Virus record (IMG/VR): IMGVR_UViG_3300015371_000087
Location: 1 to 40,755 of that record
DNA: 40,755 nt
Reading direction: 5' to 3' (one strand)
Source of the DNA: a virus
In this document: positions 1 through 40,755 of the stretch, one piece after another
Layout of the letters: each line of letters begins with the position of its first letter
Numbering within the stretch: the first letter of the stretch is position 1
Position numbers and translations under genes: made by a program
The notes under the pieces: model-generated
Told to the model about the DNA's origin: nothing
Seen by the model: the letters and a program-made list of their open reading frames with translations, nothing else
Database searches by the model: none

Positions 1-153
1 CGCTGTCGCGCCGGTGAATACGCAACATCGCGGCGACGTTCGCAGGAACGTCATGCGCGGGGTGCTGTGCGCGAGCAGGTTTTGCTGATCAGCATCTTCT
101 TCTGGACATTGCTCGTTACGGTCCTCATCACCGTCGCAATCAACAACTGGTAA
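1..153 (+). CDS. Small membrane protein, C-terminal part only
   Basis: The reading frame is open from the first base of the window and stops with TAA at 151-153, so only the last 50 residues are seen. The N-terminal visible half is rich in Arg; the C-terminal half is a single hydrophobic stretch (about residues 27-46, VLLISIFFWTLLVTVLITVA) that reads as one transmembrane helix ending just before the stop. The next gene's Shine-Dalgarno (AAGGAG) overlaps this stop codon, so the two are likely co-transcribed. No family is recognised. The start lies outside the window. Confidence 0.6.
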   Translation, partial: RCRAGEYATSRRRSQERHARGAVREQVLLISIFFWTLLVTVLITVAINNW

Positions 154-162
154 GGAGTAGGC

Positions 163-399
163 ATGGAGCAGGAAGAGATCACCGCAATGAACATCCACTT
201 GGACTACAAGATCCGAGTGTACTGGCAGGATCAGGTGTTCTTCGCGGATCGCTGCGAAGTCTTCATGGACGAGCAGATGGTCCAGTGGATCAAGTTCATC
301 GCGAAGAACGGTCACATGATCGGGCACGAAACGATGGTTCGCACCGACCAGGTGTTGATCGTCCGCGTCGATCCGGAGCAGCAGAATGTCAGCAACTGA
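163..399 (+). CDS. Hypothetical protein, 78 aa
   Basis: ATG at 163 follows AAGGAG at 152-157 at good spacing, which supports this start. The protein is soluble, with alternating hydrophobic residues (YKIRVYW, VLIVRV) that suggest a small beta fold. An internal ATG at residue 9 is an alternative start without a better ribosome site. The next gene overlaps its end by 14 bases. I do not recognise a family. Confidence 0.7.
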   Translation: MEQEEITAMNIHLDYKIRVYWQDQVFFADRCEVFMDEQMVQWIKFIAKNGHMIGHETMVRTDQVLIVRVDPEQQNVSN

Positions 400-577
400 G
401 CGGCGCGAGGTCATCGAGGAAATCGACGACGTCTTCAAGGACTTGTACAACCGCCTGACGTCGGCAACGAATCGGGCGCTGCTGGGCGATATGTCAATCA
501 TCGCACAGATCGTTGACAGCGGCAACCGCGCGTTCGCCGACACGATGTTGCATCGCGAAGCATCCGCTCGCGACTAA
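386..577 (+). CDS. Hypothetical helical protein, 63 aa
   Basis: The ATG at 386 lies inside the end of the previous gene, with GGAG a few bases upstream, an arrangement usual in this window. The sequence is charged and predicted helical (EVIEEIDDVFKDLYNRL), without Cys or membrane segments. It is followed by a good Shine-Dalgarno for the next gene. Function unknown. Confidence 0.6.
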   Translation: MSATERREVIEEIDDVFKDLYNRLTSATNRALLGDMSIIAQIVDSGNRAFADTMLHREASARD

Positions 578-596
578 CCCAACAGGAGGAACTAGC

Positions 597-782
597 ATGG
601 CAATTGTCGAGACCACCCGGCGGCCCGTCCCTTGCGACAAGCCGAATGAGGCCGATACGCTCGCCACCCACTGGAAGGCGGCGAAGGCGAGCGGCTCAAT
701 GCTGCGCGTCGAGAACAAGGGCAAGTCCGAGTACCTGAACCCGGACCACGTCGTCGGCATCACTGACGGGACCAACGACTAG
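597..782 (+). CDS. Hypothetical protein, 61 aa
   Basis: The start at ATG 597 was chosen over an in-frame ATG at 513 because AGGAGGA lies at 583-589 and the longer version would run through the previous gene. The product is polar and soluble, with a C-terminal segment (YLNPDHVVGITDG) that looks like a small beta element. Its TAG stop shares the last G with the GTG start of the next gene. No recognised family. Confidence 0.65.
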   Translation: MAIVETTRRPVPCDKPNEADTLATHWKAAKASGSMLRVENKGKSEYLNPDHVVGITDGTND

Positions 783-979
783 TGCGCAACACGCGCAAGG
801 GCTTCCAGAAGGGCGCCAAGCGAGCTACCCCGCCAACCGGCGGGGTAGTTGACCTAACGCTGGTGTATCAACCGTCGCCCCGGCCAAGGCGCAAGGTTGA
901 TCCGCTGGCGCGGCTGCGGGAATGGGAGCGAAACAATGGCGGGGTGCTGGGAGAGGACGGACGCTTTGTCAAGATGTGA
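782..979 (+). CDS. Hypothetical basic protein, 65 aa (GTG start)
   Basis: GTG at 782 overlaps the previous stop by one base. The product is strongly basic at the N-terminus (RNTRKGFQKGAKR). A perfect 10-bp inverted repeat (825-834 with 839-848, AACC loop) sits inside the coding sequence, which is unusual and could mean the RNA structure matters more than the peptide. A 41-base overlap with the next gene also leaves some doubt. Confidence 0.45.
   Translation: MRNTRKGFQKGAKRATPPTGGVVDLTLVYQPSPRPRRKVDPLARLREWERNNGGVLGEDGRFVKM
825..848 (+). other. Perfect 10-bp GC-rich hairpin inside a small ORF
   Basis: CTACCCCGCC at 825-834 pairs with GGCGGGGTAG at 839-848 around the loop AACC. The stem is as strong as the terminator-like hairpins elsewhere in the window but has no T-tract. 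It lies within the 782-979 reading frame. It may be an internal terminator or processing site; the sequence alone does not decide. Confidence 0.4.
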
Positions 980-1133
980 GCATTGCGGCGAAGAGTTCGA
1001 CCCGGACGACAATCGAGCTGAACTCGGAAAGGTTGACGAGGACGGCGACTACATCGAGAACACGGAATCAATCGTCGTTCACATGGAGCCGTGCGGCACT
1101 TGGCTCTTGAACAACGGTTGGGCAATCGCGTAA
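939..1133 (+). CDS. Small zinc-finger-like protein, 64 aa
   Basis: ATG at 939 follows GGGAGC at good distance and is preferred to an upstream in-frame ATG at 897 and a TTG at 966. The protein has a CEHC pair near residues 13-16 and a later HMEPC, giving four potential zinc ligands (C, C, H, C). The middle is acidic. It overlaps the preceding gene by 41 bases. A DNA- or protein-binding role is possible but inferred only from the Cys/His pattern. Confidence 0.55.
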   Translation, partial: AGCWERTDALSRCEHCGEEFDPDDNRAELGKVDEDGDYIENTESIVVHMEPCGTWLLNNGWAIA

Positions 1134-1152
1134 CGCGGAGAGAGGGGTCAAA

Positions 1153-1647
1153 ATGACGGACCTACTTGCAGACGGGTTGTACACACTGACGGTCGTATCG
1201 GTCGATTCGATGCACGGACTCGATGACGAAAACGTGTTCGTGCTCGAACTCGATGGCGCGCCAAAGCCTTGTTGCATGTACGCGCCGAATAGCGAAGTCG
1301 GTCGCCAGCGCGTCTGGGGCGATATCGTGGATGACTGGTACCAACTGCCCGATGCGGTCGGGCGCACCTTCATCTTTCCGATCCGGCAAGTTCAGATCGG
1401 CAGCCTGGTTCTGAATCAGGTCGATGCGCCGCTAGTCGAGCTTGTCCCGACGATGACATACCACGAGCTTCGCGCATGCCGTATGCTCTTGGGCAAGTTC
1501 ATCGAGTATCTGCCGACGATCCTCACCGGCGAGGACATGGACCACGAACTCGTGGACGCAACGAATTTGACCTACGCCTTCTTGAACTCGATTCTCAAGA
1601 ACGCGGAGGCCGACGAGCTTCAGCGGGTATCTGACCCCGCCCGCTGA
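1153..1647 (+). CDS. Hypothetical protein, 164 aa
   Basis: ATG at 1153 follows GGAGAGAGGGG at appropriate spacing. The protein is acidic and soluble: a beta-rich first half (YTLTVVSVD, VFVLELDG) and a helical second half (YHELRACRMLLGKFIEYL). No catalytic motif stands out and I do not recognise a family. The coding end, including the stop codon, forms one arm of the first of three tandem hairpins (1621-1707). Confidence 0.75.
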   Translation: MTDLLADGLYTLTVVSVDSMHGLDDENVFVLELDGAPKPCCMYAPNSEVGRQRVWGDIVDDWYQLPDAVGRTFIFPIRQVQIGSLVLNQVDAPLVELVPTMTYHELRACRMLLGKFIEYLPTILTGEDMDHELVDATNLTYAFLNSILKNAEADELQRVSDPAR

Positions 1648-1707
1648 GGAAACCCCGCCTAGAGCGGGTCGTGGGGCGCGGTGCCAAGTCCGCCGGTGCC
1701 GCGCCCC
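1621..1707 (+). promoter_or_regulatory. Three tandem hairpins, attenuator- or processing-like
   Basis: Hairpin 1 is CAGCGGG 1621-1627 with CCCGCTG 1640-1646; hairpin 2 is CCCGC 1654-1658 with GCGGG 1664-1668; hairpin 3 is GGGGCGCGGTGCC 1673-1685 with GGTGCCGCGCCCC 1695-1707 (13 pairs, two of them G-T). The GCGGG and CCCGC arms of hairpins 1 and 2 can swap partners, so alternative folds exist. There is no T-tract. It fills the 86-base gap before the gene at 1734. Confidence 0.5.
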
Positions 1708-1718
1708 GCGTCTACTTC

Positions 1719-1730
1719 AACCGAAAGGTT
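1719..1730 (+). promoter_or_regulatory. Mini-hairpin presenting the ribosome-binding site
   Basis: AACC-GAAA-GGTT forms a four-pair stem with a GNRA-type loop directly upstream of ATG 1734. The purine-rich GAAAGG is the only Shine-Dalgarno candidate. Nearly the same element occurs before the next gene at 2148-2162. Confidence 0.45.
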
Positions 1731-1733
1731 ACA

Positions 1734-2150
1734 ATGGCAAAGATCAAGTCGAAGTTCCTCGACAAGCTGCACAGAGACTTCACCAACCGCATGAAGGAAC
1801 TGCAAGCGGCAGTCGATGAGACTGAGTTCTTGGAGGGTCTGCTCCAGACGCTCGAAACTGAGGCCGCGCCCAAGAAGCGCCGGGGCGTCGGACCATATGC
1901 CCGCACCGCCGAGGTACCTTGGCCGGTAGTTCAGACTTGGTTCTTAGCTACCTATGGCCCGACTGATCAGTACCGCAACCGCGAGCTTGCCGAGCATTTC
2001 GACAAGACTCCGGGCTGGGCCCAGATCCGGACGAACAAGATGCTCAAGGAGGGCATGCTTGAGCGGTACGGCAACGGGCTGTACCGGCGTCCGGCAATCT
2101 ACACCGGTGAGCTGGCGCGCTTGAGCGTCGGCAACGGAATCATCAACTAA
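1734..2150 (+). CDS. Hypothetical protein with winged-helix-like C-terminus, 138 aa
   Basis: The start at ATG 1734 is preferred to an in-frame start at 1671 because the longer form would cover the strong hairpin at 1673-1707, and a mini-hairpin with GAAAGG precedes 1734. Residues about 1-50 are charged and helical (coiled-coil-like). Residues about 60-120 have a helix-turn-helix followed by a basic hairpin (ELAEHFDKTPGWAQIRTNKM, then ERYGNGLYRRP), like a small winged helix. It may bind DNA; no family is assigned. Confidence 0.65.
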   Translation: MAKIKSKFLDKLHRDFTNRMKELQAAVDETEFLEGLLQTLETEAAPKKRRGVGPYARTAEVPWPVVQTWFLATYGPTDQYRNRELAEHFDKTPGWAQIRTNKMLKEGMLERYGNGLYRRPAIYTGELARLSVGNGIIN

Positions 2151-2162
2151 CCGAAAGGGTTA
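2148..2162 (+). promoter_or_regulatory. Mini-hairpin presenting the ribosome-binding site
   Basis: TAACC-GAAAG-GGTTA forms a five-pair stem one base before ATG 2164. It starts within the stop codon of the previous gene and carries GAAAGGG as the Shine-Dalgarno. It is a near copy of the element at 1719-1730. Confidence 0.45.
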
Positions 2163-2163
2163 C

Positions 2164-2502
2164 ATGAGGGACCATAAGATCGAATTCATGGGCGCTGCCA
2201 TTGAGACGTGGCAAGAGTGCGTGACGTTCCTGGGCCGCACCCAGCCGTCCGCACTGGATGGCAACGACGTTGCAGTCGCATGGATGGAAATGCGCGACTC
2301 GCTCTACAACGGCATGCTGCACGTCATGCTGACGAGCACCGAACACGACGGCGACGTCAAAGTCTGGCCGGACGGCACGAAGGAGGGCAAGAGCTTCTTC
2401 TGGAAGCATGAGAAGTCCGGCTACCACGGCGGGCTGATCTTCCATCCGATCTACAAGGACGGGGTCAAGCAGGAAGTCGGAAGGTGGTCGATCCACACAT
2501 GA
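2164..2502 (+). CDS. Hypothetical protein, 112 aa
   Basis: ATG at 2164 lies immediately after the GAAAGGG mini-hairpin. The protein is soluble and His/Trp-rich toward its C-terminus (FFWKHEKSGYHGGLIFHPIY). No metal-binding pattern is firm enough to name. Its stop overlaps the next start as ATGA, so translation is probably coupled. Family not recognised. Confidence 0.7.
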   Translation: MRDHKIEFMGAAIETWQECVTFLGRTQPSALDGNDVAVAWMEMRDSLYNGMLHVMLTSTEHDGDVKVWPDGTKEGKSFFWKHEKSGYHGGLIFHPIYKDGVKQEVGRWSIHT

Positions 2503-2738
2503 ACGGCGAACAGATCGGCGCTGTGATGCGCTACGCCGCGATTGCCGAGGCTGAACTTCTCGGTATCAGCGAGGACATTCACACCGGCGAAATGCTGGTC
2601 GTGCTACACGAGCCGAAGCGTGAGATGTGGAGTCTCAATCTCGCAACGGCAACATCAGAAGAGTTCTATGAGCGGCGTTTCTTCACGGACGAGCGCGCCG
2701 CCTTCGACGCCTTCGGGACAGAACACAACGGGAGGTAG
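2499..2738 (+). CDS. Hypothetical protein, 79 aa
   Basis: ATG at 2499 overlaps the previous stop (ATGA). A GTG at 2484 in the same frame directly follows GGAAG and is a possible alternative start. The product is an acidic, soluble protein with a helix then beta strands (EMLVVLHEP, MWSLNL). Unknown function. Confidence 0.6.
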   Translation: MNGEQIGAVMRYAAIAEAELLGISEDIHTGEMLVVLHEPKREMWSLNLATATSEEFYERRFFTDERAAFDAFGTEHNGR

Positions 2739-2740
2739 CT

Positions 2741-2983
2741 ATGTCAATGTACGACGAGTATGAGGACTACGACGACTGGGCCGAGCGCGTCGAGCGGTTC
2801 GCTGACCCCGGCGGCAACAGCGCACTACATGCAGCGGGTGCTGATAACCCGCGCAACCTACCCTGCCCGAACTGCGGCGCTGAGAACGTGTTGACGCCGC
2901 GTGACGTGCAGGCCGGGTACCAATGCGACCATTGCGCCGACGTTGCCGAGGGCCGCGCCATGCCGAGCTTCTCAGAGTACTGA
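2741..2983 (+). CDS. Acidic zinc-ribbon protein, 80 aa
   Basis: ATG at 2741 follows GGGAGGTAGCT. The first 25 residues are very acidic and Tyr-rich; residues about 42-68 hold a CPNC ... CDHC pair separated by about 18 residues, the classic spacing of a zinc ribbon. Such modules bind nucleic acid or act as scaffolds; the exact role here is unknown. The stop overlaps the next start (TGATG). Confidence 0.7.
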   Translation: MSMYDEYEDYDDWAERVERFADPGGNSALHAAGADNPRNLPCPNCGAENVLTPRDVQAGYQCDHCADVAEGRAMPSFSEY

Positions 2984-3222
2984 TGAAGATTAGCGATGCA
3001 CAAGAGCGAATCGCTGGACTACTCGGTCGTGACGTTGAGCTAGTCCAGGCCAAGCGCATGAAGAACGACGTGCTGCTAGTGATCACGGACGACACGATTC
3101 GCCACAAGGGAAGTGGCTTTGGTGACGTCACGGTGCATACGCGCCGTCTGACGCTCTTCCAAGGCGACGCGCAGAAGGGCCAGTTCATACTTGCAAACGC
3201 ACAAATGAAGGGAAAGTCGTGA
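2983..3222 (+). CDS. Hypothetical protein, 79 aa
   Basis: The start at ATG 2983 overlaps the stop of the zinc-ribbon gene by one base, and was chosen over an in-frame start at 2923 that would lie entirely inside that gene. The protein is basic and soluble with a beta-rich centre (VLLVITDDTIRH, DVTVHTRRLTLF). No family recognised. Confidence 0.65.
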   Translation: MKISDAQERIAGLLGRDVELVQAKRMKNDVLLVITDDTIRHKGSGFGDVTVHTRRLTLFQGDAQKGQFILANAQMKGKS

Positions 3223-3521
3223 TGGCAAATCGAGACATGACGAAGCTCGACCACCCGAAGGTCGATCAGGACGGGACGATCACCTGCGACACGCCGGGAA
3301 GCATCAACCTCTTCGCGCTGGAGTCGATGGTCGGTCGCCTGCGGATCGAAGCCGCTGGCATGCGCTTTCGCGTCAACACCGGGCCGGTGGCGAAGCGTCT
3401 GTTGAAGGAGGCCGGACGCGAGGCACCGCGAGACAGGGAGAAGTTGGCAGAGGCGTTCCGCGCCTACGTTGACGATCTCAAGAAGGAGCAGTTGGGTGCG
3501 CCTCGTGACATTGCTGGTTGA
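3222..3521 (+). CDS. Hypothetical protein, 99 aa
   Basis: ATG at 3222 overlaps the previous stop (TGATG), and a GTG lies one codon upstream. AAGGGAAAG upstream is the likely ribosome site. The C-terminal half is helical and charged (REKLAEAFRAYVDDLKKEQ). No motif was found that names the function. Confidence 0.65.
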   Translation: MANRDMTKLDHPKVDQDGTITCDTPGSINLFALESMVGRLRIEAAGMRFRVNTGPVAKRLLKEAGREAPRDREKLAEAFRAYVDDLKKEQLGAPRDIAG

Positions 3522-3663
3522 CGAGAATCGCTGCGGCGAGATTTTCGTTCACCGCGTCGATCTGGCAACCGGCGCAATCTCGGAGGACTTTGTCAGGGTC
3601 TCAACGATCCTGCCGAATGACCTCGAAAAGCTGATCGGAGTCAAAGAGGAGTTTGTGGACTAA
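3496..3663 (+). CDS. Hypothetical protein, 55 aa (GTG start)
   Basis: GTG at 3496 lies 7 bases after AAGGAG (3483-3488), a much better site than an upstream start at 3469. The product is short and beta-rich (VRLVTLLVDENRCGEIFVH). It overlaps the previous gene by 26 bases and touches the next (TAATG). Function unknown. Confidence 0.55.
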   Translation: MRLVTLLVDENRCGEIFVHRVDLATGAISEDFVRVSTILPNDLEKLIGVKEEFVD

Positions 3664-3923
3664 TGGCAAATCTCACCAAGAGCGGTCGGCGTGCAGGCCG
3701 ACCGAAGTCAGAACAACTTACGAAGGCCCAGGAGACCAACTTCAAGTATCTCTTTGCGCGACTGCTGGGGTGGGTCGAGGATCGCAAGCCAACTGACTAC
3801 TACCCCGGTCGCCCGGAGGATGGGCACTTCGCCGGTGACGTGCGCTCGCAGCGGATCGAGTTCATCGTCGGTACGGTCACCTACGACGTCATCTTGACGT
3901 GTCGCCGCAATGACCTTGATTAG
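3663..3923 (+). CDS. Hypothetical protein, 86 aa
   Basis: ATG at 3663 shares an A with the preceding TAA. The N-terminus is basic (KSGRRAGRPKSEQ, resembling an AT-hook GRP core), followed by a region with aromatic and acidic residues. It overlaps the SLOG-like gene downstream by 14 bases. DNA binding is only a guess from the GRP motif. Confidence 0.6.
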   Translation: MANLTKSGRRAGRPKSEQLTKAQETNFKYLFARLLGWVEDRKPTDYYPGRPEDGHFAGDVRSQRIEFIVGTVTYDVILTCRRNDLD

Positions 3924-4395
3924 AGCCTTTACCGGCCCGACTCGTCTGACCGAGGACCAGGTCGAGTGGATCGAGGAAGAGATCAACGGCTTGATTGATG
4001 AGCCGGACGAGGTTCGCACCGGCTGCGCACCGGGCCTCGACACAATTGCGGCACACCTGCAATGGGCAGAGTTCCCACGTGCTAAACACCGCCTTTTTGT
4101 GCCTTCGGCATACCACAACGAAAAAATCGTGGCCTATCTCGGCGGACGGGACGAGGACGTTCATGTAATCCGCTGTCCGCGCAAGACACAGCGCGCCGAG
4201 GCTTACCGAACGCGGAATGAGTGGATGATAAGAGGCGTTCACGATCCGATGCAGGATCTACTTCTTCCACCGGCACACGAGCTTGAGGCGTTCGTTTTCA
4301 AGCCGGAGTTCTACCGCTCCGGCGAGTGGATGTCAATAAACATTGCGATCAAGAGCGGGGTGCTGGTGAACAAGCACGTAATTCCGGAGGCTTGA
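3910..4395 (+). CDS. SLOG-fold nucleotide-binding protein (DUF2493/YspA-like)
   Basis: The 161-residue product begins with a beta strand and GPT loop (AFTGPTRLT), then a glycine loop near residue 38 (TGCAPGLDTIAA), an RxxRN segment near residue 100 (YRTRNEWM) and SGEW near residue 137. This order (first Gly loop, GxD loop, RN, then SG-T/E) matches the SLOG superfamily of Rossmann-like folds seen in DprA, YspA and LOG proteins, which bind nucleotides or nucleotide-derived ligands. The ligand is unknown. In a phage it might sense or sequester a signalling nucleotide or act in nucleotide salvage; that is inference. It sits in a run of small early genes and overlaps the next gene by one base. Confidence 0.65.
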   Translation: MTLIRAFTGPTRLTEDQVEWIEEEINGLIDEPDEVRTGCAPGLDTIAAHLQWAEFPRAKHRLFVPSAYHNEKIVAYLGGRDEDVHVIRCPRKTQRAEAYRTRNEWMIRGVHDPMQDLLLPPAHELEAFVFKPEFYRSGEWMSINIAIKSGVLVNKHVIPEA

Positions 4396-4637
4396 TGAAG
4401 GGCAACTACGAAACAGCCAAGCGGCTGCTCGAAGCGAACCCAAAGACAACACGCGAAGAGGTCATGGAGGCGTGCGGCTGCGGCGAGCTACAGGCAGCCG
4501 CTTTCATGCAGCGGTTCGCTGCTGAGCAGCACTTCTCAAAGCACCCTAACGAGTTGTTCGAGGGTCGCTACAAGGGCGAGGCCGAGCCGAAGCATCGGCG
4601 CGTGCCAAAGCCAAAGAAGGGCCAACAGAAAGGGTAG
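4395..4637 (+). CDS. Hypothetical helical protein, basic tail, 80 aa
   Basis: ATG at 4395 overlaps the preceding TGA and follows CCGGAGG; an upstream in-frame start at 4326 would lie inside the SLOG gene. Residues about 1-45 have a helix-turn-helix-like pattern (TTREEVMEACGCGELQAAAF) and the C-terminus is Lys/Arg/Pro-rich. It may bind nucleic acid; this is not proven by the sequence. Confidence 0.6.
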   Translation: MKGNYETAKRLLEANPKTTREEVMEACGCGELQAAAFMQRFAAEQHFSKHPNELFEGRYKGEAEPKHRRVPKPKKGQQKG

Positions 4638-4638
4638 C

Positions 4639-5109
4639 ATGATTGTTGCAGACGTAATTTCAGGCGGATGGGTGGTGGGGATCGTCGTCCTGCTCATCTG
4701 CCTCGTGATCGGGGTCTGCTTGATAGCGGGCGCTTTCATCACGTCGGATGACTACGACCGCTGGCCGTTCCTGATCGGCGGATTCGTCATCCTCTTCCTG
4801 GCCGGAGGAATCTGGCTATGGGCGTCGTGGCCGTTGAAGTACGACTACCACCACTGGGTCGATATTCGCGGCAAGGTGCAGCGGACCAGCAGCCGGTTCA
4901 TCTCAGCAGGCGATAACGGCGGCACCAATCAGCGGTTCGTGTTCGTGATCAACGGCAAGGCGTATGGCGTCGATGATACCCGCGCCTCTCTGACCCGCGT
5001 CGGGAACATCGTTCACCTTCGCTGCAAGAAGGAACACCAGTTCTTCCAGAAGTACAGCGACGACGGATGGGCGTGCCGCTGGATGAACGACTCGCAAATC
5101 TCAAACTAG
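4639..5109 (+). CDS. Two-TM membrane protein with soluble C-terminal domain, 156 aa
   Basis: Two hydrophobic helices are evident: about residues 10-33 (WVVGIVVLLICLVIGVCLI) and 43-65 (PFLIGGFVILFLAGGIWLWA). They are followed by an 85-residue soluble, beta-rich domain. With two helices both termini should be on the same side of the membrane. The start lies just after the previous stop. The location in an early operon argues against a holin; a role in host takeover or superinfection exclusion is possible but unsupported. Confidence 0.7.
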   Translation: MIVADVISGGWVVGIVVLLICLVIGVCLIAGAFITSDDYDRWPFLIGGFVILFLAGGIWLWASWPLKYDYHHWVDIRGKVQRTSSRFISAGDNGGTNQRFVFVINGKAYGVDDTRASLTRVGNIVHLRCKKEHQFFQKYSDDGWACRWMNDSQISN

Positions 5110-5118
5110 GAGGGCCAC

Positions 5119-5340
5119 ATGAAGAAGCCAGGCAAGAAGCAACGGATTCTCGACAAGGAAGTCGAGCGCATGCGCCAGATGGTGCAACGCCGCGAGCAAA
5201 AGCTCGCCCGAGCTAGGGTCAAGCTCGCGCAGGCCGAGGACCGGGCTGAGAAGCACCGTGAGCGCGGCAACAAGGCCGAGCCGGTGCCGGACGACCAGAC
5301 ACAGCACGGCGTTCCCGAGGCCCACCCGCACGGCGTCTGA
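5119..5340 (+). CDS. Coiled-coil protein, 73 aa
   Basis: ATG follows AGGAGGGCCAC. Residues 1-55 are an almost uninterrupted charged helix (EVERMRQMVQRREQKLARAR and on), with heptad-like spacing expected of a coiled coil. The C-terminus is Pro/His-rich and disordered. The stop overlaps the MazG start (TGATG). It may be an adaptor; no family is named. Confidence 0.65.
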   Translation: MKKPGKKQRILDKEVERMRQMVQRREQKLARARVKLAQAEDRAEKHRERGNKAEPVPDDQTQHGVPEAHPHGV

Positions 5341-5753
5341 TGCCTAGCTCAATTCCGATGGACGAGTATCAGATCGCCGCTTGCCGGACGGCCTGGTACC
5401 CGCATGCCTGGGAGGGAGCACACCCGACGGCAATCGCCTACAACGGTCTCAAGATCAACGGCGAGGCAGGGGAGATTGCCGAGATCATCGGCAAGACATG
5501 GCGTGCAGGCGGGGACCTAGTTCACCTGTCTCCCCGCGAGCGCCTGCTAGTGCTCAACGAGGTTGGCGACGTTCAGTGGTATTGCGCGACGTTGTCGCGC
5601 GAGCTAAACGCGCACCTCAGCGACGTTGCCAAGTGGAACCTGTTCAAGCTCGCGAAGCGCGCCGAGCTTGGCCCTGAGGGATGGGACGAGGACAAAAAGG
5701 AGGAATTCCTCGAAGAGTACTGGTCAGAAATCGACAACATGCTGAGAGGCTAA
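5340..5753 (+). CDS. MazG-like nucleotide pyrophosphohydrolase
   Basis: The 137-residue protein has the paired metal-binding motifs of all-alpha NTP pyrophosphohydrolases: EAGEIAE near residue 40 (ExxE) and EVGDVQWY near residue 79 (ExxD), on helices separated by about 35 residues. The family hydrolyses NTPs or dNTPs to monophosphates and pyrophosphate with Mg2+. In phages it may clean the nucleotide pool, lower (p)ppGpp signalling, or remove a specific dNTP. The start overlaps the previous stop (TGATG). The length fits a single-domain MazG-like enzyme. Confidence 0.8.
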   Translation: MPSSIPMDEYQIAACRTAWYPHAWEGAHPTAIAYNGLKINGEAGEIAEIIGKTWRAGGDLVHLSPRERLLVLNEVGDVQWYCATLSRELNAHLSDVAKWNLFKLAKRAELGPEGWDEDKKEEFLEEYWSEIDNMLRG

Positions 5754-5939
5754 ATGGATTGCGATTCTATCACGGTCCGCGTTGACGTAGATCGTGACAA
5801 GGTCGGTCCGCCGGGTGCCGAAAAGGTGCTCATCGAACGGGTGCTGAAGGATCACGCGTTCGTACGTTCCGCAGTCATCCTTCGCAATGACGGCTTCAGT
5901 CACCTGATGCCGGACGAAACCACAAGAAGGAGTAAGTAA
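5754..5939 (+). CDS. Hypothetical protein, 61 aa
   Basis: ATG begins directly after the TAA of the MazG gene. The protein is beta-rich (SITVRVDVD, SAVILRNDG) and ends two bases before the HU-like gene, whose Shine-Dalgarno (AAGGAG) lies within its last codons. Function unknown. Confidence 0.6.
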   Translation: MDCDSITVRVDVDRDKVGPPGAEKVLIERVLKDHAFVRSAVILRNDGFSHLMPDETTRRSK

Positions 5940-5940
5940 C

Positions 5941-6264
5941 ATGGCCGCAAAGTTGACGCAGGCGCAGTTCAGCAAGGCCGTTGCCGACGAGCTTGGCGAG
6001 GACTGGTCGAAGGCAGAGGTTGACGCCGTCCTCGAAACGGTCGGTGAGCTTCTGGCGAAGAACCTCAAGCTCAAGCGCGGCGAGCAGGGCGCGGTGATTC
6101 CGGTGAAGGGCATCGGTCGCGTCACCGTCAAGCGGACGCCTGCCAAGCCGAAGCGCATGGGTCGCAACCCGGCGACCGGCGAGGAAATGATGCTGAAGCC
6201 GAAGCCAGCCAGCACGCGGGTTCGCATCAGCCCGGAAAAGAAGCTGCGTGATGCCCTCTCCTAG
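5941..6264 (+). CDS. HU/IHF-family DNA-binding protein
   Basis: The 107-residue protein starts with a helical dimerisation region, then a beta arm containing GIGRVTVKRTPAKPKRMGRN and PATGEE. This matches the HU signature (GFGxF...R..RxGRNPxTGE), followed by the closing helix (PEKKLRDAL). HU-like proteins bend and compact DNA and help replication, recombination or packaging. ATG 5941 follows AAGGAG. Compared with bacterial HU it is slightly longer in the arm. Confidence 0.85.
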   Translation: MAAKLTQAQFSKAVADELGEDWSKAEVDAVLETVGELLAKNLKLKRGEQGAVIPVKGIGRVTVKRTPAKPKRMGRNPATGEEMMLKPKPASTRVRISPEKKLRDALS

Positions 6265-6562
6265 TACAGTCGGCAAGTCAAAGCTCAAGCGTTCGATTGT
6301 CATAAATCGACGCGGGACTTTCAGCGGTTCCGATGCCTTTGGCAAGTTCGTGATCTCTGGCGGGCCGTGCTCTTTGTGCGGCTTGTCGGGACTCAACGTG
6401 AAGTATCAGCCGAAGGCATTCAAGTTGCCGAAGGACATCACTCCGGAGGCGACGATCCTCAAGACGACCGACAACTACATCGGTATCAACTGCGGCTGCT
6501 ACGGCAAGCTGCACCGGCAGATCACACACATTACCGAAAGGTGGGACGGAAATGGCAGTTAG
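6251..6562 (+). CDS. Cys-rich zinc-binding-like protein, 103 aa
   Basis: ATG at 6251 overlaps the HU-like gene by 14 bases; a GTG lies one codon upstream. The protein has PCSLCG near residue 40 and NCGCYGKLH near residue 80, giving four cysteines and a His in zinc-ribbon-like spacing. The flanking regions are basic. It resembles the other small Cys-rich proteins of this operon but is not a copy of them. Role unknown. Confidence 0.6.
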   Translation: MPSPSTVGKSKLKRSIVINRRGTFSGSDAFGKFVISGGPCSLCGLSGLNVKYQPKAFKLPKDITPEATILKTTDNYIGINCGCYGKLHRQITHITERWDGNGS

Positions 6563-7157
6563 CGTTCAGGCGGACGCGGAGTTCTGCGATCAGATTCTCG
6601 AACTGATCAACGGCACCCATTGGGTGCAGGGTCGGCTGCGGACGTTCTGTTGGGTTCCGACGGATCGCACCGAGGGCGACGACCTCAAGAAGCTGTACGC
6701 GATCACGGAAAGCTTCATGGCGTACGACGACGAGGACCAAGAAATTGGCATACAGACTAGCGTCAAGTACGTCGACAACCCGGCGTACGCGCCGGACGGG
6801 GCAGAGCCAGTATTCTGCATGAAGAAGGCACAGTGGTGTCTCATCGGGATGGTCATGCAGGTGGCCGATTTGCTCGACAGCGAGGTACCGCTGACTGACG
6901 ATCCGGACGCCGAGGATGGCGAGGAAGAGAAGATCAACGCTCACGATCAGGCCGAGCGCATCTGTGTCGGGTTCTTCGAGCAGCTTCCGGCGTCCTACAA
7001 CACGCCGCATGTGGTGACGCTAAACCACAAGATCACAGCCGTCGAGAACTGGAACGACCTCAACTCGACTACCAAGCAGGACGTGATCGACCTCGTGACC
7101 CGAGCGCGCGATGCGTTCCTAGAGACAAAGGAGCAGACGGATGGCAGCAACAACTAA
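6552..7157 (+). CDS. Hypothetical acidic protein, 201 aa
   Basis: ATG at 6552 follows GGGACGGAA and overlaps the previous gene by 11 bases. The protein has hydrophobic patches within amphipathic helices (CLIGMVMQVADLL) and a strongly acidic middle (DDPDAEDGEEEK). There is no signal peptide or membrane helix. It is one of the larger unknown proteins of the early block. Confidence 0.75.
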   Translation: MAVSVQADAEFCDQILELINGTHWVQGRLRTFCWVPTDRTEGDDLKKLYAITESFMAYDDEDQEIGIQTSVKYVDNPAYAPDGAEPVFCMKKAQWCLIGMVMQVADLLDSEVPLTDDPDAEDGEEEKINAHDQAERICVGFFEQLPASYNTPHVVTLNHKITAVENWNDLNSTTKQDVIDLVTRARDAFLETKEQTDGSNN

Positions 7158-7356
7158 GTTCCGTCAGGGGCAGCTTCACGACCCTGACCCGAAGAAGAAG
7201 GTGACGCGCTTCAACAACTACGACACCTCGCCGGTGCCGCTGTTGCAGAACGCTTACATCAACAACGAGGACCTGGATGCCCTCGGCAAGCCGGAAGAGA
7301 TCACTGTCGTGGTCCTGCCGGGTCGCGTGAAAGTGAAGAGCGTCACGCTCTCGTAG
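7141..7356 (+). CDS. Hypothetical protein, 71 aa
   Basis: ATG at 7141 lies in the last codons of the previous gene and follows AAGGAG. The N-terminus is basic and the C-terminus beta-rich (ITVVVLPGRVKVKSVTL). Its TAG shares a G with the next GTG start. No family recognised. Confidence 0.65.
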   Translation: MAATTKFRQGQLHDPDPKKKVTRFNNYDTSPVPLLQNAYINNEDLDALGKPEEITVVVLPGRVKVKSVTLS

Positions 7357-7619
7357 TGACTATTCTTCTTGAGTTCTGGTACGTAGTCGCTTGCGAGTCT
7401 GAGCCAGATGAAGAAACTCAGGAAGACATCCCCACGGTCGAAGTGTGGGGACCGTTCGATATCGAGACTGATGCAAAGGCTTTCGCTATCGACCTATGGC
7501 ACGACAACGGTTGGGAAAGTGTAGAGGCTGAGCAGTTGACGTTCGCGGAGGCAGCGGACCGCTCTACTGACGGATGCTTCCACTGGCCCTACAAGAAGGA
7601 GGAACAAGGGGTCGAATAG
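7356..7619 (+). CDS. Hypothetical acidic protein, 87 aa (GTG start)
   Basis: GTG at 7356 overlaps the preceding TAG. The product is acidic and aromatic-rich (EFWYVVACESE, VWGPFDIETDAKAFAIDLW), with a pattern typical of small single-domain phage proteins that assemble or inhibit host proteins. No homologue is recognised. Confidence 0.6.
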   Translation: MTILLEFWYVVACESEPDEETQEDIPTVEVWGPFDIETDAKAFAIDLWHDNGWESVEAEQLTFAEAADRSTDGCFHWPYKKEEQGVE

Positions 7620-7622
7620 GAC

Positions 7623-8342
7623 ATGAGGAAAGTTCGGGATCTGACCTACCGAAAGGACCAATGCGACCGGCGTTACGTCACCGACATGGCGCAGCGCCTC
7701 GTCGGGCAGCGAATCGTCGTTCAGATGCAGGACGGATCGGGCTGGCGTAGCGCCTGGCTGATGAAGGTCTATCCCAAGAACGACCGATTCAAGATCAGGT
7801 GGACCAAGTCCGGGGTGCCGACAACGTTGCGAGGTACCTGGCGAATCCACAACGCGGGCCTGTTTACCCAGGGGCAGAAACCTCGGCCAAACGGCTTGCA
7901 TGGCATGGCTCGCCATGCTAGTATTACCAGTACTACCAAACAAAGCCCTAGGAGGGCACAGATGGCCACTACCAAGTCCAAGTCCGGAGCCAAGCGCGGT
8001 GCCGGGCGTCCCAAGCAGAATGGCGGGATCGCATCGCTGAGCGATGCCCAGCGCAAGAAGATGGCGGGACAGATCGCCCGCCTTCGCAAGCAGAAGGTCA
8101 AGTGGGATGGCCCGGATGGCATCTGCGAGCAGGTCGGCATCAGCAGCGCGCTCCAGGGCCGCGAGCTTCTGCGCGAGTACGGCAACGAGGACATGGTGCG
8201 CGAGCGCCAGGTGTCCAGCGGCGGCTCGCGTTCGAAGTCCAAGGCGAGCGCGTCCAAGGCCAAGGCCAAGCCCGCTGCGAAGGGCAGCAAGCGCAAGGTG
8301 ACCGTGAAGCGCGGTCGCGGTCGGGCGTCAAACCCTTCGTAG
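7623..8342 (+). CDS. Long in-frame product: SH3-like domain fused to basic nucleoid-like protein
   Basis: The frame is open without a stop for 239 codons from ATG 7623. Residues about 25-85 form a beta-rich unit (VGQRIVVQMQDGSGW, DRFKIRW, LRGTWRIHNAGLF) resembling a small SH3/Tudor-like barrel. The rest is the Lys/Arg-rich protein that also has its own strong Shine-Dalgarno and ATG at 7962 and its own candidate promoter. Two nested products, long and short, are therefore likely. Alternatively the 7623 start is used little and the upstream part is a decayed gene. Confidence 0.5.
   Translation: MRKVRDLTYRKDQCDRRYVTDMAQRLVGQRIVVQMQDGSGWRSAWLMKVYPKNDRFKIRWTKSGVPTTLRGTWRIHNAGLFTQGQKPRPNGLHGMARHASITSTTKQSPRRAQMATTKSKSGAKRGAGRPKQNGGIASLSDAQRKKMAGQIARLRKQKVKWDGPDGICEQVGISSALQGRELLREYGNEDMVRERQVSSGGSRSKSKASASKAKAKPAAKGSKRKVTVKRGRGRASNPS
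7896..7924 (+). promoter_or_regulatory. Candidate sigma70-type promoter with palindrome in its spacer
   Basis: TTGCAT (7896-7901) and TAGTAT (7919-7924) are spaced by exactly 17 bases, and TGC precedes the -10 (extended -10). The spacer is occupied by the perfect 7-bp inverted repeat GCATGGC-TC-GCCATGC (7903-7918), well placed for a dimeric repressor. Transcription would start near 7931, giving a leader of about 31 bases before AGGAGG and ATG 7962. Confidence 0.55.
7962..8342 (+). CDS. Lys-rich nucleoid-like DNA-binding protein, 126 aa (short form)
   Basis: ATG at 7962 follows AGGAGG (7950-7955) and a promoter-like element. Residues about 1-25 are basic (GAKRGAGRPKQNG, containing an AT-hook-like GRP). 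Residues 25-75 form a compact helical region (RKKMAGQIARLRKQKVKWDG, then ICEQVGISSALQGRELL, helix-turn-helix-like). Residues 80-126 are a Lys/Ala/Ser tail ending in RGRGR. This layout resembles histone H1-like or Lsr2-like phage DNA-organising proteins. The stop TAG (8340-8342) follows a candidate -1 slippery heptamer. Confidence 0.65.
   Translation: MATTKSKSGAKRGAGRPKQNGGIASLSDAQRKKMAGQIARLRKQKVKWDGPDGICEQVGISSALQGRELLREYGNEDMVRERQVSSGGSRSKSKASASKAKAKPAAKGSKRKVTVKRGRGRASNPS
8330..8336 (+). other. Candidate -1 ribosomal frameshift site (A AAC CCT)
   Basis: AAACCCT fits X XXY YYZ in the zero frame of the nucleoid-like gene and lies one codon before its TAG stop. A -1 slip continues into an open frame of 94 codons that has no ATG, GTG or TTG of its own downstream of the stop. 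The fused short form would be about 219 residues. Confidence 0.45.
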
Positions 8343-8620
8343 GCCTGTCAGAACCGGACATCGCCCGGCTTGTCAATGGGAAGAAGCTGTATCAAATCAG
8401 CAAAATCTACACCACTGGCAAGTCGGACGGTCCGTCCGTCCTCATCGAACAAGAGCATCGCAACGTCAAGTTCAAGAGGTACCTTCTGGCAGGGCCGACG
8501 GAGATTCAAGTTGACGGCGAATGGGTGATCGGAGAACGGAAGCATGATCTCATTCAATTCTTCGCCGACCCTGGCGGACTGCGCACGGTCCGCGCCGAGG
8601 ACATCGTAGACATCAACTAG
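8330..8620 (+). CDS. Startless C-terminal domain, reached by -1 frameshift or CTG start
   Basis: This frame encodes a convincing soluble domain (SEPDIARLVNGKKLYQISKI, VLIEQEHRNVKFKRYLLAG, then EWVIGERKHDLIQFF), unlike the low-complexity shadow frames around it. No ordinary start codon exists between 8330 and its beginning; the only options are the CTG at 8346 or translation passing through the AAACCCT slippery site. An indel that split one ancestral gene is a further possibility. It ends 7 bases before the tRNA-Cys gene. Confidence 0.5.
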   Translation, partial: KPFVGLSEPDIARLVNGKKLYQISKIYTTGKSDGPSVLIEQEHRNVKFKRYLLAGPTEIQVDGEWVIGERKHDLIQFFADPGGLRTVRAEDIVDIN

Positions 8621-8627
8621 TGCGACT

Positions 8628-8700
8628 GGCCAGGTGGCAGAGAGGCTCAATGCGGGTGGTTGCAAACCACTTATTCGCGGGTTCAAATCCCGCCCTGGCC
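8628..8700 (+). tRNA. tRNA-Cys(GCA)
   Basis: A full cloverleaf is present: acceptor GGCCAGG 8628-8634 with CCTGGCC 8694-8700; short D stem 8637-8639 with 8651-8653; anticodon stem GGTGG 8655-8659 with CCACT 8667-8671; loop TTGCAAA with anticodon GCA at 8662-8664; T stem GCGGG/CCCGC with loop TTCAAAT (8682-8688). The CCA end is not encoded. It reads UGC, useful given the many Cys-rich small proteins of this phage. Confidence 0.92.
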
Positions 8701-8703
8701 TTT

Positions 8704-8780
8704 GCCCGTCGTTGTAGCATGTGGGGAAGCTACCTTGCCGGTTACGCGGCTTGTCCTGGGGTTCGAGTCCCCCGGCGGGC
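8704..8780 (+). tRNA. tRNA-like gene with aberrant anticodon arm (possibly Val-TAC)
   Basis: Acceptor GCCCGTC 8704-8710 pairs with GGCGGGC 8774-8780 (one G-T). A D arm (GTAGC 8714-8718 with GCTAC 8729-8733, GGGG in the loop) and a T arm (GGGG-TTCGAGT-CCCC, 8758-8772) are clear. The anticodon arm is irregular: GCC 8737-8739 pairs with GGC 8748-8750 around an 8-base loop (or 6 bases if G8740-C8747 pairs), and the outer stem has two T-T mismatches. TAC at 8743-8745 after T8742 would be Val. It may be a pseudo-tRNA or a functional variant. No CCA is encoded. Confidence 0.6.
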
Positions 8781-8783
8781 ATT

Positions 8784-9150
8784 GGGTGATGAGGAATAGC
8801 CCTAGGCGTGGGGATCGCTGGATTCGGTTCATGAAAGCCGACGGGAGCCTCATCACCCTCAAACTTGGAGTCCATATGGCCAGGCGAATAGCAGAGTCGA
8901 ATCAAAAAGGCCTGTACGGGTATATGGGGCGCTTGCGCAACCAGCCCGTGACTCTGGCTCCAAGACACCGGTTCAAGTTGCCTCGGTGTATAAAGCGGAT
9001 CGACATTTCGCGCTTTGCGATGATAGCGCAGGCCAGTTGGGAGCCTCTCCTTTCATGTCGCCGCCGCAGCGCATAGAAATACCCAGCGACTGCATCAGTC
9101 CGGCGAGCGCGCAAGCGTTCGCGGCCCGGCGATAAGGCAACAATAAACAT
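8784..9150 (+). other. Structured segment without a convincing gene
   Basis: Strong hairpins occur one after another: an 11-bp perfect repeat (GGGTGATGAGG 8784-8794 with CCTCATCACCC 8848-8858) closing a tRNA-sized 75-base unit with two inner hairpins; ACACCG 8965-8970 with CGGTGT 8984-8989; GCGCT 9010-9014 with AGCGC 9025-9029; GCGAGCGC 9103-9110 with GCGTTCGC 9115-9122 around a GCAA tetraloop. An open frame ends at 9076, but it has no ribosome site and its third codon positions lack the GC bias of the neighbours. It may be a non-coding RNA region. Confidence 0.45.
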
Positions 9151-9184
9151 GGAGCGGGGATCAGCCGTCACTGGTCCTCGCTCC
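9151..9184 (+). promoter_or_regulatory. Ten-bp hairpin upstream of the gene at 9205
   Basis: GGAGCGGGGA (9151-9160) pairs with TCCTCGCTCC (9175-9184) with one G-T pair and a 14-base loop. It ends 10 bases before the Shine-Dalgarno GGAGG (9195-9199). No T-tract follows. It may end transcription from the tRNA region or protect the downstream mRNA 5' end. Confidence 0.45.
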
Positions 9185-9204
9185 GCTTACTTGTGGAGGT
9201 TGAT

Positions 9205-9417
9205 ATGCGCAGTCGTGCTGTTCGTGCCCGCGAAGTTACGACCGATGACTACGTCGTCATACACGACCCGAAGGAACGCGACAAGAAGTTCAAGGTCTGC
9301 GAGGTTTACAAGAACCGCAAGATCGTGAAGATCACCTATCTGGACGAGGCCGATGAGACGGGCCACAAGTTCAAGATGATCAAGGCAAAGCCGATGCACC
9401 GCGTTAGGGTCGTGTGA
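9205..9417 (+). CDS. Hypothetical basic protein, 70 aa
   Basis: ATG at 9205 lies 5 bases after GGAGG; a GTG at 9193 in frame would remove the ribosome site. The protein is basic with beta strands (DDYVVIHDPKERDKKFKVCE, IVKITYLDE), suggesting a small beta-barrel. The stop overlaps the next start (GTGATG). No family is named. Confidence 0.65.
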   Translation: MRSRAVRAREVTTDDYVVIHDPKERDKKFKVCEVYKNRKIVKITYLDEADETGHKFKMIKAKPMHRVRVV

Positions 9418-9632
9418 TGTCGCTTGCCGATTCTCCGCTCAAACCTTTCAAGGTCGAAGTCATCGAGATCAGTTGGGGCAACCGCACAAAGGCACTACTG
9501 ATCACCTGCCCGCGCTGCGACCACGAGGGCATCGTGTCGCTTGCCTGGAAGAACAGCAGCGAGTACGGTACGCGCCCCTGCACGTACTGTTTCAAGACCG
9601 CTAAAATACCTCCCAAAAAGGAGTGGCAATGA
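9417..9632 (+). CDS. Zinc-ribbon protein, 71 aa
   Basis: ATG at 9417 overlaps the previous stop; a GTG lies one codon upstream. Residues about 32-35 CPRC and 56-59 CTYC, separated by about 20 residues, form a zinc-ribbon pattern between short beta strands. It resembles ribbon modules of transcription or RNA-processing factors, but this is a structural guess. The next gene overlaps as ATGA. Confidence 0.65.
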   Translation: MSLADSPLKPFKVEVIEISWGNRTKALLITCPRCDHEGIVSLAWKNSSEYGTRPCTYCFKTAKIPPKKEWQ

Positions 9633-9832
9633 GCCGTGACCGAGTCGAGGCGCTGTACAACAAGGAGGATTCTTTCACCGGCAGACCGCCGGATGCGGGC
9701 GAGTACCGTCTTGCCGCGCTCGATACGCTGAGACACGGTGACATCGCTACCGCACAGGTCCTCGCTACGCTTGCCGTAGAGAGGGAGCTAGACACGCTCG
9801 TCAACTACGGCCTCAAGGTTGTGCAGACATGA
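9629..9832 (+). CDS. Hypothetical helical protein, 67 aa
   Basis: ATG at 9629 is preferred to GTG 9623 because AAAAAGGAG (9615-9623) is then correctly spaced. The product is an all-helical, tetratricopeptide-like single unit (LAALDTLRHGDIATAQVLAT). It overlaps both neighbours by 4 bases (ATGA). Unknown function. Confidence 0.65.
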   Translation: MSRDRVEALYNKEDSFTGRPPDAGEYRLAALDTLRHGDIATAQVLATLAVERELDTLVNYGLKVVQT

Positions 9833-10050
9833 CTCGGTTCTCAGCCCGTATCGAGATAGATGACGGAACGACTGCCGAGCTAGCCCTGTTGCGCGACGAC
9901 AACGGAATCAGCTTTGTGTTCTATTGCGACGACCGCCCGCTCACCGCCGAAGATCCGCCAGAGTCATTGCAGGCGGCCATGTCGCAACTAGCACACGAGC
10001 TATCCGGATGGTACCGCGAACTTGACGGGAGGCTTCGTGAGCAAAGTTGA
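9829..10050 (+). CDS. Hypothetical acidic protein, 73 aa
   Basis: ATG overlaps the previous TGA. The protein has beta strands first (FSARIEIDDGTTAELALL, ISFVFYCDD) then a helix (LQAAMSQLAHELSGWYREL). It overlaps the helicase start by 14 bases, so it is probably translated together with it. A helicase partner is conceivable from position only. Confidence 0.6.
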   Translation: MTRFSARIEIDDGTTAELALLRDDNGISFVFYCDDRPLTAEDPPESLQAAMSQLAHELSGWYRELDGRLREQS

Positions 10051-11992
10051 GGTCGATATCTCAAAGACCGGCAAGCGGCTCGAAGTCAAGTTCCCGTTCA
10101 CGCCGGAGGATCTCAAGAAGATCAAGAAGGTCACGGGTCGCGCATGGAGTAGCTCGCGACACGTCAACACTGTTCCGGCAACCCTCGAAGCTGCCCGTAA
10201 GCTGCGCGAGCTATTTGGCAAGCGCATGGTGCTTACCCCTCAAGCGCGCCAGTGGGCGCATCGGTTGGTCAGGAAGGAGCGCAGTATGCGCCGACTCCAT
10301 TCTGCCGACGATGCCTCACTGGCCAGCACCCCGCGCCTGATCCTCGACGCGATTGAAGGCAAGCCGCTGGACCTCGATCTACCGCCGCGCCACGCACTTG
10401 GTCGCAAGCGCGACCCGCGCCCGTACCAGCGGGCCGATATCAAGCTCATGTCTATGGGTCATGCGATGAACCTAAACGACGTGGGCACCGGCAAGACATT
10501 GGAAGCAATCGGCGCTGTGTTCGAGGCTGGTCTGTATCCTGGCAGCGGCATCGTCGTTGCGCCGCGCCGGACGCTAATCCCGGTTTGGCAGCGGACCTTC
10601 CAGTGGTTCACCGACTACAATTTCCTGACGAGCGAGTCGCCTGCCGAGCGCAAGGAGGCCATTACATACTTTGCGCAGAAACAGCCGGAGAACACCGTCC
10701 TCGGACTGATCGCTGATGATCTGCGCGTCGTCCGCTACTGCACGCGCAAGACTCGTGACGACTGGATCAAGGAGAACAAGGCGAAGCGCCACCCGATGCA
10801 CGCGGCGCAGGACTTCAAGGGCAACTGGTATTGCTTCAAGGACGAGGTTCAACAGGCGCTCTTGCTAGCACCGATCAAGTTCTTTGTGATCGACGAGTTC
10901 CACAACACCGGCCTCAACAATCGGCTCTCGCTCTTCCACGTCGGTGCCACGTTGTTCGATGCCGACCGCAAGTGGCCAATGTCGGCAACCCCGATGGGCG
11001 GCAAACCTGAGCGCCTCTGGCCGATCCTGCACTTCATGTACCCGAACGACTACAGCAGTTCGTGGAACTGGTACGAGGCTTGGATCGAAATCATCACTGA
11101 GGAGTTCTACCGGCGCGGCGACCGAGGCGGCCAGCCGTCCGGCGTCAAGAAGATCCTTGGCGGACTGAAGCCGGGGATTGAGGACGAGTTCTACAACGCG
11201 CACCGTCAGCACATGACGCGACGGCGCAAACGCGATGCCCTCCCCGGCCTGCCGCCAATCGTTGAAATTGACGTAGATACGCCGATGAGTAAGGGCCAGC
11301 GGCGACAGTACACGGCCTTCGAAGAGGATCACGAGCTTATCATCGACGGCAAGCGGCTCAGCGGCAGCATCGTCCTGACGCAGTACATGCGTCTACGGCA
11401 GATGGCTAACGCGCGGGTAGACTGGGACCAGTTCTACACCAAGCCGGTCGCAACAAACGACAGCGGCAAGCTCGAATACTTGTTCGAGAAGCTCGATGAA
11501 AACGGTGTCCGTCCGGCGCTGCGCGGCATGGATGCCGGACCAGAGCCGCGAGCGCGAGCCTACGTTGGTGTGCTAGAGGTCAGCTTCGCCAATGTCGTCG
11601 CTGAGGAGATTCGCCGCTACGGTGTCGATGCCGAAGCCCTGCACGGTATGACAAAGCCGGATCAATTCAAGAAGATCCTCGACCGCTTCGAGTCGGAAGA
11701 TGAGGCACCGTTCGTGATCGTGATGACGATGCAGACCGGCGGCTCTGGTCTTGACTTGCAGCAGGCGAACTCGGCGCACGCACTTGACGATCCGTGGGAC
11801 CCGGACATCAGCTATCAGTTCTTCGGGCGCGGTGATCGTGGTTCCCGCGAGACTGCGCTCAAGTGCTACACGTACATCACGCCGAACAGCATCCAGGAAT
11901 ATGTCCGCAAAGTTGCGGGCGACAAAAAGCTAACGAACGACAACATTCTGGACTACGTGCCCGATATCGAGGCATTGCGTAAGTCAAGATGA
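10037..11992 (+). CDS. SNF2-family DNA translocase with HARP-like N-terminus
   Basis: GTG 10037 was chosen because GGGAGG lies just upstream; a TTG at 10022 precedes that site. Of 651 residues, about 1-60 resemble a HARP/SMARCAL1 module (VKFPFTPEDLKKIKKVTGRA). The two RecA-like lobes follow: Walker A GTGKT near 150, DEFH near 293, SATP near 325, GGSGLDL near 575, and an arginine motif FGRGDRGSR near 605. The family moves along duplex DNA with ATP; HARP-bearing members anneal or reverse forks. In phages such proteins support recombination-dependent replication. The last motif (RGDRGS) departs from the common QxxGRxxRxGQ form. Confidence 0.85.
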   Translation: MSKVEVDISKTGKRLEVKFPFTPEDLKKIKKVTGRAWSSSRHVNTVPATLEAARKLRELFGKRMVLTPQARQWAHRLVRKERSMRRLHSADDASLASTPRLILDAIEGKPLDLDLPPRHALGRKRDPRPYQRADIKLMSMGHAMNLNDVGTGKTLEAIGAVFEAGLYPGSGIVVAPRRTLIPVWQRTFQWFTDYNFLTSESPAERKEAITYFAQKQPENTVLGLIADDLRVVRYCTRKTRDDWIKENKAKRHPMHAAQDFKGNWYCFKDEVQQALLLAPIKFFVIDEFHNTGLNNRLSLFHVGATLFDADRKWPMSATPMGGKPERLWPILHFMYPNDYSSSWNWYEAWIEIITEEFYRRGDRGGQPSGVKKILGGLKPGIEDEFYNAHRQHMTRRRKRDALPGLPPIVEIDVDTPMSKGQRRQYTAFEEDHELIIDGKRLSGSIVLTQYMRLRQMANARVDWDQFYTKPVATNDSGKLEYLFEKLDENGVRPALRGMDAGPEPRARAYVGVLEVSFANVVAEEIRRYGVDAEALHGMTKPDQFKKILDRFESEDEAPFVIVMTMQTGGSGLDLQQANSAHALDDPWDPDISYQFFGRGDRGSRETALKCYTYITPNSIQEYVRKVAGDKKLTNDNILDYVPDIEALRKSR

Positions 11993-12124
11993 GTCGCTAC
12001 GCTCCGCGAGTTTCCGCAATCTACTAGGAAGGTGATCCGCTGGCCAACTCCGGTGGCGCTCTGTAAAAGGTCGAGTCGTGCGAGCCACCAAGCTGGACAA
12101 GGTAAACGTAACAGGAAGTGTCTA

Positions 12125-12709
12125 ATGAAGAAGTTTCTCGTCGTCTTTCTGACGGCGTTTTTGTGTACGGTTTCCGCGACGGCAAGCAACAAGCAAACCA
12201 CCTGCGAGAAGGCGTACAACGTCAGGCAAAAGGTTATCAACAAACACGGGGAGCGCGCACCGGGCAGAAACATCTGTCGGCAAGGAATGCGCTTCAAGTG
12301 GGTGTCCGATGACAAGAAGCACAGTCACTGGTTCTCGCGCCCTGCAAAGGAAAGTGAGAAGCGTGACTACCTCCATGCAATGAAACGTCTCATTGCACCA
12401 GCCCCTCCGTACCTAACATACAACGCGGTTCAGCCAGGACAGCCGCCAGCAGGCACGCTCTCGCGCTCGCTTGCACCGTCTGGATTGGCAAACTGCATCG
12501 TCAGTCATGAATCAGGGGGCAACCCGCAGGCGACCAACGGGCAGTACCACGGAATTGCACAATGGTCGCATGAGGCGTGGATTCGCATGGGCGGGGGTCG
12601 TTACTCTTCCGACCCGCTTGGTGCAACCCGCGAACAACAGCTGCAAATATTGAGCGACGGTCTTGCTCGATTCGGATGCAACGATTGGTGTCCGTACGAC
12701 GGCTGTTGA
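12125..12709 (+). CDS. Secreted Rpf/transglycosylase-like peptidoglycan hydrolase
   Basis: ATG 12125 follows AGGAAG and begins a signal peptide (MKKFLVVFLTAFLCTVSATA), likely cleaved after ASA/ATA near residue 20. Of 194 residues, 118-190 resemble the resuscitation-promoting-factor (lysozyme-like) domain: CIVSHESGG with likely catalytic E129, then YHGIAQW, then paired Cys near the end. Rpf domains cleave the glycan strand of actinobacterial cell walls. It sits alone among DNA-metabolism genes, far from the holin-like genes, so it may act outside lysis timing or be a Sec-exported endolysin. An upstream GTG at 12032 was rejected as it masks the signal peptide. Confidence 0.78.
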   Translation: MKKFLVVFLTAFLCTVSATASNKQTTCEKAYNVRQKVINKHGERAPGRNICRQGMRFKWVSDDKKHSHWFSRPAKESEKRDYLHAMKRLIAPAPPYLTYNAVQPGQPPAGTLSRSLAPSGLANCIVSHESGGNPQATNGQYHGIAQWSHEAWIRMGGGRYSSDPLGATREQQLQILSDGLARFGCNDWCPYDGC

Positions 12710-12715
12710 TGTAAG

Positions 12716-12756
12716 CGAGGGGCTGGGCGGTGTCGATCAGCGTGCCCAGCCCCTCG
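12716..12756 (+). terminator. Strong 13-bp hairpin after the Rpf-like gene
   Basis: CGAGGGGCTGGGC (12716-12728) pairs perfectly with GCCCAGCCCCTCG (12744-12756) around a 15-base loop, 7 bases after the stop. No T-tract follows, as is common for terminators of high-GC Gram-positive bacteria. It probably ends the early transcript in either direction. Confidence 0.65.
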
Positions 12757-12759
12757 GTC

Positions 12760-12806
12760 GGCGGGCGCGGTTGGCTGAGGGGTCAGACAATTACTCCGCG
12801 CCCGCC
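12760..12806 (+). terminator. Second hairpin, 11 bp perfect
   Basis: GGCGGGCGCGG (12760-12770) pairs with CCGCGCCCGCC (12796-12806) around a 25-base loop. It begins three bases after the previous hairpin, so the pair acts as a tandem terminator or as part of a larger RNA fold. Confidence 0.55.
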
Positions 12807-12857
12807 AAGTAGCAGTCTAGCAGGCTCGAAATAGGCCGCTCCCGGCCAGTTTGTCGG

Positions 12858-12866
12858 TGCTAGAAT
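12858..12866 (+). promoter_or_regulatory. Candidate extended -10 promoter (TGCTAGAAT)
   Basis: TGC-TAGAAT matches TGn-TATAAT with one change. It closely resembles the element TGC-TAGTAT at 7916-7924. No -35 is seen at the usual distance. TGCTAG (12858-12863) can also pair with CTAGCA (12817-12822), enclosing a GGCCG/CGGCC hairpin. It would drive the recombination genes starting at 13003. Confidence 0.4.
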
Positions 12867-13002
12867 ACGTAGCGTGCCCCACGTGGAACGGGGGACACCG
12901 GAGGTTCGAGCACCGTACGGCGAACAACCTCCTAACGGCGACAGGCAAGCGGTGGTCATGAGATCGCCGCTTGCCCAGTCGGTAAATGTGATGGAGGAAT
13001 AG
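12867..13002 (+). promoter_or_regulatory. Structured leader before the recombination module
   Basis: It contains the palindrome CCACGTGG (12879-12886), a GAGGTT/AACCTC hairpin (12901-12906 with 12926-12931) and an extended hairpin GGCAAGCGG (12944-12952) with CCGCTTGCC (12967-12975) plus a T-G and a G-C pair. The Shine-Dalgarno GGAGG (12993-12997) follows. No open frame here has coding character. A regulatory leader, a small RNA or an origin are all possible. Confidence 0.4.
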
Positions 13003-13191
13003 TTGGCCAAACTGCTGATTTGGGAAACGCCGGAATGGAATGGGGAGGTTGAGCAGAAAGACAAACGGAAGAAACCGCGCAAGGTTCATGTGAGTCCTGC
13101 GCGTTTCGAGAACCGCCGCGAGGCAGTCGCATGGTGCAGACAGCACCGTATCCCGACTAGGAGCATCAGGATGACGACGGTGGAGCGATGA
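13003..13191 (+). CDS. Hypothetical basic protein, 62 aa (TTG start)
   Basis: TTG at 13003 lies 5 bases after GGAGG and no ATG or GTG is better placed. The product is basic with Trp residues (LLIWETPEWNG, KDKRKKPRKVHVS). It is the first gene after the structured leader and overlaps the nuclease start (ATGA), so it is likely a recombination-module partner. Function unknown. Confidence 0.55.
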   Translation: MAKLLIWETPEWNGEVEQKDKRKKPRKVHVSPARFENRREAVAWCRQHRIPTRSIRMTTVER

Positions 13192-14192
13192 CAAATAGAC
13201 CGGTATTGATGCTGCGCAACTCGGAGCGGCAGAGCTTCTTGACTTGCAGGCAGCAATGGAAGTGGGGATGGGTAGACCGCTACAAGCCCGACGAGACTGA
13301 CGTAAAGCTCAAGTTCGGGGACCTGATTCACCAATCTTTGGCGATCTACTACAAGCCCGGCAAGAAACGCGGGCCGCATCCTGCCAAGACTTTCGTCAAG
13401 CTCGTTGAGAAAGAACTCGATGAGTGGGGCATGAAGGTTTGGTCCGAGGGCGAGTATGAGGATCTAGCAACGCTCGGGGAGGGCATGCTCACCGCCTACG
13501 TCGAGTATGCCAACAACCACCCAAAGCACCCGGACTCTGAGTACGAGGTTATCCAATCGGAAAAGACATTCCAGATTCCGATGGGAATAGTGCTCGGTCA
13601 TCAGGTAGTCGTTGTCGGCACCTTCGACGGCGTTTGGCGGCATATGCGGACGAAGAAGATCCGGTTTGTTGAGCACAAGACCGCCGCTGCAATCTCGAAG
13701 GATGCGCTGCCGATGGATGATCAGATCGGCACCTATTGGACGTACGGGCCACGGTACCTCCGCAAGCTTGGCATCCTCAAAGAGAATGAGCAACTCGACG
13801 GGATCCTCTACAACTGGCTGCGCAAGGCGATCAAGAAGCCAGAGGACAACTACGACGGCGCGGGACGCAAACTCAACCAGGACGGCTCGGTCAGCAAGCG
13901 TCAGCCGCCACCGTTCTTCGACCGCGAGTTGACGTTCCGTGGACCGGCGGAAGCACGCGCCGTGATGGTGCGCGTGCGCAAGGAGGCTCGTGATATGATC
14001 CTTGCACGCAACAAGCCGCAGCGACACGTCTACAAGAATCCGGGCATGCAGTTTATGCCCAACTGCAAGTTCTGTCCATTCCGCGATCCATGCGAGCTAC
14101 ACGAAACGGGGAACGACTACCAAGCGATGTTCGATGCAGCATACAAGGTGTGGGAACCCTACGCCGACCACGAGCTTGCGGAGCGCCGATGA
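13188..14192 (+). CDS. PD-(D/E)XK nuclease, Cas4/RecB-like, with Fe-S cysteines
   Basis: The 334-residue protein has H48 (GDLIHQS), D147 (GTFDGVW), E162-x-K164 (VEHKT) and Q179 (DQIGTYW), the ordered active-site residues of RecB-type nucleases. C20 near the N-terminus and C293, C296, C302 (CKFCPFRDPC) near the C-terminus match the four-cysteine iron-sulfur site of Cas4/AddB-like exonucleases. It probably resects DNA ends to give single strands for the Sak4-like ATPase encoded next, which it overlaps as ATGA. An adaptation-type Cas4 role is unlikely as no CRISPR or Cas1 is present. Confidence 0.85.
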   Translation: MTNRPVLMLRNSERQSFLTCRQQWKWGWVDRYKPDETDVKLKFGDLIHQSLAIYYKPGKKRGPHPAKTFVKLVEKELDEWGMKVWSEGEYEDLATLGEGMLTAYVEYANNHPKHPDSEYEVIQSEKTFQIPMGIVLGHQVVVVGTFDGVWRHMRTKKIRFVEHKTAAAISKDALPMDDQIGTYWTYGPRYLRKLGILKENEQLDGILYNWLRKAIKKPEDNYDGAGRKLNQDGSVSKRQPPPFFDRELTFRGPAEARAVMVRVRKEARDMILARNKPQRHVYKNPGMQFMPNCKFCPFRDPCELHETGNDYQAMFDAAYKVWEPYADHELAERR

Positions 14193-15001
14193 CGCCACAA
14201 CCGCTAGCAGCTTCAAAGAAAATCAAGATCGCCGTGTTTGCCGATCCCGGTTGGGGCAAGACACGGTTCCTGGCGACTAGCCCCGGCAGGGTCTTGATCA
14301 TCCGGCCACCATTCGAACAAATCGACGCGATTCTACCGGGCGATTGGAACCGCTGCGACGAGGAAATCGTCAGGTCCTGGGACGATATGGAGCAAGTCTT
14401 TGAGATGCTCCGCCACGGTGGCAAGAAGAAGTACGATTGGGTCTGGCTCGACTCAATCTCGGGCTTCCAGGACGCGGGCCTCGATGATCTTTGGGAAACG
14501 ATCATCGCAGACAAACCGGCGCGCAAGCGGTACGGCCTCGACCAAGGCGACTACGGCGTCAATATGTTCCGGCTCGCGCAATGGGTGCGGGACATCGCCT
14601 CGCTTTCGGACCAAGGCTTTTTCAACTTTGGCATTACCGCGTGGCCATCTGAACTTCTAGTCAGCGACGATGAGGAGGTATCGAAGAAGTTGATGCCCTG
14701 GGTCCAGGGCAAGAACATGGCGAATAAGGTTTGCGGCTACATGAAGATCGTAGCCTTTGGCGAAATTCTGCCGAAGGGAACACGCGTGCTACGGTTTGAA
14801 GCCACAGAGCGTTATTACGCCAAGGACTCGTTCGACATGTTTCCGGACAACAAGCTGCTAAGGCCAACGATGGACAAGGTCCAAGCTGCCGCCGAAGCTA
14901 GCCTCAAGAAAAAGGCGGCGGCACGTCCGAAGCGGGCAGTTGTGAACAAGTCGAGCAGGAAGTCAACCACACGTCGTGTAAAGGTAAGGAGCAGTAAGTA
15001 A
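14189..15001 (+). CDS. Sak4-like RecA-fold ATPase (single-strand annealing/recombinase)
   Basis: ATG 14189 overlaps the nuclease stop; an earlier in-frame start at 14090 would lie inside that gene. Walker A is DPGWGKTR (about 19-26); Walker B is DWVWLDS with D88. The core is about 220 residues, followed by a Lys/Arg-rich tail from about 240. The size and the position between an exonuclease and an SSB-like protein match phage Sak4-type recombinases, which pair or anneal single-stranded DNA. A general P-loop role (AAA-24-like) cannot be excluded. Confidence 0.75.
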   Translation: MTPQPLAASKKIKIAVFADPGWGKTRFLATSPGRVLIIRPPFEQIDAILPGDWNRCDEEIVRSWDDMEQVFEMLRHGGKKKYDWVWLDSISGFQDAGLDDLWETIIADKPARKRYGLDQGDYGVNMFRLAQWVRDIASLSDQGFFNFGITAWPSELLVSDDEEVSKKLMPWVQGKNMANKVCGYMKIVAFGEILPKGTRVLRFEATERYYAKDSFDMFPDNKLLRPTMDKVQAAAEASLKKKAAARPKRAVVNKSSRKSTTRRVKVRSSK

Positions 15002-15004
15002 CAC

Positions 15005-16162
15005 ATGCCAACTCTCAAGTACGGCAACGTCAAGGACGTTGAGACCGATTTCAAGCAGGCACCCATCGGCATCTGGCGGCTCAAGGCTGCCGACGTCAAC
15101 CCGAAGTCCAAAGAGGGCAAGGGTGAGATGGTCGAGGTTCGGTTCGAGGTAACGCACGACAGCGACGGCAAGAAGGTCAAGGACAACTTCGCCTCGATCT
15201 TCTACTACGCACCATTGAGCGTGGATGATTGGGGCGGCGAAGTTCCGCACCCGTCGTGGCTGCGAAAGCTCAAGGAGCTTGTCCTGGCGTTCGGCCTCAA
15301 GGCCACCGGCGGCGATCTGTCGAAGATCGAGGGCAAGTCCTGTCTCGCACGGCTTGCCAAGGACGAGGACCAGGACGGCGAGTACCGTCCGCGCATCGCC
15401 AAGCTCATGTCGGTGAACGCGAGCGCCGATGAGGAGGAAGAGGGCGAAGAGGACGAGGGCGAAGAGGACGAGGAAGAAGTTGACCTCGATGAGATGGAGC
15501 GCGCAGACCTGAAGGCGTTCATCAAGGAGCAGGAACTCGACGTCAAGGTTCTCAAGAACGATTCCGATGACGAACTCCGCGACAAGATCCGCGAAGCTCT
15601 CGGTGAGGATGAGGACGAAGAGGGCGAGGACGAAGATGAGGAGGACGGCGACGAGGACGAAGATGAGGAGGTCACGTACACCAAGGCGCAGCTGAAGAAG
15701 CTCAAGAACGATGAGCTGAAGGAAGTCGCCAGCGGTCACGACATCGACCTGCCGTCCCGTCTGACGGCGAAGGCCAAGGAGTCGCTCATCGCCGCGATCC
15801 TCAAGGCCCAGGAAGCCTCCGACGATGAGGACGAGGACGAGGATGACGACGAAGAGGAAGTTGACCTCGACGAACTCAGCCGCGCCGAGTTGAAGGTGTT
15901 CATCAAGGAGCAGGAACTCGACGTCAAGGTCCTGAAGAACGACTCGGACGATGAGCTTCGCGACAAGGTGCGCGAGGCGCTCGGTGAGGAGGACGATGAG
16001 GAGGAAGAGGACGAGGACGAGGATGACGACGAGGACAACTACGACGACATGAGCGTCGGCGACCTGCGCGAAGAGTGCGGGAACCGCGAACTGGAGACCA
16101 AGGGCACCAAGAAGCAGCTGGTGGCAAGGCTCCGCAAGGACGATCAGACCGACCCGGTTTAG
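15005..16162 (+). CDS. SSB-like protein with acidic linkers and four SAP-like modules
   Basis: Residues 1-135 form a beta-rich domain (FKQAPIGIWRLKAADVNP, VEVRFEVTHDSDGKK) like phage single-strand-binding proteins that accompany Sak4. The remaining 250 residues alternate Asp/Glu-only linkers with helical SAP/Rho-N-like modules: two near-identical copies (core FIKEQELDVKVLKNDSDDEL, DNA at 15479-15610 and 15860-15991), a divergent one between them, and a C-terminal one (SVGDLREECGNRELETKGTK). SAP modules bind DNA or scaffold proteins; acidic tails recruit partners in SSBs. The gene ends before a strong hairpin terminator. Confidence 0.7.
   Translation: MPTLKYGNVKDVETDFKQAPIGIWRLKAADVNPKSKEGKGEMVEVRFEVTHDSDGKKVKDNFASIFYYAPLSVDDWGGEVPHPSWLRKLKELVLAFGLKATGGDLSKIEGKSCLARLAKDEDQDGEYRPRIAKLMSVNASADEEEEGEEDEGEEDEEEVDLDEMERADLKAFIKEQELDVKVLKNDSDDELRDKIREALGEDEDEEGEDEDEEDGDEDEDEEVTYTKAQLKKLKNDELKEVASGHDIDLPSRLTAKAKESLIAAILKAQEASDDEDEDEDDDEEEVDLDELSRAELKVFIKEQELDVKVLKNDSDDELRDKVREALGEEDDEEEEDEDEDDDEDNYDDMSVGDLREECGNRELETKGTKKQLVARLRKDDQTDPV
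15479..15991 (+). repeat. Intragenic duplication, two copies about 132 bp each
   Basis: Copy 1 begins near 15479 and copy 2 near 15860, a 381-base (127-codon) offset in frame. At protein level the 30-residue cores are nearly identical, while the DNA differs at several third positions, so the duplication is old and selected. Acidic GAGGAC/GATGAG tracts fill the space between. Confidence 0.85.
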
Positions 16163-16174
16163 TCGCCGCACCCA

Positions 16175-16209
16175 ACAGGCTGTCCCGGTTGCGCACCGGG
16201 GCAGCCTGT
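16175..16209 (+). terminator. Fifteen-bp hairpin terminator after the SSB-like gene
   Basis: ACAGGCTGTCCCGGT (16175-16189) pairs with ACCGGGGCAGCCTGT (16195-16209), one T-G pair, five-base loop. It is followed by CTGTCTGTCC, weakly T-containing. It lies 12 bases after the stop and just before the next ribosome site AAGGAGG, so downstream genes may need read-through or their own promoter. Confidence 0.75.
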
Positions 16210-16226
16210 CTGTCCAAGGAGGTTAG

Positions 16227-16511
16227 ATGATTCTAGTATTCGACAGTCTCGATGACGAAACCGAGCCACGTGAGTGGCGCTTCCGTCATGTCTTTAGCAC
16301 TAACGAGTTCACAAACGGCTTCATTTGGAACTCGGTTCAACCGATCTTTGACCAGGATCTTGCGGACAAAAGGCCAATCGCCCAGTACTGCCTCGTAATC
16401 TTGATCGAGCAGGACGGTGACGGTAGTGATAGCACCGCTGCTCACGAATTCAAGATTGAGCCTAACAAGGTTCGAATGATCAATAACGAAGGGAGAGCGG
16501 TAAGTCGATGA
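16227..16511 (+). CDS. Hypothetical acidic protein, 94 aa
   Basis: ATG follows AAGGAGG directly after the terminator-like hairpin, so it is the first gene of the next group. It is soluble, beta-rich and aromatic (EWRFRHVFSTNEFTNGFIW, QYCLVILIEQDG). Less GC-rich codons are used than in neighbours. The stop overlaps the next start (ATGA). Unknown. Confidence 0.65.
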   Translation: MILVFDSLDDETEPREWRFRHVFSTNEFTNGFIWNSVQPIFDQDLADKRPIAQYCLVILIEQDGDGSDSTAAHEFKIEPNKVRMINNEGRAVSR

Positions 16512-16855
16512 TCATTGGCGAAAAGATGTCCGACGCGGTCAACTTCGAGCGCGTTATCGAAGGGGCATCGGGTCAGTTGTTCGATGGCGTCGAGAACATC
16601 GGCCTAGGCCGACCGCTGCATACCGCGCCGACGTTGTACGTGCTGTTGCGCAAGCTGTTCGCAGACAAGGGCGTCGAAGTAGAGGTCTACATGGACCATG
16701 CATCGGAGACTGCTGTAACGACGCTGACCAGCAGTAGCGGTGTCTACTCGCGCGCCCTGCGCATGGAAACGATCAGGATGCGCAAGCAAACAATTCGGCA
16801 GGTGGCCGAGCAATACTTCAAAGAGTTCAGCGAGGTTGACTTTAGTGTTCATTGA
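16508..16855 (+). CDS. Hypothetical protein, 115 aa
   Basis: ATG overlaps the previous stop. The protein has mixed alpha and beta elements with a basic helical C-terminus (RMETIRMRKQTIRQVAEQYF). A second ATG at residue 7 is an alternative start. Its end overlaps the next GTG start by 11 bases. No family recognised. Confidence 0.65.
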   Translation: MIIGEKMSDAVNFERVIEGASGQLFDGVENIGLGRPLHTAPTLYVLLRKLFADKGVEVEVYMDHASETAVTTLTSSSGVYSRALRMETIRMRKQTIRQVAEQYFKEFSEVDFSVH

Positions 16856-17120
16856 CCTGACGTTCAGGTGCGGGGTGCCGGATGAGCACTTCCCGCAGCT
16901 ACAGGAGTCGATCTCAGAGTCCGTCGTCGGTATGCAGAACTCGAAGATCATCCAAGCAGAGATCAGGGCAGGCATCCCGCTAGCCGACGGCAAGGTCCAG
17001 TACATAATGATCGGGCAGCTAGTCGGCGCGGACGAAGTCCACATCTTGGGTCCGGGCGAAGATGCAACGGACGACCCCGGCTACAAAGACAAGAAGAAGA
17101 GGGCCAATGCCGCCAACTGA
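16845..17120 (+). CDS. Hypothetical protein, 91 aa (GTG start)
   Basis: GTG 16845 was chosen because the in-frame upstream ATG at 16740 would run for 105 bases inside the previous gene and gives a low-complexity peptide. The product begins FIDLTFRCG and has a helical centre and a charged C-terminus (YKDKKKRANAAN). Ribosome site is weak (GAGG). Unknown. Confidence 0.55.
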   Translation: MFIDLTFRCGVPDEHFPQLQESISESVVGMQNSKIIQAEIRAGIPLADGKVQYIMIGQLVGADEVHILGPGEDATDDPGYKDKKKRANAAN

Positions 17121-17319
17121 GGGATACATCGCAGCAGGTATCGTGACCGGCGAAGCTAAGAGTCCAACCGTGATGTTCATCCTGAGAAAGCTAAGGAGCC
17201 ATTTCAAGCAAATGACGAATCAAGACTGCCACTACGTCATTCTGGCGGTTCCGGTCGGTACTGCCGAATCGACACGCAAGTTTGTGCTAGACAAGCTAGG
17301 AGTCAAGGTCGAGAAATGA
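17107..17319 (+). CDS. Hypothetical protein, 70 aa
   Basis: ATG 17107 follows AAGAGGG and overlaps the preceding gene by 14 bases; an in-frame start at 17062 gives an Arg/Thr-rich shadow peptide and was rejected. The product is a small alpha/beta protein (TVMFILRKLRSHFKQMT, CHYVILAVPVG). It overlaps the oxidoreductase start (ATGA). Confidence 0.6.
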   Translation: MPPTEGYIAAGIVTGEAKSPTVMFILRKLRSHFKQMTNQDCHYVILAVPVGTAESTRKFVLDKLGVKVEK

Positions 17320-18161
17320 AAACTGTTTGCATCCTCGGAGCAGGACCGGCGGGCTTGTTCGCTGCGCACACGGCGGAGTATGTCGATTGCGCAGTCGTCA
17401 TCATTTCGAAGAAACAAAAGTCCCCGATCATCGGTGCGCAGTACCTCCACCAGCCGATCATGGGGTTGAATGATCCGCATAAGCCGGACGGCATGATCGC
17501 GACCTACCTGCAAGGCACCAAAGAGCGGTACGCTGAGCGCGTCTACGGCGACCGCAACGCCGGGTCAAAGTGGGGCAGGCTTTCCGCGCATCCGGTGTAC
17601 GTGCCCGCTTGGAATCTGCGCGCCGCGTACGACGCTTGTTGGGACAAGTACGAGCCGCAAATCGTAGACCAGGAGGTTACGTCCGATGACGTTGACGAAT
17701 TCACGGCTAACTTTGATACCGTCATCAGCACAATTCCGCAATGGCGTATCTGCGAGCATCCGGACGATCACAAGTTTGAGTCTGTTGCAATCGTCGTCAA
17801 GCAGAAGCTCGAAGCGCAGCCAAAGCGCGTCGATGACAACTTTGTTGTCTACAACGGGTCGGAAACCGGCCATTGGTACCGAACGAGCCGCATCTTCGGC
17901 TTTGATACGACTGAGGGCGTTACAACTGCGCCACCAGGCGTTGACGTGGACGAGTATCGAGAGGGATGGGAGGACGTTGGCTACAAGGTGGTCGGAAACA
18001 ATTGCGACTGCCATCCGAATCTTGTGCGCACCGGTCGGCACGGCCTATGGGAGCGCGGCATCCTTACACACCACACAGTGGAGCATACCATCAATGCCAT
18101 CTACGGAGACTCAAATCCAATCGGTAGTGCAACACTCGGAGGTTCTGAGCAGGGCGCTTGA
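17316..18161 (+). CDS. FAD-dependent oxidoreductase (Rossmann GxGxxG)
   Basis: The 281-residue protein opens with a dinucleotide-binding fold, CILGAGPAGLFAAHTA (GxGxxG at 8-13), as in FAD-dependent amine-oxidase, mutase and hydroxylase families. The strand after it (AVVIISKK) lacks the usual terminal acid. Residues about 60-100 are aromatic and basic, and TVISTIPQW near 135 resembles the flavin-contact strand of this class. It is short for the class and its substrate is unknown. Its position near MazG-, ThyX- and DnaE-type genes suggests nucleotide or cofactor chemistry, but that is inference. Confidence 0.7.
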   Translation: MKTVCILGAGPAGLFAAHTAEYVDCAVVIISKKQKSPIIGAQYLHQPIMGLNDPHKPDGMIATYLQGTKERYAERVYGDRNAGSKWGRLSAHPVYVPAWNLRAAYDACWDKYEPQIVDQEVTSDDVDEFTANFDTVISTIPQWRICEHPDDHKFESVAIVVKQKLEAQPKRVDDNFVVYNGSETGHWYRTSRIFGFDTTEGVTTAPPGVDVDEYREGWEDVGYKVVGNNCDCHPNLVRTGRHGLWERGILTHHTVEHTINAIYGDSNPIGSATLGGSEQGA

Positions 18162-18384
18162 AGTATTCAAGGAGCGCAACCGCGTCCGCAAGGATCTTTG
18201 GGCGCGCCACGATCCGGAGGACCAAATCCGCATGGTGATCGAGAAGGCCGAGCGCGTGCGGGTCAATCTCGCTGACGCTGCGCCGGACCTCGACATTGCT
18301 CTCGATGACGCAATCGACGGCATCAACTACTTCGCGTTCGTGATTCGACTCTTGACCGGGGAGACTCCGGATGATAACGGCTGA
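18094..18384 (+). CDS. Hypothetical protein, possibly DUF1599/Nmad1-like, 96 aa
   Basis: ATG 18094 follows GTGGAG and overlaps the oxidoreductase gene by 68 bases; a GTG at 18127 would shorten the overlap but has no ribosome site. The product is helical: RALEVFKERNRVRKDLW, IRMVIEKAERVRVN, then DDAIDGINYFAFVIRLL. The helix order and the final DxxxDxxNY resemble small MazG-related 'nucleotide modification associated' proteins, but the match is by eye and weak. Confidence 0.5.
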   Translation: MPSTETQIQSVVQHSEVLSRALEVFKERNRVRKDLWARHDPEDQIRMVIEKAERVRVNLADAAPDLDIALDDAIDGINYFAFVIRLLTGETPDDNG

Positions 18385-18577
18385 CCAATCAATCGTGCTG
18401 GGCTGGTGGAAGCAAGCGATGCGCAGCTTCCCTTCCGACGGTTGGGATGGCGCAGCTGAGATCATTGCGGCGCACGACAGGAAAGTCATTGCGCTCGAAG
18501 AGAGGATGGATAAGGAGTTCCCCGAATGGCGCGAGCACACGGGCGACCTTCAACCTCGAACTAGGCCACCGCGATGA
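18371..18577 (+). CDS. Hypothetical protein, 68 aa
   Basis: ATG 18371 overlaps the previous gene by 14 bases. It is a helical protein with Trp residues (VLGWWKQAMRSFPSDGW) and a charged C-terminus. It overlaps the following small zinc-finger gene as ATGA. Function unknown. Confidence 0.6.
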   Translation: MITADQSIVLGWWKQAMRSFPSDGWDGAAEIIAAHDRKVIALEERMDKEFPEWREHTGDLQPRTRPPR

Positions 18578-18753
18578 GAACATGCCACTTCTGCAAGTTC
18601 CCGATTGCAGACGATGAGCGAGCAATCGAAGCGACGACCAAGAACGCCTGGGCGCACTTCAAGTGTTGGTACGAAGGCGGGCCATTTGGCGAACGCGATC
18701 CGGTAACGGGCAAGCTCAAGGAGGTTAGGCATGGCGGCACGGTCGCCAAGTGA
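18574..18753 (+). CDS. Small treble-clef-like zinc protein, 59 aa
   Basis: ATG 18574 overlaps the previous TGA and the frame runs to TGA at 18751-18753. Residues 4-7 are CHFC, and about 28 residues later comes HFKC, a CxxC...HxxC set typical of treble-clef or zinc-ribbon folds. Its last 23 bases overlap the polymerase gene, and its codons contain the polymerase's AAGGAGG ribosome site, so the two are probably coupled. Confidence 0.65.
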   Translation: MRTCHFCKFPIADDERAIEATTKNAWAHFKCWYEGGPFGERDPVTGKLKEVRHGGTVAK

Positions 18754-21700
18754 AGACAAACTACCTAGCACCGCAGGCGGCGACAACTGGGGCAAGGGAT
18801 CGAGCGGATCATGGCGCGACTCCGAGGTTGACTCGACCAAGAACGGCAAGCGCGCTCGCCAGTCGGTTGCGCGCTCGCCGGGCGAAGACAAACTAGGCGG
18901 GAAGCACGCACACGACCCGCCGATCATCAAGGAAACCATCAAGCGCGGCAACCGTCGCGCGCAGACGTTCGTGAGCCTGCATCACCATAGTACGTTTTCG
19001 TACATGGACGGCTACCAGATGCCAGAGGCGCACGTCCGGCGCGCAACGGAACTCAACATGGACAAGCTCGCAATGACCGAGCACGGAAATGTCGATAGCC
19101 ACGCGAAGTTCGAGCAGGCGGCACAAAAGCATGGCATCAAACCGATCTTTGGCTGCGAAGTCTACATGCCCTGTCCCTGGGAACCGGGACTCAAAGGGCA
19201 GCGCAAGACACACCTCACGGTTCTGGCAAAGGATGCTGCGGGCTATCGAAACCTCCTTCATCTTGTCTCTAAGTCATGGGACGAATGGTTCCGATTCAAG
19301 CCTACGGTCCCGTACGAGGGTCTAGTCGAGCACAAGGAAGGTCTCATCATTCTGAGCGGGTGCGCCGGTAGCCTGCTCAGCTGTTCGGTCGCCGGTGGGA
19401 AAGGACTCGATCCGAAACATGCCTCGTTCAAACGCGGGCTTCGAGTGGCAAAACAATTTGTTGAGGATTTCGGTGAAAACTACTTCATCGAGGTCCAGGG
19501 TTTTCCTAACCTTGAGGATCGGTGCCGGGCAAACCCAATTCTGGCACGGATTGCGCAGCGAACAGGTGCGCAACTCGTCGGATCAATGGATTGCCATTAC
19601 ACGACTTTGGAAGACTCCGAAATCCAAGAGATTCTACATAACCTTCGGGGCCAGGGTAAGAAACAGGATCTTGAAGATGACGATAGAGCCTGGTCATATG
19701 ACACGGGCCTCTGCCTGCCGCTCAGCGATGGAGCAATCCTCCGTAAGCTTCAAGCTACAGGGCTTTCCCGCGCACAAGCAGTCGCGGCAATCCAGGCGTC
19801 AGCCGACATCGGGGCGGCATGCGATGTAACACTTCCTAAGCTCGACCCACCGGAGTTCCCGCTACCGGACGGCTACGCCGGTGACATGCGTGACTACTGG
19901 CGTGAGAAAATCCGTGAGGGGTGGAAGCGGCGGGGCTTCGACCGACTCTATGGCTCTGAGATGCGCCGCTACCGCGAGCGCCTGCGCTACGAAGTCGAGT
20001 TGATCGAGAGCAAGAACTTTGAAAACTACTTCCTCATCGTTTCCGACGCTATCCAATTCCTCAAGGATCAGGATATCCCTGTTGGTCCTGCGCGCGGTTC
20101 CGCCGCCGCGAGTCTCACGGCGTTCGTGCTTCGCATTACAGAAGTCGATCCGATGCGGTTCCCGCTGCTCGTCTTTGAGCGTTTCATTGACATCAACCGC
20201 GACGACTTGCCGGACATTGACATTGATCTTCCGTCGGAGGTAAGGGATCTTGGTATCCTGCGCGACTACCTGGCTACGAAATACGAGTCGGTTGCCAATA
20301 TCGGTACTTTCACGTATTTCAAGGGCAAGCTGGCACTTGATGATGTGGCTCGATACGGAAACGTCCCCAAGTGGGAAGTCGACAAGATCAAGCAGTTCCT
20401 CATCGAGCGGTCGTCCGGTGACCTCCGCGCGACTTCAACTGTACAGGACACCATCGACCAGTTCCCGGTCGCGAAAGAAGTCATCGACGACTACCCGGTC
20501 CTCAAAAAAGCCGAACTCTTGGAAGGCAACGTAAAGGGTGCAGCCGTTCACGCCGCCGCCTATGTCGTAGCAAACGGCGACATTCGCGATGTGACGGCGG
20601 TCTACCGGCGCAAGATCAAGGATGTGTACGCGAGCGTCGTGTCGCTCGATAAGTACGACGCCGAGCGGCAGGGTCTACTCAAGATTGACTTCCTCGGCCT
20701 CTCTACGATGAGCGCGCTCTGGGATATGTGCCGCTGGGTCGGCATGCGACCGGACGACCTCTACCAGATCGAACTCAAAGACGAGAAGGTGTACGATGTT
20801 TTTCGCAAGAACGACGTTACAGGGGTATTCCAGTTTGACGGTCGGGCGCTTCGGTCGGTTTGTCAGATTGTCAAGCCCGACACGTTCGATGAGATCATGG
20901 CATGCAATGCTCTTTCTCGGCCAGGGCCGCTCCATAACGGCGCGGCTTCAGCATTCGCTGCTATCAAATTCGGCCAACAACAGCCGGAGCGAGTTCATCC
21001 TGCACTTGACCTCATCACTGAGCCGACGCAGTTCCAGATCGTCTACCAAGAGCAGATCATGCGCATTGTCCGTGAGCTGGGAGACTTTCCCTGGACGAGT
21101 GTCGCCTATATCCGAAAGATCATCGCGCGCAAGCTAGGCGAGCAGGAGTTCATGCGTCAGTGGGATCGGTTCTGGGCCGGTTGCCAGACGCTGCATAAAC
21201 GCTACGACGTGCCGCCAATCTCAGAAGAGCAGGCACTCAGCATCTGGCGCGATTGCGTCACGTCCGGTTCGTACGCATTCAACGCAGCTCATTGTTGCGC
21301 CTACGGGTTGCTGGCGTACTGGACGGCCTTCTTCAAGCACTACCATCCTGAAGCGTTCTTCGCTGCGTCGGCCAAGCACTACAAGGACGGGGAGCACGAC
21401 ATGCTCCGCGATGCCGCGCGCCACGGCCTCAAGGTGCTACCGCCGAGCATCCGCAAGCCGCAGTCAACATGGACGCCCGCGAGCGAGCAGCCTGCCGGTG
21501 CCAAGGTTGCGATCCGCGCCGGACTAACGCAGATCGACAACATCGGTGACGCGAAGGCGAAGCTGCTACTTGAAAAGCCGATGCGCAAATGGTCGGAGAT
21601 CACGCAGATTCCCGGTATTGGTCCTAAGACCCTTGAGAAGATCAAGGTGATGCTGCGAAAGGATGATCCGTTTGGCATCTACGAACTTGAGAATTCAATT

Positions 21701-22117
21701 GACGCGGTCAAGGCAGCCATCAGAGATGGCAAGCTGGTGGATGACGGTCGCCGTCTTCCATATCCTACACACTCCAGCGCCGAACTCGACGACGCCCCGA
21801 CAGGTACACGTGTCGTGTGGGTCGGAAGAATGGTCAAGAAGAATATTCGAGACATCTTTGAGGTCAATGCAGCCAAGAAGGGAGAAGCCCTAGATCCAAA
21901 GGACGTTCGTGATCCGCACTTGCGCGAGTTCGCGATTCTGTACGCCCGCGACGAGGACGACCAGACGATGGTCAAAATTAGTCGCTGGGCCTGGCCGAAG
22001 TTCAAGAACGTGATCTTCAACCTCGAAGCTAACGACATTCTCGTCGTGCAAGGCCGCAAGCCAAGGTACGGGATCATGGCAAGCAAGATTTGGGTGGTGA
22101 GTCCCGATGATGACTGA
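18731..22117 (+). CDS. dnaE: DNA polymerase III alpha subunit (DnaE type)
   Basis: The 1128-residue enzyme starts at ATG 18731 after AAGGAGG. Residues 1-78 are a polar extension with a repeated ARSP(S/G)EDKL. The PHP domain follows (SLHHHSTFSYMDG near 82, TEHGN near 116, CEVYM, MDCHY); its metal ligands look intact, so it may proofread as in actinobacterial DnaE1. Palm motifs are GPARGSAAAS near 455 and PDIDIDLPSE near 495; a further Asp region is VTGVFQFDG near 698. A helix-hairpin-helix IPGIGPKTLEKI lies near 960, and a C-terminal OB-like region follows. It synthesises phage DNA; no clamp is encoded in the window. Confidence 0.95.
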   Translation: MAARSPSEDKLPSTAGGDNWGKGSSGSWRDSEVDSTKNGKRARQSVARSPGEDKLGGKHAHDPPIIKETIKRGNRRAQTFVSLHHHSTFSYMDGYQMPEAHVRRATELNMDKLAMTEHGNVDSHAKFEQAAQKHGIKPIFGCEVYMPCPWEPGLKGQRKTHLTVLAKDAAGYRNLLHLVSKSWDEWFRFKPTVPYEGLVEHKEGLIILSGCAGSLLSCSVAGGKGLDPKHASFKRGLRVAKQFVEDFGENYFIEVQGFPNLEDRCRANPILARIAQRTGAQLVGSMDCHYTTLEDSEIQEILHNLRGQGKKQDLEDDDRAWSYDTGLCLPLSDGAILRKLQATGLSRAQAVAAIQASADIGAACDVTLPKLDPPEFPLPDGYAGDMRDYWREKIREGWKRRGFDRLYGSEMRRYRERLRYEVELIESKNFENYFLIVSDAIQFLKDQDIPVGPARGSAAASLTAFVLRITEVDPMRFPLLVFERFIDINRDDLPDIDIDLPSEVRDLGILRDYLATKYESVANIGTFTYFKGKLALDDVARYGNVPKWEVDKIKQFLIERSSGDLRATSTVQDTIDQFPVAKEVIDDYPVLKKAELLEGNVKGAAVHAAAYVVANGDIRDVTAVYRRKIKDVYASVVSLDKYDAERQGLLKIDFLGLSTMSALWDMCRWVGMRPDDLYQIELKDEKVYDVFRKNDVTGVFQFDGRALRSVCQIVKPDTFDEIMACNALSRPGPLHNGAASAFAAIKFGQQQPERVHPALDLITEPTQFQIVYQEQIMRIVRELGDFPWTSVAYIRKIIARKLGEQEFMRQWDRFWAGCQTLHKRYDVPPISEEQALSIWRDCVTSGSYAFNAAHCCAYGLLAYWTAFFKHYHPEAFFAASAKHYKDGEHDMLRDAARHGLKVLPPSIRKPQSTWTPASEQPAGAKVAIRAGLTQIDNIGDAKAKLLLEKPMRKWSEITQIPGIGPKTLEKIKVMLRKDDPFGIYELENSIDAVKAAIRDGKLVDDGRRLPYPTHSSAELDDAPTGTRVVWVGRMVKKNIRDIFEVNAAKKGEALDPKDVRDPHLREFAILYARDEDDQTMVKISRWAWPKFKNVIFNLEANDILVVQGRKPRYGIMASKIWVVSPDDD

Positions 22118-22427
22118 GTACGAAGTTCGTGAACTGCTCAAGCGATTCACATACAAACCCGGTTGGAAGTTCGAGCCAACGACTTACTTCAGCACCAACC
22201 CTGGCGAAATGACGATGGCGATTCGCTACGAAGCCGAGGATGCATTCAACCCCGGCAGGCAAATCATAGTTGGCACGCGCAAGAGGTTTGTTGCACCAGT
22301 CAACGAACAAATGTTCTGGGCTAATATGCTCAGCATGATCGAAAGTGTCGAGCGCCACGAAGCGCGCGAATGGTTCAAGGTGGACGGCCAAATGCCGTTC
22401 AATCCACACAAGGAGCAGAGAGTATGA
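22107..22427 (+). CDS. Hypothetical protein, 106 aa
   Basis: Two adjacent ATGs (22107, 22110) overlap the end of dnaE. The product is a soluble alpha/beta protein rich in aromatic residues (FTYKPGWKFEPTTYF) with a basic patch. It overlaps the ThyX gene (ATGA). It lies between two DNA-synthesis genes but shows no motif. Confidence 0.65.
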   Translation: MMTEYEVRELLKRFTYKPGWKFEPTTYFSTNPGEMTMAIRYEAEDAFNPGRQIIVGTRKRFVAPVNEQMFWANMLSMIESVERHEAREWFKVDGQMPFNPHKEQRV

Positions 22428-23437
22428 ATACCCCGATTGACGAATATCTCCGCACTTACGACGGCGCAAAGCCGCGCGACGGCGTGACCCGCGACATTGC
22501 GTTCAACCGCAAGAGCTTTGGCGAGGGCCAGCCGGAGAACCCGGACCAGGGCAACATCTACGTCGGCACCGATGGCATCAAGGTAACGCTTGAGCAGGAC
22601 TTCAATGACGAGCAGTTGCGCCACCTGCTCAGCTACGCGATCAACGCGACTCGCGGGATCGACCCGAACAACCCGCCTGAGCCTGCCGACTGGGAGGAAA
22701 TGTTGAAAGGCGGCTTGCAGACCTCGCTTGAGGACTTCCGGATTGCGTTCGCTGTCTACGGCGCGAGCCGGACCGCCACGCACCAGATTGTGCGCTCGCG
22801 GCGCGCAGCCTTCCATCAGCAGTCGCAGCGCGCTCACTACTACGGCGACCGGCCATCGGTGCGTGAGCCTGAGAGCTTTGTCGGCAAGCCGCCGCTAGTC
22901 GTTATGGATCACGAGGACTGGCACGGCGGTCTGTACAAGCTCGCGAGCGAGTCCGGCGCTCGCGTTACCGACGTTGACGCCGAGTACAAGTTGCTGGCTG
23001 AGCACGCGGCCTGGTTCTACCGCTTCGCAACGAACAAGGCAGACATCAGCTACCAGGATGCGCGCTTTGGCCTGCTCGAAGGCACGGCGAATTTCATCTT
23101 GTGCGAATACTCGCTGATCGAGTTCATGAACGTCTACGCCTATCGCGGCTGCTCGATGTTCCAGTGGGAGATTGTCTGCATCATGCGCCAGATGCGTGAG
23201 CTACTGGTGGCGGCGCACCCGTACCTCGACCCCTACGTCAAGATCAGCTGCGAAAAGACCAGAGGCGCGCTCGACGCGGACGACGAATTCCATCGCCTCG
23301 ATGGCAGCAACGCCCACCATTGCACGTTCCAGGGCTGGGAGCACGTCGAGCCACAGTGTGACTTCCCTTGGGCGCGCGAGAGCAACCGCAGCTTCAAGAG
23401 CCAGCACCACGAGATTGCTGACAGGAGCAAGTCGTGA
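22424..23437 (+). CDS. thyX: ThyX-type flavin-dependent thymidylate synthase, divergent signature
   Basis: The 337-residue protein carries RSRRAAFHQQSQR at 124-136, aligning with the ThyX signature RHRxxSxNxxSxR; R1, R3, S11 and R13 are kept, while His2 is Ser, Ser6 is Ala and Asn8 is His. Upstream TATHQIV and downstream FQWEI...MRQMRELL also fit the family. ThyX makes dTMP from dUMP using FAD, NADPH and methylene-tetrahydrofolate. The protein is about 100 residues longer than common ThyX. The changes could mean altered substrate or activity. Start ATG 22424 overlaps the previous stop. Confidence 0.85.
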   Translation: MNTPIDEYLRTYDGAKPRDGVTRDIAFNRKSFGEGQPENPDQGNIYVGTDGIKVTLEQDFNDEQLRHLLSYAINATRGIDPNNPPEPADWEEMLKGGLQTSLEDFRIAFAVYGASRTATHQIVRSRRAAFHQQSQRAHYYGDRPSVREPESFVGKPPLVVMDHEDWHGGLYKLASESGARVTDVDAEYKLLAEHAAWFYRFATNKADISYQDARFGLLEGTANFILCEYSLIEFMNVYAYRGCSMFQWEIVCIMRQMRELLVAAHPYLDPYVKISCEKTRGALDADDEFHRLDGSNAHHCTFQGWEHVEPQCDFPWARESNRSFKSQHHEIADRSKS

Positions 23438-23637
23438 TCGAGTACGACAAGCACAAGTTCAAGGAGGCCGTCCAAATCCTTGCTCCTGGCACCGGGCAGG
23501 CGGCGCTCGACGCAATTGCCGACACAATCGAAGAGGCTAACGACAACTGTTGCGGCTGCGGCTGGCCCGCTGAAATGGCAGAGATTCTGAGAAGTGGCGC
23601 TGGCAAGGCTCCCGATGCGCGGACAGACAACAGCTAG
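23434..23637 (+). CDS. Hypothetical protein with Cys cluster, 67 aa (GTG start)
   Basis: GTG 23434 overlaps the ThyX stop (GTGA). The product is helical (AALDAIADTIEEAND) followed by NCCGCGWP, three cysteines in a row of five residues, with no partner ligands, so a simple zinc ribbon is unlikely. Function unknown. Confidence 0.55.
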   Translation: MIEYDKHKFKEAVQILAPGTGQAALDAIADTIEEANDNCCGCGWPAEMAEILRSGAGKAPDARTDNS

Positions 23638-24349
23638 ACGCAAGCTCACGCCGCCGGTACAAATCTGCCACTGTCCCGGCGGCGGCGGGCACCTTTGGGC
23701 CGGACTAAACCCGCGTTGGTATAACGAGGTCGGCCATCCGCTGAACGAGGAACACTGGTGCCCGGATCACCAGGAAGAAAAGGTCCAAATGCAACATGCG
23801 CGGATCGGTGATGCAGTCTCGGCGGCGGCGACCTTCTACAATGAGTTGCCGCTGCCTGAGACACGCAAATGCTTCAACCCTGCGCCGACGGCTCATGAAG
23901 CGGGTGCTGTGCTGCCTGCCGCCAAGTTCTACTTGCGCAAGTCAAAGAAGCGCCGCGACGGTAGTCAGAGCATCAAGCTCGATGCACAATGCAAGGCATG
24001 TCGCCGTGAGCAGGAGAACGAGCGTCGTGCCAACTGGACCAAGGAACAGAAGCGGCGAGCGAGCAAGGCCGCATCAGCACGCAAGCGCAAGCGTCGGCGC
24101 GAGCTACGCAAGCAAACAGACAAGCAGCTTGAGCTTGCGCCGCTGCGCGAGTGGCTTGAACAGTTCGTCAAGGATACCGGCACGACGCATGACTCAATCG
24201 AGCATCGCGCCGGTCTTTCCAAGAGCACCGTCAGCGCTTTGTTGACGCGCAACGGCAAGGTCTACACGAATCAATCGACCGTTGAGAAGATCGCGCAGGC
24301 GCTGGATCGCCCCTACCTATTGTCTCAGCTTTACGGTGAGAAGCGGTAG
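23615..24349 (+). CDS. Zinc-finger plus XRE-type helix-turn-helix regulator, 244 aa
   Basis: ATG 23615 (AAGG upstream) was chosen; GTG 23594 is possible. Residues about 15-55 contain CHC...H...CPDH; about 80-125 have KCFN and later CKACRREQENERR with LPAAKFYLRK between, a pattern like phage zinc-knuckle/HNH-associated proteins. A strongly basic helix follows. Residues about 180-244 are an XRE-like HTH (THDSIEHRAGLSKSTVSALL, then TVEKIAQALDRP). It is the last + strand gene before the convergent junction, so it could regulate the early/late switch. Nuclease activity is not evident. Confidence 0.65.
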   Translation: MRGQTTARRKLTPPVQICHCPGGGGHLWAGLNPRWYNEVGHPLNEEHWCPDHQEEKVQMQHARIGDAVSAAATFYNELPLPETRKCFNPAPTAHEAGAVLPAAKFYLRKSKKRRDGSQSIKLDAQCKACRREQENERRANWTKEQKRRASKAASARKRKRRRELRKQTDKQLELAPLREWLEQFVKDTGTTHDSIEHRAGLSKSTVSALLTRNGKVYTNQSTVEKIAQALDRPYLLSQLYGEKR

Positions 24350-24361
24350 AACCGGCCCGCA

Positions 24362-24399
24362 AGCCCGCTAGCGGCGGTGAGAAAATTCGCTAGCGGGCT
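24362..24399. terminator. Bidirectional terminator at the convergent junction
   Basis: AGCCCGCTAGC (24362-24372) pairs perfectly with GCTAGCGGGCT (24389-24399), 11 bp with a 16-base loop, placed between the last + gene and the last - gene. It can serve both transcripts. The loop contains AAAATT, and the repeat continues beyond the stem on the right side. Confidence 0.8.
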
Positions 24400-24415
24400 G
24401 AGAAAATTCCCTAGC
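24378..24415. repeat. Direct repeat TGAGAAAATTC(G/C)CTAGC, 21-bp period
   Basis: Copy 1 (24378-24394) and copy 2 (24399-24415) agree at 16 of 17 positions and are spaced by 21 bp, two helical turns. Copy 1 overlaps the terminator loop and 3' arm. The A/T core stands out in a GC-rich genome. Confidence 0.8.
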
Positions 24416-25010
24416 AATGCGGGTTGCGCGGCGGACACGGCGGATTATTCTTGTTCCCCTTTGGCCCTGGGGGATTGCCGCCGCTGACTCCGTTGTTGCC
24501 GCCACCGCCTGACTGCGGTGCGGGCATTGGCGCTGGCATCGAGCGCGACGGTCCCGGCGCGCCAGGAGCGCCATTTGAGCCAGGGACACCGCGCGGCCCT
24601 TGCGGACCCTGTGGACCTTGCGCGCCACGCGGACCAACAGGACCGGGCGCACCGGCAGGCCCACGGTTGCCACGCGGACCGCGCACACCTTGCAGGCCGA
24701 GCTTCTTGATGTCGTCGGCGCTGAGAGAACGGAACAGCCGGATCGCCGCGTCGTGCTCCTGCTTGATCGTGGCGAAGTGCGTGATGCGATTGATCAGCGC
24801 GCGGCATGCTTCGACCTCATGCACAGACCCCTCGCGGCAGACCTTGCCGGTATTGAGCGTCTGCTGGACCCGTGTCTCGACGTAGTGGTTGATGATCTTC
24901 GTGCCGACTGTGTTGACAAGCACAATCGCAATAGCAACGATGGCGAGGTAGGCAACCAGCGGCCCACGCTCGCCAAGGGCGTTGCGCAACTTCTGTGTGG
25001 GACTAATCAT
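24411..25010 (-). CDS. Membrane-anchored collagen-like protein, 199 aa
   Basis: One transmembrane helix (about 18-34, [17 protein letters not shown]) follows a short basic N-terminus, so the rest should be outside the cytoplasm. Residues 38-104 are helical with C58 and C69; 105-155 are 17 collagen-like Gly-X-Y triplets ([13 protein letters not shown] and similar); the tail is Gly/Asn/Pro-rich and ends with two Cys. Collagen-like repeats trimerise and appear in phage fibres, but membrane anchoring is unusual. ATG 25010 was chosen; GTG 25055 would overlap the previous gene by 41 bases. The gene ends at the convergent junction. Confidence 0.75.
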
Positions 25011-25014
25011 GGAC

Positions 25015-25467
25015 TCATGGCGTAGTGGCTTCTTGCAGGACGTTCTGGCAGTCACGCTTCGGAACGAGCGCCTGCATCCATTCCAGCAATGCCTTCCTTT
25101 GAGCCCTCAGCTGCTCATCGGTCAACTTCCGGTCGGGTGGAACCGGTGGATGCCCGAGCAGTCGCAGCGTAACCTTGACGGCTGTGTCGTGTCGGTCGTT
25201 CTGATCATTGCAGCCGTCAAAGATCGATGTAGTTCGCTGTTGTTGGATCTGGGTTGCTAGTTTGCTGTTTTCCCTCGCTAGCCTTGCCGTGTCGTCGGCG
25301 AGCTTCGAAGTGTTGTTTGAGTTCGTATCTGCCCGATTCGCCACGCTGCTAATCTGAAGCAGTCCGATTGCGAACGCCGCGACTACGAACAGGTAGACGC
25401 CGAACAACTGCCAGCGCGGAGTGTTGCCCTTTTCGGTCCAATATGCCTTGATGCTTTCTCTGGTCAC
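25015..25467 (-). CDS. Membrane-anchored coiled-coil protein, 150 aa (GTG start)
   Basis: GTG 25467 with AGG at good spacing overlaps the previous TGA (GTGA); an upstream in-frame start at 25551 would run through the 30-aa gene. One TM helix (about 23-43, FGVYLFVVAAFAIGLLQI) is followed by an Asn/Ser/Thr-rich coiled coil (KLADDTARLARENSKLATQI) and a C-terminal domain with two Cys. The topology resembles a spanin or a fibre anchor, but no lipobox is present. Part of the membrane cassette. Confidence 0.65.
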   Translation of the reverse strand: MTRESIKAYWTEKGNTPRWQLFGVYLFVVAAFAIGLLQISSVANRADTNSNNTSKLADDTARLARENSKLATQIQQQRTTSIFDGCNDQNDRHDTAVKVTLRLLGHPPVPPDRKLTDEQLRAQRKALLEWMQALVPKRDCQNVLQEATTP

Positions 25468-25556
25468 TTGAAACCTAACGCTTCGAATAGAATGACGAGG
25501 GTCAAAATGAAGGTTAGGTAGGCGGTCGTGATCGGGTGGCGCTCGATCCACTTCAT
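25464..25556 (-). CDS. Thirty-residue single-TM protein
   Basis: ATG 25556 overlaps the previous stop (ATGA) and its TGA overlaps the next start (GTGA), so both ends are coupled. It encodes MKWIERHPITTAYLTFILTL followed by VILFEALGFK: a short charged N-terminus and one membrane helix. The double overlap makes chance unlikely. Possible roles are holin partner, antiholin or small regulator of lysis. Confidence 0.65.
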   Translation of the reverse strand: MKWIERHPITTAYLTFILTLVILFEALGFK

Positions 25557-25762
25557 GACTTGCCGTTCTTGTCGTTCTTGTCGTCGGCCCGCAGGAACGC
25601 AGGCAGACCCATCATGGCCGCATACAACAAGAGCAGGGTTGGGCGTTCCGCGTTCTGGAACAGAGCTTCGTTGGCGACCCCTGCTAGCCCGCCAAAGAAT
25701 AAGATCATGTCGCGAAGCGTTGGCCAGTTCTTCACGAGTGCTCGATCATCCGCCGTTACCAT
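25553..25762 (-). CDS. Small membrane protein, 69 aa, holin-like candidate
   Basis: The product has one or two weak hydrophobic segments (MILFFGGLAGVANEALF near 18-35, TLLLLYAAMMGLPAF near 42-56) and a charged C-terminus (RADDKNDKNGKS), the usual layout of a small holin. It overlaps its upstream neighbour by 17 bases. Holin function is inferred from size, topology and location after the fibre gene. Confidence 0.55.
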   Translation of the reverse strand: MVTADDRALVKNWPTLRDMILFFGGLAGVANEALFQNAERPTLLLLYAAMMGLPAFLRADDKNDKNGKS

Positions 25763-25955
25763 TGCGCCGACTTCCGATTAGAAACCCACTGATCATCCCC
25801 ACGACGCCTGTGAACATTGTTACGAACCCGGCCACGACTGCCCTTGCAACCGACTCGTGAGCAAAGAGCAACGTCAAGATCATGCCAACACCGTAAAGCA
25901 TCAGCAGTCCGAAGATCCACGGTATGACCAACCGGAATAGATCCTCGGACTTCAT
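25746..25955 (-). CDS. Two-TM membrane protein, 69 aa, holin-like candidate
   Basis: Two strong hydrophobic helices are present: VIPWIFGLLMLYGVGMILTL (10-29) and ARAVVAGFVTMFTGVVGMI plus SGFLIG (37-61). A basic tail (SRRNGNGG) follows. Size and topology fit class II holins. It starts directly after the collar-domain fibre gene, where lysis genes are common, but no endolysin gene is adjacent. Confidence 0.6.
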   Translation of the reverse strand: MKSEDLFRLVIPWIFGLLMLYGVGMILTLLFAHESVARAVVAGFVTMFTGVVGMISGFLIGSRRNGNGG

Positions 25956-25956
25956 A

Positions 25957-26832
25957 CTACTTGACTCGAATCAGGTAGTTATCAACTTCGTACGGCTGCA
26001 TGTTCTGATGCGGGTTAGCTGCGGCAGCAGCGGTGTTGTTCAGAATATTGGCATTGCCGTTGTTTGTGGTCGGGCCTGCGCCGTTCGTACCCGCGTACCA
26101 AGCCACACTCAGCGTGCCGCCGCCGCCGGACGCGGCAAAGAACCCACCAGCGCTGTTGTCTTGGCGCGCTAGCAGCTGGCCGCCATCGCCAGCAACGTGC
26201 GAGTGTGCTGGCTGCGTATGCGCGTGGCCAGAGTCGGAATGGGTATGCGCCGGGACGCCGGACTCTGCCGCCGCCAAGGTGTAACGCTCAACACCGCCAT
26301 TCTGGCCCTTGGCGCGGTTCGAGTTCGGCACACGGTTGGCCGCGCCCTGCGCGGTGCCCATGTTGTCCTGACCCATCGAAACGCGACCGCGCTTGTCAGG
26401 AAGGTTGAAGGTGGTGCTGCCGTCGCCTGCGCCGTAGCTCGTTCCGACGACAGTGAACAACGGTGCGTACTGACCGGCGCGTGCGATTGCGCGACCATCG
26501 GCCAACAGGAAGCGCGTGTCGGACGGATCGCCGGTGCCGCCGTACGGCATCATTCCACCAAGCGGGATGCCTGCCTCGGTCGTGATCTTGACCCAGGCAC
26601 CGGCGATGTTGAGAAATAGCTCGCCGGTGTCGGTTGCGAAGTAGAACGAACCAGGGTTGGCCGAGCCGTGGCCTGCCGTCCCGACCGCCGCCGGTCGCCC
26701 GGCGAACGTGCCGGTGTAGATGTTGGCGACGTTGTCGAGGTCGTTCGCAAGGTTTGTGATATCTGACGGGACATTCGCCGCGTCTGCTCCAACGGGGAAG
26801 CGGTTTGCTCTGTTTGTGGTAGTGCCAGGCAT
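25957..26832 (-). CDS. Tail fibre/collar-domain protein
   Basis: The 291-residue protein has a central phage tail collar domain (LGGMMPYGG near 91, LLADGRAIARAGQY, STTFNLPDKRGRVSMGQD), as in microcystin-dependent-protein-like fibres. It is followed by a Gly/Asn/His-rich tip (VPAHTHSDSGHAHT, with metal-binding-like HxH repeats) and a conserved end (HQNMQPYEVDNYLIRVK). Such proteins form the distal, receptor-facing part of tail fibres. It lies last among the baseplate genes. The N-terminus (TTTNRANRFPVGAD) probably attaches to the baseplate. Confidence 0.85.
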   Translation of the reverse strand: MPGTTTNRANRFPVGADAANVPSDITNLANDLDNVANIYTGTFAGRPAAVGTAGHGSANPGSFYFATDTGELFLNIAGAWVKITTEAGIPLGGMMPYGGTGDPSDTRFLLADGRAIARAGQYAPLFTVVGTSYGAGDGSTTFNLPDKRGRVSMGQDNMGTAQGAANRVPNSNRAKGQNGGVERYTLAAAESGVPAHTHSDSGHAHTQPAHSHVAGDGGQLLARQDNSAGGFFAASGGGGTLSVAWYAGTNGAGPTTNNGNANILNNTAAAAANPHQNMQPYEVDNYLIRVK

Positions 26833-27924
26833 TTAGAGTCCCGGGTTGGTGAGGACAGAGTTGTAGTTTGCGTGCTTGCCGGTCATGATGGTGTAGCTCG
26901 CATTGCTTGCTTGCAAGAGTGTGTAGTTGGCTCCGGTGAGCACGTTGTAGACAAGAATCAGGCCATATGCCTTTGCCGCTAGCGCCGCTGCCTGCACAAT
27001 TGCCGTGCTATCCACAATCTCGCTGTTGTAGACGTACACGTTGAGCGTGTGCGCATCCGCCGACCGCTCTTGGATGATAACGGTCTTGGTCGCTGTCAAG
27101 TGCTCTTGGATAATTTCGCGTAGCAGCGCAATTGTTGCACGCCGGTTAGCCGACCGGCTTACAATCCTGCCGCGCTCGCGAGCGGACCAAACAGATTGCG
27201 CTTCTGATGTGGCCTTGTCGGGGACGAGGTATCCGGCCCATTGGCCGAGCCACTTGAGCCACTCGTCCTTGGCGCGCGTTAGATCGAGAATCTGGCTCCA
27301 ACCCGGCTCGCCGTTTGGTCCGTCCCTGGAGATATCATCTACTGGCTTCAACATCAATCCTAGAGCGCTACAAAAGACTCTAAGATCATCCGTCGGATCG
27401 CCCCATGTATCTACCAATGGCTGCAAGTCACTGTACAAATCCTCGCCAACATCCGTGTAAAGCATGTTGAGAGAAACGGCATCCATCCAGAAAGAACCGG
27501 CTCCCGAAAGCGCATGTGTTGCAGTAATCCTGATAACACCGGCGCTCTCCATCGTCACTTGACCGGTAGGGTTTACCCAAACTGCCGACCCACCAGTTGC
27601 CGGTGCTTGATCAACGGTGCCCTCGCCGTCAACAACACTCAGGCTGAAACCCTCGCTCGCCTGCACAGCGCCGGTCTGCGCATACCAACCGCTGAATGCA
27701 TACACGCCGCCGTCTACGGGAACGTCGGTGTAGTAGGAAGTTGAATGAGGGCTGCCGCCTCCAGAGTACACCAAGGCAACGTGCGTTCCGTCTATGGCCG
27801 TCAGAATACCTTGACTCGACGCCAACGGATTCGACAATGGATCGCCTGCGCTGCCAGGCACCATCGTCCAGTTAGCAATATCTACCTCAAACGTACCATT
27901 CTGAACAAGATTCGGAAGTGGCAT
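26833..27924 (-). CDS. gpI-like tail protein fused to carbohydrate-binding-like domain
   Basis: Of 363 residues, the N-terminal about 160 form a jelly-roll-like module (NLVQNGTFEVDIANWT, with later FSGWYAQTG and FWMDAVSLN) resembling CBM4/9-type carbohydrate-binding domains. The rest resembles the P2 gpI family that links baseplate J to the fibres (PLVDTWGDPTDDLRVFCSAL, EWLKWLGQWAGYL, RRATIALLREIIQEHL). The order J-I-fibre supports this. The N-terminal position of the binding module is unusual. Confidence 0.7.
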   Translation of the reverse strand: MPLPNLVQNGTFEVDIANWTMVPGSAGDPLSNPLASSQGILTAIDGTHVALVYSGGGSPHSTSYYTDVPVDGGVYAFSGWYAQTGAVQASEGFSLSVVDGEGTVDQAPATGGSAVWVNPTGQVTMESAGVIRITATHALSGAGSFWMDAVSLNMLYTDVGEDLYSDLQPLVDTWGDPTDDLRVFCSALGLMLKPVDDISRDGPNGEPGWSQILDLTRAKDEWLKWLGQWAGYLVPDKATSEAQSVWSARERGRIVSRSANRRATIALLREIIQEHLTATKTVIIQERSADAHTLNVYVYNSEIVDSTAIVQAAALAAKAYGLILVYNVLTGANYTLLQASNASYTIMTGKHANYNSVLTNPGL

Positions 27925-29390
27925 CAGGTCACCGTACCATTGATCGTACCGGGCCTCGTCAGCGGGAAAGTGCCGAGCAGCGTTTTGTCGGTGCCGTCCT
28001 GGGCTGCACCGGCACCGTTGCTAAACGTCAGTGTCGTGACGTAGTCGAGGCCATCGATGTTGTTGAGGATCGTGTACAGTTCCTGCTGCCTTACCGTGAC
28101 GTTGCGCTCCCAGCCCTGCTGGTCAGTCGGCCAACCGGGGACGCCCCAGTTCTTCGAGGCAAGATAGTCAGTCACCGCAGCTTCGGCGCGCGACTCAACG
28201 TCCGATGCCTGCGCCGACGACTTCTTGATTGCGACAAAGGTGACGTCGATTGTCGTGTAGGCCGGATCGAGCACATTGATGACAAAGTTCTGCTGGCGCA
28301 GACTCTGGAGGTAGGCATCAACCGTGCTCTTGAGCGTAGTGCCGATAGCGTTACCGTCAACATCGACTGCTGCCAAGGCGATGGCGTTCTCTGCGGCGAA
28401 GTTTGCCGCCACGCCGCCGACCGTCGTGTTGATCGTAATTGTCGTGCCACCAGTCCATGCTCCGGCAGCCGCCGTGACCTGTGCGACGTTCGTGTATTCG
28501 TAGCGGCCCTTGAAGGTAATCGTGACAGCAGCGGGCCACGGACCGCCCGTAACCGTAACGTCGCCAACCTCGATGTTGTTCAGCGCTTCGAGCGCAGTCT
28601 GGATCTGCGTCGCTGTTGCGTTCCAGACGAGGCCCGCAGTCGTCTGGCCGCTGAACGTAATCGTGCCGCCGGTACCGCCGGTGTAGTTGTGCGAGATTGT
28701 CTGCTGCTCGCTAGTGCCCGGCAGGAAGTTGTCGATTGCGGCGGCGCGATAGACACCGGCGATGTTGCGCGCTAGCAACGCCGCGTCCTGACCGAGCAGC
28801 GGACGCGGAGCCATCAACGAGAGGTAGGTCGTCAGCCGGTTGAGATAGTCCTCATCGCTCTCATCGTCGGCACCGCCAGCACTTGGCGAAACCGCCGTCG
28901 CGGTCGAGAGCCAGTCGATTTGCTCAACAAGCTGTACGATTCCGCCAAGGCTATTCGCCGCCGTACCCTCTTCGACTGCCTCGGCGGTGGTCGTGCCCGT
29001 TGTCTGCCCTGCTACAATGATGAGGTCCGACTGCGTTTCGAACAGGTGCAGGTCGCCGTTGTCGTCAGTCAGGCCGACGGTCGTGCCGGACGGCAGGGTG
29101 TAGCCGGTCGCGTCGATGGCCGTGAACTGGATGCTGATCGTCGCGTTGACGCCAGCCAGTGGCTGTAGCCCGATCACCGTGCTGCCGAAGTAGCGGAAGA
29201 TTGTGCGCTGCACGCGGCTTGCCATGTCTGCGATGATCGCCATCTTGAGCGCAACGAAGCGCAGGATGAGTGCGTCCAGCTGTGCATCGGACGGCTCCCA
29301 GTTCGGGTAGAAGTTCTGGATGTAATCCTTTGCATCCTGGTAGATGTCTTCAGGATCGGTGTCCAGCGGTTCAAGAATGTACTCAGGCAC
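27924..29390 (-). CDS. Baseplate J-like protein with inserted domain
   Basis: The 488-residue protein shows the baseplate J pattern: an N-terminal helical segment (YIQNFYPNWEPSDAQLDALI), then ATGYTLPSGTTVGL and the GGADDESDEDYLNRLTTYLS motif common to the family, and a C-terminal VRQQELYTILNNIDGLDYV. Between about residues 222 and 345 lies a beta-rich insert (TITFSGQTTAGLVWNATATQ, VGDVTVTGGPWPAAVTITFK), resembling a repeat module of surface proteins. Protein J forms the ring of contractile baseplates. Confidence 0.88.
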   Translation of the reverse strand: MPEYILEPLDTDPEDIYQDAKDYIQNFYPNWEPSDAQLDALILRFVALKMAIIADMASRVQRTIFRYFGSTVIGLQPLAGVNATISIQFTAIDATGYTLPSGTTVGLTDDNGDLHLFETQSDLIIVAGQTTGTTTAEAVEEGTAANSLGGIVQLVEQIDWLSTATAVSPSAGGADDESDEDYLNRLTTYLSLMAPRPLLGQDAALLARNIAGVYRAAAIDNFLPGTSEQQTISHNYTGGTGGTITFSGQTTAGLVWNATATQIQTALEALNNIEVGDVTVTGGPWPAAVTITFKGRYEYTNVAQVTAAAGAWTGGTTITINTTVGGVAANFAAENAIALAAVDVDGNAIGTTLKSTVDAYLQSLRQQNFVINVLDPAYTTIDVTFVAIKKSSAQASDVESRAEAAVTDYLASKNWGVPGWPTDQQGWERNVTVRQQELYTILNNIDGLDYVTTLTFSNGAGAAQDGTDKTLLGTFPLTRPGTINGTVT

Positions 29391-29737
29391 TAATTGTCAC
29401 CCCGGACATTGATCGAAATCTTGCGGACGAGTTCGTCGTATCGAGTCGGGTCCTCAACCACAAGGGTATCGGATCGCGGCTCCCATTGACGTAGGCTAGC
29501 TTGCAGCGCGGTGGCAATGCCCGCTACAGTGATCTGCCGGAACACTATGTCGGGAATACCAAAGCCCGGAATGGCGACGTTGCTACCGACCGGGTAGGCG
29601 CAAATGGCTTTGACGCAGTCGTAGATGTCCTCGTACGAGTCCTGCTCGTTGACAAACGCGCCGCCGTTTTTGCCGCCAAGTTTGAACGGCAGTTGCAGGT
29701 GTGGGTTCTCAACTTCGCTTTGTCTAAATGGTGGCAC
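29390..29737 (-). CDS. gp25/gpW-like baseplate wedge protein
   Basis: The 115-residue protein has the lysozyme-like baseplate fold signature of T4 gp25/P2 gpW: SYEDIYDCVKAICAYPVGSN, then PGFGIPDIVF, and a C-terminal RYDELVRKISINV. It acts in sheath initiation and baseplate wedge assembly, not as an enzyme. Its position next to baseplate J, sharing a base at the boundary, supports the call. Confidence 0.85.
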   Translation of the reverse strand: MPPFRQSEVENPHLQLPFKLGGKNGGAFVNEQDSYEDIYDCVKAICAYPVGSNVAIPGFGIPDIVFRQITVAGIATALQASLRQWEPRSDTLVVEDPTRYDELVRKISINVRGDN

Positions 29738-30195
29738 TAGATTTTCATCCCTAGGTATGGGCTTGCACGAATCTGGCGGCGCGCGATAGTGACAGCACCC
29801 GCGTCACGCCGAATGGCGAAGTTGGCAACGGTAAGGCCGGGGTTCAGCCAAAGCGGGATACTACACGCACCCCACGCCGCGTCGTTCTGCGCAGCGACAC
29901 CGAGCCAGTAGGAGCCAGGCGAACCGATAGTGGCAGGCTCAAACCTTGTAGCCCCCTTCAGCACTACTCCGAACCCACATTGGTATGTGGGTACATTCGG
30001 ACCCTGGATAAAGCCCTCAAGATCGAAGTGTGTCAACCAGCGCTCGCCGACCGGAACATGGATTGTAAACCCAAGTCGATTTCCCGCTGTATCGTCCCAC
30101 GCATTGACATTCGGCACCAGCCCGGTGTAGTTCGCTGTGTCGCCATTCCAGTAGGCGGTCCGTGCCGACGGGATGATAGGGAATATCGTCCTCAT
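29737..30195 (-). CDS. Hypothetical beta-rich baseplate-region protein, 152 aa
   Basis: It overlaps both neighbours by one to four bases. The protein is beta-rich with many aromatic and Gly/Pro residues (YWNGDTANYTGLVPNVNAW, CGFGVVLKGATRFEPATIG), like a small receptor-binding or spike-tip domain. No named family is recognised. The position between gp25 and the gpV-like protein suggests a baseplate part. Confidence 0.65.
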   Translation of the reverse strand: MRTIFPIIPSARTAYWNGDTANYTGLVPNVNAWDDTAGNRLGFTIHVPVGERWLTHFDLEGFIQGPNVPTYQCGFGVVLKGATRFEPATIGSPGSYWLGVAAQNDAAWGACSIPLWLNPGLTVANFAIRRDAGAVTIARRQIRASPYLGMKI

Positions 30196-32078
30196 GCGGC
30201 CACCTGAATGTCGAGCAAGTGTTGTGGATCCATGCGGTGTGCTAGCATGTACACATTCGTCGCGTCCATCCCCTCGACTAGCGCCGAGTCCATCATGGCC
30301 AAAGGCAGCTGACGCGAGCCGACCGCGAACAACGTAGCAATCTGCTCTGCGGTCAGCGCGTAATCGAGAACGAACACACCGTCCAAAAGTCCTTTATACA
30401 CTTCAACGCCGGTGGCAAGCTCCCCAATGAAGAATGACCCGGTGCCAATCGTCGGCGTAGTGAACGAAGTGTCTGCACCGACCAACAGTCCGTCTAGATA
30501 GATTTTGCGCTTCAAACCGGCAGGCTCGGCGTTATCCCACACAGCGACCCAGAAGTGCGGCTGGCCGTCCCACACATTAGTTACGTAGCCCGTCAATCCA
30601 CCATCTGCGCCAAGCCCTGTCCCATCCCATGTGGACGGGACGCCGGTAGCTTGAATGAACAACGGTCGCCAGTCAGACGCCGTGCCACCGCCTAGACAAA
30701 GCACCGTCATCTGGTTGCCAGCAGGATTCGAGCCACCTGTTTGGAACCAGCAGCCGACCGAACGCGCAGCGGCGGCGAACGCTGCTGGAGCTGTTGTGGA
30801 GTAGTAGTTACTAGCCAAACCAGGGAACGACTTTGCATCGCGAAGTTGGCCGTCAATTCCGTCCACGCTAGTGATCGTGCCGAAGGCGGTCAAGTTGGCA
30901 CCGTCAGCGCCCTGGTCGCTTTGCGACGTATTGGTGAAGTTATAGAGCCGTCGCGGTGTAGCAGGAAAGTCAGTCACCGCAAATGGGCCGCCGCGCTTGC
31001 GCCGCTTGACCTTGACCGTCACAGACGAAGGCGCAGCTGTCAAACCGTGGGGAACTGACGCTGCCATCAACATGCGAATCTGCTCCAGATCAAGAACTTC
31101 CGGATGCACGAACGCCTCATCGATCCAGCCGAACGTCGGTAGGTTCTCGGAGCCAGTACCAGCCGCCGCCGTGATTCCTGTGCTGCCGATGTTGAACGGC
31201 ATGGACCCCTGGAACAAGTCGCCACCGAGGGTAGTACCGGTGGAATACACACTCGACGCATCGAGGTCGCCGTCCACGTAAAGCCGGAGTGTATCACCAT
31301 CGTAGGTGGAAACACCGAAGTGCCACCGCTCGTCAGCAACGCGCGTGCTGCCAAGTAGGACGAGGTTGTTTGTGCCGTCAGACGAGATAATAGCCTTGAG
31401 TGACTGCGAGGGATCGGTGCTCAATAGCCACGAGCGTGCGCCCGCCACATTCGTGCCCTTACCCATCAGGCGGCAGCTGACCTTGTTGTTGGATATCTTG
31501 AACCAGCAACCCCACGTACCAGTACGGAAGTTGAATGGACCTCCGTTGGCATCAGCAATGAACAACCCCTCGACGTTGCTGCCGTGGAAACGCGCCGCCT
31601 CGTTGGCCGCGCCGGTAATGCCAGTATCGAACACTGGACTCTGAGTTGTCACCGTCAAGGTGCGACCGTTGCCGGACGAGTCGTTGAGGCTATCCATATT
31701 GTACAGCGCAATCGGTGCCGCCACGCCGAGCAATGTTGTAAAGTCTGCAAGTGTCAGTTGACGCCCGGCTCGCTTGCTTCCAGCAACGCCAACGCTGGAA
31801 ATTGGCACGTTGCTAACCGTCAATGGCGAAAGAACGCGCGTTCCCTTCCAACTTACGATCCATTGGCTACCCTCGGCAGAGTCGTCAATGGCGATCAGAG
31901 CCGCATCGCCGCGCGTCGGCGCAAGTGCGCGACCGCTGCTATCAACTTCCGGCTCCCAATCAAGCGGGCCATAAACAATCCGGTCGGCAATCGTCAAGTT
32001 GGGAACGGATACGCGAACCTGGTCCGCTGGCGTAGCAGGCGTGTCTGCAATGAAGCCGTTGTAGAACGTTACGGCCAT
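30192..32078 (-). CDS. gpV-like baseplate protein with two LamG-like domains
   Basis: Of 628 residues, about 1-85 resemble the OB-fold N-terminus of baseplate assembly protein V/gp5-like spikes (DQVRVSVPNLTIADRIVYG, RGDAALIAIDDS). Residues about 125-335 and 375-590 are two concanavalin/LamG-like modules (FRTGTWGCWFKISNN, RWHFGVSTYDGDTLRLYVDG; ARSVGCWFQTGG, KRKIYLDGLLVGADTSF). The domains are diverged. LamG modules bind glycans, so this spike could contact host surface sugars. A C-terminal tail follows. Confidence 0.7.
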   Translation of the reverse strand: MAVTFYNGFIADTPATPADQVRVSVPNLTIADRIVYGPLDWEPEVDSSGRALAPTRGDAALIAIDDSAEGSQWIVSWKGTRVLSPLTVSNVPISSVGVAGSKRAGRQLTLADFTTLLGVAAPIALYNMDSLNDSSGNGRTLTVTTQSPVFDTGITGAANEAARFHGSNVEGLFIADANGGPFNFRTGTWGCWFKISNNKVSCRLMGKGTNVAGARSWLLSTDPSQSLKAIISSDGTNNLVLLGSTRVADERWHFGVSTYDGDTLRLYVDGDLDASSVYSTGTTLGGDLFQGSMPFNIGSTGITAAAGTGSENLPTFGWIDEAFVHPEVLDLEQIRMLMAASVPHGLTAAPSSVTVKVKRRKRGGPFAVTDFPATPRRLYNFTNTSQSDQGADGANLTAFGTITSVDGIDGQLRDAKSFPGLASNYYSTTAPAAFAAAARSVGCWFQTGGSNPAGNQMTVLCLGGGTASDWRPLFIQATGVPSTWDGTGLGADGGLTGYVTNVWDGQPHFWVAVWDNAEPAGLKRKIYLDGLLVGADTSFTTPTIGTGSFFIGELATGVEVYKGLLDGVFVLDYALTAEQIATLFAVGSRQLPLAMMDSALVEGMDATNVYMLAHRMDPQHLLDIQVAA

Positions 32079-34204
32079 TAGTCCCTCGCCGGACCGCCAT
32101 GTGCTTGCTTCTTGCCGTAGCTCGGCGGCGATGAGATGCTCGCCTTGAGATCATGCACGCCGAAGTGGACGTGGTTGAAGTGGTTGCCGCCGATCATCGT
32201 CATGTAGCAGATCTGGTAGCGATAGCGTCCGTGGTAGCTGCTGAAACAACCGCCACGGTGCGGTGAGATACCGAACCGCTTGCCAAGCTCGGACGCCAGC
32301 TGATCCATCTTTGGCGAGCCGCTACCGGAACCCCAGTTATCCGACATATCAGCAGCCCACGAGTACCAGGGCGGGCCTGCGTGGTCGGAACGGTTGCCGC
32401 TTGTCGTTGTGACGCTGTGCTGGTGATTCGCCGCCTCGACGTGCGCCGGTGTGAGACTGCCCTGTCCGCCGCCTGCCTGGAAGCGGTCGCTGATCGAAAG
32501 CGCAATCGGGATGATGACGGTGTCGATGATGTTCTTCGGCGTGCCCTCAACGTCGCCGGGGCTGACCGGGCTGCTATCGCCGCCGCCGGTCGGACGCTGG
32601 CCCATGTCGTGGGCCGGTTCCTTCTTTTCCTTCAACGGCTGACTTAGAGTGATCTCGCCAAGTGTCCCGAAAGCCGATTTGCGAATGTTGGTGACGAGCC
32701 AACGCCCGCGCATGCCGGAGCTACCCTCGTCAAACACAACGACCGTGCCAATTGGAGCGGCCCATTGCTGCATCCGCACCGACAGCGTCATCTGCTGAAC
32801 CGGCATGCCGCGATTCCAGTTTGCGCTGACGTGCTCTGCGACAACGCTAACGCCGCCGTTGGCGCGCGGATCAGGAAACTCGTGTCCTGTACGGTGGTAA
32901 CGAATCCGCGCTCGCGCTGCCGACTTGAACAAGTCCTCTTCGGAAATGAAGTGCAACTCGTCCTTGACCCAGAAGGCGCGCCAGTTGACCGGCTCGGCTA
33001 GCCGGTACATCGCTTCCAGGTAGTTCTCACCGCGCGGGCCATCGGGCGGTCCGACCATGAACTCGTAGCTCTTGATGAACGACGTGTCGTCGGCACCCTG
33101 CCCACCGGTCCACGCCTCTACGATTTTCTCAGCGTTCGCTCGCGCCCGGTCGCACTTCATAGCGTAGAGCGGATCGCCAGCGCCCTGCGCCTGCTGACAC
33201 AGCTGTCCTAGGTCCGAGTTTGGGTGCGCCCGGACTAGCGGGACGAAGACATCGAGGAATCCATGCTTGCCGCGTGCGCCGAACGCATCCTTGTAGGCGT
33301 CACCGGTTGCAGGCCACCACTTTGGGTCCTGCTGGAAGTAGCCGACATACTTCTTGTTGTGGCCACGCCCGAAGTCCGTCTCAATTGAGACGACCATAAT
33401 CGCACCGACCATCGCTCGCGGGCTGCCACCCTTTTGCTCCGTGGCGTTGAGCACGTCGTCGGCAACCTTGATGTCGTGCTCGTTCATCGCGTACTGCGTG
33501 CCGTCGTTGCCGGTGAAGTGGAGCTTGACCTTGTCATCGAACCCTGCACCACGGCGCGCATTTGTGCTGCGCTTCGACGCGGGCTTGGTCTTGGCGATAG
33601 GCTGCTTCTTGCGTAGCTCGGGGCAGACCATCTTGATGTTGACGCCCTTCTTCTTCACGTGGCCGAGTAGCGACTTGATGAAGAGCGCCCGTGTCATGTG
33701 GTTGCGGCTTACCTTGTAGGGTCGCGTGTGGTATGACAGATAGGCGGCGTTGCGCGTGATGAACGTCAACGTGAGATCGTCGTCGTCCGGCGCGACCGTG
33801 AGCAGGCGGTACCAACGTCCGGGTGCTCCACCCGGATTGATGTCGATAGTGTGGTCGAGCGCACCGCTGTTGAGCAGTTCCCAGTCGGGATCGTACAGCT
33901 GCAAGGTAAACGTCGGCGTCTGGTCGATGCTGTCCTCAATCGTCGCGTCGAGGACGATGCTGCGAATGTTGTCCTTGTAGACCTTGTTGCCTAGATCGAC
34001 ACCGGCGATGACGATTTCGCCGTCGCCTAGTTTCGTACCCGCGTTGTAGACCTTGATAATGAGATCCCGAATATCATCGACGCCGATGTTGAAGACGCGC
34101 AACTCGTCCTGGCTGTAGTACCTCCGCGCGCTTGCGGACGACGCGGTGACGTCGTCAATCGCGAGGCTAGGATCGTCGATCAGTTCAGCGGCTGAAACGG
34201 TCAT
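32078..34204 (-). CDS. gpD-like tail hub with lysozyme-like and M15-peptidase-like domains
   Basis: Of 708 residues, about 30-235 and 375-530 fit the baseplate hub (gpD/gp27-like) fold. Residues about 240-370 are inserted and look like a lysozyme/transglycosylase: AMVGAIMVVSIETDFG with E275, YVGYFQQDPKWWPATGD, then a helical end. Residues about 592-685 resemble an M15/VanY-type peptidase: RSDHAGPPWYSWAADMSD with H608 and D619, and NHVHFG with H678/H680. This hub could cut both glycan and peptide parts of the wall as the tail penetrates. The 530-590 linker is Gly/Pro-rich. Confidence 0.75.
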   Translation of the reverse strand: MTVSAAELIDDPSLAIDDVTASSASARRYYSQDELRVFNIGVDDIRDLIIKVYNAGTKLGDGEIVIAGVDLGNKVYKDNIRSIVLDATIEDSIDQTPTFTLQLYDPDWELLNSGALDHTIDINPGGAPGRWYRLLTVAPDDDDLTLTFITRNAAYLSYHTRPYKVSRNHMTRALFIKSLLGHVKKKGVNIKMVCPELRKKQPIAKTKPASKRSTNARRGAGFDDKVKLHFTGNDGTQYAMNEHDIKVADDVLNATEQKGGSPRAMVGAIMVVSIETDFGRGHNKKYVGYFQQDPKWWPATGDAYKDAFGARGKHGFLDVFVPLVRAHPNSDLGQLCQQAQGAGDPLYAMKCDRARANAEKIVEAWTGGQGADDTSFIKSYEFMVGPPDGPRGENYLEAMYRLAEPVNWRAFWVKDELHFISEEDLFKSAARARIRYHRTGHEFPDPRANGGVSVVAEHVSANWNRGMPVQQMTLSVRMQQWAAPIGTVVVFDEGSSGMRGRWLVTNIRKSAFGTLGEITLSQPLKEKKEPAHDMGQRPTGGGDSSPVSPGDVEGTPKNIIDTVIIPIALSISDRFQAGGGQGSLTPAHVEAANHQHSVTTTSGNRSDHAGPPWYSWAADMSDNWGSGSGSPKMDQLASELGKRFGISPHRGGCFSSYHGRYRYQICYMTMIGGNHFNHVHFGVHDLKASISSPPSYGKKQAHGGPARD

Positions 34205-34950
34205 CTTGGAATGCGCAGTTGCTTACCGACAGTAAGCGAGCGTGGGTCGCGGAGGTTGTTGGCGTCTGCAATGATCTTCCATTTGTTGGGGTTGCCGTAC
34301 TTTGCGGAGGCGATCTTCTGAAGCGTGTCGCCCTTCTTGACGATGTAGATTTGCGGCTTGCGCGCACGGTTCTTCGGGCCAAGACGGCGCAGGATGTCAT
34401 TCGAAGATTTGTGTTGCCGGATCGTCAGCATACCGCCGCAGCGCATCCGCAGTTGGTACATATCGGAGCGAACTTCAATCGCTCGATCCCAGACGACGCT
34501 CTCGATCACCCATTGATGCACCTGGCCTGGCTGGTCGCCGCCGGTCATTGTGTCGTCGTGCGGGATTGCGCCGCCGCCATCAACTCCGAGTAGCGGCGGC
34601 TGCTGGTCGTCGCCTAGGCCGCAAAGGTTGCCGAGGACGTGGCACATATCCTCAGTTGCGTTGCAGCGGTCGAACTCGTCAGGGTCGCGACCATCGCGGA
34701 CTGCCGGGATCGAATGGAGCATGCCAAACGAGTAGTGGTCAATCACGAACGGGATCTCAACTGCAATCGGGTTGCGGCCTTCCCAAACAGTGAGTCCGAT
34801 GTTCTTCGGTCGGCCCTCGACCGTCCAACCGCCGTAGCCATCGACCACGAGCGCCGCGCCGTCGCCAAAGTAAGACTTGAACACCGCGTCGCTTTCGAGC
34901 GACGTGATCGTGAACATGGCCTTGGCGTGTGGCTCGCTATTGCGCGCCAT
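34201..34950 (-). CDS. LysM-containing baseplate hub protein
   Basis: The 249-residue protein ends with a clear LysM domain (IYIVKKGDTLQKIASAKYG, then NPNKWKIIADANNLRDPRSL and LRIPR). The N-terminal 190 residues are beta-rich without a named motif. In contractile phages, such LysM proteins (P2 gpX/XkdP-like) lie between tape measure and hub genes and bind baseplate or peptidoglycan. The order here is the same. Confidence 0.85.
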   Translation of the reverse strand: MARNSEPHAKAMFTITSLESDAVFKSYFGDGAALVVDGYGGWTVEGRPKNIGLTVWEGRNPIAVEIPFVIDHYSFGMLHSIPAVRDGRDPDEFDRCNATEDMCHVLGNLCGLGDDQQPPLLGVDGGGAIPHDDTMTGGDQPGQVHQWVIESVVWDRAIEVRSDMYQLRMRCGGMLTIRQHKSSNDILRRLGPKNRARKPQIYIVKKGDTLQKIASAKYGNPNKWKIIADANNLRDPRSLTVGKQLRIPR

Positions 34951-37049
34951 CAGTGATCAAGCCTCCTTCCGCCGCGCCGCGACTTTGTATCATTCTCCCA
35001 GTCAACGTACGCCTTGCCGATCTCACGACGCTCGACGTTGAGATGCACATGCACCGGTGGCAGCATATCCGACACCTTGAGCATCGACTCGATGGAACGC
35101 AGACCCGCCGTGCCTTCTGGCTGGAACCCGCGCGGCGTGATCTGCATGCCGGACGGTGTTGCTGACGCAATTTCCGGGCCAAGCTCGCCAACGATTGACG
35201 ACGTGCCCCACGGAATTGTGCCACCGCCTGCCTTGCCGCCGGGTAGCAAGCGTCGTCCAAAGACCTTTTTGAATACTGTGTTGGGTCCCTTTGCCGCTAG
35301 GTTGTATGCATCCTTTGCGATGTTCCTCGCGGTGTGTGGTGCGTCTTTTGGCTTTTGTGGCAGGTACTTCTTCAATACGGGGAACTGGTTGATGAGTTCC
35401 TTCTCAAGCTGGCTGCCGATGTAGAGCAGCGCCGCTGCGGTGAATGCCTTGCCGAAGATGTTGCCGATCACAGCACCGCGACCGGCAACCGCTGCACCAA
35501 CTGTGCCTTCGGCAGCGAACGCTGCTGACGCGCCAACGGCGAAGTTGCGCACAAATACAGACACCGCGAGCTTGCCCATTGTCGCGAAGATTTGGCGCTT
35601 GAAGAAGTAGGCAAGCACGAACAACTTTGTGCTCGGGTCCATCGCGAGCCACGTCTTGACGAACTGCACAAACCCGGCCTTGGCAACCTGAGCAAAGAAG
35701 ATCGCCGCCTTGCGGCCAAATGCCTGCGGGTCGCTGAAGAGAAGATCCAGGGAGTTGTTGAAGTCCGTGAAGAACTTGCTAACACGAGTCTGCCCGTTCG
35801 GTCCGACGATGACGCCGAGCCAGGCGTTGAAGCGGTTGACGATATTCGTCAGCTTGACGACTAGATCGCCGCCCTGCTTGTTTGAGCCGCTGAACACCGT
35901 TACGGTGAGCCGCCCGACTGCCTTGAGCAGACCCCACCAATCCTTGAAGTTCTGCACCGCGTTGGCGACGAAGTCCGCGAGCTTGGCGCGGTCACGCGAA
36001 CCCTTGCGGACGGACATCGACCATTTCTCGAACGAGTCGGCCCATTCGACAGCATATGGCGTAGCCACGCGCAGTAGCCGGAAGAGGGCGAACAACAGGT
36101 TAGTGCCGCCGCGCGTGACGGGACCGAACATCGACCGGAACGCCTTGCTGAAGTATGCGATGTTGCTGCGCACCTCAGGGCCACCGAGTTGCGAGAACAC
36201 ACCGGCCATGCCGTGCCGGACCGTCGCGGCGTTGAGATTCGTCTGGTGCGCGAACGTCGGCAACAACCGCTGGCCGACGCCAACACCGCCTTGCAGGATC
36301 TCAAAGAGGCTCGCTCGCGCCGGACCGGTCTTTTGTGTCCACGCCTTCTTCAAAGCGTTGATCGACCGGACTGCGTTCCAAGCCTGGATACCTCCCTGTG
36401 TCTGGATTACGCCGAGCAGTTTGGCGTTGGCTGCGGCTGCCTGCTTGGAGCCTGCGCCGTACTGCGCGATACTCAGGTTGAGCGCGTCCTGCGCCGTCTT
36501 GATCTTACCAAGCTGCCCGACAGCGGTGATACCGGCGATGCCGATGCCGGACAGCCCGACGATGAACGCCGTGAGACCGGCACCGCCGACGACACCGGCA
36601 CCGGTGATTGCCGAGCCAAGCGACGACGCCAATTCGATCAGCGCAGGCGAGAGATAGCCGCCAATCGTCAGCGCCGTAGACTTGACCTCGCCTGCGGTCA
36701 ACGACAAGCGATCCTTCCAGAAGCCCCAACGCTTGCCGAGCAGCCCGGCGCTCTTGGCGTTGCGACCGGACATGAAGCTCAACACACCGAGGTCGCGACT
36801 CGTCTGCCGAGCCTCATCGCCAACGTCGTTGATCTGACGGGCGAGTCGTCCCTCGATGAGAGCTAGCGCCGCATGTTGCTTCTCAAGGCGCGAACTGATG
36901 AGCTTGAGGACTTCCAGTTCCTCGCTCGCCTTCGACCCCTCGTATCCAACATCACGCACAGCCCGAGCAGCACCATGTGCTTCCTCCTTGAACTTGGCGG
37001 TGCCCTTAGCAATGAACTGGGCAATGATGTTTTCTTTACGAGAGGCCAT
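34950..37049 (-). CDS. Tail tape measure protein
   Basis: The 699-residue protein is helical and Ala/Gly-rich with hydrophobic stretches (about 145-180, AGVVGGAGLTAFIVGLSGIG; later VFVRNFAVGASAAFAAEG). Its N-terminus is charged and coiled-coil-like. It follows the tail chaperone gene (TAATG overlap), the standard place for the tape measure. The length implies a tail of about 100 nm using the usual 0.15 nm per residue. No peptidase or lysozyme motif is evident. Confidence 0.85.
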   Translation of the reverse strand: MASRKENIIAQFIAKGTAKFKEEAHGAARAVRDVGYEGSKASEELEVLKLISSRLEKQHAALALIEGRLARQINDVGDEARQTSRDLGVLSFMSGRNAKSAGLLGKRWGFWKDRLSLTAGEVKSTALTIGGYLSPALIELASSLGSAITGAGVVGGAGLTAFIVGLSGIGIAGITAVGQLGKIKTAQDALNLSIAQYGAGSKQAAAANAKLLGVIQTQGGIQAWNAVRSINALKKAWTQKTGPARASLFEILQGGVGVGQRLLPTFAHQTNLNAATVRHGMAGVFSQLGGPEVRSNIAYFSKAFRSMFGPVTRGGTNLLFALFRLLRVATPYAVEWADSFEKWSMSVRKGSRDRAKLADFVANAVQNFKDWWGLLKAVGRLTVTVFSGSNKQGGDLVVKLTNIVNRFNAWLGVIVGPNGQTRVSKFFTDFNNSLDLLFSDPQAFGRKAAIFFAQVAKAGFVQFVKTWLAMDPSTKLFVLAYFFKRQIFATMGKLAVSVFVRNFAVGASAAFAAEGTVGAAVAGRGAVIGNIFGKAFTAAALLYIGSQLEKELINQFPVLKKYLPQKPKDAPHTARNIAKDAYNLAAKGPNTVFKKVFGRRLLPGGKAGGGTIPWGTSSIVGELGPEIASATPSGMQITPRGFQPEGTAGLRSIESMLKVSDMLPPVHVHLNVERREIGKAYVDWENDTKSRRGGRRLDH

Positions 37050-37297
37050 TATTTGGTGCTATTCGTACTCGATCCTTGCTGACGCCTGTTGCCCTTTTCC
37101 AAAGCCTGGGAGAGTTCGCGGATGATGAATTTTGCCTGTAGCTCGCTCCTTTCTCTGTCAATCTCGATCATCCGCGCTCCGATGGTACGAAGGAAGTGCA
37201 TCTCAACCTCATCGTTGCAGTTGACGAATAGCAGCGGGTCCATTCCCGCGCAGGCCGCCATTGCGATGAAGGTTGTATCATCGGAGCTTAGGATTCC
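37049..37297 (-). CDS. Frameshift extension of the tail assembly chaperone
   Basis: This frame continues the chaperone after a -1 slip at the run of five G (37296-37300, minus strand reading CTGGGGGAATCC) just before the TAA at 37288-37290. The sequence continues smoothly (ILSSDDTTFIAMAACAGMDP) into a helical charged end and stops at 37049. The fused protein would be about 283 residues. An internal ATG at 37261 could give a 70-residue independent product, but the G/GT arrangement of tail phages favours frameshifting. Confidence 0.7.
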   Translation of the reverse strand, partial: GILSSDDTTFIAMAACAGMDPLLFVNCNDEVEMHFLRTIGARMIEIDRERSELQAKFIIRELSQALEKGNRRQQGSSTNSTK

Positions 37298-37899
37298 CCC
37301 AGGATTTCCTCCAGTACGTTGAGGCCGCTCTTGCTGGGGTCGCGCATCCAGCGTGCGATCCGCTGCGCGTGCATCGTCACGGCGGTCGGGTTCTCAACCC
37401 ATTCGCCTTCCTGGCCGCCCTCCTTCTTCTCACCGAAGAGGAAGTTGATCGTCTTGTAGACGCTATCGACCTTCGGGCTGACGGTCGGGTCATCGAACAC
37501 GCCGAGGACGTGAGCGGCGCGGTCGTAGCCAACCTTGCCGTTGTCATCTTCGAGCGGCACTCGGTCGCCGGACTCCGGGTCGATCATGTGCAGGCCAACG
37601 GCTGCCTTTGCGATCAGGTCGAGGTCCGCATGGATCTGATCGGACTCGCCAGCGCGGATCTTGCGAGCCGCGTTCTCCGACATGACGTCGAGTTCCTTTG
37701 CGCCAAGGACGCGGTACTCAGCGATCAGGTCGCCATCCCACGAGGGGACATCGATGAACAGGTGAGACTCCCGCTCCGCACGCTTTGCCTTGGCCCTATC
37801 CAACAGGCTCTTGGAGCGTGCGATAGCGGGTGACTCACCGGGAACTGCCGGAACCGTGCTCACCGGTTCCATTTCGTCGTTGTGAACATCTGTGGCCAT
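37288..37899 (-). CDS. Tail assembly chaperone, short form (gpG-like)
   Basis: The 203-residue protein lies between tail tube and tape measure. It has an acidic N-terminus, a helical body (ARKIRAGESDQIHADLDLIA) and a C-terminus ending near the slippery run. It coats the tape measure during tail assembly. The length compares well with chaperones of actinobacterial phages. ATG 37899 has a GGAGC-type site upstream on the minus strand. Confidence 0.75.
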   Translation of the reverse strand: MATDVHNDEMEPVSTVPAVPGESPAIARSKSLLDRAKAKRAERESHLFIDVPSWDGDLIAEYRVLGAKELDVMSENAARKIRAGESDQIHADLDLIAKAAVGLHMIDPESGDRVPLEDDNGKVGYDRAAHVLGVFDDPTVSPKVDSVYKTINFLFGEKKEGGQEGEWVENPTAVTMHAQRIARWMRDPSKSGLNVLEEILGES

Positions 37900-37915
37900 T
37901 CTGTGCTCCTATCTG

Positions 37916-38347
37916 CTAGCCGACTTCGCCGTCGGGGTTGATGACAATCTCGAACATCGCCACGTCGGACGAGTCCGAGTCGGCATTCGGCTGGTTGTAG
38001 CCGATCAGGATGCCGGTGATGACGATAGGCACGCCAAAGACGTTCGCATCGTCGTCGAGGTACAACTTGGTTGCCGTCACACGGCCGCGACCGACAGCGG
38101 TCGAGAGCCAGTGGGCGTGCTGGTGGTCCCGGTCGAGGTCATAGTCACGGCTGACCGTGACATCCTCGATGGTGACGGGACCGCCGACAGCCACTTGCTT
38201 GCCCATGCCGCCGCGCCGGTGCTTGGTGTTGTCTGCGGTGACATTGCCGCCCTCCCAGGTATCGAAGATACCAAGGTCGCGGGTTTCGCCACGATACGTG
38301 ACAGAAACCGTGATCTGGTTGTTGCGTGCTGAAACAGTACCAGGCAT
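37916..38347 (-). CDS. Tail tube protein
   Basis: The 143-residue beta-rich protein (NNQITVSVTYRGETRDLGIF, HRRGGMGKQVAVGG, ending VAMFEIVINPDGEVG) follows the sheath gene, as expected for a contractile tail. The size fits the tube family of small single-domain proteins. No sequence motif is diagnostic by eye; the call rests on size, beta content and position. Confidence 0.75.
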   Translation of the reverse strand: MPGTVSARNNQITVSVTYRGETRDLGIFDTWEGGNVTADNTKHRRGGMGKQVAVGGPVTIEDVTVSRDYDLDRDHQHAHWLSTAVGRGRVTATKLYLDDDANVFGVPIVITGILIGYNQPNADSDSSDVAMFEIVINPDGEVG

Positions 38348-38361
38348 AGTTCACTCCTTTC

Positions 38362-39855
38362 CTAACCGGGGATCTGTTCCGTGACGAGGTACTTGACAAT
38401 CTCGATGTCCACTTCCTCGCCAAAGGGCGACATGCGGAGCGAGATCACCGCGTGCAACTCGTTGTTGGCAATCGTCGTCGGCGTGTTGACCGACGGACCG
38501 ACGTCAACCTTGAAGGCGTCGTCGGGAGTCGCGCCAAAGAGCGACCCTGCCAGGTAGAACGGCATGCACGCCTCACCGATGAGGGCTGCGCCGAACTCGT
38601 TGATCATGCGGTTGCCGCCGTCGATCTGACGGAAGATGAATCGCTCACCGACTGCGAGCGCCTCGGACAGAACGGCCCTTTGCAGGAAGCTGTTGCTGAG
38701 AGCGATCCACTTCGGATCGGCGGACGGGTCAGCGGTCGTGCGCCAACCGTAGACCTTGCGCGATCCGTACTTGTCGACAATCACGTTTGCGCCAGCCGTG
38801 TTGATCGACTGCCGCGAGGCGTCGTCGTACGTCTGGCTCAGCGACAGCACGGTGTTGAACACACCGCGCCCGCCTGCGGCTGGCTCGTTGGGCGAGTAGC
38901 CGAGTCCCATGTTGCGCGCAAACAGACCGGCGACGGCACAGCTGGGCGGAACCAGCCGTGTGCTGCCGGACGTCACGCCAGGAATCCGCAACCATGGGAC
39001 AAAGATCCCCGAGAAGCGGCTCCGCTTGGTTGATGTGTCGATGACGAGCGGCGGCTGCGCCGTGATCGTCGCCACCGTTGCGGTATCCGGACCGTCGATG
39101 AGGGCGATCCTGTTGCGCGCGAGCGCATGGTTTGCGACCTGAACCTGACCAGCGGTCGTAGTGCGACCCGGTGCGAACACTGTGCCCGGACCGAGGTCAA
39201 CGCCGAGCCTGTCGAGTCCGGCCTGCCAGCTGGCATCGACAATTGACGCGAAGTCAAGGTTGCCGCCAGCCAGGGCGAACGTCGCAGCGTTCGGGTCGTT
39301 GGCGCTGGCACCGGCATCGACGAACGTGATGTACTTCGACGTGGTGGTGGACCAGAGGATCGCCGCCTGATCATCGAGCAGGTAGGGCGACTCTTCCAGG
39401 ATCACCGCCGCGTCGGTCTGGACACGGACCAGGAAGTACCCGGCAGGAATGTTGGAGTCCTGCGCGTTGGTCCGGATCACGACGTTGAGGTCGTTGCCGT
39501 AGTCGCCCGGACCCTTGGCGAACGCCGTCAGTGTTGCGAGCGCACCGGCGTCGGTGACGCTGATCGTCGCGGTTGCCGCCGCCGGTCCGACAACGCGCCC
39601 AACGTACAGAGCGTAGCCGCCTTCCTTGAAGAAGGTTTCGGCACAGTCGTACGCTGTGATCGCGTTGGCGTAGTTGCGCTTGCTGTAGGCGAACTTTGCC
39701 TCATACTCCGCCATGCTGTGGACGGCATCCTGCGCCGTCACAACGAGCGGACCAGACTCCGTGATACCGACCATGAAGCCGGTACCTACATCGGTCGGGA
39801 TTGCCGTGACCGGCGCAGCTTCGCGGGTCGTGATGTTGACGCCAGGCCTGGTCAT
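38362..39855 (-). CDS. Tail sheath protein
   Basis: The 497-residue protein begins PGVNITTRE and has GFMVGITESGPLVVTAQDA, YANAITAYDCAETFFKEGG and YVGRVVGPAA, sequence traits of contractile tail sheaths. The C-terminal half (SLSQTYDDASRQSINTAGAN, WIALSNSFLQRAVLSEALA) is the conserved polymerising core. It shows that the phage is a myovirus. It overlaps its upstream neighbour by 4 bases (ATGA). Confidence 0.9.
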   Translation of the reverse strand: MTRPGVNITTREAAPVTAIPTDVGTGFMVGITESGPLVVTAQDAVHSMAEYEAKFAYSKRNYANAITAYDCAETFFKEGGYALYVGRVVGPAAATATISVTDAGALATLTAFAKGPGDYGNDLNVVIRTNAQDSNIPAGYFLVRVQTDAAVILEESPYLLDDQAAILWSTTTSKYITFVDAGASANDPNAATFALAGGNLDFASIVDASWQAGLDRLGVDLGPGTVFAPGRTTTAGQVQVANHALARNRIALIDGPDTATVATITAQPPLVIDTSTKRSRFSGIFVPWLRIPGVTSGSTRLVPPSCAVAGLFARNMGLGYSPNEPAAGGRGVFNTVLSLSQTYDDASRQSINTAGANVIVDKYGSRKVYGWRTTADPSADPKWIALSNSFLQRAVLSEALAVGERFIFRQIDGGNRMINEFGAALIGEACMPFYLAGSLFGATPDDAFKVDVGPSVNTPTTIANNELHAVISLRMSPFGEEVDIEIVKYLVTEQIPG

Positions 39856-40169
39856 GCCTCACCACCTTCCTGGTTTTCGTCGGCGGTTTCGCCGACATTG
39901 TCTTCAACCGGAGCGATCATCGGCTCCGATGGGATCGCCCGCAGCTTCGCAGCGTCGATCAGTTCATCTTCGCGCTCGACCACATCTTCTGCGGCCTTCT
40001 CAGCGGCCTTGGTGCTAGGGAGGATCTTGCCCTCCTTGACCAGCCGGATGTTGTGAGGCTCTTCAAGGTCGCTCTTGTCGATCTGGAAGAAGTCCCCTTC
40101 TGGAACCGGGGCACCGGATGCCAAAGTCTCCTTAGCCACCCCATGCGGCCCGTAGAACTTCAAGCTCAT
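39852..40169 (-). CDS. Small acidic protein upstream of the sheath, 105 aa
   Basis: The product begins MSLKFYGPHGVAKETLASG and has a charged helical centre (AAEKAAEDVVEREDELIDAA) and an acidic, disordered tail. It lies between a tail-completion-like protein and the sheath, overlapping both by 4 bases. Phages often encode a small neck or tail protein here. No family is named. Confidence 0.65.
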   Translation of the reverse strand: MSLKFYGPHGVAKETLASGAPVPEGDFFQIDKSDLEEPHNIRLVKEGKILPSTKAAEKAAEDVVEREDELIDAAKLRAIPSEPMIAPVEDNVGETADENQEGGEA

Positions 40170-40750
40170 GGAAGAACTCCTGGTTGGATTACAACTGTGT
40201 GGACTTCTGGGTCACCTGACGGCGGCGTACTCGGATCGACCGGCGGTGTAACCGGTCCATCGGTGTCCGTCGAGAACCCTTGGACGAAATACACGAACTC
40301 AAGACGAGCCGCGCACAGTGTCCGTGACTGGTCCTCGTCTACGTCATCGACTGCAAGGTCTTGCCAATCCTCCATTCTGATGTTGGTGCTTACTTTGCGT
40401 TGCTGGAGACAAAGCGAGAGCAGCGCCGCTTGGTAGTGGCCCGCTAGCTCGCGAGCGTACTTCGCCTCAGGCCCGTGGCACAATCCAACGACGCCGACGT
40501 GGATATAGGCATCCCAGTTGCCGTCGCCGCGCTTCTTTGGCGGATCTGAGAACCCGTCGGCAACGATGATGACTGCCGGTGTATTCTCTTCGCCGGGAAG
40601 CGCCGTGAAAGTCTGCTTGGTGATCCAGCTAGCGGGCCGGGCAATTGTGCCATAGGCGAGACTGACCTTCGCCTCGCGTGCGGCGAGGTAGGCATCCACC
40701 CAGGGCTGCATGTGGTCGATCAGCGCCTGCTCGACATCGTGGAAGCTCAT
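40166..40750 (-). CDS. Tail-completion/terminator-like protein, 194 aa
   Basis: ATG 40750 was chosen; a TTG lies one codon upstream at the window edge. The protein has an alpha/beta body (DVEQALIDHMQPWVDAYLA, NTPAVIIVADGFSDPP, AYIHVGVVGLC) and a Pro-rich tail. Position before the sheath and the alpha/beta layout fit tail terminator/neck proteins of myoviruses, which cap the tail tube. The family is not certain. Confidence 0.55.
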   Translation of the reverse strand: MSFHDVEQALIDHMQPWVDAYLAAREAKVSLAYGTIARPASWITKQTFTALPGEENTPAVIIVADGFSDPPKKRGDGNWDAYIHVGVVGLCHGPEAKYARELAGHYQAALLSLCLQQRKVSTNIRMEDWQDLAVDDVDEDQSRTLCAARLEFVYFVQGFSTDTDGPVTPPVDPSTPPSGDPEVHTVVIQPGVLP

Positions 40751-40755
40751 CAACG

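Follow-up and report, generated by a model that had tools for sequence, protein, structure and literature searches.

A startless domain in the -1 frame of a basic phage gene and its likely fusion by frameshifting at a proline codon

Known frameshift genes and the present locus

Programmed -1 frameshifting is a known kind of event, and the cases annotated in phages are almost all tail-chaperone or capsid/tail genes; of the cases counted in a survey of SEA-PHAGES annotations, 2397 were tail chaperones and 79 were hypothetical genes (PMC10885494). In the tail chaperones (gpG/gpGT), a -1 shift near the 3' end of the first ORF adds a C-terminal domain, and the arrangement is conserved across phages. 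The Listeria phages PSA, A118 and A500 shift frame at proline CCC codons, which partly lie directly before the stop codon, and systems of the IS911/dnaX type combine a slip site with a strong structure that follows within the mRNA (PMC5009743).

The window analysed here is a 40,755-nucleotide contig of an uncultivated IMG/VR phage (IMGVR_UViG_3300015371_000087). Its minus strand has the genes of a contractile tail and its plus strand a replication module, in which an SNF2-type helicase (10022), an exonuclease (13188), a Sak4-like protein (14090), DnaE (18731) and ThyX (22424) follow each other in a gene order that matches several actinobacteriophages. Upstream of this module, a short basic gene (7962..8342, plus strand) runs into a domain in its -1 frame (8333..8620, plus strand) that has no start codon. 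Similar to the tail chaperones, the shift would occur near the 3' end of the first ORF and add a C-terminal domain that recurs in other phages. However, this is not a tail gene: rather than taking the tail-chaperone position between tail tube and tape measure, it precedes the helicase at 10022, and the tail genes occupy 34950-39855 on the minus strand. Moreover, the N-terminal part is basic and of helix-turn-helix (HTH) type, as far as this can be assigned, and the core of the slip site is C_CCY rather than XXXYYYZ or GGGGGAA. With the Listeria phages the locus shares a proline slip codon just 5' of the stop, but their CCC sites shift +1 and yield capsid or tail proteins, whereas the present shift is -1 and its product does not look structural. 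With IS911 and dnaX it shares a strong structure 3' of the site; those systems use tandem heptamers, whereas the present sites do not conserve a heptamer and are mostly separated from the structure by about 25 nt.

We consider it very likely that the locus is one gene in two frames and that a programmed -1 ribosomal frameshift adds the domain; data on the protein, from ribosome profiling or on efficiency are not at hand. What appears to be new is the conserved use of frameshifting by a family of apparently non-structural, DNA-binding genes across divergent phages, as well as a C_CCY site that does not require a heptamer. No description of a frameshift in this family was found in the literature, as far as open-licence papers are concerned.

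The two frames and their relatives

The zero-frame gene starts with an ATG at 7962 preceded by AGGAGG and encodes a short product of 126 aa with a net charge of +23, a Lys/Ala-rich tail and the C-terminus -RGRASNPS*. Its 3' end reads GCG TCA AAC CCT TCG TAG, with the stop (8340..8342, plus strand) one codon past the slip codon. Direct similarity identifies homologues in the two closest relatives (L133/G003 and L134/G001), and similar basic genes precede every copy of the domain. The evidence for an HTH fold comes from relatives rather than from the window: two of 14 zero-frame proteins match the phage family phrog_686 ('HTH DNA binding protein', best 2.7e-6) and three relatives match PF13384 (up to 0.005), while the window's protein reaches only a weak 0.045 to phrog_11615 and the structure model is weak as well (pLDDT 60). 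Most zero-frame proteins, including that of the window, have no significant family match. The protein is thus possibly of DNA-binding type with an HTH fold. Given the matches of two relatives to phrog_686 and the weak score of the window's protein, the label "nucleoid-like" given by the original prediction remains plausible but unproven. A gene for an HU-family DNA-binding protein (5941-6264; PF00216, 6.5e-13) is located 1.7 kb upstream of the frameshift gene.

Upstream of the ATG, the region 7623-7961 is in frame with the gene at 7962 without an intervening stop and includes a small domain (7623-7868); the same holds for L132, L133 and L134. The protein may have a longer N-terminal form, or initiation may be internal. 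In L132, the upstream domain and the basic gene are separated by an in-frame HNH-like stretch (CEIEDCSDKPEIHHIDGDNGNNDLSNIRFLCKRHHAQLH). A relationship between the upstream domain and the C-terminal domain was considered and rejected (hhalign, 3% probability).

The -1 frame domain comprises 95 codons, and its translation from the slip site reads KPFVGLSEPD...EDIVDIN*. The predictions that A_AAC_CCT stands in phase for a -1 slip one codon before the TAG, and that the -1 frame stays open beyond this stop, proved correct at 8330-8336 and up to 8620, respectively. The domain was also said to lack ATG, GTG and TTG altogether, which applies to the first 39 codons past CCC; the one GTG of this frame is codon 64 after CCC, at about 8525, where a start would come far too late for the domain. 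Towards the 5' side, the -1 frame is open as far as a GTG at 8102, including 60 codons 5' of CCC without a start codon, and this openness is a shadow of the GC-rich zero-frame gene. The AlphaFold2 model of the domain has a pLDDT of 92.3 and predicts a small, beta-barrel-like fold with one helix and seven strands. Neither sequence searches in Pfam, PHROGs and PDB nor fold searches with Foldseek (best E 0.28 in PDB and 0.027 in BFVD) returned a convincing relative, and a search of bacterial genomes found nothing. The C-terminal domain thus appears to be new, and without a start codon it is invisible to annotation by gene callers. At the predicted fusion junction (...ASNPFVG...), a peptide reading across would be ...RASNPFVGLSEPDIAR... 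/ ...ASNPFVGLSEPDIAR. Directly after the domain follows a tRNA-Cys (GCA) at 8628-8701, which is scored as a tRNA by Rfam, too.

To collect relatives, an alignment of the phage DNA polymerase was used, which gave 80 related IMG/VR loci, and of 50 related phage records searched as a whole, 12 contained a homologue of the domain. Further loci were added by profile and pattern searches, and removal of near-identical copies left 26 distinct domain-bearing loci. Comparison of these sequences establishes the frame arrangement: in 25 of the 26 a gene for a mostly basic protein is followed by the startless domain in its -1 frame. These 25 loci form 12 groups at 60% domain identity, and their zero-frame proteins end in -(N/S/D/R)-P-(0-2 residues)-stop. 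The remaining locus (L134 in G001) has AAA AGC TAA followed by the domain in the +1 frame, with the TAA overlapping the NPF codons, which reflects either a different direction or type of shift or an indel in the contig. The 129-kb phage G011 carries two paralogous copies of the frameshift gene (L126, L127), both of which read CGC CCT TAG with a hairpin immediately downstream. DNA and protein searches with the window, both parts of its gene, two further copies of the domain and one of the first gene gave no match in named phages.

The transition codon and competing explanations

The position of the frame switch can be narrowed down by stop codons. On the 5' side, the domain frame is closed by a TAA directly before CCC in L156, by a TGA two codons before it in L106 and by stops four codons before it in L101, L102 and L104; on the 3' side, the zero frame ends directly after CCY in L133, L126 and L127. 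If the site is shared, only the CCY codon remains for the transition. Substitutions among the relatives point to the same switch, with 57-63% in the third position of the zero frame just upstream and 40-48% in the third position of the domain frame downstream, which indicates that each frame is under coding selection on its own side, although the pairs are not independent and no formal test was applied.

In line with this, CCC plus a pyrimidine (8333-8336 in the window) is the sole invariant nucleotide stretch, present in 25 of 25 loci. At this site the zero frame reads CCY in all of them, without a single CCA or CCG, whereas CCY accounts for only 34% of proline codons. Of the 26 loci with the domain, 25 have NNC-CCY among the three final codons, compared to 3 of the 151 other ORFs in these loci. 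The zero-frame protein is poorly conserved apart from two invariant residues, and the proline is one of them; it is likewise among the two invariant residues of the domain frame. Judged from the sequence, the conserved C_CCY is a proline codon that would be able to re-pair with CCC after a -1 slip. Inspection of the aligned sites did not reveal a shared Shine-Dalgarno-like stimulator upstream.

The comparison therefore strongly supports the central proposal of the original prediction, a programmed -1 frameshift from the basic protein into the startless domain, but shifts the emphasis from the heptamer to C_CCY. A relative that keeps both frames and loses the heptamer had been named as a refutation; this loss is found in 17 relatives, with the C_CCY core intact in each. 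A relative with a single continuous frame, likewise named, was not found.

From this pattern we infer a ribosomal slip that the majority of ribosomes do not make. Most would read 7962-8342 and terminate at the TAG, giving the 126-aa basic protein of DNA-binding type, while a fraction would slip by -1 at the proline codon CCT (8334-8336). In our model the proline tRNA leaves CCU and pairs with the overlapping CCC (8333-8335), and the slipped ribosomes would continue with TTC GTA GGC... to 8620, yielding a predicted fusion product of 219 aa. A hairpin 3' of the site may stimulate the slip, and the extra domain may alter the action of the DNA-binding part, e.g. by recruiting a partner to the phage DNA; both are likewise inferences.

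Within a true frameshift, the single-tRNA step competes with standard tandem slippage of two tRNAs on A_AAC_CCT (8330..8336), an alternative that we regard as unlikely for the family but still worth keeping. The window and seven other loci have AAACCCY, and for the window itself, where the phase is right, tandem slippage cannot be excluded. However, an XXXYYYZ heptamer is confined to these 8 of 25 loci. The other 17 lack three equal bases before CCC (CAA, AAG, GAG, GAA, GGA, GCG or TAA instead), and their -1 codons, among them GCG, GGA, GAG, AAG and TAA, are unreadable for the zero-frame tRNA (e.g. CGC to GCG, AAC to TAA). For this reason, re-pairing of a single proline tRNA is the simplest model that covers all sites. 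We lean, by a small degree only, towards regarding the family as a distinct -1 class in which a lone proline tRNA moves from CCY to CCC beside a stop codon; tandem pairing on a heptamer would not be involved, a very stable hairpin some 25 nt further 3' would help, and the outcome would be two forms of a phage DNA-binding protein. A standard heptamer search would overlook the shift site in most family members, and the natural variation among the members lends itself to tests of -1 slippage by a single tRNA at proline codons and of RNA stimulators at a distance.

Much less probable is a gene of its own for the domain, translationally coupled to the first gene and with a non-standard start near the stop of the latter. 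The frames overlap by just a few codons, a layout known for coupled genes, and the window has a CTG at codon 4. This CTG (8346), a demonstrated start at which was to refute the original prediction, is not common to the relatives, and there is no start position after CCC that the lineages share; nor does any locus have a start codon between the last domain-frame stop and CCC. Besides, coupling would require neither CCC nor a downstream hairpin, whereas the conserved element is a proline codon in phase with both frames and always CCY.

We give even less weight to transcriptional slippage on the short C run, for which the presence of CCC or CCCC at the site would speak. To our knowledge, runs of three or four C are far shorter than those on which transcriptional slippage occurs, and the covarying hairpin and the phase of the proline codon point to translation. 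Indels from assembly or sequencing that split one continuous gene can practically be dismissed, since, even though the contigs are metagenomic and L134 differs in frame, the identical break codon recurs in 25 distinct loci from many metagenomes with CCC+Y alone invariant and with the stops of both frames on the expected sides.

The downstream hairpin and a second frameshift site

Besides the frameshift site itself, the window has a candidate stimulator, a long irregular hairpin (8355..8438, plus strand), with a strong counterpart in 19 relatives. The folded stretch 8353-8442 reaches -39.2 kcal/mol and a z of -5.7, the lowest of ten stretches tried. Over all 25 sites, the 80 nt from +8 (+8..+88) have a mean z of -4.1, with most members of two large groups between about -3 and -7.5, while 1-3% of control windows fall below -4. 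In most lineages the counted 5' arm of the hairpin starts 28-31 nt after CCC, and its base is about 25 nt from the slip codon. No general signal emerged when the upstream 40 or 57 nt or the first 50 nt on the downstream side were folded, and in the window the stretch 8337-8420 alone folds in an ordinary way because it cuts through the long hairpin. A background tiling of the window also brought up a very stable 80-nt stretch at 16140-16220 (z -6.9).

For the relatives, alignment establishes covariation of the hairpin. Across 19 lineages, 89% of the cells of 17 hairpin pairs are paired, compared to 26-44% with one arm slid; eight pairs change on both sides, giving 38 double-change cells as against at most 13 when slid. 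None of 500 shuffles reached these pairing and covariation scores. It has to be considered that the arm register was chosen from the folds, which somewhat favours the unslid version, and that the covariation covers the hairpins of the 19 relatives, whereas the window's own version rests on the stability z only. The arms also encode conserved G-D and G-R-R residues; this coding constraint holds part of the arm sequence but does not explain the paired changes. Rfam has no family that covers the signal. An outer helix closing a three-way junction appeared in some folds only and was too inconsistent to be claimed.

The hairpin is not universal. The distal form is absent in L090, which has no clear signal, and in both G011 copies, and in the latter as well as in L132 and L133 a hairpin is located near the slip codon, instead of or besides the distal one. 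The spacing of described stimulators is usually 5-9 nt and in a minority of cases 12-15 nt (PMC5009743). The distance observed here in most lineages is beyond both ranges and counts against the reading as a stimulator. With such a long spacing, the mode of action of the hairpin remains open, and an unresolved lower stem, queued ribosomes or a role other than frameshifting come into question.

The phage probably has two frameshift genes, as the minus strand carries a conventional tail-chaperone-like -1 site, GGGGGAA, in phase at about 37301-37295, where the ORF 37288-37899 ends with CTG GGG GAA TCC TAA. A second frame crosses this site and is open to 37049.
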